Shown: piece after piece, positions 1 to 64,000 of the stretch
Layout: the number at the start of each line of letters is the position of its first letter
Numbering within the stretch: the first letter of the stretch is position 1
Assembly (NCBI RefSeq): GCF_012272835.1
Contig: NZ_JAAWWK010000009.1
Location: 1 to 64,000, forward strand
Reading direction: 5' to 3'
DNA from: Spongiibacter thalassae
GTDB lineage: Bacteria > Pseudomonadota > Gammaproteobacteria > Pseudomonadales > Spongiibacteraceae
Length of the DNA stretch: 64,000 nucleotides
The notes under the pieces: model-generated
Database searches by the model: none
What the model saw: the letters and a program-made list of their open reading frames with translations, nothing else
Told to the model about the DNA's origin: nothing
Translations under genes and position numbers: made by a program

Positions 1-55
1 CTTCGCCTTCCTTCAAAATGGTGACGATCTGCTCGTCGGTAAACCGCTTCTTCAT
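1..55 (-). CDS. IS3-family transposase OrfA, N-terminal end only (cut by window edge)
   Basis: The minus strand reads MKKRFTDEQIVTILKEGE, the typical N-terminus of the helix-turn-helix OrfA subunit of IS3-family transposases; the rest lies outside the window. An in-frame ATG at 70 would add five residues, but the ATG at 55 has a GGAG Shine-Dalgarno sequence nine bases upstream. The element abuts the downstream end of the AT-rich polysaccharide cassette. Whether the full IS is intact cannot be seen. Confidence 0.75.
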   Translation of the reverse strand, partial: MKKRFTDEQIVTILKEGE

Positions 56-150
56 GTCCGCATTCTCCATCGTTTGCGGACTTTACTAAGTTCAGGCTGG
101 TACGGCTAGCGGGGAGCAGGTCATACTGATAAAGATCAACCTAACACTTT

Positions 151-1323
151 TCAACCAACTAACTCTGAAGGTGAACTGCTTAGTTCGCTTCGATACCGCC
201 CGGAGATCATAACCATTAGCAAAAGCATTGGTTGATACGATATCGAAAGTGCTGCAGCACCTACCATAATTGAAATCGTGTATGCGGAGACTAAAGTCGG
301 TCTCTTAAATGCTTCATAAACTGAAACCGCCATAATGAGCAAAAGAAATACAAATGGGATTATACCTGCGTCAAAAATGTAATCGAAATAGCTATTGTGC
401 GAATGGATCCCGATTACCTCTTTAGCCCTGCCTATACCATTGCCAAATAGCTTAATTTCCTCTTCTCTAAGAGCAAGACTAAGTAAATTATTCCTACTCA
501 TCATTCCTGATAAAAATGACCTTTCGACTGTAACATTATCAGAAGTCTTCAATTCACCCATCAAAGTATCGAACACCGCGATCCCACCGAAAGCAGCACC
601 TACAAACACCAATGCTACAACAAAGTGCTTGATATCGATTCTTTTGCAATAGAAAACGAACAAACCAGCTACAACCGCAACAAGCCCACTTCTAGAAAAC
701 GTTAGAATCATAGATAATACGATAATAAATATACCAATTTTTCTATACTTGAGCTTCTCTGACATGCCAAGTAGCAAAGGAAATATCATTCCTAGCACAT
801 AGAAATTAGGATCGTCAGCAAAACCAACGAGTCGTAGCAACACGCCTCGATCAATAGCATATCCATAACCTGGCCGTATCAGATCAACACCGAATCTTGG
901 CCTATCAATAATCGTAAAGTAAAAAAACATTACCAAGGAAAGAAACGCTATCACTATTCCGACACTAAAGAACAACTGCTTCTGCGAGAGACTTAAGGTC
1001 CACTGGCGCTTCAGGCCCGCAGATATCATTATGCAAATCAATATCGATAATACTGAAAATGAATAGAAATTATAGAAAGATACAAACGCGGGCAAGCACA
1101 GTACGAAAAAAATAAAGAAAAGCACACTGTACCTATCAAATCGAACCAGCCGCCTAGCGTTAAAATAAAGAACGACCCATATAGCCGAAATAAGTATTAA
1201 CCATGAAGGTATTCCGTTTCTACCAATAATTGCGCCATCTATTAACCCATTGAAGTTAAAAACCAACCAAACTGAGAAGAAAACCAGAAATTCCGCCGAT
1301 GTAATCCGCCATAATCTCGCCAT
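151..1323 (-). CDS. O-antigen/exopolysaccharide polymerase-like membrane protein (Wzy/ligase type)
   Basis: This roughly 390-residue protein is almost entirely hydrophobic, with about ten or eleven predicted membrane helices. Near residues 305-330 it has a large extracytoplasmic loop containing GNGIGRA and HSHNSYFDYIFD, the pattern of the Wzy_C/O-antigen ligase superfamily. As last gene of a Wzx/Wzy-type cluster it most likely polymerises repeat units at the periplasmic face of the inner membrane. I prefer the ATG at 1323; a TTG at 1377 would add 18 residues, and neither has a strong ribosome binding site. Polymerase versus ligase cannot be separated by sequence alone, but cluster position favours polymerase. 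Confidence 0.7.
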   Translation of the reverse strand: MARLWRITSAEFLVFFSVWLVFNFNGLIDGAIIGRNGIPSWLILISAIWVVLYFNARRLVRFDRYSVLFFIFFVLCLPAFVSFYNFYSFSVLSILICIMISAGLKRQWTLSLSQKQLFFSVGIVIAFLSLVMFFYFTIIDRPRFGVDLIRPGYGYAIDRGVLLRLVGFADDPNFYVLGMIFPLLLGMSEKLKYRKIGIFIIVLSMILTFSRSGLVAVVAGLFVFYCKRIDIKHFVVALVFVGAAFGGIAVFDTLMGELKTSDNVTVERSFLSGMMSRNNLLSLALREEEIKLFGNGIGRAKEVIGIHSHNSYFDYIFDAGIIPFVFLLLIMAVSVYEAFKRPTLVSAYTISIMVGAAALSISYQPMLLLMVMISGRYRSELSSSPSELVG

Positions 1324-1438
1324 TTCAATTACCAAGCCTCGTAACACACGTGGGCCGACAAGGGTGACCAGTAACAACTAAATGTCGATAAGAGATTTTT
1401 TTGCGATATTTTTTATTGCAGCAACGATTCATCATAAG

Positions 1439-2506
1439 TTAATCTCTATCTACCAAAATCGCGACAAGAGAAAACAAAACTGGGACTATCGCTACGACTT
1501 TCCAGCTTAAATAGCCCAAAAACAAACTGACGTTAAATATACAAGCGATCCCTGCGCTTACTAAAATATAATGCATATTTTGTTTTTTCATTATGCCGGA
1601 TGAAACTATTGAAAAATAAAGACGACCGAAACAAATAAAAGCAATTAGAAACAAGAACCAAATAACACCCATCGCTGCCTCGTCAATCAGCAGTATCAAC
1701 ACGGAGCATATTGTTAGTATCATGGCTGAACTGATCAACACTCTGCCCTTTTGCAACTGTTCTCCTTCAGTAAAAAGGTGGATAGCCCGATGATTACTCG
1801 CGAGAGCGGTGGTAAGGACTGTTAGTATTCGGTAGAACACAAAGACCTCAACGAAATTCTCGCTTTCTACGATTGTAGAGATTAAGTATAAATCGAGCAT
1901 TAAATATAAAAATGAGAACACAAAGTTCGAGAAAAAATAGCTCTTCGTCCAAGGCAAGTTACCGATTGCCGGAGACTTGAGCACTTTTGAGAATGAGAAT
2001 ACAGAAGGTGCCAGGAAACTAATCGCGACCCACCAGACCAAACCATTTTCCGGAAGGCCTACATATAATACAAGAACTATAAAGATGAGTAGAGCCAAGG
2101 GTCTGGCTACTCTGATTAGCAACGCCTCTTTATGATCTAGGCATGCCGCGCGGAAATTGACGAAGTTCCAGAGAGTACTCGCAAAAAAGAAAAAAATCAG
2201 TTCAAATTGTGAAGATGCGGAACCATGTAGTAGATTAAATGTAGTGTACTTATCAACAAGGTATAGACATTCAACAAAAATAACGGCCATCAACAATGTG
2301 ATTGTGAGCAATATTGGAGCCGAAACTTTGGAGACAAGCTCTAATCTTAAGCCACAAAACAAATTGGAAAATCGCTGTAATCCGAGCAGTATAAAAAGAT
2401 TTTTTATTATATCTTCATTAACTGAACCTTCTAGCAAAAGCAAGCAAGCAAAAGCTAACACCTGCGCTACAACAGATGCCTTCGATGCAAGCAATACTTT
2501 CAGCAT
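1439..2506 (-). CDS. polytopic membrane protein, flippase-like (Wzx role inferred)
   Basis: The 355-residue protein is highly hydrophobic with about ten membrane segments and no soluble domain. Its overall character and position, next to the polymerase and directly after the phosphatase-like gene (ATG three bases after that stop), fit a polysaccharide repeat-unit flippase of the MOP superfamily. It is shorter than most Wzx proteins (about 400-480 residues) and I see no diagnostic motif, so the role is inferred from context. Codon use is AT-rich like the rest of the cassette. Confidence 0.5.
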   Translation of the reverse strand: MLKVLLASKASVVAQVLAFACLLLLEGSVNEDIIKNLFILLGLQRFSNLFCGLRLELVSKVSAPILLTITLLMAVIFVECLYLVDKYTTFNLLHGSASSQFELIFFFFASTLWNFVNFRAACLDHKEALLIRVARPLALLIFIVLVLYVGLPENGLVWWVAISFLAPSVFSFSKVLKSPAIGNLPWTKSYFFSNFVFSFLYLMLDLYLISTIVESENFVEVFVFYRILTVLTTALASNHRAIHLFTEGEQLQKGRVLISSAMILTICSVLILLIDEAAMGVIWFLFLIAFICFGRLYFSIVSSGIMKKQNMHYILVSAGIACIFNVSLFLGYLSWKVVAIVPVLFSLVAILVDRD

Positions 2507-2509
2507 GAA

Positions 2510-3403
2510 CTAGTCCCAATACCCGAATTTTTTTAAGGTCTCGTTAAGTTCACTCATATCTGCCGCAGAAAGACCGTAATTTTTTTCCGACTTAGTTTCC
2601 GGCAGTTTCCCTGGGATTGTTAGCCACGGAACTGTAACGAGCTCTTTATCCCTGATTCTAGACGGATGACCAAACAACTTTACACCCAAGAAGCGCTTGC
2701 ATATTTCTCCATGGTCAGCTGTTATCGCGGTCTGTCCATGATTGTCTCTATGCCCCTCTGCAATAACCTTCAATACCAGCCTGAGATCTCCACGATACCC
2801 ATCCCATACTTCTTTAGAATCGACCTCTCCGTCTAGCACCTTTTCCCAGATATTCCGGTATTCTGAGGCCACCTGGCCTTCACTCGCAATTTCCTTCGTC
2901 CTTTCCTCAAAGTCATAATCACTAAAAAGATCCGGAGCGGTGATAAAAGGGATATGCGGCTGCATAAACCATACAATAATCCGCTTATCGGGGAATCGGT
3001 TCCTGTAAGCGAGGAATACCTCATATAAATCTTCTGGTCGGACATTATTTACATGCTGGTCGAATAAAAGTGACCACGCATCGAACCTGAAGAAAAATGC
3101 GTCGGGGGCCATCGTCGCCGGGTACGGGTTTGCACTAATTAAAATACAGTCGCCAAAATAGTTCCCGCAAAAGTTTTTCTCGACAAACTCAGGGCTGGAG
3201 GAAGAGCTACTTTGTCGGCTGCGGTACCGAGCGTTTTTTAAAAGCTCGAACTCCGGATAAATTTCACTGAACACATCCGCTCGACAGGAATCAAGTATGA
3301 ACAAATTGTGCCACGGCTCATTCATCGCGTAACTTTCACTCGAAAACAAACGTCCGTATAGGCGAAGCAGTTTAAAAACCAGTATGGAGAACATTCTTAT
3401 CAC
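2510..3403 (-). CDS. alkaline-phosphatase/sulfatase superfamily protein of the polysaccharide cassette
   Basis: The 297-residue protein has the superfamily landmarks in order: NLFILDSCRAD near residue 34 (metal-binding Asp and a Ser/Cys candidate nucleophile), QPHIPF near 147, and ITADHGE near 230, followed by a downstream His (FGHPSR). This fold covers sulfatases, phosphopentomutase-like and phosphoglycerol/phosphoethanolamine transferases. It has no signal peptide or multi-helix membrane anchor, only a mildly hydrophobic N-terminus, which argues against a periplasmic transferase. It overlaps the preceding sulfotransferase-like gene by four bases (ATGA), so the two are probably co-translated. 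It may remove or transfer a sulfate or phosphate group; substrate unknown. Confidence 0.65.
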   Translation of the reverse strand: MIRMFSILVFKLLRLYGRLFSSESYAMNEPWHNLFILDSCRADVFSEIYPEFELLKNARYRSRQSSSSSSPEFVEKNFCGNYFGDCILISANPYPATMAPDAFFFRFDAWSLLFDQHVNNVRPEDLYEVFLAYRNRFPDKRIIVWFMQPHIPFITAPDLFSDYDFEERTKEIASEGQVASEYRNIWEKVLDGEVDSKEVWDGYRGDLRLVLKVIAEGHRDNHGQTAITADHGEICKRFLGVKLFGHPSRIRDKELVTVPWLTIPGKLPETKSEKNYGLSAADMSELNETLKKFGYWD

Positions 3404-3972
3404 CCCTTGTTGCGGTATAAATTTTTGTCTACTATTTCTATGGCAGGCCCAATTCGTGTTTTTGGAGAACCAACAAAGGCAGAAAGGCTTTCTATTACTT
3501 CTAGCGGATTTGCAACTAGCTCGTCATACCGTACAGTATAAAATTCTACATTTAGCCTAGAGCGCAAAAAATAAAACGCACGCTCGCGAGCCTCTGCAAG
3601 AAGGTCTACCTGCCGCTGCAGGTCGTCAATTCCATCTTCAATCATTTTCGACTGAGAAATCGCAACCTCCTCCAACTTTCGATCCATATATATGATCTTA
3701 AGCTTGTAAGAGTCACAAATGTCGGGTATGTAATTAGCCGTGATTTTTATCCAACCACTTATTTTATTTAGAAACTCTACCTCTCCCTTAGGTATTCCCT
3801 TTACTAATTGACTTTCGAAATATCCTCCAGGGTTCGATTCATCAGACTCTCGACCATCATCGAAAAAAACGTCTTCGCCCATAGCATTCAATATATTCAT
3901 CATTAGAGACGTGCCTGAGCGTGGCAATCCTGAAACCACACAGACTTCGTGCCAATCTCGAAATGCTTTCAT
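3400..3972 (-). CDS. P-loop sulfotransferase-family protein
   Basis: The 190-residue protein starts MKAFRDWHEV and carries VVSGLPRSGTSLMMN near residues 12-26, the 5'-phosphosulfate-binding loop of PAPS-dependent sulfotransferases. A second region (YMDRKLEEVAISQSKM, then YDELVANPLEVIESLSAFVG) matches the family's 3'-phosphate loop and C-terminal helix. It is shorter than most family members (250-300 residues). The ATG at 3972 has AGGAGA six bases upstream inside the tail of the WecG-like gene; an ATG at 4014 would overlap that gene by 40 bases and is less likely. Role inferred: sulfation of the polysaccharide repeat unit. Confidence 0.7.
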   Translation of the reverse strand: MKAFRDWHEVCVVSGLPRSGTSLMMNILNAMGEDVFFDDGRESDESNPGGYFESQLVKGIPKGEVEFLNKISGWIKITANYIPDICDSYKLKIIYMDRKLEEVAISQSKMIEDGIDDLQRQVDLLAEARERAFYFLRSRLNVEFYTVRYDELVANPLEVIESLSAFVGSPKTRIGPAIEIVDKNLYRNKG

Positions 3973-3974
3973 CC

Positions 3975-4676
3975 CTATCTCCTCAAAATGGCGTCTTTTA
4001 GAAAGAGCGTACAAGCAACCGGATATATCAATAATCGGTTTCTATAATGCGGCTCCTTGAAAGCCCTATACAAAAACCTAAGATTTAATTTGTTAATAAG
4101 AGACGGATAGTACTCTAACCCAGAGGCCGACTGGGATATAAATCCACCGCATGTGAAATATGTAGCTGGATATACTTTATATAAATCGCGCATGATTTGG
4201 TCTTGCAATGGCGCACCCATGCCAATAATTATAACGTCTGGCTTAACTTGATACAGGTCTTCAGTATATTGATTAACTGTATAATCATAGCCATTTCTAG
4301 CGAGTGTGATATCAATTGTGGGATATGACGTTAATATATAGCTACAGAATAACTCTATTTCCGCCTGTTTCCCTCCGATAATGGCTACGCGCTTTCGATT
4401 CTTGACCGCATCTTTAAACACGACTGGAGCCAGTGACGTTGCATCGAACGACAACCTCGGCATATCAATACCAATAGCTCTTAGCAACAGAGCAAGCAGT
4501 AATCCATCGGCAAATATATTGTCCGGCAATAACTCCTTTGAAAATACCCGGCTTACATAATACGAATACGGGTTTAAAAAACCATTTTTTTTGTTCTGGC
4601 AAACCTCTATCACGTCTTTGTCTTTGAGTTTACGGGCCGTCGAGGCCATCCGGCGAATCAGCATTGTCTTATCCAC
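3975..4676 (-). CDS. WecG/TagA/CpsF-family glycosyltransferase
   Basis: The 233-residue protein matches this family in length and in its C-terminal half: DVIIIGMGAPLQDQIM, YFTCGGFISQSASG, and FLYRAFKEPHYRNR. The family includes the WecG N-acetylmannosaminuronosyl transferase, TagA and capsule transferases. These act on lipid-linked sugars at the cytoplasmic face of the membrane, so this enzyme probably adds a sugar early in repeat-unit assembly. It sits between the two sulfotransferase-like genes in the same transcript. The exact sugar cannot be read from sequence. Confidence 0.8.
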   Translation of the reverse strand: MDKTMLIRRMASTARKLKDKDVIEVCQNKKNGFLNPYSYYVSRVFSKELLPDNIFADGLLLALLLRAIGIDMPRLSFDATSLAPVVFKDAVKNRKRVAIIGGKQAEIELFCSYILTSYPTIDITLARNGYDYTVNQYTEDLYQVKPDVIIIGMGAPLQDQIMRDLYKVYPATYFTCGGFISQSASGLEYYPSLINKLNLRFLYRAFKEPHYRNRLLIYPVACTLFLKDAILRR

Positions 4677-4757
4677 GATTTATCCGTCGACAGCTTTGTA
4701 GCTTTACACTCCTTGCTTAGCGCAACTAAATCAATAGAAGTGTCACTAACTATCAAG

Positions 4758-5582
4758 TTAACTCCCCCATACACGAGACAAATCTCGTTCCAAATACTTC
4801 TCTAAAGCTGCTTTGTCCTCTGCAAACAAGCGAGTGAGCTCACTATTCCTTCTAACTACCTCATAAAGGCTATCTTCTTTTTTAGTGCCCCCATATAATA
4901 ATTTATTACTCCACGGCATTCCTTCGATCTTCTCCTTTAGTTCTCTTAACTTGAGCCAACCCGGAGCAAGTCGATAGAACTTATTCATTAGCCCTCTCAC
5001 CCCACCTATGCTTGACGAGGGATTGAACTTACTTTTCGACTCTTGCAAATCAACACTGACATTGAAAAATTTATTAACACCTTCCAACCAGCGATCTGGA
5101 TCTACTTTTATATCCTCATAGACCAAAACCGTAGGTTTGTAGTATTGGGAAAATCGTTTTATTGTAGGGAAGTACAACGATCTGTCCACGCAATGGTCTA
5201 TGTTGTATTTAACGAAGAACTCGAAGTCGCACTGGAGATCGCCATTCCTTAGATGCTTTTGGTACGCACTAACCATCCTTTCAATAGGATCGCGTATCAC
5301 CAGAAGGATTTCGGCATTATCTGCCAGGTTCTCCGCTATCAACCTTACGGTCTCGCCAGCAACAGCGTATTCTGGTGTAATATCCAGCCACATATTGGCA
5401 TTATTAAACTGATTTTCGTACCAGTCCAATCCATTTGAGTAGTTACCTAGATACCTAAAAAAATCTATCTCTTTCGTTTTCGGTAGTACCACACCACTTT
5501 GCTTTGATAGCGTCCGATAAATCCAAGTGGTCGCCGAACGTTGCGCTCCAATACAAATATAAACTTTCTCATTTGACGTCAT
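4758..5582 (-). CDS. PAPS-dependent sulfotransferase domain protein
   Basis: The 274-residue protein opens with VYICIGAQRSATTWIYRTL, the 5'-phosphosulfate-binding P-loop at residues 7-22, followed by PKTKEIDFFR (typical of heparan-sulfate-type sulfotransferases). Near residue 98, LVIRDPIERMVSAYQKH is the 3'-phosphate-binding motif. Length and motif spacing are normal for the family. The gene begins 12 bases after the upstream glycosyltransferase stop. Likely role: O- or N-sulfation of a sugar in the exopolysaccharide. Two sulfotransferase-family genes in one cassette strengthen the inference of a sulfated product. Confidence 0.8.
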   Translation of the reverse strand: MTSNEKVYICIGAQRSATTWIYRTLSKQSGVVLPKTKEIDFFRYLGNYSNGLDWYENQFNNANMWLDITPEYAVAGETVRLIAENLADNAEILLVIRDPIERMVSAYQKHLRNGDLQCDFEFFVKYNIDHCVDRSLYFPTIKRFSQYYKPTVLVYEDIKVDPDRWLEGVNKFFNVSVDLQESKSKFNPSSSIGGVRGLMNKFYRLAPGWLKLRELKEKIEGMPWSNKLLYGGTKKEDSLYEVVRRNSELTRLFAEDKAALEKYLERDLSRVWGS

Positions 5583-5594
5583 CGCAGTTATCCC

Positions 5595-6617
5595 TTATAA
5601 GCTCGACACATATTCAAAATAAGCGCGATTCATCGTGTCAACGTCATAATTATGAACGACTCTATCTTGCAGGCTTTTTGCCCTTCGCTCGGCTTCTGCT
5701 GGATTTTCGATAATCTCTCGCAACGCCATAACATACTCTTCTGTTGTATCAGAGTTAATCAGCCAGCCAGTTTCGCTATCAATTAAGTCCGCAGTGGCTC
5801 CAACACTATTAGCAACAACTGGAATACAGCATTGACCAGCTTCTATCAATGCGTTGGGCATGCCTTCAAAGCTTGATGCTTGAACATACACGCCACCTTC
5901 CCTATAGAAATCTTCCATATTCTCTACGTGCCCACGAAGGCATATTGAAACCCCCAACGCCTCTGCAGCCTTTTCTATTTCCCCCCTCATTGGACCATCA
6001 CCAGCAATATCCACTATGGCCTCGTAACCAAACTCATTCAAAGAGCCAGCAATCTTTACCAGTCTGACGTAGTTTTTTTGTCTGTTTAACTTTCCCGCAG
6101 CTATAAGCCTAATCTTCCTGTTCGTGAGCAAAGCCTTTGAACGCTCTAACTTATACGACATCGGAACGCCTATGCGAATCTGCTTTATCTCTTTCGTTGA
6201 ACGCAATTCTTCAGGCACCAAACGATCAGAAAGGGTACAAATGTATCGCGGGCTAAATTTCCACAGTATCTTTTTATCATTCCAAGCATTAGCGACATTG
6301 AATACGAATTTTCGTCGACTCATCAATTTCTCGAGCGCCCACCCCAAAAATGCACTCTTTCTTTTAAAAAGCAATATGACTTCCGCATCAACTTTTTTAA
6401 TCAGAATATATAACTTGACAATATTGACCGGCAACATCCAAACCTTGTTCAAGTTTTTAACTTTTACAATATTTCCGTCGTCGAACTGGTAGCCTGACTC
6501 CTCTGTCGCAAATACGACATTCATACCGCAATCAACGAGACCTCTGTATATACGATACGAACGGTTTTCTTCCCCGCCGTATTCATGATCAGGAATAACC
6601 ATCAAAATACGCTTCAT
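5595..6617 (-). CDS. GT4-family glycosyltransferase
   Basis: The 340-residue protein has a GT-B fold layout. The N-terminal half begins MKRILMVIPDHEYGGEENR. The C-terminal nucleotide-sugar domain carries RLIAAGKLNRQKNY near residue 170, ADIAG-type strands (VDIAGDGPMRGEIE), and the family E-x7-E motif EGMPNALIE near 257. The ATG lies immediately after the upstream gene's stop, giving tight operon packing. It probably adds one sugar to the lipid-linked repeat unit in the cytoplasm. Donor and linkage are unknown. Confidence 0.85.
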   Translation of the reverse strand: MKRILMVIPDHEYGGEENRSYRIYRGLVDCGMNVVFATEESGYQFDDGNIVKVKNLNKVWMLPVNIVKLYILIKKVDAEVILLFKRKSAFLGWALEKLMSRRKFVFNVANAWNDKKILWKFSPRYICTLSDRLVPEELRSTKEIKQIRIGVPMSYKLERSKALLTNRKIRLIAAGKLNRQKNYVRLVKIAGSLNEFGYEAIVDIAGDGPMRGEIEKAAEALGVSICLRGHVENMEDFYREGGVYVQASSFEGMPNALIEAGQCCIPVVANSVGATADLIDSETGWLINSDTTEEYVMALREIIENPAEAERRAKSLQDRVVHNYDVDTMNRAYFEYVSSL

Positions 6618-7721
6618 TTAAAAAAACAACTCCCGATACTGCTGAAATACTGCGCGATCCGAAAATTTTTCTACACTTTCAGACGCTTCTGCACGCATAG
6701 ACAGATACAACTTTTGGTTTTGGCCAATAGAATCTATTGCTACCGCAAATTCGTCCGCAGAAGCGCCGTCATTGAGCAATATGCCATTCTTCCCATCGCA
6801 AATTATTTCAGAAGGCCCATAAGAACAGTTTGTAGAGATAACAGGTGTACCGGCCGCCAGCGCCTCGACCAGCACCAATCCAAAGCCCTCAAATCGAGAC
6901 GTCATTATCAGTAGGTACGCATTAGCTATCAACGACATAACGTTTTCCTGAAATGGCAGATGAAGCACCTTTTCATTAAGTTTATTCGCACTTATAAAGT
7001 CTTTTACGTCTTTTTCGAGCGGGCCATCTCCAACGATGATCGCCGGCCGACTAGTAATTTTAGCTAACTCAAGAAATTTTAACGGATCTTTCTGATAATC
7101 AAGTCGCCCCACCCATATGAGGTACTCACCTGAGTTCTGGATCGCAAATTCAGCGCCTAGAGGTTCGTTTAATTGCGCTCTGTGCTTGTCTGTAATTGCA
7201 GGATTATATGCCAAGACAATTTTTTTACTCGGTATCAGGCACTTACTAACCAAATGCCTTCTTATACCTTCCGAAACTGCGACTATAGAATGGCTAAATC
7301 TGGCAAAAAAATAATAGTACAGCACGGATAAAACTTTATTTTCAGTTTGAATAATCCTCGTTGGATTGTTATGTATTGAGGCAATATGGAAAAAACGGTG
7401 AATCGAAGTAAAGCGAAGCCAAAATCGGGACAAACACACAAGAAGGTTAATATGCCAAAGTGCGGAGTAAACGATATGAGGTCGTTCAGTTTTCAAGACA
7501 GCGATCAGCTTTCGCAAGGAGGCTTTGAACGACAAACTGTTAAGCTTTATAACCCTAACTGAACTATGAACTGCAAACTCCACTTCGTCGTTTTTCAATG
7601 CAATGAGTGCAATATCTAACTTATCGTTCTCAGATAGATAGTTAATCAAACTTACAGTCGCTCGCTGAGCACCACCCTTTCCTAGTGATGGCAACACAAA
7701 AACTACGCGCTTTTTAGCCAT
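6618..7721 (-). CDS. GT4-family glycosyltransferase
   Basis: The protein begins MAKKRVVFVLPSLGKGGAQR, the classic GT4 N-terminal strand and glycine-rich loop. It continues with LIWVGRLDYQKDPLKFLELA, AIIVGDGPLEKDV, and the E-x7-E motif EGFGLVLVE near residue 280. I chose the ATG at 7721, just after the upstream stop codon; an ATG at 7742 would add seven residues and overlap the neighbour by 20 bases. It is one of three GT4 enzymes in this cassette, consistent with an oligosaccharide repeat of at least four or five sugars when the initiating transferase and WecG-like enzyme are counted. Confidence 0.85.
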   Translation of the reverse strand: MAKKRVVFVLPSLGKGGAQRATVSLINYLSENDKLDIALIALKNDEVEFAVHSSVRVIKLNSLSFKASLRKLIAVLKTERPHIVYSALWHINLLVCLSRFWLRFTSIHRFFHIASIHNNPTRIIQTENKVLSVLYYYFFARFSHSIVAVSEGIRRHLVSKCLIPSKKIVLAYNPAITDKHRAQLNEPLGAEFAIQNSGEYLIWVGRLDYQKDPLKFLELAKITSRPAIIVGDGPLEKDVKDFISANKLNEKVLHLPFQENVMSLIANAYLLIMTSRFEGFGLVLVEALAAGTPVISTNCSYGPSEIICDGKNGILLNDGASADEFAVAIDSIGQNQKLYLSMRAEASESVEKFSDRAVFQQYRELFF

Positions 7722-7722
7722 A

Positions 7723-8997
7723 TTAACGGAGCCCAATAACATTTTGAATAATGGACTCTATTTCGTCGGACTCCTGGAGCATTCTGTTCTTAGGACTGAA
7801 TTTTTGGCTTCTTTCTATTAGCAGCGTGAAATCTTCCCGTTTTCCCCCGATGTCTTCCATTGGAACCAACACGCATTCACCAAGTCGCTGTAGAATCCCC
7901 CATTTGGCGCCTGCATCGTACGGTATACCAATGAATGGTCGACCAAGGTATGCGGACATGATACAACCATGCATTCTTGATGAAATTACGAAATCGCAAC
8001 TTCGGTACGCTTCAGATAAGTCCGATAGCATAGGCCTCCTCATCGGATCGACGATTACTCCCAGTGGACACAGGGCTTCACTTATGATTGCGACTGCCTC
8101 TTCATTTGGTTCATTGTCAAGCACTGCTTGATTCACAAATTTAAACTGGATTTCCCTACCCTCGGCCAGTTCGGATATAACTGCTTCCGCGATCCTAACA
8201 ATATAATTTGAGTACTCTTGCAGGGAAACGCTATTCCTACGAACAGGATCTTTGGGTACTATTCCAATCGTATAGATCCCCTCGGACCGCAAGTCCTCAT
8301 TTTCTTCCAAGTTATTCTTCATGTAAAAGAATGACAAATCAGGTAAGTAAGCACACTTATTTTTATAGGTAGGGATAATTTCTCGCTGCAGCACTTCCAA
8401 TGAAATATCTTCTCGCGCGTAAACTGTTGCGCACCTTGAGAACACAGCTCTAAGCAATAGCAGACCAATACGACTTTTGGGAAGCCAAATTGATACCCCC
8501 AGAGCATACACCTTCTTCCCCATATATAGCGCGGCTATCGCTGCGCAACACAGGTCGAAAAACTCGAAAAATTCGAAAAACTTTTTGTTGCTCCTAAAGT
8601 TTCTTCCATTCCAAATAATTACGTCTGCATTTTTCACTTGTTGAAAAAAGCTACGAACACTTTTTGGCAACAGGGTTTTTAACCCAACGGCATTCAATAA
8701 ATAAAAGAAATGGAACACAAAGACATTGGCAATAAGGCAAAGTTTATTAAGCAATATTTGAAACTTTCCCTCTCCACGAAAAAAATAACTCAGTTTAGGG
8801 GAAGGATAGAAAGAGACGTCGCCAACTTTAGTGGTCTCATCAAGCTGCTTTGAAAACTCTCTGAATTCATTACATCCCGAATCCAGAACCACATCCGCAG
8901 GCCACTGTTTTATCAGCTGAAGTATCGCGACCTGCATCATCGCATCACCTCGATTATAATCCGACCAATAGTCGATTATCAGCGCCTTACTGCTCAT
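7723..8997 (-). CDS. polysaccharide pyruvyl transferase family protein
   Basis: The 424-residue protein begins MSSKALIIDYWSDYNRGDAM, the family's N-terminal signature. It has ADVIIWNGRNF near residue 123 and the C-terminal SSRMHGCIMSAYLGRPFIGI near 350 (His and Arg typical of the PS_pyruv_trans domain, as in CsaB, WcaK and AmsJ). Family members transfer pyruvate from phosphoenolpyruvate to form ketals on surface polysaccharides, though some family relatives have other roles. It overlaps the preceding GT4 gene by 11 bases. A pyruvate ketal would add negative charge to the product. Confidence 0.8.
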   Translation of the reverse strand: MSSKALIIDYWSDYNRGDAMMQVAILQLIKQWPADVVLDSGCNEFREFSKQLDETTKVGDVSFYPSPKLSYFFRGEGKFQILLNKLCLIANVFVFHFFYLLNAVGLKTLLPKSVRSFFQQVKNADVIIWNGRNFRSNKKFFEFFEFFDLCCAAIAALYMGKKVYALGVSIWLPKSRIGLLLLRAVFSRCATVYAREDISLEVLQREIIPTYKNKCAYLPDLSFFYMKNNLEENEDLRSEGIYTIGIVPKDPVRRNSVSLQEYSNYIVRIAEAVISELAEGREIQFKFVNQAVLDNEPNEEAVAIISEALCPLGVIVDPMRRPMLSDLSEAYRSCDFVISSRMHGCIMSAYLGRPFIGIPYDAGAKWGILQRLGECVLVPMEDIGGKREDFTLLIERSQKFSPKNRMLQESDEIESIIQNVIGLR

Positions 8998-10138
8998 TAC
9001 ACACCCTCATATATAGCTTTTCGTGCTCTGCGACACAGCGCTCCAGCTTGTATTTTTCCAAATCAACCGTAGCGGCCATCTTTTGACTGACCGAAATATT
9101 TGTTAAAACGCTTACTATCTGCTTAGCGAGCTCTTTAACATTTCCTTCTTCAAACAATAATTCAGCGGGTAGCAATTCAACATTCCCAAAGCTCTTCGAA
9201 GCCAAGGGTACTACTCCACACGCCACCCCTTCCATTAGCACTGTCGGAAGAGATTCATAACCTAAACTCGGCACAACCAGCACCTTTGCCTTCCCATAAA
9301 GGGAAGGCAAATCTTCTTCGGGAACGTGATTTAAAATTCGCCCACCAATGTTTTGAATAGCCTCAGCATATTGATTGCCAACATTTGGCTCACTAACCCA
9401 GCCTTGACCAAAAACCCAAGTGCTTTCGATGGGAGAAGGAAGTTCTTTATTTGCGATTTTAATCGCTTCTAATAGCACATCGATTCCCTTTTTGGGCACG
9501 GGCCTGCCTACAAATAGAACATCTGTATCCCTGACTACACTCAACTCTGGTGGTGCATAGAAGCACATGTCAATCCCATTTTGAATTACTTCGATTTTTT
9601 CGGGCCTTACCCGATAGTCATCCACTAACTCCTTCACTTGAAAATCGCTAACAGAAATAACCCTGTCCGCCATTGCATATATTTTTCTTTCGAGCATAAA
9701 TTGTAAGTATGCATTAATATAGATAACCAAACTCTTTAAGCCTCTTACCCGATGATTAGCTTTAAATTCTGGCCAATGAGTTCCATGCGCCGTAACAACT
9801 AGCGCCGTATTTTTGAATGAATAGAATATAGGAACTAGCGCAGGAGTATGCACATGCAGAATATCTGGCTTTTCATAGCTTCGGCTTATTTTAAGAGATA
9901 TTATCAAGCATCGTATTAAATATTTGGGTAATGCCGCGAGATAGTTCGTATCGACTCGCTCACGCACATTATGAGAGAAAAAATCCCGATTTTTACTCGT
10001 TGATAGATACTTGGTTTCAAAATTTTTACTTATTCCCTTTAGCAAATAGTACGGATTTTTGACCATGCCACCGACTAAAGCAGCGCCTTTCTTAAAATCT
10101 AGATCCCAAGCAATAAACAGGAGTTTCTTTGGCGGCAT
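8987..10138 (-). CDS. GT4-family glycosyltransferase
   Basis: The protein has a GT-B layout, with HVHTPALVPIFYSFKNTALVV at residues around 90-110, VISVSDFQVKELVDDYRV (acceptor-domain end), DVLFVGRPVPKKGIDVLLEA near 210, and the E-x7-E motif ESLPTVLME near 296. I chose ATG 10138 because GAGG sits five bases upstream; an alternative start at 10156 adds six residues. It is the first gene of the AT-rich part of the cassette, 183 bases after the sugar-phosphate transferase. Probable cytoplasmic sugar transfer onto the undecaprenyl-linked precursor. Confidence 0.85.
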   Translation of the reverse strand: MPPKKLLFIAWDLDFKKGAALVGGMVKNPYYLLKGISKNFETKYLSTSKNRDFFSHNVRERVDTNYLAALPKYLIRCLIISLKISRSYEKPDILHVHTPALVPIFYSFKNTALVVTAHGTHWPEFKANHRVRGLKSLVIYINAYLQFMLERKIYAMADRVISVSDFQVKELVDDYRVRPEKIEVIQNGIDMCFYAPPELSVVRDTDVLFVGRPVPKKGIDVLLEAIKIANKELPSPIESTWVFGQGWVSEPNVGNQYAEAIQNIGGRILNHVPEEDLPSLYGKAKVLVVPSLGYESLPTVLMEGVACGVVPLASKSFGNVELLPAELLFEEGNVKELAKQIVSVLTNISVSQKMAATVDLEKYKLERCVAEHEKLYMRVCNEQ

Positions 10139-10186
10139 ACCTACCTCTATTACCAATACGACGTTATCTAATTCAGATGTAGTATT

Positions 10187-10214
10187 CAGGGTCGCACTCT
10201 AGCGTGCGACCCTG
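10187..10214. repeat. perfect 11-bp stem, 6-base loop
   Basis: CAGGGTCGCAC (10187-10197) and GTGCGACCCTG (10204-10214) are perfect inverted arms around TCTAGC. The hairpin lies between the conserved initiating transferase and the first AT-rich glycosyltransferase. No T-run follows on either strand, so it is not a canonical intrinsic terminator. It could be an RNA processing or stability element, a partial attenuator, or a leftover of recombination at the cassette boundary. Confidence 0.6.
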
Positions 10215-10321
10215 GCATATACTGTTGGCCACAGGCCAATTACGGAACTGAAAAGCAGCCCACTATAGCTAGTTTTCAATGAGCGCGGCGCGCCTGAAAA
10301 GGAGTCGAATCTAGACCTTTT

Positions 10322-11776
10322 CTAATACGCGCTGGAGTTTACGAAACCTTTGAGAAATGTGAGGAATATAATCTTAATATCCAATAGTACCGACCAGTCG
10401 CGAATATATTTGAGATCGAACTCTACTCGTTTTTCCATTTTTTCAAGCGTATCCGTTTCTCCACGCCACCCATTTACCTGAGCCAACCCCGTAATCCCCG
10501 GCTTGACAAGATGTCGCTGCATATATCCACTAATTTGATCGCGATAGAGCTCATTGTGCGCCACGGCATGGGGCCTTGGGCCAACAATACTCATTTGACC
10601 TTGCAACACATTAATAAACTGGGGCAGTTCGTCGAGAGAGGTTTTTCTCAAGAAGGCACCGACCTTTGTAACACGCTTATCATTTTTTGTAGCTTGCACG
10701 ACTATATCGCCGTTATCGCAAGTTGTCATACTGCGGAATTTCCACACTTCAATTTCCTCGCCATTTACCCCATAGCGGCGCTGCCTAAAAAGCACCGGGC
10801 CTCGCGACGTCAATTTGACCGCCGCCGCAATACACAGCATTGGAATCGCAACGATACAAAGAATGATAGAGCTAAGGATTACATCCTCTGCGCGCTTTGC
10901 CATAGCGTCGATGGAGTCGAAGGGGGTGTCGTACACACTCACTACCGGCAAACCGCCAATTTCGCGACTGCGGGCATTGAGCATTTTGAAGGTAAAGATG
11001 TCTGGCACGATATGCACACAGCAGGAGCTGTTGGCGAGTTCTTCCACCAGGCTTTTGATGGTTTCTTCTTCGCGCATGGGCAGGGCAATGTAGATGTCGT
11101 CAAAGGTGCCGTCGCGGGCTTCTTTTTTAAGCAATTCGACATCACCCAGCACTTGAAGCTGGTCTGCTTGCTTATTAATGCCCTGCAATGGCCGATCACC
11201 AATGGTGACCCGGTTATCGTAGAAACCGGCGATTTCCATACCCATCCAGGGGCTACCCAATATGCTGCGCGCCAGGCTCAGGCCAGGTTCTTTGGCGCCA
11301 ACAATAGCGATTTTGCGAGTATTGACCCCCGCACGACGAAACTCCCGCATAATAATGCGGGCAGACACACGGTAAAAACTGATGGTAACCGGCACCGCGA
11401 TGGCCCAGGCGACCATAACACCGCCACCGTAGCTGGTGTTGAGATCAAACAGGAAAACAACAGTGAGCAGGGCGCCCACTACGATCAGCCAGGTAGTAAA
11501 TACCGTGCGTACTTCCTGAAACAGTGATTGACCCCGCCAGGAAAGATAGAGCCCGTTTTTGTGGGCAAAGACATGGAAGCAGATTGAGCCGAGAAAGGCG
11601 GCCAGCTGGTAAGAGATGTTCCAGGCCAGCCCAGACAGCTCAACAAAAGCCGCCAGTATGCCCCAAGTCACCAGCACGTCGGTCAACTGGTGCATTGCAA
11701 CCAACATCGAATGATGCTGACGAATGAAGCCACCGTGTGGGGCGGCTTCAGACAGTCTTGCGTGTTCGGTACTCAC
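10322..11776 (-). CDS. undecaprenyl-phosphate sugar phosphotransferase (WcaJ/PssY type)
   Basis: This 484-residue polyisoprenyl-phosphate hexose-1-phosphate transferase should start repeat-unit synthesis by loading a sugar-1-phosphate (usually glucose) onto undecaprenyl phosphate at the inner membrane. It has four N-terminal helices, a CoA-binding-like Rossmann region (KIAIVGAKEPGLSL near 160), a further helix near 300, then the catalytic bacterial sugar transferase domain: GPVLFRQRRYG, EVWKFRSM, TSLDELPQF, and MSIVGPRP. The start is GTG at 11776 with GAGGGA upstream. It is the promoter-proximal cassette gene. The C-terminal third (10322 to about 10900) looks more AT-rich than the N-terminal part, as if the exchange boundary falls inside the gene. 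Confidence 0.9.
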   Translation of the reverse strand: MSTEHARLSEAAPHGGFIRQHHSMLVAMHQLTDVLVTWGILAAFVELSGLAWNISYQLAAFLGSICFHVFAHKNGLYLSWRGQSLFQEVRTVFTTWLIVVGALLTVVFLFDLNTSYGGGVMVAWAIAVPVTISFYRVSARIIMREFRRAGVNTRKIAIVGAKEPGLSLARSILGSPWMGMEIAGFYDNRVTIGDRPLQGINKQADQLQVLGDVELLKKEARDGTFDDIYIALPMREEETIKSLVEELANSSCCVHIVPDIFTFKMLNARSREIGGLPVVSVYDTPFDSIDAMAKRAEDVILSSIILCIVAIPMLCIAAAVKLTSRGPVLFRQRRYGVNGEEIEVWKFRSMTTCDNGDIVVQATKNDKRVTKVGAFLRKTSLDELPQFINVLQGQMSIVGPRPHAVAHNELYRDQISGYMQRHLVKPGITGLAQVNGWRGETDTLEKMEKRVEFDLKYIRDWSVLLDIKIIFLTFLKGFVNSSAY

Positions 11777-12783
11777 AGCAGGTCCCTCGCTTACAACGGG
11801 CTGTTTACTCTACGATTCGGGAAGTGGGCAGTCCTTTGACACCCCCCCAATCCTGTTTCGACATTCATTATGGGGGGATCTATAAATGTAGCACTGGTTT
11901 TGTACTTTGCACTGAAAACCAGCATACCCCACAATCAAGCCGGTAATTTTGCGCCATATCTGTGCGAATTCCAAGAACTTCGCACGGTAATTTGGCAGCA
12001 GTTAAGGCCTCCCGCCCCAGATCACTACATCAGTGCATAGAACATTAGCAGTTTACGGGCCAACTCGACTCGTAGATTGCTTTGTTTACATTCGGTCCGC
12101 AGGCAGTCTTGCAGAGGAGTGCTACAGTCGTGTGAACGAACCCTGCGTTTTGACCCTGCCACCGGCACCGGGCGCGCATGATAACCCAAGGCGATGTGTT
12201 CACTGCCCACTACTCCTCCCCAACCCTCGACTGCTCCGCCGAATGCATTTCGGGCGCAGTGGGCGCACCACACCACTTTGAACCTATTGCAGGCACATCT
12301 ACCAGCGGCCGCTCAACTTATTTGCGGTAATATTGCTGACATGCAGCGAGGGTGCCCCACCGTTCCGCGCCGCCGCACCGCTCGTTTTTCTGGCGCAAGG
12401 TAGTGTATTGCGCATTCCTCCTGTTACGCGACACCGAGTGGCTCACACAGGGCCAAGCGCCCGCGGGTTATGATGACTGGAGATTCGCGCCAAAGGCCCG
12501 TATTATTGGCCGCGAGCGGCGGCAGTGAGGGAAATCGACCACCTTTTCATTGCTTTGGCACCCCTGATTTTCGGGCGAGGTGGTTCACGGGCACGATTTG
12601 TGCTCCCGCTGTTCTCGACAACTCGGCCACGGCAGACGCTGTGTGGTCAGTCAACTTGGCGCAAGGGTAGTGCTTTTAGATGTCGAACAATTTTTTAAGC
12701 CATCGCTTTTTAAGCCACCTTGGCCAAACTGAATGCGAACTGTTCGGAGCAGTGTTTATTAAACGCAGACAAGGAATTACTGC
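11777..12783. other. 1-kb gene-free divergent control region between the polysaccharide cassette and wza
   Basis: I see no convincing gene here; open frames are short, lack ribosome binding sites and resemble nothing. Because both neighbours point away, it must hold promoters for both operons. Visible elements: arms GTGCGAA (11962-11968) and TTCGCAC (11979-11985), flanked by direct repeats of CGGTAATTT (11941 and 11985); a CCCCCC/GGGGGG pair around 11846-11878; and a direct repeat TTTTTAAGCCA at 12692-12702 and 12707-12717, 15 bp apart, about 70-90 bp before the wza start. The last could be an activator site. No JUMPstart/ops motif (GGCGGTAG) was found. Confidence 0.5.
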
Positions 12784-13923
12784 ATGAGAGTGTCCCACGT
12801 AATATTGCTGTCGGCTCTGGCCCTGGCCCAGACCGCCTGTACCATCGTACCCGGCAGTCATATGTACCGCTTTAACTCCGCCTGGTACGACGACACCCCG
12901 GAGGATTACACCCCCGCCGATGTCGATATTGACTATATACCCATCAATGCCACTGTGCTGAGTAATTTGAACGCGGGGCCTCCGCCCTCTGCACAACTGA
13001 ACGGCGAGCTGAGCCAGCAGATAAAAGAGTACGAATACAAGGTTGGCCCAGGCGACGTGCTGACCATTACCGTGTGGGAACACCCCGAATTGACAATCCC
13101 TTCTGGCTCTTTTCGAAGCCCAGCTGAAGGGGGGAATGAGGTGAAGGCCGACGGCACAGTGTTTTACCCTTACGCGGGAGAGTTACCGGTATCGGGCCTG
13201 ACCACCGCCCAGATCAAGGTGCTGATTCAGAACAAGCTCAGCTCGGTGATTAAAAAGCCACAAATTGATGTGCGCGTGGCGGATTTCAAAAGCCAGAAGG
13301 TGTACGTGAGCGGCGCAGTCGGCCAGCCCGGCATTGTGCCCATTACCAAAATCCCCCTAACGCTGATTGATGCTATTGAACAGCAAGGCGGCCTGGCCTC
13401 CGACGCCGCGTGGAGCACCGTACAGCTAACCCGCAACAACCTTACCCGCGAGATATCCCTGCGCAAACTTTATGAACAGGGCCGTTGGACGGAAAACCTG
13501 TTGTTGCGCGATGGCGACTTGATTCATATTCCGCGCAACGACGCCGAAAAGATTTTTGTTCTGGGTGAAGTCAATCGCCCCCAGGGCTTGCTGATGTCGC
13601 GCAACGGCACTAGCTTGGCCGAGGCCTTGGCCACAGCAAACGGTATCAATGAGAGCCGCGCCGACGGTCGGGGTATTTATGTACTGCGCAATACTGGTGT
13701 TACGCGGGGCCACAATGGCGAGCTGATATACAGGGCTACAGTGTTCCATCTGAATGCCTCCTCGGCCCTAGGTTTCATGTATGCCGACAAATTTCCGCTG
13801 AAACCGAGAGATGTGGTGTACGTGTCCGCAGCACCCATTACGCGCTGGAATAGGTTTCTCAGCCAATTCGTGCCAAGCATTGTCGCCACAGATCGTATAG
13901 GCGATATAGAAAACTCTAACTAA
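12784..13923 (+). CDS. wza: outer-membrane polysaccharide export protein (Wza/OPX)
   Basis: The 379-residue protein begins with a signal sequence ending AQTAC, where Cys19 is the probable lipidation site, although the -3 residue is Gln rather than Leu. The export domain starts near residue 80 (YKVGPGDVLTITVWEHPEL) and is followed by two SLBB-type segments (VYVSGAVGQPGIVPI near 175 and IFVLGEVNRPQGLL near 255). It should form the octameric outer-membrane channel for the polysaccharide and work with the co-transcribed Wzc. AAGGA lies 8 bases before the ATG. The GC-rich codon use matches the chromosome core, unlike the cassette. Confidence 0.9.
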   Translation: MRVSHVILLSALALAQTACTIVPGSHMYRFNSAWYDDTPEDYTPADVDIDYIPINATVLSNLNAGPPPSAQLNGELSQQIKEYEYKVGPGDVLTITVWEHPELTIPSGSFRSPAEGGNEVKADGTVFYPYAGELPVSGLTTAQIKVLIQNKLSSVIKKPQIDVRVADFKSQKVYVSGAVGQPGIVPITKIPLTLIDAIEQQGGLASDAAWSTVQLTRNNLTREISLRKLYEQGRWTENLLLRDGDLIHIPRNDAEKIFVLGEVNRPQGLLMSRNGTSLAEALATANGINESRADGRGIYVLRNTGVTRGHNGELIYRATVFHLNASSALGFMYADKFPLKPRDVVYVSAAPITRWNRFLSQFVPSIVATDRIGDIENSN

Positions 13924-13984
13924 AGGCCGATTTAAAATCCTATTTACCAACTGATCGCGCTAATCGCGCCTTGCTGGATTTGCT

Positions 13985-16237
13985 ATGACCCCAAATGCAT
14001 CACCCGATCCCCAACGCCAAGCCCATCAAAACGACGAGATTGATCTGCTAGCGTTGTTTGTTACGTTATGGGATCGAAAAGTATTTATTGCAGCAGTAAC
14101 TCTTATTTTTTTTATTTCCGGTATTTTTTATGCTCTTCTCGCGACGCCAGTTTATCGAGCAGATGCAGTCATACAAGTAGAAGAAAAATCTCCCGGCTTG
14201 CCCGGCCTTAGCGAGATGTCTGAAATGCTAGGCAGTGAATCTGGCTCGACCACCGAAATAGAGCTCATAAAGAGCAGAAGAGTCTTGGGAACCGCAGTTG
14301 ACAAACTAAATTTAGACATTGATGTAAAACCAAATTACTTCCCAGTTTTTGGCAAAGTACTTGCCCGACACTTCCCACAATCAATTGCAGGAGGCGCGGG
14401 GGGCCGATTAGGACTGAATGGCTATGCATGGGGAGGGGAAAGTCTTCAAGTTGTGGAGTTCACCGTTCCAGAGGAAATGTATGGTGCTCGACATACGATA
14501 GTAGCTCAACAACGCAATTCTTACGCTTTGCAGTCACCCGCTGGCGTCACGGTACTGGAAGGCACCGTAGGGTCAATTGAAGAGAAAGACGGCTACTCGC
14601 TTTTCGTTCGTAAATTAACAGCTAACTCGGGAACTAAGTTTTCAATAGTTAAAAAACGGCGGTTAAGTGCAATTCTCGGACTTCAGGCGACTCTCGAAGC
14701 CACCCAAAAGGGTAAGGATTCTGGAATAATCGCCCTGACCTTGGAAGGCACGAACCCTTCCCACATTGAAAATGTATTGAATGTCATCGCACAAGGCTAT
14801 TTGCGTCAAAATGTCGAACGCCAGTCAGCGGAGGCATCTAAAAGCCTCGAGTTTTTGCGAGCCCAGCTCCCTATAATAAAGAAAGACCTAGAAGAGGCAG
14901 AACGGAGATTCAACGACTACCAAGTAAAGGTTGGCTCTGTGAACATCAGCGCTGAGGCGTCCGCACTCCTTAAGCAAGTGGTCGACGTCGAAGCGGCGAT
15001 AGCGGAACTTCAGCTGCAGCAGGCCGAGCTGGACCGAAAATACACCCGCGACCACCCCGCCTATCAGGCCTGGCGCGAGCAAATGGCAGAACAGCGTACC
15101 CGCAAGGCAGAGATGAATGAGAAGATCAAAAATCTGCCGGAAACCCAACAGGAACTGCTGGGGCTGAAACGCGACCTGGAAGTTGGCACCGAGATTTACA
15201 CCCAGATGCTGAACAATATTCAGGAGCTGGATATTGTTCGCGCCGGGACTGTGGGGAATGTGCGCATTGTTGACGACGCGGCGGTGAATGTCGAAGAGCC
15301 GGTGAAACCGAAAAAAGCCCTGATTGTGGTAATTGCCACACTGCTTGGCGGCTTTTTAGCCGTAGCGGCGGTGCTGGTGCGTGCCGCACTGAATCGCGGA
15401 GTGGAAAACCCCGACGATATCGAAGCCATTGGCATGCCGGTGTATGCCAGCATTCCGCTGTCGGATGAACAGCGCAAACTCGACGGCGTTAAAAGCCGCA
15501 ATTCCTCGCTGCTGCGCAAGCGCAAGAGCCAGCATCCACAAGCCCTGCTGGCCCAGCGCAACCCGACCGATATCGCGGTAGAAAGTTTGCGCAGCCTACG
15601 CACCAGCCTGCACTTTGCCATGCTGGAGTCCAGCAACAATATTATGATGATCTCCGGTCCCAGCCCCAACGTGGGTAAGTCCTTTGTGTCGGGCAACCTG
15701 GCGGCGGTTGTCGCCCAGGCCGGACAGAAAGTGCTGCTGATCGATATGGACTTGCGCAAAGGCTATATGCACAAGATGTTTGATCTGGGCCCGGAAAATG
15801 GCGTGAGCGATGTGCTGGCCAAGCGCCTGCCAGTGCAGGAGGCCATAAAACAAACCCGTGTCGGTGAGTTGTTCTTTATGCCCCGTGGGGTTGTGCCGCC
15901 GAATCCTTCAGAGCTGCTGATGAGCAAGGGTCTGACGGAGTTGCTGGATGAAGTGAAAGACCAGTTCGATTTGATTATCGTCGATACGCCGCCGATTATG
16001 GCGGTAACCGATGCCGCGATCGTCGGTCGCCAGTGCGGCGTTACCATGATTGTAGCGCGCTTCGGCCTGAATCCGGTGAAAGAGCTGGAAGCCACCAAAC
16101 ACCGTTTCGAGCAGAATGGCATTCAGGTGAAGGGCGTGGTGTTGAACGCGGTAACCCGAAGCGCATCGGGATATGGGTACGGCTACGGTTACGGGTATTA
16201 CAATTACCATTACGAGTATAAGTCTGACAAGGCATAG
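13985..16237 (+). CDS. wzc: Wzc-type polysaccharide co-polymerase and tyrosine autokinase
   Basis: The 750-residue protein has a Wzz domain with helices near residues 32-55 and 440-465, a large periplasmic coiled region, a GNVR-type segment, and a C-terminal BY-kinase. Kinase motifs are Walker A GPSPNVGKSF (near 560), Walker A' VLLIDMDLRKGYMH (near 583), and Walker B FDLIIVDTPP (near 662). The tail is Tyr-rich (alternating YG repeats, then YYNYHYEY), the autophosphorylation cluster controlling chain length and export. It follows wza by 61 bases. Base composition is split: the first 950 bases are AT-rich (23 of 60 G/C at 14041-14100) and the rest GC-rich (38 of 60 at 15541-15600), suggesting exchange of the periplasmic part. 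Confidence 0.92.
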   Translation: MTPNASPDPQRQAHQNDEIDLLALFVTLWDRKVFIAAVTLIFFISGIFYALLATPVYRADAVIQVEEKSPGLPGLSEMSEMLGSESGSTTEIELIKSRRVLGTAVDKLNLDIDVKPNYFPVFGKVLARHFPQSIAGGAGGRLGLNGYAWGGESLQVVEFTVPEEMYGARHTIVAQQRNSYALQSPAGVTVLEGTVGSIEEKDGYSLFVRKLTANSGTKFSIVKKRRLSAILGLQATLEATQKGKDSGIIALTLEGTNPSHIENVLNVIAQGYLRQNVERQSAEASKSLEFLRAQLPIIKKDLEEAERRFNDYQVKVGSVNISAEASALLKQVVDVEAAIAELQLQQAELDRKYTRDHPAYQAWREQMAEQRTRKAEMNEKIKNLPETQQELLGLKRDLEVGTEIYTQMLNNIQELDIVRAGTVGNVRIVDDAAVNVEEPVKPKKALIVVIATLLGGFLAVAAVLVRAALNRGVENPDDIEAIGMPVYASIPLSDEQRKLDGVKSRNSSLLRKRKSQHPQALLAQRNPTDIAVESLRSLRTSLHFAMLESSNNIMMISGPSPNVGKSFVSGNLAAVVAQAGQKVLLIDMDLRKGYMHKMFDLGPENGVSDVLAKRLPVQEAIKQTRVGELFFMPRGVVPPNPSELLMSKGLTELLDEVKDQFDLIIVDTPPIMAVTDAAIVGRQCGVTMIVARFGLNPVKELEATKHRFEQNGIQVKGVVLNAVTRSASGYGYGYGYGYYNYHYEYKSDKA

Positions 16238-16240
16238 GGC

Positions 16241-16924
16241 GGTTCGCTTGCAGGGCAAGCTCCTACAGGGGCACCCTGAAACTGTGGGAGCGAGGCCTCC
16301 TCGCGAATTGGGCTGGTCTAGCCCGAGGGGTTCGCTTGCGGGGCAAGCTCCTACAGGAGAACCCCGACTATGTGGGAGCGAGGCTTCCTCGCGAATTGGG
16401 ATGGCCTAGCCCGCAGGGTTCGCTTGCAGGGCAAGCTCCTACAGGGGCACCCTGAAACTGTGGGAGCGAGGCTTCCTCGCGAATTGGGCTGGTCTAGCCC
16501 GAGGGGTTCGCTTGCAGGGCAAGCTCCTACAGGAGCACCCTGACTATGTGGGAGTGAGGCTTCCTCGCGAATTGGGATGGTCTAGCCCGCAGGGCTCGCT
16601 TGCGGGGCAAGCTCCTACAGGAGCACCCTGACTTTGTGGGAGCGAGGCTTCCTCGCGAATTGGGCTGATCTAGCCCGCAGGGTTTGCTTGCGGGGCAAGC
16701 TCCTACAGGAGAACCCTGAAACTGTGGGAGCGAGGCTTCCTCGCGAATTGGGCTGGTCTAGCCCGCAGGGTTCGCTTGCAGGGCAAGCTCCTACAGGAGC
16801 ACCCTGAAAATGTGGGAGCGAGGCTTCCTCGCGAATTGGGCTGGCCTAGCCCGCGGGGTTCGCTTGCAGGGCAAGCTCCTACAGGAGAACCCTGACTATG
16901 TGGGAGCGAGGCTTCCTCGCGAAA
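16241..16924. repeat. tandem array of eight 88-bp REP/BIME units
   Basis: Units begin at 16241, 16329, 16417, 16505, 16593, 16681, 16769 and 16857; the period is exactly 88 bases and the last unit is incomplete. Each unit contains two inverted REPs. One is a GCTTGC/GCAAGC hairpin read on the minus strand after GTAG. The other is a GCGAGG-CTT-CCTCGC hairpin after GTGG on the plus strand, very like Pseudomonas REPs. A third small hairpin (GGGCT/AGCCC) lies in the spacer. Units differ at only a few positions. The array starts three bases after the wzc stop and ends about 40 bases before coaD. Confidence 0.95.
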
Positions 16925-16964
16925 AGGGGCCACGCCAAACACTCTATTTGATGGGAAAGATTTT

Positions 16965-17456
16965 ATGAAAAGAATCGTCTACCCTGGCACCTTCGATCCA
17001 ATTACCCTTGGTCATATCGACCTGGTGGAGCGCGCCAGCAAGTTGTTCGATACCGTCGTCCTCGCCGTGGCCAATTCGGAAAAAAAACAGCCGATGTTCA
17101 AGCTCGACGAGCGCATGGAGCTGTGTCGCGAGGCGCTGAATCACCTCCCCAACATTGAAGTGTGCAGCTTCACCGGGTTGACCGTAGAGCTGGCCCGCGC
17201 CCAGAAGTGCGAGATTATTCTGCGCGGCGTTCGCACCGTTGCCGATTATGAATACGAATTACAGCTGGCGAATATGAATCGTGCACTGGCACCCGGCCTG
17301 GAAACGGTTTTTCTCACTCCCGGCGAGTCCCTGTCTTATGTGTCCTCCTCATTGCTGCGGGAAATCGCCAGCATGGGCGGAGATGTGTCACGCTTCGTTC
17401 CCACCAATGTGATGCAAGCACTGAACAAGCGCTTTGCACCAAAGCCGAAAGTATAA
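16965..17456 (+). CDS. coaD: phosphopantetheine adenylyltransferase
   Basis: The enzyme adenylylates 4'-phosphopantetheine to dephospho-CoA, the penultimate step of coenzyme A synthesis. The 163-residue length is standard. Seen motifs are YPGTFDPITLGHIDLVERA (nucleotidyltransferase TxGH signature at residues 5-23), LRGVRTVADYEYELQLANMNR near 88-108, and the SSSLLREIA motif near 128. The ATG has GGGAAAGA upstream. It lies just behind the REP array, which separates it from wzc, so it probably has its own promoter in or after the array. Confidence 0.97.
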   Translation: MKRIVYPGTFDPITLGHIDLVERASKLFDTVVLAVANSEKKQPMFKLDERMELCREALNHLPNIEVCSFTGLTVELARAQKCEIILRGVRTVADYEYELQLANMNRALAPGLETVFLTPGESLSYVSSSLLREIASMGGDVSRFVPTNVMQALNKRFAPKPKV

Positions 17457-17476
17457 GACCCGGGCATCCAAACACT

Positions 17477-17788
17477 ATGACAGAAGCCGAATTTAACGAT
17501 CAGCTCGACGCCCTTTACGACACCATCGAAGACGCCGTCGATGAACTCGACGCCGATGTAGACTGCGAGATCAGCGGGTCTGTGCTGACGCTGCGCTGCC
17601 CCGACGGCAGTGCGATTATCTTCAGCAGGCAGTCTGCCACCCGCGAGCTGTGGCTTGCCGCCCGCTCAGGGGGATTTCATTTTGTCTGGCAGGACGGCGA
17701 GTGGTACAGCCGCAAGGAGACCTGCTCGTTGACCACCAAGCTCGATGCTGTATGCCAGGAACAAATTGGCGAGACATTGCCGCTATAA
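17477..17788 (+). CDS. cyaY: frataxin-like iron-sulfur assembly protein CyaY
   Basis: The 103-residue protein matches CyaY in length and pattern: an acidic first helix (EFNDQLDALYDTIEDAVDEL), the strand DCEISGSVLTLRCPDGS, INRQ-like FSRQSATRELWLAA, and GGFHFVWQDGEWYSRK. CyaY binds iron and modulates the IscS/IscU iron-sulfur assembly machine in the cytoplasm. It follows coaD by 20 bases and may be co-transcribed with it. A weak hairpin (ACCTT-GCCA-AAGGT at 17809-17822) follows its stop. Confidence 0.9.
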   Translation: MTEAEFNDQLDALYDTIEDAVDELDADVDCEISGSVLTLRCPDGSAIIFSRQSATRELWLAARSGGFHFVWQDGEWYSRKETCSLTTKLDAVCQEQIGETLPL

Positions 17789-17859
17789 GCCCACGCCAGC
17801 ATGGGAACACCTTGCCAAAGGTATTTGTGAAACCGCCCACGCGATGCCCCAATAATGTT

Positions 17860-17888
17860 TTTAAATCTTCACAGAAGGCAGGTATAGT
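17860..17888 (+). promoter_or_regulatory. sigma-70-like promoter of candidate Csr/Rsm small RNA
   Basis: A -35-like TTTAAA (17860-17865, 4 of 6 to consensus) is separated by 17 bases from a -10-like TATAGT (17883-17888, 5 of 6). The predicted start near 17895 falls at the first base of the first GGA hairpin. A GacA-type site is not evident; only a half-like TGTGAA occurs at 17826-17831. Confidence 0.45.
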
Positions 17889-17894
17889 TTTCAG

Positions 17895-18000
17895 TGGGCT
17901 CAGGATGAGCCTTGGCATGGAAGGCATTCTCAGGATGAGAGTCAGCAAGGGATTGAAGGCGTTGCCAGGAGGCAACTGCCTTCCTGCTACCTGATTTCAC
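17895..18000 (+). ncRNA. candidate CsrA/RsmA-sequestering small RNA (CsrB/RsmZ-like)
   Basis: The gene-free stretch between cyaY and ettA contains a series of hairpins with GGA loops on the plus strand only: GGCTC-AGGAT-GAGCC (17897-17911), ATTCTC-AGGAT-GAGAGT (17926-17942), CAA-GGGA-TTG (17946-17955), and GTTGCC-AGGA-GGCAAC (17961-17976). The last is extended by AAGGC/GCCTT to an 11-bp stem with one bulge. An unpaired ATGGAAGG lies between the first two. CAGGA followed by A/T/C and G is the repeat motif of E. coli CsrB, and GGA in loops is the CsrA/RsmA binding element. The RNA would titrate CsrA. No U-rich terminator follows; a strong palindrome begins at 18005. Confidence 0.6.
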
Positions 18001-18004
18001 AAAG

Positions 18005-18032
18005 TGGGGTCTGTCCCCGGGGACAGACCCCA
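18005..18032. repeat. 28-bp perfect palindrome, REP family 2, copy 1
   Basis: This is an uninterrupted palindrome built from TGGGGTCTGTCCCC and its reverse complement, preceded by G so that the foot reads GTGG. It is the same core found on both sides of the RAYT gene and after the vWA gene. It sits directly 3' of the candidate small RNA and could stabilise or help end that transcript, although no T-run follows. Confidence 0.9.
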
Positions 18033-18131
18033 TCTGCCAGCCTTGCACTTCCCCCGCGTTTTCGCTACCGTTTCGCTCATTTTCCGGCTGCTTGTCCCGC
18101 AGCCGCAGCCCCCTCAGTTTCAGGAGTTAGC

Positions 18132-19793
<1,662 letters not shown>

Positions 19794-19794
19794 C

Positions 19795-19834
19795 CCACAT
19801 AGGGGTCTGTCCCCGGGGACAGACCCCTATGTGG
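19795..19834. repeat. 40-bp perfect palindrome, REP family 2, copy 2 (5' of RAYT)
   Basis: The 28-bp family core is extended here by CCACAT on the left and ATGTGG on the right, giving a perfect 40-bp palindrome between the ettA stop and the RAYT start. Its feet read GTGG on both strands, the type of tetranucleotide that RAYT proteins recognise next to REP hairpins. It may also act as an ettA transcript end. Confidence 0.92.
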
Positions 19835-19854
19835 TGCGAGCAAGGACGCTCCCC

Positions 19855-20433
19855 ATGCCAAGACAAGCACGAATTGTACAGGCGGGTATGCCGCATCATG
19901 TGGTTCAACGCGGCAATAACCGACAACCCTGCTTCTTCTCCGAAGCGAATTATCGCATCTACCTGGATTGGCTGAAGGAAAACGCCGCAAGCACCGGCTG
20001 CGCTATTCACGCCTATGTATTGATGACCAACCACGTCCACCTGCTGGTCACTCCCGAGGAGTCTTTCTCATTGGCCGCGCTGATGAAGCAGCAAAGCCAA
20101 CGCTATGCGCAATATATTAATCGGCACTACGACCGCAGCGGCAGTCTTTGGGAAGGACGCTTTCGCTCCCGAATCACCGAAGGCGATCGTTATGTACTCG
20201 CCTGCTATCGCTACATAGAACTCAATCCGGTGCGGGCGGGAATGGTGGAGCACCCTGGCGACTATCCCTGGAGCAGCTACCGCGCCAATGGTGAAGGGGA
20301 GAGCGGCGGGTTGGTTGTTGCCCACCCAACCTACGAGGCTATGGCTGGTTCCAAAGCCCAACGACTGCGGCAATACCGCAGCCTGTTCGAGCAGCCCCTG
20401 GACGAGCGCACCGTACGCCGCCTGCAAACCTGA
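19855..20433 (+). CDS. REP-associated tyrosine transposase (RAYT, Y1/HUH family)
   Basis: The 192-residue single-strand DNA transposase-like protein carries the HUH motif in NHVHLLVTP (near residue 62), preceded by MPHHVVQRGNN, and the catalytic Tyr region in the helix AALMKQQSQRYAQYINRHY. The C-terminal FRSRITEGDRYVLACYRYIELNPVRAGMV pattern is typical of RAYTs. I chose ATG 19855 (AAGGA nearby) rather than the upstream GTG at 19831, which lies inside the palindrome. RAYTs are usually single-copy and are thought to have spread REP sequences. Here the gene is bracketed by family-2 palindromes, its probable cognate substrate. Confidence 0.9.
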   Translation: MPRQARIVQAGMPHHVVQRGNNRQPCFFSEANYRIYLDWLKENAASTGCAIHAYVLMTNHVHLLVTPEESFSLAALMKQQSQRYAQYINRHYDRSGSLWEGRFRSRITEGDRYVLACYRYIELNPVRAGMVEHPGDYPWSSYRANGEGESGGLVVAHPTYEAMAGSKAQRLRQYRSLFEQPLDERTVRRLQT

Positions 20434-20435
20434 TC

Positions 20436-20474
20436 GGGGTCTGTCCCTGGGGTCTGTCCCCGGGGACAGACCCC
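20436..20474. repeat. REP family 2, copy 3, with duplicated half (3' of RAYT)
   Basis: A perfect 26-bp palindrome (20449-20474) is preceded by a direct copy of its left half, GGGGTCTGTCCCT at 20436-20448. It starts two bases after the RAYT stop and lies between the convergent RAYT and hsp20 genes. The same half-duplication occurs at 28641-28653, showing that the two loci share a derived element version. Confidence 0.9.
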
Positions 20475-20487
20475 TATGGTAGTAGTG

Positions 20488-20904
20488 CTATTGGACGGTG
20501 ATTTTGCGCGGGGCCGCGGCGGCGATTTTGGGGATGTGCAGGCCCAGCACGCCGTTTTCGACCTTGGCGGCGATATGTTCGATATCGACGCTGTCGGGCA
20601 GCGAAAATCGGCGAGAGAAGTCGCCCTGCCAGCGCTCACTGATCGCCACTTTCTTGTCGCCGTGGTCGATTTTGCGTTCGCCTTTGATGCTCAGCACTTT
20701 GTTTTCGATGCTGATATCAATGGTGTCGCTGGCCACGCCCGGCACGTCCATGGTGAGCAAATAGGCGTCGTCGGTTTCGCTTATATCAACGGCGGGCAGC
20801 CAGGTGTTTTGCGCGCTGCGACGGGGTTCGCCCCGACCGTCGAACAGGCGGTTCACGTCCCGTGTCAGATCGTCAAACAATGCAAAAGGCAGATAGCTGT
20901 TCAT
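20488..20904 (-). CDS. Hsp20/IbpA-family small heat shock protein
   Basis: This 138-residue ATP-independent holdase binds unfolding proteins in large oligomers and hands them to DnaK/ClpB. Its alpha-crystallin domain spans about residues 35-125: WLPAVDISETDDAYLLTMDVPGV, KVLSIKGERK, FSRRFSLPDSVD, and the typical NGVLGLHIPK near 115. The C-terminal IxI-like tail is short. The start is preceded by CAGGAGG. A good sigma-32 promoter lies upstream. The gene faces the RAYT gene tail to tail with a palindrome between them. Confidence 0.9.
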   Translation of the reverse strand: MNSYLPFALFDDLTRDVNRLFDGRGEPRRSAQNTWLPAVDISETDDAYLLTMDVPGVASDTIDISIENKVLSIKGERKIDHGDKKVAISERWQGDFSRRFSLPDSVDIEHIAAKVENGVLGLHIPKIAAAAPRKITVQ

Positions 20905-20961
20905 CGTAAATACCTCCTGAAATGCCTGTATACCAGTTTGGCAGCACGTGCTGTCATTCTT

Positions 20962-20990
20962 AACATGGGGATTGGCGGATTTTTTTCAAG
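20962..20990 (-). promoter_or_regulatory. sigma-32 (heat shock) promoter of the small heat shock gene
   Basis: On the minus strand CTTGAAA (20990-20984) is followed after 13 bases by CCCCATGTT (20970-20962), a near-perfect RpoH promoter. Transcription should begin near 20955, leaving about a 50-base leader. The leader contains CAGC-ACGT-GCTG (20942-20953) and the strong CAGGAGG ribosome binding site. Confidence 0.85.
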
Positions 20991-21086
20991 AGTATTACGC
21001 CCCCGCAGGGCTCTGCTACACTGCACCCTCAACATCGACAACAACAATTGTTATCCCTCGTATTTGACACTGATAAGGATAGTAAA

Positions 21087-21566
21087 ATGAGTATTCAAAC
21101 CGGCGACAAAATTCCTGATGTAACCCTGAAGGTGATGGGCGAGAAAGGCCCTGTAGACATCACCACCGGCGATATTTTTAACGGTAAAAAGGTGGTGATG
21201 TTTGCGGTGCCCGGCGCATTTACCCCCGGGTGCTCCATGGCCCACCTGCCCGGTTACGTGGTTAACGCCGACAAGATCAAAGAGAAGGGTGTCGACACCA
21301 TTGTGTGCATGGCGGTGAATGACGCCTTTGTAATGGATGCCTGGGGCAAGGCACAAAACGCTGAGGAGCTGCTGATGCTGGCCGACGGCAACGGCGAGTT
21401 GACTGCTGCAATGGGTCTGGAAATGGATGGCAGCGGCTTTGGCTTGGGCCAGCGCAGCAAGCGTTTCGCCCTGATTGCCGAAGACGGCGTGGTGTCCTTC
21501 CTGGCGGTTGAGCCTGCCGGTGGCATTGATGTGAGCGCAGCGGAAAAAATCCTGGAGCAGCTGTAA
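21087..21566 (+). CDS. peroxiredoxin, Prx5/redoxin type
   Basis: This 159-residue thiol peroxidase reduces hydrogen peroxide and alkyl hydroperoxides. The active-site segment FAVPGAFTPGCSMAHLPGY has the peroxidatic Cys49 in the TPGCS motif of Prx5; a second Cys is near residue 74 (TIVCMAVND). The length is typical of stand-alone Prx5 (about 158), without a fused glutaredoxin. I chose ATG 21087 (TAAGGAT upstream) over an in-frame upstream start at 21048. No OxyR-like site was recognised. It is followed by murI after 24 bases. Confidence 0.92.
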   Translation: MSIQTGDKIPDVTLKVMGEKGPVDITTGDIFNGKKVVMFAVPGAFTPGCSMAHLPGYVVNADKIKEKGVDTIVCMAVNDAFVMDAWGKAQNAEELLMLADGNGELTAAMGLEMDGSGFGLGQRSKRFALIAEDGVVSFLAVEPAGGIDVSAAEKILEQL

Positions 21567-21590
21567 TCCCCGGCCCGTTAAGCTGACATT

Positions 21591-22382
21591 ATGGCAACAC
21601 CACCGCGCACTCACCGTGTGCTGGTCTTCGACAGCGGCGTCGGCTCACTGAGCATCGGCGCCGAAATTCATCGCCTGCTGCCTGAGCTGGATCTGTTGTA
21701 TGTGATGGATCGCGGGGGCTTTCCCTATGGGCTGTGGCAGGAAGCACCACTGGTAGAGCACATCTGCAAGCGGGTAGAGGAAGTGCTCCAACGCGAGTAC
21801 GCGACCATGCTGGTCATGGCCTGCAACAGTGCCAGCACGGCGGTGTTGCCCGCTCTGCGAGAGCGACTGTCGATCCCCGTGGTCGGTGTGGTGCCTGCGA
21901 TCAAGCCCGCCGCCGCGCTGAGTCGCAGCAAGGTGATCGGCCTGCTCGCCACCCCCGGCACCGTTTCCCGTCCGTACACGGCTCAATTGATTGCCGACTT
22001 CGCCGCCGACTGCGAGGTTATTGCTGTCGGCAATGGCGAGTTGGCACCCGCGGTGGAAGCGCTGTTCTGGCAGGGGGCATCACCCAAAGATTGTGTGGCC
22101 ACCATCGCCGACCGATTTCGCGCCCATCCCCGCTATCACGACATGGACACCCTGGTGCTGGCTTGCACCCATTTTCCCCTGGTGCAAAAGGAGTTGGCGA
22201 CGTTTATTCGCCACTGCCAGTGGGTCGATTCCGGCCAGGCCATTGCCCGGCGTGTCGCCAGTCTGTTGGGGACAGCCCCCAAAGGGGACGGGCTGCAGGA
22301 GGTGGTGATTCTGGGCAGTGAGAAGGCGTCGGACTATTTATTGGCGGGTCTGGAGCAACGGGGGTTGCGGCTGAAGCGCTAG
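21591..22382 (+). CDS. murI: glutamate racemase
   Basis: MurI interconverts L- and D-glutamate, supplying D-Glu for peptidoglycan. The 263-residue protein has the N-terminal catalytic FDSGVGSLSI, the first cysteine in VMACNSAST (near residue 80), the second in LVLACTHFPL (near 188), and VVGVVPAIKPA. The usual DNAxxPYG segment is changed to MDRGGFPYG and the common ACNTAS to ACNSAS, so it is a somewhat divergent member that keeps both catalytic cysteines. Confidence 0.9.
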   Translation: MATPPRTHRVLVFDSGVGSLSIGAEIHRLLPELDLLYVMDRGGFPYGLWQEAPLVEHICKRVEEVLQREYATMLVMACNSASTAVLPALRERLSIPVVGVVPAIKPAAALSRSKVIGLLATPGTVSRPYTAQLIADFAADCEVIAVGNGELAPAVEALFWQGASPKDCVATIADRFRAHPRYHDMDTLVLACTHFPLVQKELATFIRHCQWVDSGQAIARRVASLLGTAPKGDGLQEVVILGSEKASDYLLAGLEQRGLRLKR

Positions 22383-22720
22383 CGCTGATTAAAGCGATGG
22401 GCTTCCGCTGTAAAGCGACTGACCAACTCACTCATTTCCACCATAGCCTTGTTGTAGCGCTCAATACGCTGTCGGCGACGGCGCTCGTTGTCGTGGCCGG
22501 TGCCTCGAGCGGTGGTTTCCATGGCATCCAGGCAGGTGAAATAACGCCCCTGCTCGTCGAGATAACGCTCAACCTTGTCGCGCAGATCGCGCATTTCCCG
22601 GTAGTTGGCGCTGGCTCCGTCCACCTTGACGCTGGGTGCCCGCGCGGGAAAGCACGACGCTTCACTGAGTGATGCGCAGAGGCAGGCGGCGACCAGTAAA
22701 AGGAGTGGCGCTTGTTTCAT
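22379..22720 (-). CDS. small exported protein of unknown function
   Basis: The 113-residue protein begins MKQAPLLLLVAACLCASLSE, a good Sec signal peptide with probable cleavage near residue 21, or lipidation at Cys14 is possible. The mature part is rich in Arg and Glu and mostly helical (RDLRDKVERYLDEQGRYFTC, then RRRQRIERYNKAMVEMSELV), probably a short coiled coil, with two Cys that could pair. I do not recognise the family. Its stop overlaps the murI stop on the other strand by four bases. Confidence 0.65.
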   Translation of the reverse strand: MKQAPLLLLVAACLCASLSEASCFPARAPSVKVDGASANYREMRDLRDKVERYLDEQGRYFTCLDAMETTARGTGHDNERRRRQRIERYNKAMVEMSELVSRFTAEAHRFNQR

Positions 22721-22867
22721 TACGTTTCCGCAGCAATACCAGGACGGGGCCAAGTATAACGCAGCATAGATAGAATGTTGGCTTTGTGGCGTTTTGAACG
22801 GTTTTCACCAGAGGTTTTCTGAACTGATTCACAGTGCGGCGGCGCAGACCGCGCCGCCAGCGGAGTA

Positions 22868-23893
22868 TTACAACGCCCGCGGGTCAAAGCCGCCGGCGTA
22901 GAACTGGGCAAACCACTTGCGGAATTTCGCAATCGGGCCGTCGCCGTCGCACAACACCGGCAGTGGCCGATAGATTTTGTGCTCCCAAATCGGCCGGTCT
23001 TCCTCAAGCTGGCCAACGATATTGGCGATGATCGCCGCATTCACACCGCCTTTTACCACTTCGCCGTTGACCTTGGGCTGGGTAAAGGCGAAGCGCACAT
23101 GCACGGTTTCCTCGTTGATGGGTGTGGTCAGCCCCATCAAAAAGGTGTCGGCGATGCCTTCAAACTTGGTAAACCCCTGACCCGGGCCGGCAGAGCCGGT
23201 GCGAATAGCCCCTTTTACCTCACCCCGAGGAGTGGGCATATTGGCCAGCTGCAGACCGCGCACCATCGGCCCGTCGTAGGTGGTTTCCCACTCGGGGAAA
23301 GAGGCGGTGCCGTGCACATATTTGAAGTGGGCCGGGTCGGCGGCGTTTTCCGCCATTTCCTGGGAGTGGGTGTTGATCGTCCACTCATAGCGTTCCAGCG
23401 GTGACCAGCCGTCACCATTGGCCTCTTCGTGCTCAACCACCTCCCACTTGGGGGAGTCACCCTCGGGGTGATACCAGGCCCAGATGACCTGGTTGGTTTC
23501 CCGAATGGGGAAGGATTTGAGGCACTTCTTGCCCTTGATTTTTGGGGGCATGTTTTTGGCGTAGGGGACTTCTGCACACTCACCCTCCGGGTTGAACTTC
23601 CAGGAGTGAAAAGGGCAGACAATATTATTGCCTTCGATACGGCCGCCACCGGTGCCGGAACGCTCGTGAATGCCGTGACCGAGGTGGGCACCCAGGTGGG
23701 GGCAATAGGCTTCCATCAATACGGCGCGACCATTCTCGGTACGGAACAACACCAGCTCCTGCCCGAAGTAGTGCACCGCCCGTGACTCTCCGGCCTGCAA
23801 TTCATCGCTGTAAGACACCGCAAACCAGCCGAAGGGCATCGGCATGGGGTAGCGTTTCTGGGAACTGGTGGCGATGGTGTTGGCAGATGTCAT
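22868..23893 (-). CDS. Rieske non-heme iron oxygenase, KshA-like
   Basis: The 341-residue terminal oxygenase has an N-terminal Rieske domain (CPHLGAHLGHG near residue 63 and CPFHSWKFNPEGEC near 92: the C-x-H...C-x2-H cluster ligands). Its catalytic domain carries the mononuclear iron ligands in AENAADPAHFKYVHG near 175-190. The architecture, including PYAKNMPPK after the Rieske cluster, resembles KshA 3-ketosteroid 9-alpha-hydroxylases and Cdh-type aromatic oxygenases. It needs a reductase that is not next to it. GAGGA precedes the ATG, and an inverted repeat covers the likely promoter. Steroid substrate is an inference from family resemblance only. Confidence 0.82.
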   Translation of the reverse strand: MTSANTIATSSQKRYPMPMPFGWFAVSYSDELQAGESRAVHYFGQELVLFRTENGRAVLMEAYCPHLGAHLGHGIHERSGTGGGRIEGNNIVCPFHSWKFNPEGECAEVPYAKNMPPKIKGKKCLKSFPIRETNQVIWAWYHPEGDSPKWEVVEHEEANGDGWSPLERYEWTINTHSQEMAENAADPAHFKYVHGTASFPEWETTYDGPMVRGLQLANMPTPRGEVKGAIRTGSAGPGQGFTKFEGIADTFLMGLTTPINEETVHVRFAFTQPKVNGEVVKGGVNAAIIANIVGQLEEDRPIWEHKIYRPLPVLCDGDGPIAKFRKWFAQFYAGGFDPRAL

Positions 23894-23933
23894 GGCTGTG
23901 TCCTCAGGGCGAGCGCAAATGGGCTCGTCAATA

Positions 23934-23957
23934 TAGCGTAGTTATAGGTCTACTCTA
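23934..23957. promoter_or_regulatory. operator-like inverted repeat over the KshA-like gene promoter
   Basis: TAGCGTAG (23934-23941) and CTACTCTA (23950-23957) form 8-bp arms with one mismatch and an 8-bp spacer. On the minus strand the spacer holds TATAAC, a good -10 candidate for the oxygenase gene. The layout fits a TetR-type repressor site. An outer pair TCCTCAGG (23901-23908) and CCTGAGGA (23961-23968) also exists. Confidence 0.5.
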
Positions 23958-24035
23958 GCGCCTGAGGATTTGTCGGCAATAACAAAAAAAGACAGCCTAC
24001 TGGCAAAATCTGTCAGCAGGCTGAGTCAGCGGGGC

Positions 24036-24671
24036 TTACTGGGTCCACTTCCTGAACTTATCCATGAGCACGTCGGCCCCCATGCGAATCAGCGATTCAT
24101 CCGCCGAACCGGGTGCGGCGCCGGTAAAGATAATGGCCTCCTGCACCGCGATCTCCTTGCCCACTTCGGCCATGGTTTGCTGATTCACTTCTTCTCCACT
24201 CTCGGTTTCTACCCGCCCCTGAGCGGCGGCGCGGATTTGCGCTGCTTTTTCGGAGTTAGGGTCGATACCGGAACGCTGCATAATTTCGATTGCCGCGAGG
24301 CGCTCCGCCGCTTCGCGCTGGGTGATGGGCTGACCGTGGCCGTCGAACACACCGTCATTGGGTTTGTCGGCGATTTCCGCCGACTGGCCCATGCTGATGC
24401 GAATCATCGCCGCCTCCTGGGACTCCGGCGCGGCCCCGGCTTTCTTTACCGCCGCTTCGACACTGATGGCATCGGCGATTTGTCTGGCAGTGACCGTTTG
24501 CCCGTGGCGGTTGTAGACCTGCCAGTCGGCCTCGGCCGAGGCCTGTACTTCGCCGTGGACCTCAGTCCGGTGTTTCTTGCTCTGCCCGGGGGCCGTGTCC
24601 TTGTTGGCGTGGGCTGCTGCCCCGGCCAATAGCACCGCACCCGCACACAGTGCGATAAAAATCTGTTTCAT
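24036..24671 (-). CDS. secreted protein with three internal ~45-residue repeats, unknown function
   Basis: The 211-residue protein begins with a clear Sec signal ([20 protein letters not shown], cleavage near 22). The mature part holds three diverged copies of one module at about residues 52-97, 108-150 and 155-198. Copies 1 and 2 both read VY/F-N/D-x-HGQ-x-V/I-T-x-R. All three share a helix followed by SGIDPNS-, GAAPESQ- or GAAPGSA-like turns and a terminal IR. I know no family name for it. The repeats suggest a small helical periplasmic binding or scaffold protein. It stands alone between two promoters. Confidence 0.75.
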
Positions 24672-24768
24672 GGTTTGTCCCCCTGTTCATTCATTATTGT
24701 GGCCGCGACCGCCCACACGCCCTCGGCATGCGATGCCCGCCGTCTCCAGCTGTGCTACTATCGGCGGC

Positions 24769-25770
24769 ATGTCAGCACAAAGTCAACTTTTGCAAGACCG
24801 CTTCGGTCGCCGCGTCGATTACCTGCGTTTGTCGGTAACCGATCGCTGTGATTTTCGCTGCGTGTATTGCATGGCAGAGGAAATGACCTTTCTGCCCCGG
24901 CGCGATGTACTGACCCTGGAACAACTCTACGATGTCGCCGCGGCCTTTGTCGCACTGGGCACCCGCAAAATCCGCCTGACCGGTGGCGAGCCGCTGGTGC
25001 GCAATAATGTGCTCACCCTGGTACGCCGTCTCGGCGAACTGGACGGCCTCGAGCAGCTCAACCTCACCACCAATGGCGCCCAGTTGCGTAAATACGCCCA
25101 GCCCTTGCGGGACGCTGGCCTGAGCGGCATTAATATCAGCCTCGACAGCCTGCGCGCCGATCGTTTTCGGGAGTTGACCCGCACCGGTGAGCTGCACAAG
25201 GTCATCGACGGTATCGACGCCGCCCGCGAGGCCGGGTTTCAGCGAATCAAGATCAACGCCGTTATGATGACCGGCCGCAACGACGACGAAATTCTCGATC
25301 TGGTGGAATTCGCCCGAAACCGCCAGATCGATATCAGTTTTATCGAAGAAATGCCGCTGGGCCAGATCAGCGAACACGACCGCGCCCTGAGCTTTTGCAG
25401 CAGCGACGTGATTCGCCAGCGCATCGACCAGCACTACCCACTGACCGCCAGCGCGGAAACCAGCGGTGGCCCCTCGCGCTATTACCGCATGGCCGACAGC
25501 GACAGCCGCATTGGTTTCATCTCGCCCCACAGCCACAATTTCTGCCACCTGTGCAATCGAGTGCGCTTGACGGTAGAGGGCCGCCTGCTCCTGTGTCTGG
25601 GCAATGAACACTCAGTGGATCTGCGCGCGGTACTGCGGGAGCACCCCGGGGATACCCAACGGCTGCAGGATGCCGTTGTCAGCGCGATGGACATTAAACC
25701 CGAGCGCCATCACTTCGATCTCGATGACAGCCCCCAGATCGTACGCTTTATGAATACCACTGGCGGCTGA
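24769..25770 (+). CDS. moaA: GTP 3',8-cyclase, molybdenum cofactor biosynthesis
   Basis: This radical-SAM enzyme makes 3',8-cyclo-GTP, the first step of molybdopterin synthesis (with MoaC). The 333-residue protein has the N-terminal cluster motif CDFRCVYC near residue 25, [11 protein letters not shown] near 66, and the second iron-sulfur cluster cysteines in [18 protein letters not shown] near 260-277. The C-terminal ...TTGG is the diagnostic MoaA double-glycine end. The start ATG 24769 gives MSAQSQ; the longer upstream frame runs into the neighbouring gene and is rejected. It is followed after 9 bases by a cupin gene. Confidence 0.95.
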
Positions 25771-25779
25771 GGCTGGTCG

Positions 25780-26295
25780 ATGACCGCAGCCGAGCTTATT
25801 CGCCACCTCGCCCTGGAACCCCACAGCGAAGGTGGTTTTTTCCGCCGCAGCTTTTGCTCTGAATACACTCTGCCCCGGTCCGATGGCGACTCCCAGGCGC
25901 TGATGAGCAGCATATTTTATTTACTTTCCACTTCCAGTCCTTGCGGCTATTTGCACCGAAACCGCGCCGATATTCTGCATTTCTGGCAGGGAGGGCGCAG
26001 TCTGCGCTACCATCTGCTACACCCCGACGGGCACTATGAGTGTGTGGTCATGGGGCCAGAACTCGCGGCCGGACAACAGTTGCAACTGTTGGTAAAGGGG
26101 GGCTGTTGGAAGGCTTCCGAATTGTGTGACGATGGCGCCGCCGATTACGGCCTGATTTCCGAGGCGGTGTGTCCCGGCTTTGACTACCGCGACCACCAAT
26201 TTGCCGGTGCCGAGGACATCCGCCCGCTGGTCTCCGCTGCCGAGTGGGCACGGCTCGCGCCGTTGATCCGACCGACACCGGCTTTCGCTGAATAA
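25780..26295 (+). CDS. DUF985 cupin-family protein
   Basis: The 171-residue protein matches the DUF985/cupin_5 family: LEPHSEGGFFRRSF near residue 10, then SSIFYLLSTSSPCGYLHRNRADILHFWQ, where the His residues line a small beta-barrel metal or ligand pocket, and a C-terminal VCPGFDYRDHQFA. Function is not established for most members. It lies 9 bases after moaA and 28 before the MoxR ATPase gene, suggesting an operon, but I infer no functional link. Confidence 0.85.
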   Translation: MTAAELIRHLALEPHSEGGFFRRSFCSEYTLPRSDGDSQALMSSIFYLLSTSSPCGYLHRNRADILHFWQGGRSLRYHLLHPDGHYECVVMGPELAAGQQLQLLVKGGCWKASELCDDGAADYGLISEAVCPGFDYRDHQFAGAEDIRPLVSAAEWARLAPLIRPTPAFAE

Positions 26296-26323
26296 TGGCA
26301 TTCGCTAAATAATAAGGAACACC

Positions 26324-27253
26324 ATGAATTCCCCACGCCACGCTATTAATGGGCTGATCGCCAACCTCGCGGAACAGGGCTATATCGCCAGCGACCAGAT
26401 CGCCACCACACTGCACCTGGCCCGTGAGCTGGAGCGTCCGATCCTGATCGAAGGCCCGCCAGGGGTGGGCAAAACCGAATTGGCAAATGCCGCCTCGGCA
26501 ATGTTGAAGCTGCCGCTGTTTCGTTTGCAGTGCTACGAAGGGCTGGACGAGAGCAAGGCACTGTACGACTGGAAATACAGCAAGCAACTGCTCTATGTAC
26601 AGGTATTGAAGGAGCAGTTGGGGGATATTCTCGGCGGCGCAGAAAGCCTCGCCAGTGCGGTGGAGCGTCTGCATAACTTCGATGATATTTTCTACTCGGA
26701 GCGCTTTCTCGAACCGAGACCACTCCTCAAAGCCCTGCAAAGCGATGCCGGGGCGGTATTATTGATCGACGAAATCGACAAGGCCGACTACGAATTCGAA
26801 TCGTTGCTGCTGGAAATTCTTGCCGACTTCAAGGTCACTCTGCCGGAAATCGGCACCCTGGGTGCCCGGCACAAGCCGCTGGTAATACTGACCAGCAATA
26901 ACACCCGCGACCTCAGCGACGCCCTCAAGCGCCGCTGCCTTCACCTGTATATTCCCTTCCCGGAAGCTGCGCTGGAAAGCCGCATTGTACAAAGCCGGGT
27001 GCCCGAGGTGCCCGACCAACTGCGCGAGCAGCTGGTCGCCTTCGTACACGGGGTAAGGGAACTGGATCTGAAGAAGCAGCCTGCCATCAGCGAGACCATC
27101 GACTGGGCGCGCAGCTTGTTATTGCTGCACGCCAACACCCTCGACCGACAACTGGTGGAAGACAGCCTCAATGTACTACTGAAATACGAGGAAGATATCG
27201 GCATTGTCGCCCCGGAATTAACCGCTTTGCTCAAAAGCGCCACCAGGGCCTGA
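26324..27253 (+). CDS. MoxR-type AAA+ ATPase
   Basis: The 309-residue protein has a single AAA+ module with Walker A EGPPGVGKTELA near residue 44, Walker B VLLIDEIDKAD near 145, sensor 1 LTSNNTRDLSDALKRRC near 190, and the MoxR-type lid with EAALESRIV. MoxR ATPases act as metal-insertion or maturation chaperones together with a vWA protein, which is encoded two bases downstream. This subgroup is close to the CoxD/APE2220 type; the client is unknown. Confidence 0.9.
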   Translation: MNSPRHAINGLIANLAEQGYIASDQIATTLHLARELERPILIEGPPGVGKTELANAASAMLKLPLFRLQCYEGLDESKALYDWKYSKQLLYVQVLKEQLGDILGGAESLASAVERLHNFDDIFYSERFLEPRPLLKALQSDAGAVLLIDEIDKADYEFESLLLEILADFKVTLPEIGTLGARHKPLVILTSNNTRDLSDALKRRCLHLYIPFPEAALESRIVQSRVPEVPDQLREQLVAFVHGVRELDLKKQPAISETIDWARSLLLLHANTLDRQLVEDSLNVLLKYEEDIGIVAPELTALLKSATRA

Positions 27254-27255
27254 AC

Positions 27256-28638
27256 GTGGAAGCCACCCTGCTGCGCTTTATTCGCCATTTGCGCCATCAC
27301 GGCCTGGAGGTCTCCCCGGCGGAGAGCCTCGACGCCATGCGGGTTGCTGCGAGTCTGGGCTACAGCGACCGCTCACTGCTCCACGCAGGCCTGGCCTGTA
27401 GTCTGGCCAAGTCCGAGGAGGAGCGTATTGCCTTCGACCAGTGCTTCAACCGGTTTTTTACCCTGGGGGAGCGCAGTGAGATTGTTGATGAGACCGTGGC
27501 GTCAGAGGAGGGCGATAGCCCGTCATCTTCCCCGGACGATACGGACATACCGCCTATGCCCGGCGACAGTGCCGAAGGCGAGGGCAGTGGTGGCGGGGGC
27601 GGCAGTGGCCTGAGTATGGACGCCCTCCGCGCCGAGGTGATGCAGGCCGCGAATGAGGTCGGCCTGGAAAAGATGGAATACCCCACCCAACGGGGAGTCT
27701 ATCGCCGGCGAATCCTCGACGCCCTCGGCGATGGTGAACAACGCCAGGCCATTGCCGGCCTGGCCGATGGCAGCCCCGACGACCAGCAGCAGGCCCAATG
27801 GCTGAGTCGCCTGCGCGAAGCCCGTATCGAAGCCGTCACCGAGGTGATCGACCGGCAACTGCTGCTCAACAACAACGCCAAGGGCCGCAGCTATCAGGAA
27901 GAACTGATGCGCGACAGCAGCATTGCCGCCATGGACAGCTACTATCGCAAGCGCCTGCCCCCTCTGATCCGCAAGCTGGCGAAAAAGCTGGCGTCCCGGC
28001 ACCGCCAGCGCCTGCATCGCGCCAAGCGCGGCAAACCCGATCTGGGCAAAACCCTGCGCCGCAACCTCGCCTACGGCGGCGTGCCCTTTCACCGCTATTT
28101 TCGCAATACCCGCCGTGAGAAAAGCGAGATTTACCTGCTTTGCGACCTCAGTGGCTCGGTCAGCCAGTGGTCTGAGGTACTGATGCTGTTCGTGCAGGCC
28201 CTGGCCGACGTGCTGCCCAACGCCCGCTGCTTTGTGTTTTGCGGTAAAAGCATCGAGGTCAGCGACATCTTCCGTCAGTATCCCGAAGAGGAAGCTCTGG
28301 CGATTATCCAGAGGCAGCACGGCATGGGCGGCAGCGACTACGGCCTGGCCCTGACCAGCTTCCGCGACCAGATCGCCGACCGTCTCAATCGCCGCAGCAC
28401 GGTTATCGTCCTCGGCGATGGCCGAGGCAACGGCGGCAACACCGGCATCGACGCCCTCCGCGACATATACCACCGCGCCCGTCTGGTGCTGTGGTTCAAC
28501 CCCGAATCCCGCAACCGCTGGAACACCGGTGACTCGGAAATCCGCCGCTACCAAACCGCCTGCCACTACGTGGCGGAATGTGGCTCCCTGCGCAAGCTGG
28601 AACGCCTGCTCGACGACCTGCTAAACCTTATCCGCTGA
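27256..28638 (+). CDS. vWA-domain protein, CoxE-like partner of the MoxR ATPase
   Basis: The 460-residue protein begins at GTG 27256, two bases after the MoxR gene. Residues 1-75 form a helical domain, followed by an acidic, Gly/Ser-rich linker (near 85-120), a helical middle domain, and a C-terminal von Willebrand A domain from about 290. Its MIDAS loop is LLCDLSGSVSQ, with GMGGSDYGLALTS and VIVLGDGRGN as further metal-loop segments. CoxE/vWA partners hold the substrate while the MoxR ring remodels it. A palindrome with a T-run follows the stop. Confidence 0.88.
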   Translation: MEATLLRFIRHLRHHGLEVSPAESLDAMRVAASLGYSDRSLLHAGLACSLAKSEEERIAFDQCFNRFFTLGERSEIVDETVASEEGDSPSSSPDDTDIPPMPGDSAEGEGSGGGGGSGLSMDALRAEVMQAANEVGLEKMEYPTQRGVYRRRILDALGDGEQRQAIAGLADGSPDDQQQAQWLSRLREARIEAVTEVIDRQLLLNNNAKGRSYQEELMRDSSIAAMDSYYRKRLPPLIRKLAKKLASRHRQRLHRAKRGKPDLGKTLRRNLAYGGVPFHRYFRNTRREKSEIYLLCDLSGSVSQWSEVLMLFVQALADVLPNARCFVFCGKSIEVSDIFRQYPEEEALAIIQRQHGMGGSDYGLALTSFRDQIADRLNRRSTVIVLGDGRGNGGNTGIDALRDIYHRARLVLWFNPESRNRWNTGDSEIRRYQTACHYVAECGSLRKLERLLDDLLNLIR

Positions 28639-28640
28639 GC

Positions 28641-28687
28641 GGGGTCTGTCCCTGGGGTCTGTCCCCGGGGACAGACCCCACTTTTTT
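28641..28687 (+). terminator. REP family 2, copy 4, in terminator position
   Basis: A half copy GGGGTCTGTCCCT (28641-28653) is followed by the 28-bp perfect palindrome (28653-28680) and then CTTTTTT. A 13-14 bp GC-rich stem followed by six T residues is a workable intrinsic terminator for the moaA-to-vWA transcript. It is the only one of the four copies followed by a T-run. Confidence 0.7.
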
Positions 28688-28752
28688 GTCATCCCATTTC
28701 AGCGTTAAAGTCGCTACTATTGACGGCACACACTTCCGGCTCGCTTTTTTCC

Positions 28753-29403
28753 ATGAGTAAACTCAAACACTTTATCAGTCAGTCCTTTATCGGTGGCATT
28801 CTGGTTATCGCGCCCATTGTGATTATGCTGTTCGCATTGCGCTGGGCGGTTAATGCGGTGCAAGGCCTGATCGCGCCGCTCACCAGCCCATTAACCAGGC
28901 TGACCTCGGCGCCGCCGCTGTTGATCGACGCCGCCGTCGTGGCGATTATTCTGTTTATCTGTTTTATCGTCGGCACAATTGTGGCGACCAGTGCGGGCCG
29001 CTACCTGCAGAATTTTATCGACTCCCACCTCGCACGCTTTGCCCCGGGCTATCGGCTCATCAGGGATATCATTCAGCAATTGTTCGGCAAGGACAGCAAC
29101 TCGCCCTTCACCAAGGGAGAGGTCGCCATTGCCCAGCTTTATGGCGCCACGTCACCAGTGCGGGTCACCGCCATTGTCACCAGCCGCCACGACAATGGCT
29201 GGTTTACGGTGTTTGTACCCACCGGCCCCAATCCCACTTCCGGCTTTATCTACCACCTGCCGGAGTCCTGTGTGCAGCTGCGCCCCGACATAAAGCTCGA
29301 TAGCGCCTTCCGCTCGATTATTTCCTGCGGTGCCGGCTCCGCCGAACTGGGGGTCTGCCGCGATACAGTGCCCGAACCCGGTACGCCAACCCTTAAAGGT
29401 TGA
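28753..29403 (+). CDS. DUF502 family inner-membrane protein
   Basis: The 216-residue protein starts MSKLKHFISQSFIGGILVIAPI, with membrane helices near residues 10-35 and 60-85, separated by a loop rich in Thr/Pro. The conserved family segment APGYRLIRDIIQQLFG near 105 is followed by a C-terminal soluble beta-rich part (VFVPTGPNPTSGFIYHLPES). These are DUF502 hallmarks. Function is unknown. ATG 28753 is chosen over an earlier in-frame start at 28720 because it begins directly at the family N-terminus. Confidence 0.85.
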   Translation: MSKLKHFISQSFIGGILVIAPIVIMLFALRWAVNAVQGLIAPLTSPLTRLTSAPPLLIDAAVVAIILFICFIVGTIVATSAGRYLQNFIDSHLARFAPGYRLIRDIIQQLFGKDSNSPFTKGEVAIAQLYGATSPVRVTAIVTSRHDNGWFTVFVPTGPNPTSGFIYHLPESCVQLRPDIKLDSAFRSIISCGAGSAELGVCRDTVPEPGTPTLKG

Positions 29404-29514
29404 ACCAGGCCCGAGCACATTTGCCTCAAGGCTGCTCAAAACACTCCTGTTACCGCTAAAAGGCCGCCAATCGCGGCCATCCCTTGCCAAGGTCGCGGGG
29501 CTGAGCTAAGTTAG

Positions 29515-29889
<375 letters not shown>

Positions 29890-29901
29890 TGGCAAATTTT
29901 C

Positions 29902-29923
29902 GCGGCAGCTGCAGGGCTGCCGC
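29902..29923 (+). terminator. stem-loop after the PII gene
   Basis: Perfect 8-bp arms GCGGCAGC and GCTGCCGC enclose TGCAGG, 12 bases after the stop codon. No T-run follows, so it is a weak terminator or a 3'-end stabiliser. The remaining 240 bases before the next small gene show nothing else I can name. Confidence 0.45.
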
Positions 29924-30167
29924 ACCGTCTTTCCGCCGCGTATTGTCGAACCCAGTTCTCATTTTTCCACTAAATTTCTGCCACTATTTATTCCAACCCC
30001 ATCTAACACCACTCTCTAGCCAACGGCTGCTCTGGCTTAGAATTTTTCGCTATTTCCCCCCTATTCCCGAATAACAAAATAAGCTAATCCTGCGCTTGTC
30101 AGGCCGCTATCGCTAGCAGTATAAAGCCACTTGCAAGGCGTGAATCTCACATGCTCGAGGAGGTTTT

Positions 30168-30371
30168 ATGGGATCTCGTATACGCAACAGCGACAACATC
30201 AAAAAAGAAAAATACGTTGCTTATCAGCAGCAGACAATGCACGACCGCATGCGCGAGCAATTGTCGAATGACGTAGAGGCCTTTCTGGCCAGGGGCGGTG
30301 AGATCAAGCACCTCGAACCCCATATGCGCAGCAGCTTGCTGGATAACGACTCAGATCAGGATTCATACTAG
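30168..30371 (+). CDS. small conserved-looking protein with FLxRGG motif (SutA-tail-like)
   Basis: The 67-residue protein has a very good ribosome binding site (GAGGAGG seven bases before ATG). It is polar and helical, and contains VEAFLARGGEIKHLEPHM near residues 36-53. A similar FL-x-RGG-x-(I/V)-x-x-(I/L)-E-P pattern occurs in Pseudomonas SutA, an RNA-polymerase-binding factor, as I remember it; the acidic N-terminal half of SutA is missing here. The link to transcription is therefore only a suggestion. Confidence 0.65.
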   Translation: MGSRIRNSDNIKKEKYVAYQQQTMHDRMREQLSNDVEAFLARGGEIKHLEPHMRSSLLDNDSDQDSY

Positions 30372-30447
30372 ACCGACGAAAACGCCGTCCGGACACCCGG
30401 AATCCCACATCTCCCGCGGGGCACATCAGTGCCCCGCTTCGCATTGT

Positions 30448-31155
30448 TCAACGGCCCCCGGCCAGTTTCTCTATCAAATCCGGCAGCTGCCGCCAGTCGC
30501 TGAATACGCCATCAGCCAATGGTGTCGCGGTCTCCGGCCCCTTCACAATACACGCTTGCAGACACCGTATGCCCGCCGCCTTGGCACCCTCGATATCGTC
30601 ACGGGGGTGATCGCCAATATGCAGCATTTCCTCTGGTGCACAGCCCGCCGCCGCCAGCGCCGCAGCAAAGGCTGCTGGCTCGGGCTTGCTGACACCGATG
30701 TCTTCAGCCTTCAGGCAGGCATGGAAATAGCGGCTACAGTCCTGCTGATGAAAATCGGCGTTGCCGTTGGTCAGGCTGACCAGGGTGTAGCGCTGGGACA
30801 ATTGGGCGAGCACTGTGTCGACATGGGCAAATAATTCCACCTGCTGTCGAGCCTGAATAAACATGGCAAAGGCCTCGTCACTGATCTGCTCGCTGCGCGC
30901 CCCGTAACCGTGGGCACGCAGCATTTCGGTGAGGCTGCGCCGCCGCCACTCACTGATGTGATGGCGCAACCTGGGTTCAGCCCGCAGCAGTCCCAGGCGG
31001 TGGTCGCGAAGTTCCTGCTTTGACACCCTGGCGACAAATTCCGGCACCCGCTCGCACAGGGCGTCATAAAAACATTGTTCGGCGCGCTGGAGCACCGGCA
31101 GGCTGGCCCACAGGGTATCGTCAAGGTCGAAACTGAGGGCGCGCAACATCGTCAT
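30448..31155 (-). CDS. yigB: HAD-superfamily phosphatase, YigB-like
   Basis: The 235-residue HAD hydrolase has motif I SFDLDDTLWAS near residue 8, motif II LVSLTNGNADF near 128, the motif III lysine in GVSKPEPAAFAAAL near 160, and motif IV HIGDHPRDDIEGAKAAG near 185. The cap lies between motifs I and II. E. coli YigB is an FMN phosphatase lying directly downstream of xerC, and the same xerC-yigB order is kept here with only two bases between stop and start. That synteny is the main reason for the symbol. Confidence 0.88.
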   Translation of the reverse strand: MTMLRALSFDLDDTLWASLPVLQRAEQCFYDALCERVPEFVARVSKQELRDHRLGLLRAEPRLRHHISEWRRRSLTEMLRAHGYGARSEQISDEAFAMFIQARQQVELFAHVDTVLAQLSQRYTLVSLTNGNADFHQQDCSRYFHACLKAEDIGVSKPEPAAFAAALAAAGCAPEEMLHIGDHPRDDIEGAKAAGIRCLQACIVKGPETATPLADGVFSDWRQLPDLIEKLAGGR

Positions 31156-31157
31156 GG

Positions 31158-32081
31158 TTAATCCGCTTTTTTGGCCTTTCGACTCGCACGGGGGTGGGCC
31201 ACGTCGTATACCTTGGCCAGGTGCTGAAAATCGAGGTGGGTGTATATCTGGGTTGTGGACAGATTAGCATGACCGAGCAATTCCTGAACCCCGCGCAGAT
31301 CACTACTCGACTCCAGCAGGTGACTGGCAAAGGAGTGGCGCAGCATATGGGGATGAAGGTTTTCCGGAATGCCCTGTTGAATCGCGCGACGTTTGATCCG
31401 CTGCTGAATGCTGCGATGGCCGAGACGACTTCCCCGTTGGCTGATAAACAAGGGCGCGCTGTTATCCGCTTCGGCACTTGGCGGCAACCAGGCCTTGCGC
31501 CAGGGCAGCCACTCATTGAGGGCCTGCACCGCCTTGCGCCCCACCGGCAGCTGCCGGGTTTTGCCGCCCTTGCCAGTCACGACAACTGTGGCGTCGGCAA
31601 GGTCAACATCACAACGATTCAGCCCTGCCAATTCCGCCAGACGCAGACCCGAGGAATAGAACAGCTCCATTACGGCGCGGTCGCGATAATCCAGCGCTTC
31701 GTCGCCGTCGAACTCCAGCAACTGCCCGATGCGATCCGCATCCAGGGTTTTCGGCAGGGGTCGGCCCCGCTTCGGCGCTGCCACCGCCGTCGCCGGGTTC
31801 TTCGTCGCCCCGTGCTGCTGAATACGGTAGTGGAAAAAACTGCGCACCGACGACAGCAGGCGCTGCAATGTCGCGGGAGAGGCCGAGCGGCTGCGCTGAG
31901 TCGCCAGGAAATGGCGAATATGGCCACTGTCGACGGCAGCACTGTGTGACAGATGCTGGCCATCGCAGAAAGCCACAAAGTGCTCCAGGTCGCGACCATA
32001 GGCACTCAGGGTATGGGGCGACACTCGGCGCACATTGCGCAGATAGGTCAGGAATTCAGCAATTTCTTCGGCGACGGTCAT
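31158..32081 (-). CDS. xerC: tyrosine recombinase XerC
   Basis: XerC, with XerD, resolves chromosome dimers at dif. The 307-residue protein has an N-terminal SAM-like DNA-binding domain (FLTYLRNVRRVSPHTLSAYGRDL) and the catalytic domain with Arg in YSSGLRLAELAGL near 150, Lys in GKGGKTRQLPVG near 176, HMLRHSFASHLLE near 246 (H-x-x-R), GHANLSTTQIYTHLD with His and the nucleophile Tyr near 281. The length is that of XerC. In many relatives dapF and a DUF484 gene precede it, but not here: an alpha/beta hydrolase gene diverges instead. Confidence 0.95.
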   Translation of the reverse strand: MTVAEEIAEFLTYLRNVRRVSPHTLSAYGRDLEHFVAFCDGQHLSHSAAVDSGHIRHFLATQRSRSASPATLQRLLSSVRSFFHYRIQQHGATKNPATAVAAPKRGRPLPKTLDADRIGQLLEFDGDEALDYRDRAVMELFYSSGLRLAELAGLNRCDVDLADATVVVTGKGGKTRQLPVGRKAVQALNEWLPWRKAWLPPSAEADNSAPLFISQRGSRLGHRSIQQRIKRRAIQQGIPENLHPHMLRHSFASHLLESSSDLRGVQELLGHANLSTTQIYTHLDFQHLAKVYDVAHPRASRKAKKAD

Positions 32082-32244
32082 GGGACGGCTCTGGCTGGCC
32101 GAAAACGGCTACAGGCAGCTTAATCAGCGTATAGGCGTGGATCAAGGGCATTGGCCGGGCAAATTTGTCAATCTCGGTAATTCTCTAACGCTGTTGCCGC
32201 CTCAATGTGGTAAAAATAGTGAAAACTCTGCCAAGGATCTTTTA

Positions 32245-33444
32245 ATGAGTCGCGCACAAGGCCAAACGGTCACTGAAACACCTCCCTGGTGGCTGACCCT
32301 GCCCGAAGACTTTTATGCCCAGGCCGATGGCACTGAACTCGACGGTGAGTATCCATTGAAGGTCTTTGGCACTGCAGCGGCGGATCGTGCCCTGCGTACA
32401 GCACTCGCAGGCATGGTTGCCGCCAGCCTGCTACCCAAGTTGCTGCGCGGCAACCACATGGCCGAAGAGCGCCAGCACCTGGATTTTTACGCCCACCTCG
32501 CGCAGCAGCGGGATACCGCCAAGGTCTTCGCCAAACCAAAGGCCTGCAGGGTTTCTGCCCGGCAACCGACCTGGCGGGAATACCGGCCCTCGGGCCTGCC
32601 CGCCTTTCAGTTGAGCTTTGACAGCCCCTTTGAGCCGCTCAACCCGAATATTGCCGACAGCTACCTCAGCCACAAGCGCAATCGGCGCGCCCATGCCCAG
32701 TATTGGACTCACCCGGACGGGCCGCGCCCCACACTGATTTTTGTGCACGGTGTGGTGGAGAGCTGGTACGCCCTCAACAGCCACTATTTTTCCCTGCGCT
32801 GGTTCTACGACCGCGGCTACGATATCGCGATGATTACCCTGCCGTTTCATGGCAGCCGCGCGAACCCCTGCTCCATGTTCAGTGGTCAGGGCATGTTCTC
32901 CGGCGGCTTTGCTCATTTGAACGAGTCGATACTCCACGCCATCAGCGACCTGCGAGTGCTGGTGGACTACCTGTTCAAACGTGGCGCGCCCCATGTAGGG
33001 GTGTCGGGCTTGAGTCTGGGGGGGTATATCAGTTCGCTGCTGGCGGTGGTGGAGCCGCGCCTGGCCTTTTGTATTCCCAACTCACCGCTGGTGGCACCGG
33101 TAGACACCATGCGCGGCTGGCAACCCACACGCAGTTTGATGGATAAAATTGAACAACGCAGCGGGCTGAGCCCCCAGGAGCTGCGTCGGGGTATGGCGGT
33201 GCACAGCCCCCTCAGTTACCAGCCGGTGCTGGACCCGGAGCGGGTGCTGGTGATTGGTGGTGCGGGCGATCGCTTCACGCCGCCCCGCTATGTCCGGCTG
33301 CTCCATGCCCACTGGCCCGAGAGCCACCTGCACTGGTTCCCCGGCAACCATATGATTCATCTGGGTCGCCGGGATTACCTGAAGCTGATGCTGAGCTTTA
33401 TGGACAGCCACTGCCAGAACACGGCTTACGGCAAGGTCAGCTAG
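32245..33444 (+). CDS. alpha/beta hydrolase (ABHD18/DUF2048-like)
   Basis: The 399-residue protein has an N-terminal helical extension and an alpha/beta-hydrolase core. The oxyanion region is LIFVHGVVESWYALN near residue 165, the nucleophile elbow GVSGLSLGGYISSL near 255, Asp probably in VIGGAGDRFTPPRYV near 340, and His in WFPGNHMIHLG near 372. The His-Gly-Val-Val-Glu-Ser pattern and the long N-terminus resemble ABHD18. Substrate is unknown. ATG 32245 follows AAGGAT; an upstream frame to 32080 would overlap xerC's start region. Its stop overlaps the converging peptidase-like gene by 8 bases. Confidence 0.85.
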   Translation: MSRAQGQTVTETPPWWLTLPEDFYAQADGTELDGEYPLKVFGTAAADRALRTALAGMVAASLLPKLLRGNHMAEERQHLDFYAHLAQQRDTAKVFAKPKACRVSARQPTWREYRPSGLPAFQLSFDSPFEPLNPNIADSYLSHKRNRRAHAQYWTHPDGPRPTLIFVHGVVESWYALNSHYFSLRWFYDRGYDIAMITLPFHGSRANPCSMFSGQGMFSGGFAHLNESILHAISDLRVLVDYLFKRGAPHVGVSGLSLGGYISSLLAVVEPRLAFCIPNSPLVAPVDTMRGWQPTRSLMDKIEQRSGLSPQELRRGMAVHSPLSYQPVLDPERVLVIGGAGDRFTPPRYVRLLHAHWPESHLHWFPGNHMIHLGRRDYLKLMLSFMDSHCQNTAYGKVS

Positions 33445-34561
33445 CGATCGGCGGGTCTTCGTCGTACTCGCTGGGATCGTGATTCGCCGGGTCGTAGGCA
33501 TCCGGCTCGAACTCCTCACGAAACTCGTGATAGTGACGCAGCACCTCGTCGATATCCGCCTTGTACTTGGCGATATGAAAGAGGGCGTCGCCCTCGTACA
33601 CCAGCGGCAAATAGGTACGGCCTATCACAATGCCCTCGTCCTGGGCGCAAATTTCGGTGTCGCCACTGGTATCACCAATGGGGTCAGACACCACTGCCAG
33701 TATCGCGCCCTTTTTAACAAAGGCCCCCAAGGGCACCAGCGCCCGCAACACGCCACTCACCCTGGCTCGCACCCAATAGGACTGGTCGGTAACCATCGGT
33801 TGGCGCCGAGGCTTCTTCACCCGTGACGGGGGCAGCATGCCGATCTGGCGCATGACGTTGATAATGCCCGACACTCCAACCCGTATCGCCACCTCGTCAA
33901 AGCGCAGCGCCTCACCGGCCTCATAGAGCAATATCGGAATATTCTGGTCGCTGGCCACCTCGCGCAGGGAACCGTCGCGGGTTTTGGCGTGAAGCAGCAC
34001 CGGCGCACCAAAGGCCTCGGCCATTTCCCGAGTGCGCTCATCCTGCAGGTCGGCGCGAATCTGCGGCAGGTTTCCCCGATGCCGAGCGCCGGTGTGCAGG
34101 TCGATGCCGTATTCACACTGGGCAACCACATTGTTGAAAAAGCTGTGGGCGACCCGTCCCGCCAGCGAGCTTTTGGGCGAGCCGGGAAACGAGCGGTTCA
34201 GGTCGCGACCGTCGGGTAGGTAGCGGCTGTTGTTGAGAAAGCCGTGCACGTTGACGATGGGAATCGCCACCAGGGTTCCCCGCAATGAACGCAAGGCGCG
34301 GTGCTGCAACAGGCGGCGCACAATTTCGACACCGTTAATCTCGTCGCCGTGAATGGCCGCGCTGACAAACAGGGTGGGGCCGTCGCGCTTGCCGCGCACG
34401 GCTTTAATGGTCATCGACAGCTCGGTATGGGTGTAGAGTTTGGCCACCGGCAGCTCAATTTGCTGCCGGCTACCGGGGGCGATATCACACCCTGCAATGC
34501 TTACGCTGCGCAGCGTAGAACGGGGTTTTCTACGGCGAGACGGACTGTCTTGCTCTGTCAC
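33437..34561 (-). CDS. succinylglutamate desuccinylase/aspartoacylase-family (M14-like) protein
   Basis: The 374-residue zinc-hydrolase-like protein has LFVSAAIHGDEINGVEIVRRLL near residue 70 (His-x2-Glu zinc ligands), NVHGFLNNSRYLPDGRDLNRSFPG near 105-128, and DLHTGARHRGNLPQI near 158 (third ligand His). A C-terminal beta domain follows (VRARVSGVLRALVPLGAFVKKG). It follows rimK on the same strand by 55 bases, an arrangement shared with many marine gammaproteobacteria, so it may cut or trim the glutamate tails or peptides made by RimK. That link is inferred. Confidence 0.85.
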   Translation of the reverse strand: MTEQDSPSRRRKPRSTLRSVSIAGCDIAPGSRQQIELPVAKLYTHTELSMTIKAVRGKRDGPTLFVSAAIHGDEINGVEIVRRLLQHRALRSLRGTLVAIPIVNVHGFLNNSRYLPDGRDLNRSFPGSPKSSLAGRVAHSFFNNVVAQCEYGIDLHTGARHRGNLPQIRADLQDERTREMAEAFGAPVLLHAKTRDGSLREVASDQNIPILLYEAGEALRFDEVAIRVGVSGIINVMRQIGMLPPSRVKKPRRQPMVTDQSYWVRARVSGVLRALVPLGAFVKKGAILAVVSDPIGDTSGDTEICAQDEGIVIGRTYLPLVYEGDALFHIAKYKADIDEVLRHYHEFREEFEPDAYDPANHDPSEYDEDPPIAS

Positions 34562-34616
34562 TCAACAAACTCCCTGCGAGGGTCAATTCACTGATTTTAC
34601 GCCACTTTCGCGGCTA

Positions 34617-35522
34617 TCAGCCCTTGCCGCGGGTTTTATTTTTATTGGGCGCCGCATTTTCTTCAATAAATTTCACAATTTCTCCGGCAACATTTTTGCG
34701 GCTGGCATTTTCAATGCCTTCCAGCCCCGGCGAGGAGTTCACTTCCATCACCAGCGGCCCGCGGGAGGAGCGCAAAATATCCACACCGGCAACGTTCAAT
34801 CCCATAATCTGCGCAGCCTTGACCGCCGTCGCCCGCTCACTGGGGGTCAGCCGGGTCAGCTCAGCCGTGCCGCCACGATGGAGGTTGGAGCGAAACTCAC
34901 CGCTGGCGGCGTTACGCTGCATTGCCGCCACCACCCGGCGCCCGATCACCAGACAGCGCACGTCGGAGCCACCGGCTTCCTTGATAAATTCCTGCACCAG
35001 AAAGTCAGCCTTTAATTCACGAAAGGCGTCGATAACACTTTCTGCCGCCTTGGCGGTTTCCGCCAGCACCACTCCGCGACCCTGGGTGCCCTCCAGCAAT
35101 TTCACCACCACCGGAGCTCCCCCCACCAGTTTGATCAGCTCCTTGGTGTTGTGCACATCGTGGGCAAAGCTGGTGACCGGCATACCGATATTTTTCCGCG
35201 ACATCAGCTGCAGGGCCCGCAGTTTGTCGCGGGAGCGCCCCAGCGCCACCGACTCGGTGAGCGAGTAGGTGCCCATCATTTCAAACTGACGAATCACCGC
35301 CAGCCCGTAGGGGGTAATAGAGGCACCGATGCGGGGAATCACGGCGTCAAACCCGGAGAGTTTTTCACCTTTGTACCACAACCCCGGCTCATGGGAGCTC
35401 AGTTCCATATAGCATTTCAGGGTGTCGAGCACGCGCACCTCGTGGCCGCGTTCTTTACAGGCCTCCACCAGACGTTTAGTGGAGTACAGTCGGCTGTTTC
35501 TCGACAGAATTGCGATTTTCAT
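34617..35522 (-). CDS. rimK: ATP-grasp glutamate ligase RimK
   Basis: RimK adds glutamate residues to the C-terminus of ribosomal protein S6 and can make poly-glutamate. The 301-residue protein begins [20 protein letters not shown], has [15 protein letters not shown] near residue 65, the ATP-grasp lysine and glycine loop [19 protein letters not shown] near 140-158, and the C-terminal metal-binding [23 protein letters not shown] near 245-268. All match RimK. It sits between rimB and the M14-like gene. Start 35522 is used rather than an upstream in-frame codon at 35636. Confidence 0.95.
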
Positions 35523-35592
35523 AGTGAGTACTCTTGTTGTATGTGCAGCATGGCGCCCCAGCGCCAGTGCTGTGAAATATGGGCGACGCGTG

Positions 35593-36036
35593 TCAGGTCG
35601 GCGGCTTGCTGACACAGTAGGAGCGGCCGGGGTCAACGATGTAGCGCCCCTTCATGGCCGTGCGGCCGATCAACATGCGGAACAACATGTCGGAGCGGTC
35701 CGCCAGGGTGATTTCTGCGCGCACGCTTTCATCGCCCATGGCCAGCTCGGTCTCTATAACATAGCGCATGCTGCGGTGACCGCCAGAATCGGTGACCTGG
35801 CGGTAGTCCTTCACCGGTGCCCGACACTCCACCACCAGCTCCTGATCGTGCTGGTGGGGATGGACCTTGAACTCGACCCAGAGTTCGTCGTCGACTTGTA
35901 TTTTTCGTATATCAAAGGCGTGCAGCGAGGAACTGCGTGCGCCGGTATCGACCTTGGCTTTCACACCGTAGATGCCCAGGGCAGGTAAACTTACCCACTC
36001 TCGCCACCCCAGCGTGGTCTGTGTCGCTGCCGTCAT
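35593..36036 (-). CDS. rimB: RimB-type retropepsin-like (ATP-dependent zinc) protease
   Basis: The 147-residue protein begins [22 protein letters not shown]. It contains [16 protein letters not shown], the aspartic-protease-like DTGA motif of this family near residue 33, and [22 protein letters not shown] at the C-terminus. In Pseudomonas fluorescens RimB is reported to proteolyse the glutamate tail added by RimK, forming a RimA/B/K control circuit. No rimA is visible. The gene precedes rimK on the same strand by 70 bases. ATG 36036 is chosen; an earlier frame extends to 36105. Confidence 0.88.
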
Positions 36037-36281
36037 AGACACGTCATCTCTGCGTTGGTTTCGTCGAAATGAGCCCACATGGCCGGGCCTTGGCGCTCGG
36101 CGCAATGGTCACTCGCGTATACCGCGACATGGAAAAGGGTTGTCGCCGTCTCACTATAGCTCAGATACGTTGAAATACCGGCGCGGCTTAGCAGCGGCGG
36201 CTTTCGGCGCGATTATTTGCTATCTGCGCAGAGAAAGAAAGCATTGACGGAGAAATCAGCGTGCGGGGCGTGAATTGAAGA

Positions 36282-36312
36282 CCCCGGAGAGTGGCAAGAC
36301 AACTCGCCGGGG
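36282..36312 (-). terminator. stem-loop after the aldehyde dehydrogenase gene
   Basis: Arms at 36282-36292 and 36302-36312 pair over 11 bases with one mismatch, just beyond the aldehyde dehydrogenase stop. Only a weak T-rich tail (TCTTCAATT) follows on the minus strand. It is probably the transcript end. Confidence 0.5.
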
Positions 36313-36322
36313 GGAAACAGTC

Positions 36323-37789
36323 TTACTTGCGAATCATCGCCTTGAGAGTTTTGTCGGCCTTCTCGCCGTAGGGAGGAATCATGCCGCCAAGCTTCTGCAA
36401 ATTGATCTTGCTTTGCTTGTAGATGGCTCTGGCATGGCTAAAGGTCTCAAAGCCATCGCGGCCGTGGTAGTTACCCATACCGCTGGGGCCAATGCCTCCA
36501 AATGGCAGGTCTTCACAGCTGACATGGAAGATCACGTCGTTGATGGTGACCGCACCACTGAGACTGCGGCTGATAACATACTCCTGTTCAGCACGGTCAT
36601 TGCCAAAGTAGTAAAGAGCCAGCGGGTGAGGGCGGGCAGCAATATAGTCCAGACAGTCGTCGAGGCGGCGATAGCTTTTCACACACAGCAGCGGGCCAAA
36701 CAGCTCCTCGCGCATCACCCGCAGCTCATCGTCAGGGTTGACGATCAGTGTCAGTGGCATTTTGTGGGTGCCCTGCTGCTGACTGAAATCCTCATTGGCA
36801 GGATTGAATTCACGCACATCGGCACCGTGGTCGCGGGCGTCCTGAATATAGCTTTGCAGCCGCTGATAATGGCGAGCGTTGACCACCGAACTGTAGTCCG
36901 GGTTGTCGAGAAGATTGTCGAACAACTTGCCCAGCTGCGTCATGATTTCGTGACAGAAAATATCGAGTTTATCTTCGGGCACAAGCACATAATCCGGCGA
37001 TAAACAGACCTGCCCGACATTGAGCACCTTGCCCTGCACTATGCGCTCGGCCGCCGCGGTAATATCGTAGTGCTCACTGACGATCACCGGCGATTTACCG
37101 CCCAGTTCCAGCGTCACCGGCGTGAGGTTATCCGCCGCCGCGCGGAGAATGTGGTGGGCGATGGCGCCAGCCCCGGTAAAGATCAGGTGGTCGAAGGGTG
37201 CCGCGGAAAACGCCGCGCCAACCTCGGGGCCACCATTGATGGCGACACACTCTTCTTCCTTGAAATATTTGCCTATCAGCGAGGCGAGCAGGGCACCGGT
37301 TTGCGGAGTCACTTCAGAGCACTTGATCATCGCGTTATTTCCGGCGGCGAACACCCCCGCCAGCGGTGAAAACACCGTGTTGATCGGAAAATTCCAGGTG
37401 CCGATAATGCCGACCACACCCTTGGCCTGATATTCGACCCGCGCCTTGCCACCAAGAATATTCATCGGCACCGGCGCCGAGCGACGCTGGGGCTTCATCC
37501 ATTTTTTCAGATGTTTTTTACTGTGGCGCAGGCACTCAATGGTGGCGTAGATGTCTGACATAAGTGACTGGTGACTGCTGCGGTGGCCAAAGTCCGCCGA
37601 CAGTGCGGCGACTAGCGCTTCGCGGTGATCAAACACCAGATCTATGGCGCGCTGCAACCGATCGGCGCGCTGCTCGGCGCTGAGGGGGCCGGATGCGCGC
37701 AGGGCGCTGCGCTGACGTTGCAGCAGCGACTGGATTTGAGCGTGGGCATCAACGTCTTGTACTGTGTCGTGTAGTTGTGCAGTAGTCAT
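36323..37789 (-). CDS. aldehyde dehydrogenase, coniferyl-aldehyde-dehydrogenase type
   Basis: The 488-residue NAD(P)-dependent ALDH has GIIGTWNFPINTVFSPLAG (nucleotide-binding and catalytic Asn) near residue 132, FTGAGAIAHHIL near 205, the catalytic Glu in VTLELGGKSPVIV near 228, and the catalytic Cys in NVGQVCLSPDYVLVP near 262. The C-terminal region has SGAVTINDVIFH and EDLPFGGIGPSGMGNYHG. Pattern and length match class-3-like ALDHs annotated as coniferyl aldehyde dehydrogenase (CalB), which oxidise aromatic or fatty aldehydes. Actual substrate is unknown. It diverges from the SIMPL gene. Confidence 0.88.
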   Translation of the reverse strand: MTTAQLHDTVQDVDAHAQIQSLLQRQRSALRASGPLSAEQRADRLQRAIDLVFDHREALVAALSADFGHRSSHQSLMSDIYATIECLRHSKKHLKKWMKPQRRSAPVPMNILGGKARVEYQAKGVVGIIGTWNFPINTVFSPLAGVFAAGNNAMIKCSEVTPQTGALLASLIGKYFKEEECVAINGGPEVGAAFSAAPFDHLIFTGAGAIAHHILRAAADNLTPVTLELGGKSPVIVSEHYDITAAAERIVQGKVLNVGQVCLSPDYVLVPEDKLDIFCHEIMTQLGKLFDNLLDNPDYSSVVNARHYQRLQSYIQDARDHGADVREFNPANEDFSQQQGTHKMPLTLIVNPDDELRVMREELFGPLLCVKSYRRLDDCLDYIAARPHPLALYYFGNDRAEQEYVISRSLSGAVTINDVIFHVSCEDLPFGGIGPSGMGNYHGRDGFETFSHARAIYKQSKINLQKLGGMIPPYGEKADKTLKAMIRK

Positions 37790-37855
37790 TACAGCTCCTG
37801 GTTTATTGGCAGACGCGCTGACGCGTCAGGTTTGGGACAATAGGGAAAGGTATCA

Positions 37856-38548
37856 ATGAAGATCATAAAATCGCTTGGCATCGTCTTGTGCTTGCTGCTG
37901 TCTTTCACTGCGGTTGCCGCCACCGTGCCCGACCACGCCCATGTGGTGGTCACGGGTAGCGGCGAGGTGGAGGCCACGCCGGACATCGCCCGCCTGCAAT
38001 TGCAAATCAACGACACCCGCGACAGCGCCGCGACGGCCAAAAAACAGGTCGATGGCCGGGTTGAAGCGGTGCTGAATGCGGCGCGGCAACAGGGCATTGC
38101 CAGCGCCGATATTCGCGCCTCGCAGATTCGAGTATTTCCCGACTACGAGTGGCGCGACGGCAAACGCATTCTCAAGGGACAGCGGGTTGAACGGCAGGTA
38201 GACATCACCCTGCGCGATCTGAGTCGCTACGGTGCGCTGGTCGATCAGCTCGTCAAGGCCGGGGTGGATGAACTCGGGCAGGTGCACTTTGATATTGCTC
38301 GCCGCGACCGCTTGACCGAAGAGGCGATGCAAAAGGCGATTGCTGATGCCACAAGACAGGCTACGGCGCTGGCTGAGGGTTTTGGCAGTCGTTTGGGGAG
38401 CATCTACCGCATCAGCAGCAGCGGCGACACGCCGGTATTCCGTCCTGAACGGGCGATGATGATGGACGCCAAGGTGGCGTCTACGCCGGTGATGCTTGGC
38501 AGTGAAACGATTCGCGCTCAGGTCAACGCGGTATTCCTGTTGAAGTGA
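37856..38548 (+). CDS. periplasmic SIMPL-domain (DUF541) protein
   Basis: The 230-residue protein begins with a signal peptide (MKIIKSLGIVLCLLLSFTAV, cleavage near AAA/T 23). The SIMPL domain follows: VVTGSGEVEATPDIARLQL near residue 35, the region SAATAKKQVDGRVEAVL, and a C-terminal VMLGSETIRAQVNAVFLL strand. SIMPL proteins (E. coli YggE, Brucella BP26) form oligomeric periplasmic assemblies and are linked to oxidative-stress defence; a precise activity is not known. Confidence 0.88.
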   Translation: MKIIKSLGIVLCLLLSFTAVAATVPDHAHVVVTGSGEVEATPDIARLQLQINDTRDSAATAKKQVDGRVEAVLNAARQQGIASADIRASQIRVFPDYEWRDGKRILKGQRVERQVDITLRDLSRYGALVDQLVKAGVDELGQVHFDIARRDRLTEEAMQKAIADATRQATALAEGFGSRLGSIYRISSSGDTPVFRPERAMMMDAKVASTPVMLGSETIRAQVNAVFLLK

Positions 38549-38574
38549 TACCCCGAAGGAAAAATGCCGGGCAT

Positions 38575-38600
38575 AAAAAAAGCACCCTGAATGTGGGTGC
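38575..38600 (-). terminator. strong intrinsic terminator, minus strand
   Basis: Read on the minus strand, GCACCC-ACATTCA-GGGTGC (38600-38582) is followed by seven T residues (38581-38575). It lies about 140 bases after the DUF2889 gene stop and immediately after the structured element at 38608-38687, so it may end either the DUF2889 transcript or a separate small RNA. Confidence 0.8.
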
Positions 38601-38607
38601 CAAGCGG

Positions 38608-38687
38608 GGGTGCTACTATGGAGACTTTGGGCCTTTACGTGACGAGAAGTCACTCGTGGTAAACACCATGAGTTAATAGTAGCGCCC
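38608..38687 (-). ncRNA. candidate structured RNA next to a minus-strand terminator
   Basis: A 12-bp closing stem (38608-38619 with 38676-38687, one G-U) encloses a hairpin with two stacked helices: TTTAC/GTAAA (38634-38638 with 38659-38663) and ACGAG/CTCGT (38642-38646 with 38653-38657). An alternative fold pairs GTGAC/GTCAC (38639-38653) and CTCGTGGT/ACCATGAG (38653-38672). The terminator at 38575-38600 favours the minus strand. The region lies between converging genes, so it is a 3' UTR element or an independent RNA rather than a leader riboswitch. I recognise no family. Confidence 0.5.
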
Positions 38688-38742
38688 AGGTGCAAGGGCA
38701 AGTATTCGTAATAGTGCCTACCGGCATAGCGCAGACCCCGCA

Positions 38743-39522
38743 TCACTCCACCCCCTTGAATTGCAACAGCTGTTCCGGGGCGGTGGAAAAATCACGAATC
38801 GTCCCGCTGGTGCGCACTGCCACCTCGATTTGCGGCGACATATGGGTAAAGCAGGCACCGGCCATCACATCCTCAGCAGTGGTGGCCGACTCACCCGCTA
38901 GGGCACTCAGGTTAAAACGCCGCGCGGAGCCGACAAAACAGCCCTTTTGCAGCATTTGCGCGGCCTGCAGGTCACGACCACTGAAAGCCTTGGCCGCCCA
39001 GGCAGAAAAGCCCTTGTACAGGGTGTTGCCCGCCAGTGGCTCCGGGGTCACCAATTGCCAGTCGCATACTAGCCAGCGGTGCAACCGCGCGCCATTGACG
39101 CAGATTTCCGCGCAGCCCCCCTCGGTGGGGTGTTCATCATCAACGGTAATATCGTAGATATCTTCACCCGGCCCCTCGGCGGCGCGGGCCAACGCCCACA
39201 GGCTCAGGTCGTAAAGATGGGTACACTGGCTGCGGGGGTCGCTCTGTGCATGAACAGCATCCACAGATTCGCCAATAAACAGGCCCTGCAAGCGCCGCAG
39301 TGGCGCCACCGCACCCGCGCAGGTGGTGTAGGGCACGCGCAGGGCCTCGCCCTGCACCTCGACGATCTTGCCATGCTGATGGCGAATATCGACCCTGAAC
39401 CCGTGGTTGTCGTCCTCCAGCTCGCCGGTCACCCTGTCCACTTGCGCGCAGAGTCGAATCCGTCGACGATAGCAGCCACTGCCGAAATTCGGATTGGACG
39501 GATAAGTGTCGTAAATCGACAT
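38743..39522 (-). CDS. DUF2889 family protein
   Basis: The 259-residue protein contains the DUF2889 pattern: RLCAQVDRVTGELEDDNHGFRVDIRH near residue 20, YTTCAGAVAPLRRLQG near 65, SQCTHLYDLSLWALARAA near 97, and a C-terminal GACFTHMSPQIEVAVRTSG. Members often occur beside oxidoreductase or steroid and terpene catabolism genes, but no activity is established. I start at ATG 39522 (MSIYDTYPSNP) rather than 39540. It is a single gene with its own terminator. Confidence 0.78.
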   Translation of the reverse strand: MSIYDTYPSNPNFGSGCYRRRIRLCAQVDRVTGELEDDNHGFRVDIRHQHGKIVEVQGEALRVPYTTCAGAVAPLRRLQGLFIGESVDAVHAQSDPRSQCTHLYDLSLWALARAAEGPGEDIYDITVDDEHPTEGGCAEICVNGARLHRWLVCDWQLVTPEPLAGNTLYKGFSAWAAKAFSGRDLQAAQMLQKGCFVGSARRFNLSALAGESATTAEDVMAGACFTHMSPQIEVAVRTSGTIRDFSTAPEQLLQFKGVE

Positions 39523-39706
39523 GGCGGCACTCCGAAGCAAACAGGGGCAAACCAGAGGCGCGCCCCGGCTGCTGTTCAGTTAACGTTCACTGACTCTGTG
39601 CATACTAGGGCAAATTGAGAAAAACAAAGTGACCGTTGCGGTCGTTTTACATGACGCAAACGGTCAACGGCATCGCCGCGCATTGCGACCATTAGAGGGC
39701 ATCCAG

Positions 39707-40507
39707 ATGGATGAGTACCAACAGCTGATAAGCATTCTTTCACTGACCATGGGGGTGTCCTGGGCCAGTGGCATCAATCTTTACGCCGCCATACTGATGC
39801 TCGGCCTCGGCGGCGCCAGCGGCGGTATCGAACTGCCGGAAAACCTGCAAATTGTGCAGGATCCCGCAGTGATTATGGCCGCCGGTTTAATGTACGGCGT
39901 AGAATTTTTCGCCGACAAGATTCCCGGTGTGGACACCGGCTGGGACGCCATCCACACCTTTATTCGCATTCCCGCCGGAGCCCTGCTTGCGGCCAATTCC
40001 GTCGGTGATGTCAGCCCGGCCTTACAGCTGGCGGCGGGCATCGCCGGAGGGTCGGTCACCTCGGTGACCCACGCGGCCAAGGCCAGCACTCGGGTAATGA
40101 TTAATACCTCACCGGAGCCGGTCAGCAACTGGGTGGCGTCAATCAGTGAAGATGTCGCCGTACTCGGCGGCCTGTGGGTGGCACTGAACCATCCGGTGCT
40201 TTTCCTGATCGCCTTTGTGATATTTATTCTTCTGCTGATCTGGCTGCTGCCGAAGCTGTGGCGGGCCATTGCCGCACTGTTTCGCAAAATCGGTCAGTGG
40301 CTGGGAATACGCCAGGCACCCCTCGCGGCCTCGGCCACGTCTGCGCCCACGCAAAACGACAGCAGCGAGAATTTAACCGACGAACTGGAGCGGCTTGCCG
40401 CCCTGCACCGCTCGGGGGGCCTCAGTGAGGAAGAATTCGAGCTGGCCAAGCAGCAGCTGCTGAAACGCCAGCCGCCACCGCTGACACCGAAGACCAGCGC
40501 GGAATAA
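39707..40507 (+). CDS. DUF4126 membrane protein with C-terminal SHOCT-like domain
   Basis: The 266-residue protein has the DUF4126 core: LSLTMGVSWASGINLYAAILMLG at the N-terminus, GVEFFADKIPGVDTGWDAIHTFIRIPAGALLA near residue 65, and AASVTHAAKASTR-like loops; about five membrane helices, the last near 165-185. The tail, LERLAALHRSGGLSEEEFELAKQQLL near 232-257, is a SHOCT (short C-terminal) motif. Function is unknown. ATG 39707 is preferred over an earlier start at 39629. Confidence 0.82.
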   Translation: MDEYQQLISILSLTMGVSWASGINLYAAILMLGLGGASGGIELPENLQIVQDPAVIMAAGLMYGVEFFADKIPGVDTGWDAIHTFIRIPAGALLAANSVGDVSPALQLAAGIAGGSVTSVTHAAKASTRVMINTSPEPVSNWVASISEDVAVLGGLWVALNHPVLFLIAFVIFILLLIWLLPKLWRAIAALFRKIGQWLGIRQAPLAASATSAPTQNDSSENLTDELERLAALHRSGGLSEEEFELAKQQLLKRQPPPLTPKTSAE

Positions 40508-40610
40508 GGCCCTGCCAACGCTGGCAAAAGCCGCTGGATCACAGTTTAATGGTACCCTTGGAGCCTTTCACAGCTGGGCACAGCTGAACATTCACTAAGG
40601 GACACGAGCC

Positions 40611-41504
40611 GTGCGAAATACCGCCACGATCAAAGGACGGATACCTTCCGCGACATACCGCGCCACCCTGGGGGCCTTCCTCGGCCTGGCGCTGAGCGCC
40701 CCCCTGCAGGCTGGTCTGATAGAAGACCTGGGAAATACACTGGGTAGCGTGCTGTCAGCGGCGGGGGTGGGCAACGTCATCGATTTGAGCCCCGCCATTG
40801 CCCTTGCCGACTCTAACTCCGATTTCGATACCGGCGACAGCAGCGCCCCGGCCGATCTGGGCATGTCAGACCTCCAGCAGACCCAGCTATTGACTATGGA
40901 TGAGCCCGCCAGCACCAGCGCCGAAGACGGCAATGCACCACTGGCACTGGCCGCCGGCGGCCCCCTCAGCGAGGCCCGCGATCAACCCGCCATCGACGAG
41001 CAGTCCCAGGTAGACCCCCGTTTTCAAATTGCCTACATTCAGAAAGATTTGCGCAACTGCCCCGACAACGACCGCGACGGCGTTTGCGACCGTGAGGATC
41101 AGTGCCGTGACACCCCGCCCAAGTTGAGGGTCATGGCCAATGGCTGCCACCTTGATGGCGCTCGCGGCCTGCGCCTGGAAGGGGTAAATTTTGCCACCGC
41201 CACCGCACAGTTGAGCGAGGATGCCCGAGCCTACCTCAACGAAGCGGTGGTCATGCTGCGCCAGTCCCCCGCGGCCCTGGTTGAGGTCGCCGGCCACACC
41301 GACCACCGCGGCAGCGGTCAGTTTAATCTGCGCCTGTCGCAGCAACGTGCGGCAGCGGTGCTGGCCTATCTGGTGAGCCAGGGCATTCCCCCTGAGCGTT
41401 TGATTTCAAAGGGTTACGGAGAAGATCAACCTCTGGAGGAGGGCGACAGTCCCCTCGCGCTGGAGCGCAATCGCCGGGTTGAACTGCGCGTAGTCCAGCC
41501 CTGA
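40611..41504 (+). CDS. OmpA-family outer-membrane/periplasmic protein with calcium-binding-like repeat
   Basis: The 297-residue protein starts with GTG and has a long signal region (RATLGAFLGLALSAPLQAG, cleavage near residue 34). A low-complexity middle is followed by NDRDGVCDREDQCRDTP near 150-166, a thrombospondin-3-like Asp-rich calcium repeat. The peptidoglycan-binding OmpA domain then runs from about 185 (NFATATAQLSEDARAYLNEA, VEVAGHTDHRGSGQFNLRLSQQRAAAV, SKGYGEDQPL, ERNRRVEL). It probably anchors the envelope. The TpsB-like barrel gene follows after 94 bases. Confidence 0.88.
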   Translation: MRNTATIKGRIPSATYRATLGAFLGLALSAPLQAGLIEDLGNTLGSVLSAAGVGNVIDLSPAIALADSNSDFDTGDSSAPADLGMSDLQQTQLLTMDEPASTSAEDGNAPLALAAGGPLSEARDQPAIDEQSQVDPRFQIAYIQKDLRNCPDNDRDGVCDREDQCRDTPPKLRVMANGCHLDGARGLRLEGVNFATATAQLSEDARAYLNEAVVMLRQSPAALVEVAGHTDHRGSGQFNLRLSQQRAAAVLAYLVSQGIPPERLISKGYGEDQPLEEGDSPLALERNRRVELRVVQP

Positions 41505-41598
41505 GGCCTCGGCGCGATCACTGAATCATCATTTCACTTGTCCACTATCTGCCGCCCCGCATCCCTGATGCCGGGCAGGCATTTTAAGGAGCCCCACA

Positions 41599-43233
41599 AT
41601 GGCAATTGATCTGCCACCGGTCATGCCTCCCCAGCTTGCCAGCCAGGTTCAGATACAAGCCCATCAGCCTCGCAGCGCCGCCATCGAACAGAAGATAAAC
41701 GGCGTGTTAATGCGGGTCTATGGCAACAAGTATCTGTCGACGGAGCAGGTCACCGGTATTCTCGCTGCGGCGGAAACCCCCTCTGCCGCCATCACCGCAC
41801 TCACCCGGCGCTATTACAATCTGGGACACCTTCTGGTCGCGGTGCACTACTACCGCCAGGACGATACGGTGCACGTGCTGGTAGAACAGAATACGGTGAA
41901 GGGGCTGCGGGGCAACCCCCGGGCAACAGCGTTTTTCGACGGGCTGGTGGATGACCCCGACCTTCAGCTTGAGGAGTTCGACCGCGCCCGGGTACTGGCT
42001 GATGTCTATGCCGAGCGGGCGGGGGTCGAGTACAGCATCAGTTACGAGCAGCACTACGACAACGCCGTGATTCTGGACTTTATCGAGAGCCCCAGCGACG
42101 ACTATGACGCCAACGACGCCTATGTTGAAATCAACAACCAGGGCAGTCGCTTTCTCGGCCGCTACTTCGGCGAACTGGGCGGCAGTCAACGTTTCAGCAC
42201 CGGCACCGAGTTTCGTCTGGGTTACCGCACCGCCTTCACCGATTTCGGTGAAGCCAGCGACGGCGACGACTTTCACCGCCTGAACATTGCCCTGGAGCAG
42301 CCGATGGCCAGCGGCCTGTACACCGTCGAGGCCAGCCATATTCGCTACGAGCGCGAGCCCACCGTCAGCGCCACTAGCGCAGCCGACCCCGCTTGCCTGC
42401 CGTTGCTGATGAACTGCGACGCGGCGATCAGCGAGACCGAACTGTCCCTCGATGCGCGCATCTCTTCTGCGGCACTGCGCGGCGAGCACGTGTTGTACAG
42501 CAACCCGGTGCGTCGCCTCAGCCTGTTTGAGCGTGTGGAATACATCGACTCCCGAATCGAAGCTCGAAGCAGCGACACCCCGCTGCTCGAAGAGCGCTAC
42601 GCCACCCTTGAGATCGGCGGTCGCTATTCCCTGCGCGACACCGTGCTCGGCCAGCCCAGTTTTGCCCGGCTGCAGCTGGCCGGCAAAATCGGCCTGAGTG
42701 GCAGCGGCGGCAGCTTTGAATCGGACGACGGTAACGGTGTCGGCATCGGCCGCCGCAGCGCCGATTTTTTTGTGTTTACCCCGGCGGTGGCCCTGCGCAC
42801 CAGCCTCGCCAACGGCGCGGAGCTGTCACTGAACGCTCTGGGCCAATGGAATAACAGTGTACAGCTGCCCCAGCAACAGCAATGGGTACTGGGGGGCATT
42901 CACCGTCTGGCCGCGTGGCTGCCTGGCACACTGATCGGCGACGAGGGTTTTTATGCCCGCCTCGCGCTGCAAAAATCCTTTGACTGGAACGGGGTTGCAA
43001 TAACCCCTGCGGTATTCACCGAGTATGGCAGTGCCTGGTTCCAGGATACCTCCAGCGCCCTTGGCGACGCCCAGAGCCTCAGCGATATTGGTGTCAGCGT
43101 GACCTTTGACGTGGCTCAGGGACTGGAGTCCGAGCTCGCTCTGGCCACCGCAGTGAGTGAAGACGTTCAGGATGAGACGCGGGTAGAGCGTCAGGAAGCG
43201 GAGTTTTTCTGGCGGCTGCGCTGGCGCTTTTAG
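41599..43233 (+). CDS. TpsB/FhaC-like outer-membrane transporter (POTRA plus beta-barrel)
   Basis: The 544-residue protein has an N-terminal POTRA-like segment (YYNLGHLLVAVHYYRQDDTVHVLVEQ near residues 73-98) followed by about 400 residues of alternating polar and aromatic beta strands and a terminal aromatic strand ending FFWRLRWRF, typical of outer-membrane barrels inserted by BamA. This fits two-partner secretion transporters of the ShlB/FhaC family. No partner exoprotein is adjacent. Oddly, it lacks a signal peptide: the ATG (AAGGAG upstream) begins MAIDLPPVMPPQ and an in-frame stop lies at 41566, so no longer N-terminus is possible. Confidence 0.72.
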   Translation: MAIDLPPVMPPQLASQVQIQAHQPRSAAIEQKINGVLMRVYGNKYLSTEQVTGILAAAETPSAAITALTRRYYNLGHLLVAVHYYRQDDTVHVLVEQNTVKGLRGNPRATAFFDGLVDDPDLQLEEFDRARVLADVYAERAGVEYSISYEQHYDNAVILDFIESPSDDYDANDAYVEINNQGSRFLGRYFGELGGSQRFSTGTEFRLGYRTAFTDFGEASDGDDFHRLNIALEQPMASGLYTVEASHIRYEREPTVSATSAADPACLPLLMNCDAAISETELSLDARISSAALRGEHVLYSNPVRRLSLFERVEYIDSRIEARSSDTPLLEERYATLEIGGRYSLRDTVLGQPSFARLQLAGKIGLSGSGGSFESDDGNGVGIGRRSADFFVFTPAVALRTSLANGAELSLNALGQWNNSVQLPQQQQWVLGGIHRLAAWLPGTLIGDEGFYARLALQKSFDWNGVAITPAVFTEYGSAWFQDTSSALGDAQSLSDIGVSVTFDVAQGLESELALATAVSEDVQDETRVERQEAEFFWRLRWRF

Positions 43234-43727
43234 TCCCGCCCGGTAATCAAGGCTTCCAGCAGTCGGTCAAACTGCGCCGTCTCGTCTTCCGACAGCGGCG
43301 CCAGCCACTTCCGGTGCAGGTTGCAGAGCAGCGTCATGGTATCTTCGGCTTTTTTCTTGCCCGACTCGCTGAGCTGTACCAGCTGACTGCGACCATCGTT
43401 GGGATTGGCCGGTCGCTCGATCCAGCCCGCTGTCTCCAGACGCTTTAATACCTTGGTCAAGCCCCCCGAACTGATGAACAGTGCCGAGCACAATTGGGTG
43501 GGGCTGACACAGTGGGGCGGAGATTGGCGGCGCAGCGCGGCGAGCACATCGAACTCGGCACTCTGCAAACCCTGACTGGACATCAACTCGCCGGACTCGC
43601 GACTGAACATATCGTAGGTACGCAGCAGACGCAGAATCGCGGGCTGCGATTCATCATAGGCCTTGGGCCAGTTGTGTCGCTGTTGCTCACGCAGTTCCGC
43701 TATGGTGATGCGCCGGTCGTCCATCGT
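43230..43727 (-). CDS. MarR-family transcriptional regulator
   Basis: The 165-residue dimeric winged-helix regulator has a DNA-binding segment SPTQLCSALFISSGGLTKVLKRLETAGWIERPANPNDGRSQLVQL near residues 80-125, with the wing Asp-Gly-Arg-Ser. It diverges from the Bcr/CflA transporter gene, with two strong inverted repeats between them, so it most likely represses both. ATG 43727 (MDDRR) is preferred to 43742. Confidence 0.9.
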   Translation of the reverse strand, partial: TMDDRRITIAELREQQRHNWPKAYDESQPAILRLLRTYDMFSRESGELMSSQGLQSAEFDVLAALRRQSPPHCVSPTQLCSALFISSGGLTKVLKRLETAGWIERPANPNDGRSQLVQLSESGKKKAEDTMTLLCNLHRKWLAPLSEDETAQFDRLLEALITGRD

Positions 43728-43762
43728 CGATCCTGTTTTCAATAGGTTGCAGGCGGGAATAA

Positions 43763-43780
43763 TATCTTGCCGGAAAGATA
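43763..43780. promoter_or_regulatory. MarR operator 1
   Basis: TATCTT-N6-AAGATA, a perfect 6-bp inverted repeat (18 bp in all), lies in the marR/MFS divergent region. It is nearest the regulator gene. Together with operator 2, the whole 18-mers are also inverted copies of each other with one mismatch. Confidence 0.75.
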
Positions 43781-43792
43781 GTTTCCAGCTAT

Positions 43793-43810
43793 TATCTTTC
43801 CCGCAAGATA
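43793..43810. promoter_or_regulatory. MarR operator 2
   Basis: A second TATCTT-N6-AAGATA, centred 30 bp from the first, about three helical turns, so two MarR dimers could sit on the same DNA face. It ends 13 bases before the transporter ATG, overlapping its likely promoter start or leader. Confidence 0.75.
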
Positions 43811-43822
43811 CTTGGAGCCCCT

Positions 43823-45049
43823 ATGCCCGCCACCTTCAGCCTGTCCCTCGCCATTCTGTTTGCCTCGATATTCGCCCTGTCGCCCCTCGCCATCGACATG
43901 TATCTGCCCACCATTCCAGCACTGGCGCAGGTGTTTGACGCCAGTATTCAGGACGTCGCGGTCAGCATCAGCATTTATATTATCGGCCTGGCCATCGGGC
44001 AGTTTATCGGCGGCCCGATCAGCGACAGCTGGGGTCGCCTGCCAATACTGCTGACCGGGCTGGGGATATTCTTCGTTGCGAGCCTTGGGCTGGCCAATGC
44101 CGATACGCTTCATACCTTTTGGTGGCTGCGCTTTGTGCAGGCGATCGGCGGCGGGTTTGCTGCTGTCGTCGTGCCGGCGGTAATTCGCGACCACACCGAA
44201 GGCCAGGCCACCGCCAAGCTGCTCACATTTATTTCCATGATGACCATTATCGCTCCGGCGATCGCCCCGGCGCTGGGTACATTGGCGTTCAAGCTCAGCG
44301 GCTGGCGCAGCGTGTTCTACATACTCGCAGCCTACAGCGCCGTGGTGGCGATGGGTATTTGGCGCAAATTTCCGGTGACGGTAACGCGCAGTCAAAACGA
44401 GGACACCGGTTCAGTCTTTTCCCGTTACCGCCAGGTGTTTATCCATCCGCTGGCGCCGCGTTACCTGCTTGCCCAAGGGCTTAATTTTGGCGTGATGATG
44501 ACCTTTCTGGTCAATTCGTCGCTGGTGTACATCGACCACTACGGCCTGAACGAAACGACCTTCTCGGCCTTGTTCGCCGCCAATGTTCTGTTTTTGATGT
44601 TTGGCAATCGGCTGAACAGCTACCTGCTGAATCGACTGCCCGCCGCGCTGATTGTCCACCGGGCTATTGCCCTGCAGTCCTTTGCCTGCCTGGGCCTGCT
44701 GGTTGCCACCTACTTTGAGCCGCCCCTCTATGTGGTGGTGCCGTGGATTGCGCTGAGCTACATCTCCCTCGGCGGCGTGATGGGAAATTCCCCGGCCTGT
44801 TATATGCAGTTTTTTCCGGTGGGTGCAGGCACTGCCGCGTCGCTGCTCGGCAGCGGCCAGTATTTGCTCAGCGCCGCTGTCAGTGCGATCTCCACCCAGT
44901 TTCACAGCGACTCACTGTGGCCCATGTCTGCCACAATGACGGCGGCGGCGCTGCTGGCAATGGTGCTGGTGCCACGGCCGGAGCGCTACGCCGAACAGTT
45001 GCGGGCCGAGGGGCGGGGCGACGCGGTGTTTGGCACCGGCACATCGTAA
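43823..45049 (+). CDS. Bcr/CflA-family MFS drug efflux transporter
   Basis: The 408-residue protein has twelve predicted membrane helices. Family motifs are ALSPLAIDMYLPTIPAL near residue 20 (DHA1 motif D-like, with the Asp-Met-Tyr-Leu-Pro typical of Bcr/CflA) and GGPISDSWGRLPILLTG near 67 (MFS motif A). VVVPAVIRDHTEGQATAKL near 110 is also typical. It should export small toxic compounds by proton antiport. Control by the adjacent MarR protein is strongly suggested by the two operators. Confidence 0.92.
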   Translation: MPATFSLSLAILFASIFALSPLAIDMYLPTIPALAQVFDASIQDVAVSISIYIIGLAIGQFIGGPISDSWGRLPILLTGLGIFFVASLGLANADTLHTFWWLRFVQAIGGGFAAVVVPAVIRDHTEGQATAKLLTFISMMTIIAPAIAPALGTLAFKLSGWRSVFYILAAYSAVVAMGIWRKFPVTVTRSQNEDTGSVFSRYRQVFIHPLAPRYLLAQGLNFGVMMTFLVNSSLVYIDHYGLNETTFSALFAANVLFLMFGNRLNSYLLNRLPAALIVHRAIALQSFACLGLLVATYFEPPLYVVVPWIALSYISLGGVMGNSPACYMQFFPVGAGTAASLLGSGQYLLSAAVSAISTQFHSDSLWPMSATMTAAALLAMVLVPRPERYAEQLRAEGRGDAVFGTGTS

Positions 45050-45074
45050 AGGCCCAATGCCAGTTCACAGAACC

Positions 45075-45953
45075 CTAGCTGTTGCGACACAGCTCCAGCC
45101 AGCGCAGGATGCCTTCGCTGCGATATTTTTTGCGATGCAGAATAAAGTAGAAATTGCGCCGCAGATCCCGTCCCGGGGTGTCCAGTGCAACCAGCCGCCC
45201 TGAATCGATACTCGCCTGCAGTGATACCCGCGACAGACAACCGATCCCCAAACCGTTTTCCACCGCCCGCTTGATTGCCTCGGTGTGCTGTAATTCCAAG
45301 CGAATATCCATATCCGGCAACAGGTCATGCATCGCCCGGTCAAAAGCTTGGCGGGTACCGGAGCCGGTTTCCCGCAGTATCCACTGGGCCTCAAGCAAGT
45401 CCCGATCGCTCAGTTCGCCAGCCCCGGCCAAGGGGTGTTTGGCGCTGCAAAAAACCTGAAGTTCATCCTCACGCCATTTACTAACCTCAAGGTCACTGTG
45501 CTGCAGCTCTCCCTCAATCAGCCCGACATCGAGATCGAAATTGAGTACCTGACGGCTGATCGATGCGGTATTCGCCACTTCCAGCTTCACATTGGCGCTG
45601 GGGTAGCGGGAAATGAACTCCGCCATAATGTCCACCGCCAGATAGTTGCCGATGGTGAGCGTCGCCCCCACCTTGAGTTCTCCCACCCGGTCATGCTGGC
45701 GAAAATCCCGCTCCAGCTCCCGCGCCTGCTCCAGCAGAGCTTCGGCCTGAGGCCGCAAGGCTCGCCCCAACTCGTTGATTTGCAGACGCTTGCCGATGCG
45801 ATCAAACAGCTGAATCGAGAACTGTTTTTCCAGATCCTTCAACGCACTGGACGCCGCCGACTGGGACATCGACAGCAGCTCCGCTGCCCGGGTGATGTTT
45901 TCTGTGTGGGCAGCGGCAAGAAAGACTTCCAACTGTCTCAGGGTATAGTGCAT
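45075..45953 (-). CDS. LysR-family regulator, FinR-like
   Basis: The 292-residue protein has an N-terminal winged helix (LRQLEVFLAAAHTENITRAAELLSMSQSAASSALKDLE, residues 4-41) and a substrate-binding domain (LKVGATLTIGNYLAVDIMAEF; ILRETGSGTRQAFDRAM). It diverges from the ferredoxin-NADP reductase gene, the finR-fpr arrangement of Pseudomonas, in which FinR activates fpr under superoxide or iron limitation. The symbol is withheld because only synteny supports it. Start 45953 (MHYTLRQLE) is chosen; a longer frame to 46052 crosses the control region. Confidence 0.85.
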   Translation of the reverse strand: MHYTLRQLEVFLAAAHTENITRAAELLSMSQSAASSALKDLEKQFSIQLFDRIGKRLQINELGRALRPQAEALLEQARELERDFRQHDRVGELKVGATLTIGNYLAVDIMAEFISRYPSANVKLEVANTASISRQVLNFDLDVGLIEGELQHSDLEVSKWREDELQVFCSAKHPLAGAGELSDRDLLEAQWILRETGSGTRQAFDRAMHDLLPDMDIRLELQHTEAIKRAVENGLGIGCLSRVSLQASIDSGRLVALDTPGRDLRRNFYFILHRKKYRSEGILRWLELCRNS

Positions 45954-45967
45954 ATCAGCTAAACCGA

Positions 45968-46004
45968 TTAGTAAAATTAATATAAGTTGTTTTACCAATA
46001 TAAT
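45968..46004 (+). promoter_or_regulatory. LysR box and -10 of the fpr promoter
   Basis: TTAGTAAAA (45968-45976) and TTTTACCAA (45990-45998) are inverted arms with one mismatch and a 13-bp spacer. A perfect TATAAT follows at 45999-46004. No good -35 lies at the right distance; that position is inside the inverted repeat, as expected for an activator-dependent LysR-type promoter. Confidence 0.7.
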
Positions 46005-46066
46005 AGACCGCAGGTACAGTGACCGCAACTGCACAAGCCAACAGACGATCAAGGGGCGGCGAGACG

Positions 46067-46840
46067 ATGAGCAATATTATTTCCGAGCGAGTGACCAGCG
46101 TACACCACTGGAACGACACCCTGTTCAGCTTCAAGACCAGCCGCGATCCATCCTTTCGCTTCGCCAACGGCCACTTCACCATGATTGGCCTGGAGCGCGA
46201 AGGCCGGCCACTGATGCGCGCCTACAGCATTGTCAGCGCTAACTATGAAGACCAGCTGGAATTTTTCAGCATCAAGGTTCCCGATGGCCCGCTGACTTCT
46301 GAGCTGCAAAAAATCCGCGTCGGCGACGAGATTCTGATTAGCCGCAAGCCCACCGGCACGCTGGTTGCCGACAATGTGCTGCCCGGTCGCAATCTGTATT
46401 TACTGAGCACCGGCACCGGCCTTGCGCCCTTTATCAGCATTATCAAGGACCCCGACATTTACGACAGATTCGACAAAATTATCCTGACCCACGGGGTACG
46501 CTACACCAGCGAGCTGGCCTATCAGGAGTTGATACAGCAGCAGCTCCCCGAGCACGAATATTTCGGCGAGCAGGTGCGGGAAAAACTGATTTACTACCCG
46601 ACGGTCACCCGGGAGGCCCATCACTATCAGGGACGCCTCACCGACCTGATCGACAGCGGCAAGCTGATGAGCGATATCGGCCTGCCACCGCTCAACCCCG
46701 AGCACGATCGCTTTATGCTCTGCGGCAGCCCGGCCATGTTGAAGGACAGCTGCGCGCTGCTCGACGGCCTCGGCTTTCGCGAAACCCGCAAAGGCATACA
46801 CGGCCACTATGTTATCGAGCGCGCCTTTGTCGAGCACTAA
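46067..46840 (+). CDS. fpr: ferredoxin/flavodoxin-NADP+ reductase
   Basis: This 257-residue FAD enzyme exchanges electrons between NADPH and ferredoxin or flavodoxin. FAD-binding motif RAYSIVSANYEDQLEFF is near residue 50, GPLTSEL near 77, the NADP-binding STGTGLAPFISII near 112, and LTHGVRYTSELAY near 143. The C-terminal HYVIERAFVEH with a near-terminal aromatic is typical of bacterial subclass I Fpr. ATG 46067 matches the known Fpr N-terminus. An intrinsic terminator follows 33 bases after the stop. Confidence 0.93.
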   Translation: MSNIISERVTSVHHWNDTLFSFKTSRDPSFRFANGHFTMIGLEREGRPLMRAYSIVSANYEDQLEFFSIKVPDGPLTSELQKIRVGDEILISRKPTGTLVADNVLPGRNLYLLSTGTGLAPFISIIKDPDIYDRFDKIILTHGVRYTSELAYQELIQQQLPEHEYFGEQVREKLIYYPTVTREAHHYQGRLTDLIDSGKLMSDIGLPPLNPEHDRFMLCGSPAMLKDSCALLDGLGFRETRKGIHGHYVIERAFVEH

Positions 46841-46872
46841 CGCGGCAATCGCTGTCGAGGAGAACTTTCCAG

Positions 46873-46893
46873 CCGCCTTCGGGCGGTTTTTTT
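46873..46893 (+). terminator. intrinsic terminator of fpr
   Basis: CCGCC-TTCG-GGCGG (46873-46886) is a tetraloop hairpin followed by seven T residues (46887-46893). Confidence 0.9.
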
Positions 46894-46974
46894 GTTGGTG
46901 AACCAAGAGACTAGTGGAGACATGTCAGCCGACTTGGTAAGTTATGCGTTTCGTTTACCGACAGATAAGACCCT

Positions 46975-48123
46975 ATGGTAAAGAAGATTTTACTTTCGCT
47001 GCTGACGCTGGTCATCCTCGCCGGACTGATGCTGCGATACAGCGCTGTGCCCGACGACTTTCCCGCCGATTCAGCCTCGGCCAAATGGCTTGAACGGGGC
47101 GCTGCCGACGTTGACTATTTCGACGTCACCCTCACGGACAAGACCCGCAGCACCCAGGCCAACGGGGAGTTCAAGGGGCGCGATTTTCGCCGGCTGAAAA
47201 CCCGCATCTGGCACCCTTCGCCAATGCATGGCCGCGCACCCCTGATTATTTACAGCCACGGTTTTATGTCGATGCGCACCGAGGGCAGTTACCTTGCCGA
47301 GCACTTGGCCAGCCACGGCTATATTGTCGCCGCCATGGACTACCCCCTCACCAGCTACAGCGCCCCCGGCGGGCCATTGGCCAAGGACGTAGCCCATCAG
47401 AGCGACGACATCCGCTTTTTGCTGGACCAGTTTCTCAGCTGGAACGACGAACCCGGGCATCAGTTTTACCAGCACATCGACGACAACCGCATCGGTGTGG
47501 CCGGGCTGTCCCTCGGCGGTATGACCTCGACACTGGCGGCCTTTCACCCACGCAAGCGCGACCCGCGCATCGCTGCGGCGGTGTCGATTGCCGGCCCCAG
47601 TGTTATCTTTGACGACACCTTTTTCCGGGATACGTCACTGCCATTTATGATGATCGCTTCGCCGAGCGATCCGATGGTTGACTACCAGGCCAACGCTGCG
47701 ACGATTCCCGAGCGCGTTCCCGGTGCGGTGCTGGTCATCATGGCTGACGCCTCCCACACCGGGTTTGCCAGCCTGGGCGCGCTGTTTCGCTGGGCGAGCA
47801 ACCCCGACGCCATCGGCTGCGCCCACGTTGTTGATAAACTCGAAAAGACCGCCGAAGAACGATGGGCCAAGGAGATTGGCAGCGCGCTCGACGGCATTGT
47901 TGACATGGCGCAACCCGAGCTGTGTCGCTCGGAACTCGGCCCGGCCATGAACCCCATATTGCAACACCGCTTAACCACACTCGCCGTATTCAGCTTTTTC
48001 GAGTCCCACTTTGCCTTGGGTGTGGCGGATAAATCTGCGGCGAAACGCTTTCTCCACGACCAGTTTCCCAGCGAGCACCCACAGATCACCGTTCGCCAAC
48101 AGGAGGCATCGCAAAACCTGTGA
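46975..48123 (+). CDS. membrane-anchored alpha/beta hydrolase (PAF-acetylhydrolase/dienelactone-hydrolase-like)
   Basis: The 382-residue protein has a single N-terminal hydrophobic helix (residues 4-22), so it is anchored or exported. Its hydrolase fold shows LIIYSHGFMSMRTEGSYLAE near residue 93, the nucleophile elbow IGVAGLSLGGMTSTLA near 172, Asp probably in IASPSDPMVDYQ near 227, and His in MADASHTGFASLG near 255. The C-terminal 90 residues form a helical cap-like tail. Its stop overlaps the start of the next large gene by four bases, so they form a unit. Substrate unknown. Confidence 0.8.
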   Translation: MVKKILLSLLTLVILAGLMLRYSAVPDDFPADSASAKWLERGAADVDYFDVTLTDKTRSTQANGEFKGRDFRRLKTRIWHPSPMHGRAPLIIYSHGFMSMRTEGSYLAEHLASHGYIVAAMDYPLTSYSAPGGPLAKDVAHQSDDIRFLLDQFLSWNDEPGHQFYQHIDDNRIGVAGLSLGGMTSTLAAFHPRKRDPRIAAAVSIAGPSVIFDDTFFRDTSLPFMMIASPSDPMVDYQANAATIPERVPGAVLVIMADASHTGFASLGALFRWASNPDAIGCAHVVDKLEKTAEERWAKEIGSALDGIVDMAQPELCRSELGPAMNPILQHRLTTLAVFSFFESHFALGVADKSAAKRFLHDQFPSEHPQITVRQQEASQNL

Positions 48124-50903
48124 GCCGCTTCAACACCACCTTGCACACGCCACAGCGACACTCCCCACGCCGCCACATCGCCAAGGGAGCCGCCAGTGCA
48201 CTGCTCGCGCTGAGCTGCACACTGGCGTTTGGCGCCAAGGATGAGGCCCGCGAAGCGCCGGTGGCCGATGGTCTGGACCATTACCTGGAGGAAGCCAGTC
48301 AGGAGGATGCTGCGCCACCGTCGCTGCTCCGCGCCGAAAGAATCACCCTGGCGGCCATTGATAGCTACCCCCGCAGCGGCCCCGATGCCATCGCCGGTGT
48401 CGGCGACTGGTGGCTGTCCAATGGCGTCGTCTGCGCGGCGATCAGCGATGTCGATCACGACGCAGGAATTGTCGCCGGGGGTGGCAGCCTGATCGACCTC
48501 GGCCACTGCAACCGCGACGACGACCAGTGGACCTACGCCAATGTACTGACCGGCCTGAGCAAGGACACCGCGATCCCGGTGCGCCATATCAACGCTTCTC
48601 TCAGTGACGACGCCGCTGAAATTATTGCCACCGGAGAGCGCGAGGGGCTGCGCCAGACGGTGCGCTTTCGCCTGGGGGCAGACAGCGACCGTCTCGAAAT
48701 CGATGTGGAACTGGTGCGCATCGGCGAGGGCCCTGCGCTGCAAATGAGCGGCCTGTTTACCCTGTATTCCAATCGGGTATTGTCGCCGTTCAGCTATTCC
48801 AGCTACGCACCTAACGCCACACTGGGCTTTCAACACAAGGATATCGACCGCCACAGCACCGCGTCGCTGATCCGCGGCATGATGCCCGCGGACTGGAATA
48901 TTCTGGTCGGCGAAGACAACGGCCACGACAGCATCAGCTACGGCCTGCAGCTGATGAGCGCCGAGCTGATTAATGGTGAGGGTGCGCGGCAGACCCTGCC
49001 CCGGTTTCTGGCGGTACTGCCGAATTACAGTCTGCACGGTTGGCTGACGCGACCTCTGTGGATACAAAGCGACCGGCTAAACTGGCTGTCGATGCTGCAA
49101 AGCCGGTTTATGGATCTGGAGCCCCGGGAAAAACTGATTGCCAAGTTTCAGGTACTGCTTGGCCGCCGCAACGATGTCGCATCGATTACCGACCAGATTT
49201 ATCGCGGCCCGGTACTGCGCGGTTACAGCAACCATAATGATGTGTCCTTCACCGTATGGGATCAGCAGGAGCGTCCGGTTACCCAGGTTCGCCCACAGCA
49301 GGATGGCAGTTTTACCCTGCGTCTGCCCGACCGCGCCCGCCGGGTGCGGGTCACCGCCAATGCACCCTGGGGCCAGCAACTGGCGCGGGAAATTGCAGTG
49401 GCCGACAACCGCAATGACAGCGGCCGCTGGATGTTCCGACGCAATGGCAGTTTAACTCTGCCCCGGGGCGAGGCCATGAGCCTGTACTTTTTCGGTCTGG
49501 GCGACACCCCTAACCCCCGTTTTGGCGACGATTTACTCGGCTTTAGCATCGGCGACAGCCCACTGCCCAGCACCGCCCAGCGCAATCGCATCGATCTCGC
49601 CGGCATTCCCTCCGATCCCGAAGTGATCGACCTCGCCCCCGGTAACTACCAGGTTCTGGTGGGCCGGGGTATGGAATACGAGCTACGTGAATACCTGCTC
49701 ACGGTGATCGCCGGCAAACGCAGCTTACTGCCCATTCAGCCCCCCAAGCGGCTGTGGTTCGGCGAAGACTGGCGCAGTGCCGACCTCCATGTGCACAGCG
49801 GTGCCAGCTTCGACGCAACGGTGTCGATTCGCGAGCGGCTGCGTAGCTATGTCGCCCAGGGCGCTGAAATATTGCTGGCCTCTGAGCACAATCGCATAGT
49901 GGATTATCGCCCGGTCGTCAGCGACATGGGACTGGAGAACGACGTGCAGGTGATGGTTGGCGCGGAATTGACCAGCATGGCCCACACCGAGGAGGCCCCC
50001 TATACCATCGGTCACAGCAATGCCTTCCCCCTCCGCGCCCGCCCCAACGATTACGCGGGGGGCATTTTCCGCACCGAGGGGCGCGCCCTGCGCGAGCTGA
50101 TCGCCGAGGTGAAGGGCCGTGAACCCGGCGCCCTGTTCCAGCTTAACCACCCCCGGGCGGTGGCTCCGGACGATCAGGACCTGGCCTTCTTCGATCACCT
50201 GTCCATCGGCAAGCGCTTTAACGCCGACCAGCCACTGGACGCGTCCGACAACCGCTCCTTGCTGGCGGTAGACCCGGTGTCAGGTGCTCGGGATATCGAT
50301 TTCGACCTATTGGAAGTTATCAACGGCAGCGAGTTTGCGGTGTACGAGCAGGTGCGCAACGACTGGTTCGCCCTGCTGAATCAGGGTGCCCGCCGCGCCG
50401 CCACCGGCAATAGCGACTCCCACGACCTGTCCCAGGTGGTGGCGGCACCGAGAAATTATATTTACCTGCCTGACTCCGGGCCGCTGCCCCTCAGCGAGCA
50501 AGCGATAGTCAAGGCCTTGTCGAGCGGCCAGAGCTTTGCCACCACAGGCCCGTTCCTCGAGCTGACCCTGCGCCAGGGGAAAAATACCATTGGCCTGGGT
50601 GGCTATTTGCACGGCCGCGAGGGGCAGCTCCACGTACGGGTCAGCGCCGCCGACTGGGTCGATGTCGACCTGATGACGATTTGGGTCAACGGTGAAATCT
50701 ACCGGGAGCTGCGAACCTTCCCCGGCGATCACAAGGTTGTCGAAATTGTCGCCGACAAGGACTCCTGGCTGGTGGTGGAAGTACGCGGCAAGGCCGGGGA
50801 GCTGTATCGCAAGGTATTGCCCGACCTGCAGCCCCTGGCACTGAGCAATCCCATCTATATCGACGCCAATAATGATGGCCGGTGGCAGGCACCATTGAAC
50901 TAG
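48120..50903 (+). CDS. large secreted CehA/McbA-family PHP metallohydrolase
   Basis: The 927-residue protein starts at GTG 48120, overlapping the hydrolase gene (GTGA). The N-terminus is long and basic, with PRRHIAKGAASALLALS, a possible Tat signal (RRxIxK), ending near ALA/FGAKD 38. Residues 60-540 form beta-rich domains. The PHP-type domain starts near 555: SADLHVHSGASFDATVSI (His-x-His), LLASEHNRIVDY, ALFQLNHPRAV, and TGNSDSHDLSQ supply metal ligands. CehA/McbA relatives hydrolyse carbamates such as carbaryl or other esters and amides. The natural substrate here is unknown. Confidence 0.82.
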   Translation: MSRFNTTLHTPQRHSPRRHIAKGAASALLALSCTLAFGAKDEAREAPVADGLDHYLEEASQEDAAPPSLLRAERITLAAIDSYPRSGPDAIAGVGDWWLSNGVVCAAISDVDHDAGIVAGGGSLIDLGHCNRDDDQWTYANVLTGLSKDTAIPVRHINASLSDDAAEIIATGEREGLRQTVRFRLGADSDRLEIDVELVRIGEGPALQMSGLFTLYSNRVLSPFSYSSYAPNATLGFQHKDIDRHSTASLIRGMMPADWNILVGEDNGHDSISYGLQLMSAELINGEGARQTLPRFLAVLPNYSLHGWLTRPLWIQSDRLNWLSMLQSRFMDLEPREKLIAKFQVLLGRRNDVASITDQIYRGPVLRGYSNHNDVSFTVWDQQERPVTQVRPQQDGSFTLRLPDRARRVRVTANAPWGQQLAREIAVADNRNDSGRWMFRRNGSLTLPRGEAMSLYFFGLGDTPNPRFGDDLLGFSIGDSPLPSTAQRNRIDLAGIPSDPEVIDLAPGNYQVLVGRGMEYELREYLLTVIAGKRSLLPIQPPKRLWFGEDWRSADLHVHSGASFDATVSIRERLRSYVAQGAEILLASEHNRIVDYRPVVSDMGLENDVQVMVGAELTSMAHTEEAPYTIGHSNAFPLRARPNDYAGGIFRTEGRALRELIAEVKGREPGALFQLNHPRAVAPDDQDLAFFDHLSIGKRFNADQPLDASDNRSLLAVDPVSGARDIDFDLLEVINGSEFAVYEQVRNDWFALLNQGARRAATGNSDSHDLSQVVAAPRNYIYLPDSGPLPLSEQAIVKALSSGQSFATTGPFLELTLRQGKNTIGLGGYLHGREGQLHVRVSAADWVDVDLMTIWVNGEIYRELRTFPGDHKVVEIVADKDSWLVVEVRGKAGELYRKVLPDLQPLALSNPIYIDANNDGRWQAPLN

Positions 50904-51034
50904 CAGGCTATACTGCTTGTCATAGCACTGAAGTGCGGCGGGGAAATCCGTCGCTAAACTATAAATATTTCACTGATTTGTGCCATGATCGAGAAGCTCC
51001 ACAGCAAAAAACAGACTTCAACCAGGGGGAAGCA

Positions 51035-51703
51035 ATGATTCGTTTAGCGAAAACAGGACGTGTAACCGGGCTCGCATCGGCAGTGTTATTGGTCGCCGCA
51101 TGTAGTATCGACCCATATACCGGCGAAGAGAAAACCAGCAACACCGCCAAAGGCGCTGGCTGGGGCGCACTGGGTGGTGCAGTACTGGGCGCTGCGGTGT
51201 CTGATAAAGAAGATCGTAAAAAAGGTGCATTGATCGGCGCCGCCGCAGGTGCCGCTGCCGGGGGTGGCTACGGCTACTATATGGACCGCCAGGAAGCCAA
51301 GCTGCGCGCCCGCCTCGAAGGCACCGGCGTTCGCGTTGAACGCATCGGCGACACCATCAAGCTGATTATGCCCGGCAATATCACCTTTGATACCGGCAGC
51401 TCGGCGATTATGCCCAGCTTCAACAGTGTCCTCGACAGTGTGGTACTGGTCGCCAAGGAATTCGACAAAACGCTGATGCAAATCAACGGTTATACCGATT
51501 CCACCGGGAGCTTCCAGACCAACCAGAACCTGTCCGAGCAGCGCGCTGGCAGCGTGGCCCGCTACTTTATGAATCACGGTGTGCCCTCCAGCCGCATTCG
51601 TTCCACTGGCTACGGCCCACGTGACCCCATCGCCGACAATAGCACGGCCTCAGGTCGCGCCCAGAACCGCCGGGTCGAGATCGAAATGCTGCCAATGCAG
51701 TAA
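51035..51703 (+). CDS. OmpA-family lipoprotein with glycine zipper (YiaD-like)
   Basis: The 222-residue lipoprotein signal ends VLLVAAC (Cys23). A glycine-zipper domain follows (KGAGWGALGGAVLGAAV and ALIGAAAGAAAGGGYGYY, residues 38-85). The OmpA peptidoglycan-binding domain occupies about 110-222: NITFDTGSSAIMPSF, INGYTDSTGSFQTNQNLSEQRAGSVARYF, STGYGPRDPIADN, and QNRRVEIEM. It resembles E. coli YiaD. ATG 51035 (GGGGGAAG upstream) is chosen over 50882, which would overlap the previous gene. It has its own terminator. Confidence 0.92.
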   Translation: MIRLAKTGRVTGLASAVLLVAACSIDPYTGEEKTSNTAKGAGWGALGGAVLGAAVSDKEDRKKGALIGAAAGAAAGGGYGYYMDRQEAKLRARLEGTGVRVERIGDTIKLIMPGNITFDTGSSAIMPSFNSVLDSVVLVAKEFDKTLMQINGYTDSTGSFQTNQNLSEQRAGSVARYFMNHGVPSSRIRSTGYGPRDPIADNSTASGRAQNRRVEIEMLPMQ

Positions 51704-51726
51704 TTGGTCTGGCTCACGGGTGTAAT

Positions 51727-51756
51727 GGGGTGCCTTGTGGCGCCCCTTTTTGTTTT
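51727..51756 (+). terminator. intrinsic terminator of the OmpA-like lipoprotein gene
   Basis: GGGGTGCC-TTGT-GGCGCCCC (51727-51746) is an 8-bp stem with one G-U pair, followed by TTTTTGTTTT. Confidence 0.88.
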
Positions 51757-51779
51757 AACTCAACGGGAACCTGCCTACC

Positions 51780-52238
51780 GTGAAAAAACTGCTGCTGTTA
51801 ACCTTTGTCGCGCTGCTGAGCGCCTGTGCCTCGCTGAACCCCGTGGCCAAGCCTGAAGTCGCCATTACCCGTATCAATATCGGCCCCTCCAACGGCTTGC
51901 AACAGCAGCTGCTGATCGGCCTACAGGTGAGCAACCCCAACAGCTTCGCCCTGAACCTGGGCAAGCTGCGCTATCAGATGGATCTCGCAGGCAGCCAATT
52001 GGCCTCGGGCACCTTCAACGATGCCATTTCAGTACCCGCCAATGGCCAGACGCAAATCGAAGTGCCTGTGGGCATTAACTTGCTTAGCGGCATTGGGCTA
52101 CTGCGAACCGTATTGAGCAATACCAGCAGCGACCTGGAATACGAGCTGCGCATGACCGCCGATGTGGGCAACTTTGGACTGGGAGATATGACCCTGAGCA
52201 AGAAGGGCTTTGTCGGGATCAACGGCCCCACTCGCTAG
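51780..52238 (+). CDS. LEA type-2 (WHy domain) lipoprotein
   Basis: The 152-residue protein starts with GTG and has a lipoprotein signal (MKKLLLLTFVALLSACAS, Cys16). The remainder is one WHy/LEA14 beta-sandwich: VAITRINIGPSNGLQQQLLIGLQVSNPNSFALNLGKLRYQMDLAG, then SVPANGQTQIEVPVGIN. This domain is associated with desiccation and stress tolerance. It should sit on the inner or outer membrane facing the periplasm. Immediately follows the lipoprotein gene terminator. Confidence 0.85.
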   Translation: MKKLLLLTFVALLSACASLNPVAKPEVAITRINIGPSNGLQQQLLIGLQVSNPNSFALNLGKLRYQMDLAGSQLASGTFNDAISVPANGQTQIEVPVGINLLSGIGLLRTVLSNTSSDLEYELRMTADVGNFGLGDMTLSKKGFVGINGPTR

Positions 52239-52257
52239 TGGGGCCAATCGAGGCGTT

Positions 52258-53052
52258 CTAGGCCGTTTTGGCAGCCTTGGCACTTTCGGCATCAAGGCTG
52301 TCGTGCAAGGCAATCAACTGCTGGGTGAGCTTGTGTGACGGTGCCATATGCACCAGCGGCACCTGGCGGCTGCGGGATTCTTTCATTTTTACCGAGCTGT
52401 TCAGGTACTGGTCAAACACTGGCAGGTTCATTTCCCGCAGGCTTTCAATCAGCTGCGTGGGCAGGCTGGCCTGAGCCTGGAACTGGTTTACCACAATGCC
52501 TTCCAGACGCAGCTTGGGGTTATGGTCTTCGCGGATTTCCTCGACGGTCTCCAGCAGGCCAATCAGCGCGCCCTGGGAAAAACTGTCGCAATCAAAGGGG
52601 ATAACCAGACTATCTGCCGCAATCAGCGCCGAACGGCTGTAAAAATTCAGCGCTGGAGGGGTGTCGATATAAATGTAATCGTACTCTTTTTGCAGAGACT
52701 CCAGTGCGTCGCGCAGCTTGTAGATCTTGTGACGACTTTCCAGCTCCCGCTCGATCACCGCCAACTCGGGGCTTGAGGGCATCAGGTACAGGTTGTCGAA
52801 TTCGGTCTGGTAAACACAGTCACCGGCGTCCTTGGCCTTGCCAAACAAGCTGAGCTTCTGCTTGAAAAAGCTCGCCGCGTTATCTTCGAGGTCGCGGAAC
52901 TGGCTGCCAATCAGATATTCGCTGCTATTGCCCTGAATATCGAGGTCAATCAACAGTGTTTTGCTTCCCTTCCAGGCACTGATCGCCGCCAGATTACAAC
53001 TGATACTGGTTTTGCCGACGCCGCCTTTCTGATTGAAGATCACCCGCTTCAT
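52258..53052 (-). CDS. orphan ParA/MinD-family ATPase
   Basis: The 264-residue deviant-Walker ATPase has MKRVIFNQKGGVGKTSISCNLA (Walker A, residues 8-16), LLIDLDIQGNSSEYLIG (A' near 38), and YIYIDTPPALNFYSRSAL (Walker B near 125). No parB, centromere-like sites or chemotaxis genes adjoin it. Orphan ParA proteins position chromosomes, plasmids, chemosensory clusters or other cargo. Start 53052 matches the ParA N-terminus; a longer frame to 53088 is less likely. It faces the LEA gene tail to tail. Confidence 0.88.
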   Translation of the reverse strand: MKRVIFNQKGGVGKTSISCNLAAISAWKGSKTLLIDLDIQGNSSEYLIGSQFRDLEDNAASFFKQKLSLFGKAKDAGDCVYQTEFDNLYLMPSSPELAVIERELESRHKIYKLRDALESLQKEYDYIYIDTPPALNFYSRSALIAADSLVIPFDCDSFSQGALIGLLETVEEIREDHNPKLRLEGIVVNQFQAQASLPTQLIESLREMNLPVFDQYLNSSVKMKESRSRQVPLVHMAPSHKLTQQLIALHDSLDAESAKAAKTA

Positions 53053-53210
53053 TCGTAAATCCTGCCAATAGCCGTATGAAAGCGCCAATGCTAGCAGCTC
53101 ACGGGGGACGGCGCTATGGCCGTGGGCTTGCGCTTCCTCGCCCGCTGCGCATAATGCGCTATGTCTGACGGATCGGTAGTTTGCCGAGCCGCGATCACTC
53201 TGGAGAAATC

Positions 53211-53834
53211 ATGTATACCGGTATAGTGCAGGGCGCCTTCACCATCACCCGCTGTGACGATGAGCCCGGACTGCGGCGGCTCAGCGTCGAGTTGCCCGAC
53301 ACGCTGCTCACAGATATTACCATCGGTGCCAGTGTCGGCCTCGACGGCGTGTGTATGACGGTGACCCGCATCGACGGCAACACCCTGCACTTCGACGCCA
53401 TGGCCGAGACCCTGCGCCTGACCACACTGGGCCAGCTAAAGGTGGGCGACTTGGTGAATGTCGAGCGCTCGGCCAGGCAGGGAGCGGAAATCGGCGGCCA
53501 CCTGATCTCTGGCCATATCGATGGCACCGCCGAAGTGGTAGAGCGCCAGGAGAGCGAAAACAACCTCAGCCTGCACTTCAAGCTGCCGGACGCCGTGAAC
53601 AAATATGTCTTTACCAAGGGCTTTATCGGGCTGCACGGTTGCAGCCTGACGGTCGCCACCATGGATCGCAGCAGCGGAATATTTTCAGTGTGCCTGATCC
53701 CTGAAACCCTGCGCGCCACCAATCTTGGCGCACTGCGCAGGGGTGACCGGGTGAACATCGAGGTGGATCGCCAAACCCAGGTGATCGTCGATACTGTTGA
53801 GCGGGTTTTGGCCGAACAACATCTCGGGGTTTGA
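53211..53834 (+). CDS. ribE: riboflavin synthase alpha subunit
   Basis: The 207-residue enzyme has two lumazine-binding domains and dismutates 6,7-dimethyl-8-ribityllumazine to riboflavin. Domain 1 has MYTGIVQGAF, VGLDGVCMTVTRI near 46, and EIGGHLISGHIDG near 95. Domain 2 has KYVFTKGFIGLHGCSLTV near 130 and CLIPETLRATNLG near 160. It closely follows the E. coli enzyme, including INIEVDRQTQ-like and VDTVERVLA segments. GGAG precedes the ATG. It stands alone, away from any ribBA-ribH cluster; no FMN riboswitch was seen upstream. Confidence 0.93.
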   Translation: MYTGIVQGAFTITRCDDEPGLRRLSVELPDTLLTDITIGASVGLDGVCMTVTRIDGNTLHFDAMAETLRLTTLGQLKVGDLVNVERSARQGAEIGGHLISGHIDGTAEVVERQESENNLSLHFKLPDAVNKYVFTKGFIGLHGCSLTVATMDRSSGIFSVCLIPETLRATNLGALRRGDRVNIEVDRQTQVIVDTVERVLAEQHLGV

Positions 53835-53845
53835 CGCCCTGGGCA

Positions 53846-54973
53846 TCAGGCCTCGGGCATCAGGCTGTTGACCCGCTCCAGCGCATCGACATATTCGGTA
53901 ATCAGTCGGAATACCACGTTGCGGGTGGATTCCACCTGATTGATTTGTCCCACCACCTGGCCGACCGGATTGAATGCCACTTTCTGGCAGTCGCCAACAC
54001 TGGCGTATTTCGCTGTGCGGCGAATACCGTCACCGCTGACCAGGCCCTGCAAGGGCATGCCCAGTGGCTCAGGGTTGCCCGGCGCCGCCCAGGCTTCGGT
54101 CCAGTCATTTTTCAACATGCGGCAGGGTTTGCCCGTCCACGAGCGCGAGCGCACGGTATCTTCACTGCTCGCCTTGAGTAGCGATTCCTTCTGTGCCGGC
54201 TCGGCATGGGCTTCTTCAACAGTGAGCCACAGCGACCCCGTCCACGCTCCCGCACAACCCAGCGCCATCGCCGCCAGCACCTGCTGCCCCGTGCCGATAC
54301 CCCCGGCAGCCAGCACTGGCACACCCTCTGCGGCGGCAACCGCCTGGGGCCAGAAAACAATCGACCCTACGTCGCCAGTATGTCCGCCACCCTCGCCACC
54401 CTGAGCGACGATAAAGTCCAGACCCGCTTCTTTGTGGGCTTTAACCTGTTTTACCTTGCCACACAGTGCACCGACCAAACGACCGCTGTCCTGAATCATC
54501 TTGACCTTGTCCGCCGGCGGCGTGCCCAATGCATTCGCGATGAGGCGACATTTGGGGCGGGTCAGGGCCTCCATTAACAGCGGCGTTGCAGTGGCTTCGG
54601 TCCAGCCCAGCAGGCCCATGCTTTTGGTGCCATCGGGCCACTCCGGTACGCCGTGATCGGCCAGCAGTTTTTGTGCGAAGGCGATATGCTCCTCCGGCAC
54701 CATGCTCCACAACTGCTTTTCCAGCTCCTCGGGACTGGTATCGCCCATACCTTCGTATTTTTGCGGAATCACAATATCAACACCGTAGGGCAAGTCGCCG
54801 ATCTGCTCGTCGATCCAGTCGAGTTCGGCCTTGAGCTGCTCAGGAGTGAAACCCACCGCCCCCAGCACACCGATGCCCCCGGCCTTGCTTACCGCCACCA
54901 CCACATCGCGGCAGTGGGTAAATGCAAAGATCGGATACTCAATGCCCAGTTTTTCACAGAGTTCAGTGCGCAT
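53846..54973 (-). CDS. nitronate monooxygenase-type FMN oxidoreductase
   Basis: The 375-residue TIM-barrel flavoprotein of the 2-nitropropane dioxygenase/NMO superfamily has the N-terminal CEKLGIEYPIFAFTHCRDVVVAVSKAGGIGVLG. Glycine-rich phosphate-binding loops occur in VAQGGEGGGHTGDVGSIVF near residue 193 and PVLAAGGIGTGQQVLAAMALGCAG near 220. A C-terminal extension follows. It may oxidise nitronates or act as an NADH-dependent flavin enzyme; this subgroup also includes enoyl-reductase-like proteins, so the precise reaction is open. It converges with ribE. Confidence 0.82.
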   Translation of the reverse strand: MRTELCEKLGIEYPIFAFTHCRDVVVAVSKAGGIGVLGAVGFTPEQLKAELDWIDEQIGDLPYGVDIVIPQKYEGMGDTSPEELEKQLWSMVPEEHIAFAQKLLADHGVPEWPDGTKSMGLLGWTEATATPLLMEALTRPKCRLIANALGTPPADKVKMIQDSGRLVGALCGKVKQVKAHKEAGLDFIVAQGGEGGGHTGDVGSIVFWPQAVAAAEGVPVLAAGGIGTGQQVLAAMALGCAGAWTGSLWLTVEEAHAEPAQKESLLKASSEDTVRSRSWTGKPCRMLKNDWTEAWAAPGNPEPLGMPLQGLVSGDGIRRTAKYASVGDCQKVAFNPVGQVVGQINQVESTRNVVFRLITEYVDALERVNSLMPEA

Positions 54974-55189
54974 GTTTTTGCCTCGTCAGAAATAGCCGCT
55001 GTTGGCGACGGTTGCACAGGATGCCTCCAGTATTGCCAAGGGGCCGCGGCGCAACAATGGCCTAAGCAGTCATTGCCCAGTGACGAAAAAGATCAACGAA
55101 GGGGGCGGTCGGCGCTTGTAAGATGGACTGGCAGAGAGTAAAAATAGGTTTTGTACACCGCCTTACCGCTCCGGGATTAAACCGATATT

Positions 55190-55390
55190 ATGGATAACTG
55201 CCTGTCCGCCAGTGCGCGTCTGCTGTTGCTAAAACGCCGCCATCGCGCACTCGATGAGGAAATCAAACTGCTATCGGTCAACCCCTGGCAAAACCAGCTT
55301 CTTCTGCAACGCCTGAAACGCGAAAAACTGCGTATCAAAGACAATATCGAATGGCTCAAGAACGAAATGGTGCCCGACATCGACGCGTGA
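55190..55390 (+). CDS. DUF465 (YdcH-like) small protein
   Basis: The 66-residue protein matches DUF465: RRHRALDEEIKLLSVNPWQNQLLLQRLKREKLRIKDNIEWL. The short two-helix sequence ends in the family's LKxxKLxIKDxIE helix. The family is widespread and uncharacterised. Its stop lies six bases before a GacA-box-like palindrome, so the small RNA gene downstream is probably transcribed separately. Confidence 0.85.
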   Translation: MDNCLSASARLLLLKRRHRALDEEIKLLSVNPWQNQLLLQRLKREKLRIKDNIEWLKNEMVPDIDA

Positions 55391-55395
55391 CTCCG

Positions 55396-55421
55396 CGCGT
55401 GTGAGATATATCTCACACGCG
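55396..55421 (+). promoter_or_regulatory. 26-bp palindrome with GacA/UvrY-type box
   Basis: A perfect 26-bp palindrome has the core TGTGAG-ATATAT-CTCACA (55400-55417). This fits the GacA upstream activating sequence of Pseudomonas, TGTAAG-N6-CTTACA, with a symmetrical A-to-G and T-to-C change. Its centre is about 68 bases before the predicted start of the downstream RNA, the spacing expected for GacA-activated rsm genes. A CRP site is less likely because the TGTGA and TCACA halves are 8 rather than 6 apart. Confidence 0.7.
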
Positions 55422-55476
55422 GTGATGACTTTGACGCCTGTCGCCCACTAAGTGGTTTTGGTTAAATACTTCCCAT

Positions 55477-55565
55477 CAGGACGATTCAGGCATTCAATGG
55501 ACTGGATGCGACATAGGAAGTCGAAATTCGTAAAAACCGAGGCACTCGTTGCCTCGGTTTTTTTT
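55477..55565 (+). ncRNA. candidate GacA-controlled Csr/Rsm-type small RNA
   Basis: About 90 nucleotides, with a -10-like AATACT at 55465-55470. GGA motifs lie in loops: ATC-AGGAC-GAT (55475-55485; its first bases are at or just before the predicted start), GCATTC-AATGGACT-GGATGC (55490-55509, one G-U pair), and CGAC-ATAGGAA-GTCG (55509-55523). ACATAGGAAGT fits the CsrA SELEX-type core (ACA-x-GGA-x-GT). A 9-bp hairpin with eight T residues ends the transcript. This is the layout of RsmX/Y/Z and CsrB-type RNAs, which sequester the translational regulator CsrA/RsmA. No reading frame is evident. Confidence 0.7.
55532..55565 (+). terminator. intrinsic terminator of the small RNA
   Basis: ACCGAGGCA (55536-55544) and TGCCTCGGT (55550-55558) enclose CTCGT; eight T residues end the element at 55565. 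The A-run before the stem makes it potentially bidirectional. Confidence 0.92.
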
Positions 55566-55650
55566 CGCCTGACCTTTGGGCGCAGGACTTGCTAGCGCAA
55601 GGACCGGACGACTACACTCTGCTACCCACTCCCACAGCCCTTGCCTATCC

Positions 55651-56403
55651 ATGCCTGACCGCAACTTCGACGGCATTGCCGCACGCTTTCACCACAATAT
55701 TTACGGCAACCCCAAGGGGCAGTTGCGTCTGGCCTTGTGCCAGCGGGAGCTGAGCGCCCGGCTGGGCGACTTTCTCTCTGCGCCGCGCCGAGTGTGGGAC
55801 GCCGGTGGCGGCATCGGGCAGATGAGTGCATGGTTTCTCGAAGCGGGCCATCAGGTCTATCTCAACGACCTGTCCAGCGAAATGCTGGCGCTGGCAAAGG
55901 ACAGCCTGCACTCCCACCTTGGCGACCGCCTGGAACTGGAGTGCACCGCGATTCAGTCAGTCGAGCACTCAAACTTCGACCTCACCTGCTGCCACGCTGT
56001 GCTGGAATGGGTTGACGACGCCCCGGCACTATTGCAAGCCTTGCATCGAGGCCTGCGGCCAGGCGGCTATTTGTCGCTGATGTTTTACAACCTCAACGCC
56101 CTGGTGATTAACAATATGGTCAAGGGCAATCTGTACAAGCTGCGGGACGAAGATTTTGCCGGGCACCCCGGCGGGCTGACCCCACCACACCCCCGCGACC
56201 CCGAAGCAGTATTGACCGCACTGCGCGCCCAGGGCTTTGAGATTGTTGCCAAGCGCGCCGTACGCCTCAGCCACGACCTGATGTCACGCAGCCTGCGCAA
56301 GGAGCGCAGCGTGACCGATATGCTGGAGATAGACTGGCAATACGGCGACCGCGAGCCCTTCTGGGCCCTGGGTCGCTACGTACATGTGCTGTGCAGGCGC
56401 TAG
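55651..56403 (+). CDS. cmoM: tRNA carboxymethoxyuridine methyltransferase CmoM-like
   Basis: The 250-residue SAM methyltransferase begins MPDRNFDGIAARFHHNIYGNPKGQLRLA, a CmoM signature. It has VWDAGGGIGQMSAWFLEAGH (SAM motif I near residue 48), LNDLSSEML, and FDLTCCHAVLEWVDD near 113. CmoM methylates the carboxymethoxyuridine at position 34 of certain tRNAs to the methyl ester. ATG 55651 matches the family start; the longer frame from 55576 is rejected. Separated from the small RNA terminator by 85 bases. Confidence 0.9.
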   Translation: MPDRNFDGIAARFHHNIYGNPKGQLRLALCQRELSARLGDFLSAPRRVWDAGGGIGQMSAWFLEAGHQVYLNDLSSEMLALAKDSLHSHLGDRLELECTAIQSVEHSNFDLTCCHAVLEWVDDAPALLQALHRGLRPGGYLSLMFYNLNALVINNMVKGNLYKLRDEDFAGHPGGLTPPHPRDPEAVLTALRAQGFEIVAKRAVRLSHDLMSRSLRKERSVTDMLEIDWQYGDREPFWALGRYVHVLCRR

Positions 56404-56873
56404 CGCTGGGTGGACGCCTCACGAAAGCGAATGCCGAATTTGTCGTAGACGGCGCCGAGTATCCACAGCGGGCCAATCAACAAAAAGAGGATATCGGTGA
56501 AGAAGGAGGGCTTTTGCGATTCGGCTTTGTGCCCGACGAATTGCAACCACCAGGCCACAATCCAGATCGTCGCCGCGGGAATCCACATCGCCAGCTCGAC
56601 ATGCTGCTGATAAAGCATGATGCCTCCGGCAATCAACAGCACCAATGGCAACATGCCCAACGCCAACCGGGTCGACAGATAGCCATAAAAGAACATCGCC
56701 CCGACCAGCACTAGCTGACCCAGATTAGCCGCTGTACCCGGCACCGGAACCAGCCAGAGCAGAGCGACGGTGGTTACCGCGATAGCCGGCACGCACCAAT
56801 AATGAATACGCTTGTTGCGCGGATTCTGATGGGACGCGTTGTATTCGTCCAACCACTGTTCAAGGCTGCGCAT
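56400..56873 (-). CDS. DUF962/Mpo1-like membrane protein
   Basis: The 157-residue protein begins MRSLEQWLDEYNASHQNPRNKRIHYWCVP, with the conserved His residues of the family (S/H-x-N-x-x-N-x-x-x-H near 15-24), four membrane helices, and QFVGHKAESQKPSFFTDILFLLIGP near residue 105. Yeast Mpo1 of this family is an iron dioxygenase acting on 2-hydroxy fatty acids, and the conserved His residues are kept. The bacterial role is not established. Its stop overlaps the cmoM stop by four bases. Confidence 0.85.
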   Translation of the reverse strand: MRSLEQWLDEYNASHQNPRNKRIHYWCVPAIAVTTVALLWLVPVPGTAANLGQLVLVGAMFFYGYLSTRLALGMLPLVLLIAGGIMLYQQHVELAMWIPAATIWIVAWWLQFVGHKAESQKPSFFTDILFLLIGPLWILGAVYDKFGIRFREASTQR

Positions 56874-56999
56874 TGTCGAGTTCCCCTGTTGATCCTTAAG
56901 CCCAACATGGTAACCGATCAGTGTCACCGCACAATGGCTGTGGTGACAGGCTGGCCGGTGGCAGTAGAGCCAGTAGCCAGCCGTAATAGCGGGAGGGGG

Positions 57000-57119
57000 T
57001 TACAGTACCGCGATGCAGGCCATGACGCCGGTGACGACGATGCCGAGCAATACAAAGCGCGCAGCAATTTCAGCAACCGATTCAGCTTTGTTGATATCTT
57101 CGACAGTAAGTGTGTGCAT
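57000..57119 (-). CDS. 39-residue single-helix membrane protein
   Basis: MHTLTVEDINKAESVAEIAA begins a short polar helix followed by a strongly hydrophobic segment (FVLLGIVVTGVMACIAVL) to the end. GGAGAA sits 5-10 bases before the ATG. It stands alone with about 270 bases of upstream sequence and a hairpin downstream (GGCTGGC at 56949 with GCCAGCC at 56976). Codon use is ordinary. It is probably a real small membrane protein, but I recognise no family. Confidence 0.55.
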   Translation of the reverse strand: MHTLTVEDINKAESVAEIAARFVLLGIVVTGVMACIAVL

Positions 57120-57390
57120 GGTAGTTCTCCGCATGAATGTCCAAATGACAGGGTCAGTATAGGGAGAAAAAGCGTTACCGTGGGTTACACTCAACGGCCT
57201 GCGCGAAGCCCATCAAGCGGCAAATCTAACCGAATTTAAGCTAATTTTCGCATAATATTTCTATTTAAATCAATCAGTTAACTAATTTCTAAGCATTTGT
57301 TAATGCGACTGTTACCCCGCCGCAACCATGTCGCTCTCGTTAAATGCTTGTAACAAACCGAATTTCACGCCATTTGCGCGCCGCCTTCGC

Positions 57391-58605
57391 CTACATTCGC
57401 GTCTCGGAGGCACCGCGGGTGGCGCTGGGCAACGCCCCCTCGAGCTTTAACTTGCGAGTGTCCAGCGCACCGGAGCGCTTGCCCAGCCGCGCCACCAGCT
57501 GCGCCACCACCCGCTCGGCGGTATGACGATAGGCGGTCAGTTTGCCACCATAAACCGAAACGGCAGCGGGTTGACTGTCGTCGTCGCACAATAGAAAGGT
57601 ATCGCGCAGACGCTTGTTGGCCGACGCCGACGACTTGGGCAACACCCTCAGCCCCGCCCAGGCGTTCAACAAGACCGGCTGCTCACCGGGAAAGTAATGG
57701 GCGAGGGTATTTTGCAGGTAGACAATTTCCTTTTCCGTGGGCAACACACTGTCCGGCCCCTCTTCGTGCAGCATTTCAGTGGTGCCCACGAGACTATGCT
57801 CGCCCCAGGGCATGGCGAATACCGCGCGACCATCCTCGGGAGCTTCCATATAGAACACCCCCTTGGTGAGGGCTTTATCGACCAGAATATGGCTGCCTCG
57901 CACCAGTTCTATTTGTTCGGTAAAGCGGGTGCCGTCGATGCGCTTGGCAGTATCGTTTACCCAGGGGCCGGTCGCATTGACCACACTGCGGCAGTCACAG
58001 TGGAACACCCCTTCGGCGTCCCGCAACTCCAGCCGATAGCCTTGCTCGGTTTTGCGACCCTTAATCAGCTCGGTGTTGGTAAAGGTTTCTGCACCCAGGG
58101 CCTGGGCCGAACGCACCACCGCTTCGGTCAGCAGCTGGTCATCGGTCTGGCCGTCCCAATACTGGAACACCGCCTGCAAGCCTTCGGTATTCAAACCGTC
58201 CAGTCCCTGCCACTCTGCCTTTGGCACCTTGCGGAAACGACCCAACGGGCCGCAGCCCGAAAGGAAAAAATACAGGGTCAAGCCCGCGCGAATCTGCCAG
58301 GGTCGCCGCCCGGTATCCCTGTAGATGGGAATATAAAAACGTACCGGGCGCACCAGCTCGGGGGCATTGCGCAGCAACTGAGCGCGCTCGCGCAGGCTGT
58401 GGTAGACCAGCGAAAACTGGCCGGTTTCCAGATAGCGCAGGCCGCCGTGAATCAATTTGCTGGAGCGGCGCGAGGTGCCCGAGGCCCATTGATCCCGCTC
58501 AAAAATGCACACCTTATAGCCCGCTGCCGCTGCCGCCTGGGCAATACCTGCGCCCTGCACACCGCCACCGATCACGGCCACTTCCGTATTGACTTGTCTA
58601 GACAA
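57391..58605 (-). CDS. glpD: FAD-dependent glycerol-3-phosphate dehydrogenase (GlpD-like, short form)
   Basis: The 404-residue protein has the FAD-binding TEVAVIGGGVQGAGIAQAAAAAGY at the N-terminus, SGTSRRSSKLIHGGLRYLE near residue 44 (GlpD signature), and VNATGPWVNDTA near 215. RVLPKSSASANKRLRDTFLL near 335 and VSVYGGKLTAYRHTAE near 363 are also typical. It would oxidise glycerol 3-phosphate at the inner membrane and feed quinones. It lacks the C-terminal helical domain of the usual 500-residue GlpD. The start is TTG 58605, with CAGGAG seven bases upstream inside the overlapping phosphodiesterase gene; an upstream TTG at 58632 lacks such a site. Confidence 0.85.
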   Translation of the reverse strand: MSRQVNTEVAVIGGGVQGAGIAQAAAAAGYKVCIFERDQWASGTSRRSSKLIHGGLRYLETGQFSLVYHSLRERAQLLRNAPELVRPVRFYIPIYRDTGRRPWQIRAGLTLYFFLSGCGPLGRFRKVPKAEWQGLDGLNTEGLQAVFQYWDGQTDDQLLTEAVVRSAQALGAETFTNTELIKGRKTEQGYRLELRDAEGVFHCDCRSVVNATGPWVNDTAKRIDGTRFTEQIELVRGSHILVDKALTKGVFYMEAPEDGRAVFAMPWGEHSLVGTTEMLHEEGPDSVLPTEKEIVYLQNTLAHYFPGEQPVLLNAWAGLRVLPKSSASANKRLRDTFLLCDDDSQPAAVSVYGGKLTAYRHTAERVVAQLVARLGKRSGALDTRKLKLEGALPSATRGASETRM

Positions 58606-59332
58606 GGCCAAACTCCTGCAATAATTCGCCAATTAAAAAAGTTTCTACCGCACTGGCACCACGCTCAAACCAGTCCCTGGCTTCGATTCCGCTACCCACC
58701 TCGTAGACGACCAGAGGCCACTTCAGTTCCCGCAGCCTCGCATCAACGGGCACACAATTGCGGTCGATAAACACCACTTCAGGGTCCAGCTCCGCCAGTG
58801 ACCCCAGCTGCCAGTCGGGCCAGTAATCGAAGACCGCCCCGCAACGCTGCCAACCCCGCTGCCTAGCCTCCAGCAGCGCGGGCAATTCAAAGCTGATCAG
58901 CACGCAGCGCGACGCCACCACTTGCAGGTCAGCCATCACCGCAGCGACCATCGCCTCGGCACCAAACTGGCTGAGGCTTTCACCCTTCAGTTCGACAAAG
59001 GCGGTCACCTGGGGAAACTCCTCCAGTAGCGCCACCAGCTCACTGAGCGGGCTTAAAGGTGTTCCAGCAAATCGCGCGCCAAAGCGCAGGGGCTCATGGG
59101 CACTGAAACCGCGCAGCTGCTCGGCAGTGTAATCCCAGATCAACTGGTCCCGCTCACACAGACGATGCACCGCCGCATCGTGGAAGATGTGTGCCACACC
59201 GTCGGCGCTGAGCTGGACATCCAGCTCAATATTGACCGCGCCGGCCAATATGGCTTCGCGCAGGGCGAGGAGGGTGTTTTCCGGAAAGTGCTGACGCCAC
59301 CCCCGGTGGGCAACGAAATTTTCTGCAAGCAT
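58598..59332 (-). CDS. glycerophosphodiester phosphodiesterase
   Basis: The 244-residue GDPD-family enzyme has VAHRGWRQHFPENTLLALREAI (catalytic His and the HRG-x-ENT motif, near residues 8-24), IELDVQLSADGVAHIFHDAAVHRLC near 35 (Glu-Leu-Asp metal ligands and second His), and VTAFVELKGESL near 105. It lacks a signal peptide, so it is the cytoplasmic UgpQ type. It yields glycerol 3-phosphate, which the overlapping glpD-like gene product would oxidise: the two genes overlap by 8 bases and form a short pathway. Confidence 0.9.
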   Translation of the reverse strand: MLAENFVAHRGWRQHFPENTLLALREAILAGAVNIELDVQLSADGVAHIFHDAAVHRLCERDQLIWDYTAEQLRGFSAHEPLRFGARFAGTPLSPLSELVALLEEFPQVTAFVELKGESLSQFGAEAMVAAVMADLQVVASRCVLISFELPALLEARQRGWQRCGAVFDYWPDWQLGSLAELDPEVVFIDRNCVPVDARLRELKWPLVVYEVGSGIEARDWFERGASAVETFLIGELLQEFGLV

Positions 59333-59465
59333 GGGACGATTCCGCGACAATACTCTGCCACTCTAGCGGTTGTGGCTGACAGGAAAAAGCACCTTGATGC
59401 ACAATAGCTCAACTAAATTATCCCGTCGCGGCGGCGGCATTCGCTTACATCCACCAGGAGAGACA

Positions 59466-60860
59466 ATGCAATACAGTGCGATAAAGGATTTAATCCGAGG
59501 CCAGGTTGAGATCGGCACTCCGGTAGAAATTCGCGGCTGGGTACGCAGCCGACGCGACTCCAAGGGCGGCTTTTCCTTTCTCAGTGTGCACGACGGCTCT
59601 GCCCACGCCGCTATTCAGGCGGTGTTGCCCGGCGAATTACCCAACTACCAGAGCGAGGCCCTGCATTTGACCGCAGGCTGCTCTGTCATTGTGCGCGGCG
59701 AGCTGGTCGCCTCACAGGGCAAGGGCCAAAGTGTCGAGGTACAGGCCAATGCACTGGAGGTGTGCGGTTGGGTCGACGACCCCGACAGCTACCCCATCGC
59801 AAAAAAACGCCACAGCTTTGAATACCTGCGCAGTGTTGCACACCTGCGACCCCGCACCAACACCTTTGGCGCCATCACTCGAGTGCGCACAGTGCTGGCC
59901 AATGCGGTTCACCGCTATTTTTACGAGCGGGATTTTCAGTGGGTCAACACCCCGCTCATCACCGCCAGTGACTGTGAAGGGGCCGGAGAGATGTTCCGGG
60001 TCAGCACCCTCGACCTGCACAACCTGCCCCGCAATGCCGCCGGCCAGGTCGATTTCAACGAGGATTTTTTCGGTCGTGAAGCCTTTCTGACCGTTTCGGG
60101 CCAGCTCAATGCCGAGGCCTACTGCCTGGCCATGAGCAAGGTTTACACCTTTGGCCCCACCTTTCGCGCCGAGAACTCCAACACCAGTCGCCATCTCGCC
60201 GAATTCTGGATGGTCGAGCCCGAGGTAGCCTTTGCCGACCTGAATGACGATGCAGCACTGGCGGAAGACTTTTTGCGTTACCTGCTCACGGCAGTGCTGA
60301 ACGAATGCGGAGACGACCTGGCATTCTTCAATGAATTTATCGACAAGGGCTTGATCAAGCGGCTGGAGGGTGTGGTAGCACGCCCCTTTGCCCGCATGGA
60401 CTACAGCGAGGCGATACGCATTCTGGAATCCGCCGACCGCAAGTTCGAGTTCCCGGTGGCCTGGGGCGAAGACCTGAAGTCAGAACACGAACGCTTTTTG
60501 TGCGAGGAGCATGTCGGTGGGCCGCTGATCGTCAGCAACTACCCCAAGGACATCAAGGCGTTCTACATGCGCCTGAATGACGATGAACGCACCGTTGCGG
60601 CGATGGATGTACTGGCTCCGGGCATTGGCGAAATCATCGGCGGTAGCCAGCGCGAGGAGCGACTGGAAATACTGGATCAACGCATGGCCGCCCAGGGACT
60701 GGACGGTCTGGAATGGTATCGGGATCTGCGCCGTTACGGCACAGTGCCCCATGCGGGCTTCGGGCTGGGTTTTGAGCGGCTGCTCAACTACATCACTGGC
60801 ATGGAAAATATCCGCGATGCCATTCCCTTTCCCCGGGTTCCGCGTCAGGCGGATTTCTGA
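59466..60860 (+). CDS. asnS: asparaginyl-tRNA synthetase
   Basis: This 464-residue class IIb synthetase charges tRNA-Asn. The OB-fold anticodon domain covers residues 15-105 ([26 protein letters not shown]). Motif 2 is [21 protein letters not shown] near 235, and motif 3 is [15 protein letters not shown] near 430. [19 protein letters not shown] near 200 is typical of AsnRS. ATG 59466 follows AGGAGAGACA. The 5' context overlaps no other gene and it diverges from the phosphodiesterase pair. Confidence 0.96.
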
Positions 60861-60905
60861 GTGTGACCGGGGCGCAAACATCGCCGCCCCGGCTCAACAG
60901 CGGCC

Positions 60906-62804
60906 TCAGGCCAGGGTGAACTTCAGCTCGCGCTGGAAGGGGTCCAGCTCGGCGACCTTGACCATGACCGTCTGCTCCAGTTGATAACACTGGTCGGCGT
61001 TGTACAGGCGCAGGGTGTCAGCGTCAAAGCTCAGTTTAACCGGAATGGAGCGCGCCTCGACAAAGCCGCTGATCCCAGTCTCCTTGATCTCCACGGTAAA
61101 ACCACCGCCGTTGAGGTGGGCAATCACCCCCTCATAAACCTGATCCTTGTCCTGCTCAGCAAGATACTGGTATTGCAGCCACTGCTCCATCTGGCGGCTG
61201 GCCTGACGCACATTGCGCAGGGTCTCCCGCAAACCTGTCAGCACCTCCTCCGACAGCAGGGGCAGTTTGTCGCCGGTCAAGCAGGCGCGAATACAGCGCT
61301 GCACTTGCAGGTCGCCATATTTGCGCAGCGGCGAGGTAAACGTACAGTAGCGTTCCAGACCAAGCCCGAAGTGGGGTGCTGGCTCCTGGCTCAGCTCGCC
61401 GGGCTGGAGCATACGCGCCAGAATACTGCGCAGGGGCAGCTCCGAATCGCTGTGGGTTGCCGCTCGCAGCACCGCGCGATAGCCCTCAAGGGTCGTTACG
61501 TCGGTGCCACTGAGTTCCGGCATGGCCTGCTCGATCAATGCCTTTACACTGTTCAACCGCTCGGGGCGGAAACCCGCATGGCTGTTATACAGGGCGATGC
61601 CATCGTTACACTGGGTAAACAGCCACTCCGCGGCACTGCGATTGGCAGCGAGCATGCACTCCTCCACCAGTCGGTGGGCATCGTTGCGATCCTCGCGAAC
61701 AATGGCGGCAATCTTGCCGTTGTCGTTAAGGGTAAAGCGAAAGTCCGGCTGCTCGGGCATAATCAGGCTGTTGGCCTCGCGCCACGAACGCAACGCAGTG
61801 GCGGCATCTTGCAACGCGGCCAATGACGGCTGGCTAAAGGGAGCGCGGCCCGCCATCTGTTCAGCAACCTCGGTATAGCTCAGCTTCGCGTGGGAGCGCA
61901 GCAATACTTCGCTGAATTCGGTACTGGCTATGCTGCCGTCGGCCAACACTTGCAGGGTGCAGAGCAGGGCTGCGCGGTCTTCACCCTCCACCAGAGAGCA
62001 GCTGTCCTGGCTCACCGACTCAGGCAGCATGGTCTGGGTAAATCCGGGCAGGTAAACGGTGCTGGCTCTGGCGCGGGCGGCTTTGTCCAGCTCACTGCCG
62101 GGGGCAATAAAGGCTCCGGGGTCGGCGACGGCAACCTGCAACAACCAGCCCTGATCGTTGACCTCGGCGTACAGGGCATCGTCGATGTCGCGGGTGTCGC
62201 TGGAGTCGATGGTCACAAAGGGCAGGTCGCGGACATCTTTGCGCGCGTCGGCCCGGCTGTCCTGCAGCTCGCTGGCGGGGGGCCAGCCAAAGGGCAGGGC
62301 AAATTTGCACAGGGTGTACTTACCCTCGACAAAGGCGTCGTCGGGGCGGCCAATTTTGGTCAGCAACTTCACCTGGGACTTGCCATCTTTCCAGGGATGA
62401 CGCTGCACCTTGCAGTGGATCAGATCGCCGGGCTGGGCCTTTTTGCGCTCCGAGGGCGGTATAAACAGCAGTTTGTTGAAGCGGGGCAGGTCCGGCTCGA
62501 CAAAATGCCCCTGACCGCGCACCACGTACCGGCCGGTAAAGGTGCTCAATGGGCTGTCCACCAACTTTTCCAGCTCGGCCTTGAATTTGCCCTTGTCATC
62601 GGTCAGCACATTGACTCTGACCCGGTCACCGGGGAAAACCCGCTGCATATCGTCGGGGGCGAGAAACACATCGCGCCCGTCATCCATGCGCACAAAGCCA
62701 AAGCGGCGCTGGCTGCCACGCACCTCGCCCTCACCCTGATCCTTACTTTCAATGATGTCGGTTTTCAGCTGGCGCAACTGTTGCAGGGTATTCTGATCGA
62801 GCAT
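60906..62804 (-). CDS. RNase II/RNase R-family 3'-5' exoribonuclease
   Basis: The 632-residue protein has N-terminal cold-shock domains (RRFGFVRMDDGRDVFLAPDDM near residue 30 and HFVEPDLPRFNKLLFIP near 100). The RNB catalytic domain from about 190 has FVTIDSSDTRDIDDALYAEV, with the Asp cluster that binds magnesium, and ASTVYLPGFTQTMLPESVSQDSCSL. ERYCTFTSPLRKYGDLQVQR follows near 465, and a C-terminal S1 domain lies near 560-632. Length is closer to RNase II (about 644) than RNase R (over 700). It degrades single-stranded RNA processively. It converges with asnS. Confidence 0.92.
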   Translation of the reverse strand: MLDQNTLQQLRQLKTDIIESKDQGEGEVRGSQRRFGFVRMDDGRDVFLAPDDMQRVFPGDRVRVNVLTDDKGKFKAELEKLVDSPLSTFTGRYVVRGQGHFVEPDLPRFNKLLFIPPSERKKAQPGDLIHCKVQRHPWKDGKSQVKLLTKIGRPDDAFVEGKYTLCKFALPFGWPPASELQDSRADARKDVRDLPFVTIDSSDTRDIDDALYAEVNDQGWLLQVAVADPGAFIAPGSELDKAARARASTVYLPGFTQTMLPESVSQDSCSLVEGEDRAALLCTLQVLADGSIASTEFSEVLLRSHAKLSYTEVAEQMAGRAPFSQPSLAALQDAATALRSWREANSLIMPEQPDFRFTLNDNGKIAAIVREDRNDAHRLVEECMLAANRSAAEWLFTQCNDGIALYNSHAGFRPERLNSVKALIEQAMPELSGTDVTTLEGYRAVLRAATHSDSELPLRSILARMLQPGELSQEPAPHFGLGLERYCTFTSPLRKYGDLQVQRCIRACLTGDKLPLLSEEVLTGLRETLRNVRQASRQMEQWLQYQYLAEQDKDQVYEGVIAHLNGGGFTVEIKETGISGFVEARSIPVKLSFDADTLRLYNADQCYQLEQTVMVKVAELDPFQRELKFTLA

Positions 62805-62935
62805 GCGGGGAAGTACCTTGGTGGACTGATGACGAAATGGGGGGCATAGAGTAGCGGATTATCGCGCTGGCGTCTTGGTTGCAGCGCACGGACAGCGGGA
62901 ATTTACAAACATTTTTAACCCGGGGCGATTAACAG

Positions 62936-62965
62936 TTGACATCCCCCGCCTGCGATTCCAATAAT
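62936..62965 (+). promoter_or_regulatory. sigma-70 promoter upstream of the PhoH-family gene
   Basis: A perfect -35 TTGACA (62936-62941) and a -10-like AATAAT (62960-62965) are separated by 18 bases. Transcription would start near 62972, about 250 bases before the PhoH start codon, giving a long leader. Confidence 0.65.
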
Positions 62966-62996
62966 CGCTTAAGAATGGATTTTACGGAGCGGTCAG

Positions 62997-63224
62997 TTGC
63001 CCCATCGCTCAACGGCCTTAAGCCTGACAAGTCAAAGCGCCCCCACGCTGACGCGGTTCAGCCCGGCGCCTGCCAGCCGGCACACCACTGCGCTGCCCGA
63101 GAATGCGCTTCTCACTATCACCTGCCCTGCCAACTCAACCCTCAACGTCCTAACGCTCAATACCACCATCAACGCTACAACCCTCGACGATTTTCTTACC
63201 CCCCTGCCAGTAGAGAGTCCCTGA
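62997..63224 (+). CDS. possible 75-residue leader ORF translationally coupled to phoH (uncertain)
   Basis: A TTG start with GGAG eight bases upstream opens a 75-residue frame whose TGA overlaps the ATG of the PhoH gene (TGATG). The predicted peptide is Thr/Ser/Leu/Pro-rich and resembles nothing. The 3' 100 bases are extremely C-rich and G-poor. It may be a true coupling leader peptide, or simply an open frame in an unstructured leader. Confidence 0.25.
   Translation: MPHRSTALSLTSQSAPTLTRFSPAPASRHTTALPENALLTITCPANSTLNVLTLNTTINATTLDDFLTPLPVESP
63121..63200 (+). promoter_or_regulatory. C-rich, G-poor leader segment, possible Rho-utilisation site
   Basis: By hand count this 80-base stretch has 35 C and 7 G, with no obvious hairpins. 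That C-over-G bias in a 250-base leader is the composition of Rho loading sites, so Rho-dependent attenuation of the PhoH gene is possible. Confidence 0.4.
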
Positions 63225-64000
63225 TGGAAAAAATCTTTGTTCTGGATACCAATGTTCTGCTTCACGACCCCATGTCGCTCAATGCCTTTCACGAACATCG
63301 CGTCGTGGTGCCAATGACGGTACTGGAAGAGCTCGACCACATCAAAGACCGCCGCGACAAGGATGTCAGCCGGGAGGCACGCATCGCCATAAACGCCATT
63401 GATAAAATTCTTTTCAGCGCCAGCCCCCGTGAAATACAGGAGGGGGTCAACATTCCCACCAGCCGGGAAAGCGAGCGCCCGGGCACGCTGGCAATATTCC
63501 CGGATCAATTGATTAATCACGACACAGCAGCGGCGTTTTTGGACGGCAGCGAACAGCAGGCCAATGACAATCGCATTATCAATACCGCCCTGCATCTGCA
63601 GGTCAAAAACCCCGAAAGCTATGTCTGCCTGGTGACCAAAGACATCAACATGCGCTTGAAGGCCAAGGGCTCCGGGCTGGAAAATGTCGAGGACTACCGC
63701 CGCGACCGGGTGCTTGAAGATATTCAGTATATGGCCAAGGGCTATGAGTATTTGCCCGGCCGCTTCTGGGACAGCATCAACGAAGTCGAAACCCTTCGCG
63801 AGGGCAGCCAAACCATTCACGTGCTCGACAGAGCCTCGCTGGGGCCACTGCATGTGAACCAGTTTATTTACGATGACAGCGGCTTTGTCGGCCTGGTGCG
63901 AGCCATCGACGGCGAGCGTGTGGAGTTGCTCGACCTATGCCGCGACCAACTCATGCACCAGAGCATGTGGGGATTGCGACCGCGCAATATGGAGCAGGCC
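63224..64000 (+). CDS. PIN-PhoH family ATPase/ribonuclease (5' part; runs off the window)
   Basis: The first 259 residues are present. The N-terminal PIN nuclease domain has FVLDTNVLLHDPMSL (first catalytic Asp, residues 4-18), MTVLEELDHIKDRRD near 31, and DNRIINTALHLQ and LVTKDINMRLKAKG near 125-150 with the other acidic ligands. The following linker (FIYDDSGFVGLVRAI) leads to the PhoH helicase-like ATPase, which lies beyond 64000. PIN-PhoH (PhoH2-like/YlaK) proteins are RNA-unwinding ribonucleases. The start codon overlaps the stop of a possible leader ORF. Confidence 0.92.
   Translation, partial: MEKIFVLDTNVLLHDPMSLNAFHEHRVVVPMTVLEELDHIKDRRDKDVSREARIAINAIDKILFSASPREIQEGVNIPTSRESERPGTLAIFPDQLINHDTAAAFLDGSEQQANDNRIINTALHLQVKNPESYVCLVTKDINMRLKAKGSGLENVEDYRRDRVLEDIQYMAKGYEYLPGRFWDSINEVETLREGSQTIHVLDRASLGPLHVNQFIYDDSGFVGLVRAIDGERVELLDLCRDQLMHQSMWGLRPRNMEQA

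Follow-up and report, generated by a model that had tools for sequence, protein, structure and literature searches.

Control of exopolysaccharide and motility is a general attribute of the Csr (Rsm) system, and the RNAs CsrB and CsrC of Enterobacteria carry many more GGAs than three. In Escherichia coli, the binding site of the response regulator UvrY is an inverted repeat of 18 nt, which at csrB reads TGTGAGAGATCTCTTACA and forms a box centred at -183/-182 (PMC4682653). In Pseudomonas fluorescens SS101, RsmY and RsmZ measure 118 and 133 bp respectively and contain eight GGAs each, three of them in predicted loops, and the UAS of rsmY in P. fluorescens is TGTAAGCATTCTCTTACA (PMC4353343). Outside the model genera, lineage-specific Csr RNAs have been described (PMC9927453, PMC9788540), namely Pf1 of Pseudoalteromonas, with a GacA-type site CGTGAGACATCTCTTACA and about 21 GGAs (PMC9927453), and CsrR2 of Alcanivorax, which has six unpaired GGAs and adjoins a ferredoxin gene (PMC9788540). 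Another type of CsrA-binding small RNA is represented by McaS and GadY, which carry at least two GGAs and also pair with mRNAs (PMC7652899).

The window analysed here is a stretch of 64,000 nucleotides from Spongiibacter thalassae, whose genome (4.4 Mb) belongs to the Spongiibacter/Zhongshania group, and positions 55396-55566 of this window very probably form an independent gene for a small RNA of the Csr/Rsm sponge type, predicted to be switched by GacA and to yield an RNA that binds CsrA. An earlier note had read the locus as a short Rsm/Csr RNA, a reading that is now supported by conservation, covariation, box spacing, invariant GGAs and the presence of CsrA, GacA-like and BarA-like genes. 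The RNA (55475-55566, + strand, about 91 nt, with a start assumed to within 1–2 bases) was placed by alignment A1 of 17 genomes and by a match of model R1 (E 3.7e-14, for a sequence that is among the training set of R1). Its upstream neighbour is a gene for a DUF465 protein of 66 aa (55190-55390, + strand; Pfam PF04325, E 9.8e-12) and its downstream neighbour a cmoM-like methyltransferase gene (55651-56403, + strand; Pfam methyltransferase domains, top NCBIfam model CmoM at 216 bits, under the cut-off of 366), both outside the RNA unit.

Like RsmY, RsmZ and RsmX of Pseudomonas, the locus combines an 18-bp palindromic UAS with a short RNA and GGAs in hairpin loops; it differs from them by its length in the genus (87–93 nt), its three conserved GGAs, TGTGAG instead of TGTAAG arms, its other genomic location and the lack of an Rfam match. 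The UvrY box at csrB is comparable with the box found here, whereas csrB is 369 nt long in E. coli MG1655 against about 91 nt, and the two boxes have their centres at -183/-182 and approximately -65, respectively. Pf1 and CsrR2, with about 21 GGAs and six unpaired GGAs respectively, contrast with the three conserved GGAs of this RNA, and McaS and GadY differ in being base-pairing RNAs for which control by a GacA/UvrY box is not mentioned in the passage of the source that treats them (PMC7652899). The Rfam models that the earlier note had proposed for comparison (PrrB_RsmZ, RsmY, CsrB and CsrC) gave no match at gathering score in the window, nor did the Rsm/Csr families match up to E 10 on 261 bases at the locus, while E. 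coli CsrB was recovered at 380 bits as a positive control. The RNA lies outside every Rfam family, and no description of it was found in the open-licence PMC literature, among the matches listed. By its sequence-testable features, the predicted RNA falls among the Csr/Rsm sponges, a functional class of which it is a compact, unusually short and previously undescribed candidate member.

The proposed GacA/UvrY box is a perfect 26-bp palindrome at 55396-55421 (no strand assigned) that contains TGTGAG-N6-CTCACA, exactly as first noticed, with the core TGTGAGATATATCTCACA at 55400-55417. An 18-bp palindrome of the GacA/UvrY type thus stands upstream of the RNA; three of its 18 positions, including one in the arms, differ from the csrB UvrY site of E. 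coli, and its form agrees with that site and with the rsmY UAS of P. fluorescens. The palindrome arms alone do not go beyond chance, since the 4.4-Mb genome contains a single TGTRAG-N6-CTYACA and also a single instance of the reversed control pattern. When the AT-rich centre is included and up to two mismatches are allowed, 17 of the 18 genus genomes contain the 18-mer at least once and the own genome contains it a single time, and the corresponding control search returned no match in 16 of 18. Additionally, the distance from the palindrome to the start of the RNA is 56–57 bases in all 17 aligned genomes.

The -10-like hexamer TTAAAT (55462-55467, + strand, chosen by eye) begins 44 bases past the box core. 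The assumed start lies about 65 bases from the palindrome centre; the earlier note had predicted a start about 68 bases after the palindrome. A generic sigma-70 promoter scan listed no promoter at the locus. Most aligned relatives show CATAAT or GATAAT at this place, and in the seven promoters measured, from two families and with hexamers chosen by eye, the -10 always starts 43–44 bases past the box. On the other side of the RNA, folding and alignment define a 13-bp stem followed by a T-tract (approximately 55532-55565, + strand) that bears out the strong intrinsic terminator proposed earlier, although a generic terminator scan did not list it. The constant box, the -10-like hexamer, the terminator and neighbours that change between genomes all point to an independent gene, with the generic promoter scan negative.

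The element is present in all 18 genus genomes examined (Spongiibacter/Zhongshania group), 17 of which, including that of the window, were aligned after inspection of the regions upstream of cmoM and near the box, and the last of which (G001) was reached by covariance model. Besides the own genome, a DNA similarity search picked up the element in 11 of 17 congeners. In G001, a covariance model built without this genome scores 91.7 bits (E 1.6e-15); its box, TGTGCGATATGTCGCACG, is too diverged for the 2-mismatch search, keeps the same spacing from the RNA and carries A-to-C and T-to-G changes that match between the two arms. When R1 was run on 390 genomes with a threshold of E<=0.01, 98 had a match, of which 81 lie outside the genus and 17 within it; all 17 genus members listed in that output matched, 16 of them being training genomes, and G002 is absent from the output. 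The earlier note had named poor conservation of the GGA loops and palindrome among close relatives as refuting its reading, and this check did not refute it.

In the window, GGAs are located at 55479, 55499 and 55516, and a fourth (55504) falls within a stem; the three are conserved, and the extra stem GGA occurs in some genomes. In alignment A1, the nine GGA columns are invariant in all 17 genomes whereas 1 of the 20 other unpaired columns is, and the mean pairwise identity of these 20 columns is 0.51. The alignment places the GGAs on three hairpins of the + strand: hairpin 1 (55475-55485, AUC-AGGAC-GAU, GGA at 55479-55481), hairpin 2 (55490-55509, loop GGA at 55499-55501) and hairpin 3 (55510-55522, GACA-uAGGA-AGUC, loop GGA at 55516-55518). 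Covariation was scored on a defined structure with 27 pairs in four helices, itself drawn from A1. Across the 17 genomes 98.0% of cells are paired, and eight pairs are changed on both sides against a shuffled mean of 1.9; in 500 shuffles, four of the five covariation measures were never reached and the fifth was reached once. With slid partners the pairing falls to 34–42%, a control that favours the structure since it was drawn from the same alignment. The two-sided changes are distributed as five in the terminator, one in hairpin 1, two in hairpin 2 and none in hairpin 3. All cells of hairpin 1 are paired, the window copy being the one with the double change (A-U replacing G-C); hairpin 2 has 97.8% of cells paired and double changes in two pairs; hairpin 3 has 94.1% of cells paired and no double change. 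Hairpin 3 reads GACAnnGGAUGUC in 12 of the 17 genomes, the window copy being outside these 12, and this sequence is close to the CsrA SELEX consensus RUACARGGAUGU (PMC7652899).

Folding of single sequences gives a weaker picture for the window copy. The folding z-scores are -3.4 and -3.6, and its minimum-energy fold presents two GGAs in hairpin loops for the full RNA and one for the 51-nt core, with hairpin 1 absent from the fold of this copy. When the 17 RNAs are folded as 51-nt cores, 8 of them show three loop GGAs, 6 show two and 3 show one; folded at full length, 10 show three, 5 show two, a single RNA shows one and another shows none. The three GGA-in-loop hairpins claimed in the earlier note hold as a conserved family fold with real GGAs, but not as the minimum-energy fold of the window. 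A test for three loop GGAs is failed by the locus, so that a single-sequence fold would not have picked it out; the test is passed by 5 of the 42,634 overlapping 51-nt segments of the whole window. These form a single cluster at 17896-17979 (+ strand), which may be coding. The case for the predicted RNA depends on comparison across genomes rather than on the lone fold of the window copy: three GGAs are invariant in 17 of 17 genomes within conserved hairpins, with the loop presentation weaker in the fold of the window copy.

The protein components of a Gac/Csr circuit were found in the host genome. It has one CsrA gene, whose product is 86% identical to E. coli CsrA across 56 residues and retains L4 and R44, two residues highlighted for RNA binding (PMC7652899). 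A response regulator with 52% identity to UvrY has UvrY/SirA/GacA as its top NCBIfam model (275.7 bits, just under the cut-off of 280), and its gene lies directly upstream of uvrC (over the NCBIfam cut-off), an arrangement as in E. coli. A hybrid kinase shows 33% identity to BarA over residues 10-908 and has BarA as top NCBIfam model (653 bits, below the cut-off of 890). CsrA, GacA/UvrY and GacS/BarA are thus all represented, the last two identified through their best matches and synteny, with both scores below cut-off.

From these features we infer that the locus is transcribed, that GacA binds and controls it and that its RNA binds and sequesters CsrA. Phosphorylated GacA (UvrY-like), bound to the TGTGAG-N6-CTCACA palindrome with its centre about 65 bases ahead of the start, would activate a transcript of about 91 nt ending at the intrinsic terminator. 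Short hairpins of this transcript would expose three GGAs as mimics of the target sites of CsrA, and by binding CsrA dimers it would relieve the hold of CsrA on its target mRNAs. Neighbouring conserved GGAs of the window are 20 and 17 bases apart (first G to first G), a spacing that would let one CsrA dimer bridge adjacent hairpins by dual-site binding. Three sites might accommodate one or two CsrA dimers per RNA, and high expression would presumably be needed. Three CsrA sites are few for a sponge, and this was counted against the sponge reading.

The neighbourhood of the locus suggests another function, in which the RNA would be the 5' leader of cmoM with the terminator acting as an attenuator, for cmoM lies directly downstream on the same strand in the window and in most congeners. 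However, about 2.7 kb separate the RNA from cmoM in G003 and about 70 kb in G009, and in G085 and G048 the RNA is followed by an opposite-strand HIT-domain gene, not by cmoM. Since the neighbours change in these four genomes and linkage to cmoM is not constant, the leader reading was rejected as extremely unlikely. The interval between RNA and cmoM in G003 (L012) includes a long open reading frame as well as repetitive sequence. A coding reading was also considered and set aside: 5 of the 17 aligned sequences have the AUG of CAAUGGA, which means that there is no conserved start codon.

Other explanations accept a small RNA and assign it differently. It might pair with particular mRNAs, CsrA binding being secondary or absent, as for McaS and GadY, precedents with at least two GGAs (PMC7652899); its shortness, the single copy found and its strong terminator would suit such a role, but its constant unpaired positions are the GGAs, and with 19 of the 20 other unpaired columns variable, a conserved unpaired seed would hardly find a place, so that this alternative appears very improbable. 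It is also conceivable that the CsrA-binding RNA is real and that the palindrome is the site of a regulator other than GacA. Its TGTGA...TCACA half-sites resemble CRP-type sites, in which TGTGA and TCACA are separated by 6, whereas the separation in the box is 8. Additionally, the form of the box is that of the csrB UvrY site (PMC4682653) and of the P. fluorescens rsmY UAS (PMC4353343), and GGAs are on average commoner behind 12 boxes outside the genus than in controls (singly in 5 of the 12), which together make another regulator improbable. A GacA-switched sponge is the reading retained here.

Outside the genus, the best R1 match was inspected in 13 of the 81 genomes, and the box stood at the right distance in two of them (G085 and G048). 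The other 11 matches were rejected: the best box matches near them have 4 or 5 mismatches, and by eye they resemble terminators or tRNA-plus-terminator. G085, from another family, has the order DUF465, box, RNA and then the HIT-domain gene on the opposite strand. In G048, of the same family as G085, the RNA is present twice in tandem (L107, G048:C18, approximately 111479-111788), flanked by a flavin-reductase-like gene and the opposite-strand HIT-domain gene; each copy has its own box and a GATAAT -10-like hexamer, and this local duplication could double sponge capacity. In a sister genus (G018, L036; G019, L055), the box lies 44 bases before the -10, as in the window, and is followed by RNAs of 146 nt with 5 GGAs in G018 and 155 nt with 7 GGAs in G019 (assumed starts). 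The RNA of G018 is directly ahead of cmoM, and a MazG-like gene lies between RNA and cmoM in G019; G018 was unmatched by model R1 and its box is beyond the 2-mismatch search. Common descent of these RNAs with that of the window is possible, with an expansion or shrinkage of sponge sites.

In the own genome, R1 gave a single match at E<=0.01 under the stricter filters of Infernal. Of its 12 near-boxes (at most one mismatch), the box of the locus was the one preceding at least three GGAs and a terminator in a simple scan, and the own rpoS locus has neither a box nor an Rfam match up to E 0.1. A second sponge was sought in these three ways and no candidate emerged; the putative sponge of the locus is the only one detectable in the genome, where a diverged second one could exist. 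A bolder proposition, rather doubtful at present, is that a single three-site RNA of about 91 nt, kin by descent to the sister-genus RNAs of 146–155 nt with 5–7 GGAs near cmoM, is the sole sponge of the genus and carries the entire switch from GacA to CsrA; if true, the number of CsrA sites could be watched growing or shrinking at one locus. For a marine genus, the locus likely provides the RNA that had been missing as a link in the Gac/Csr circuit, and the covariance model finds it where Rfam finds nothing. As an unusually small natural sponge with three predicted sites, it raises the question of how few CsrA sites suffice, and together the tandem copies of G048 and the longer RNAs of the sister genus would allow the evolution of sponge capacity to be compared at related loci.

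Behind the 12 off-genus boxes, the mean best-strand GGA count is 6.2 against 3.6 in controls; 5 of the 12 stand out singly, L048, L049 and L054 are under the control mean, and L045, L046, L050 and L052 are not distinct from controls when taken one by one. L047, L050, L052 and L072, from other families of the order, have GacA-type boxes with two mismatches followed by GGA-containing stretches and no Rfam match at gathering score; the GGA counts of L047 and L072 exceed the controls, and those of L050 and L052 do not singly. A pattern scan of genome contigs returned eight matches, six within Spongiibacteraceae; a match in a Coxiella MAG, which was inspected, and one in Lachnospiraceae, judged from the scan alone, were taken as chance. 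The Coxiella stretch (L073:6350-6640) has TGTGAGATATCTCTCACA, TCAGGA about 60 bases on and then a GGGGAATTCC hairpin, with few GGAs. Counted in favour of the sponge reading is G052, another genome of this order, where a box with a single mismatch to that of the window lies between rpoS and fdxA (both over NCBIfam cut-offs), the neighbourhood of rsmZ in Pseudomonas (PMC9788540, PMC4353343). PrrB_RsmZ matches there (L051:1480-2120) at best with 38.5 bits (E 2.3e-7 for 641 bases) from about 425 bases past the box and with 22.1 bits about 200 bases past it, both under the gathering score of 44, and at these distances the spacing is unlike that of the window. These two matches mark two GGA-rich stretches between the box and fdxA in this genome, perhaps tandem RsmZ-like RNAs under the Rfam cut-off.
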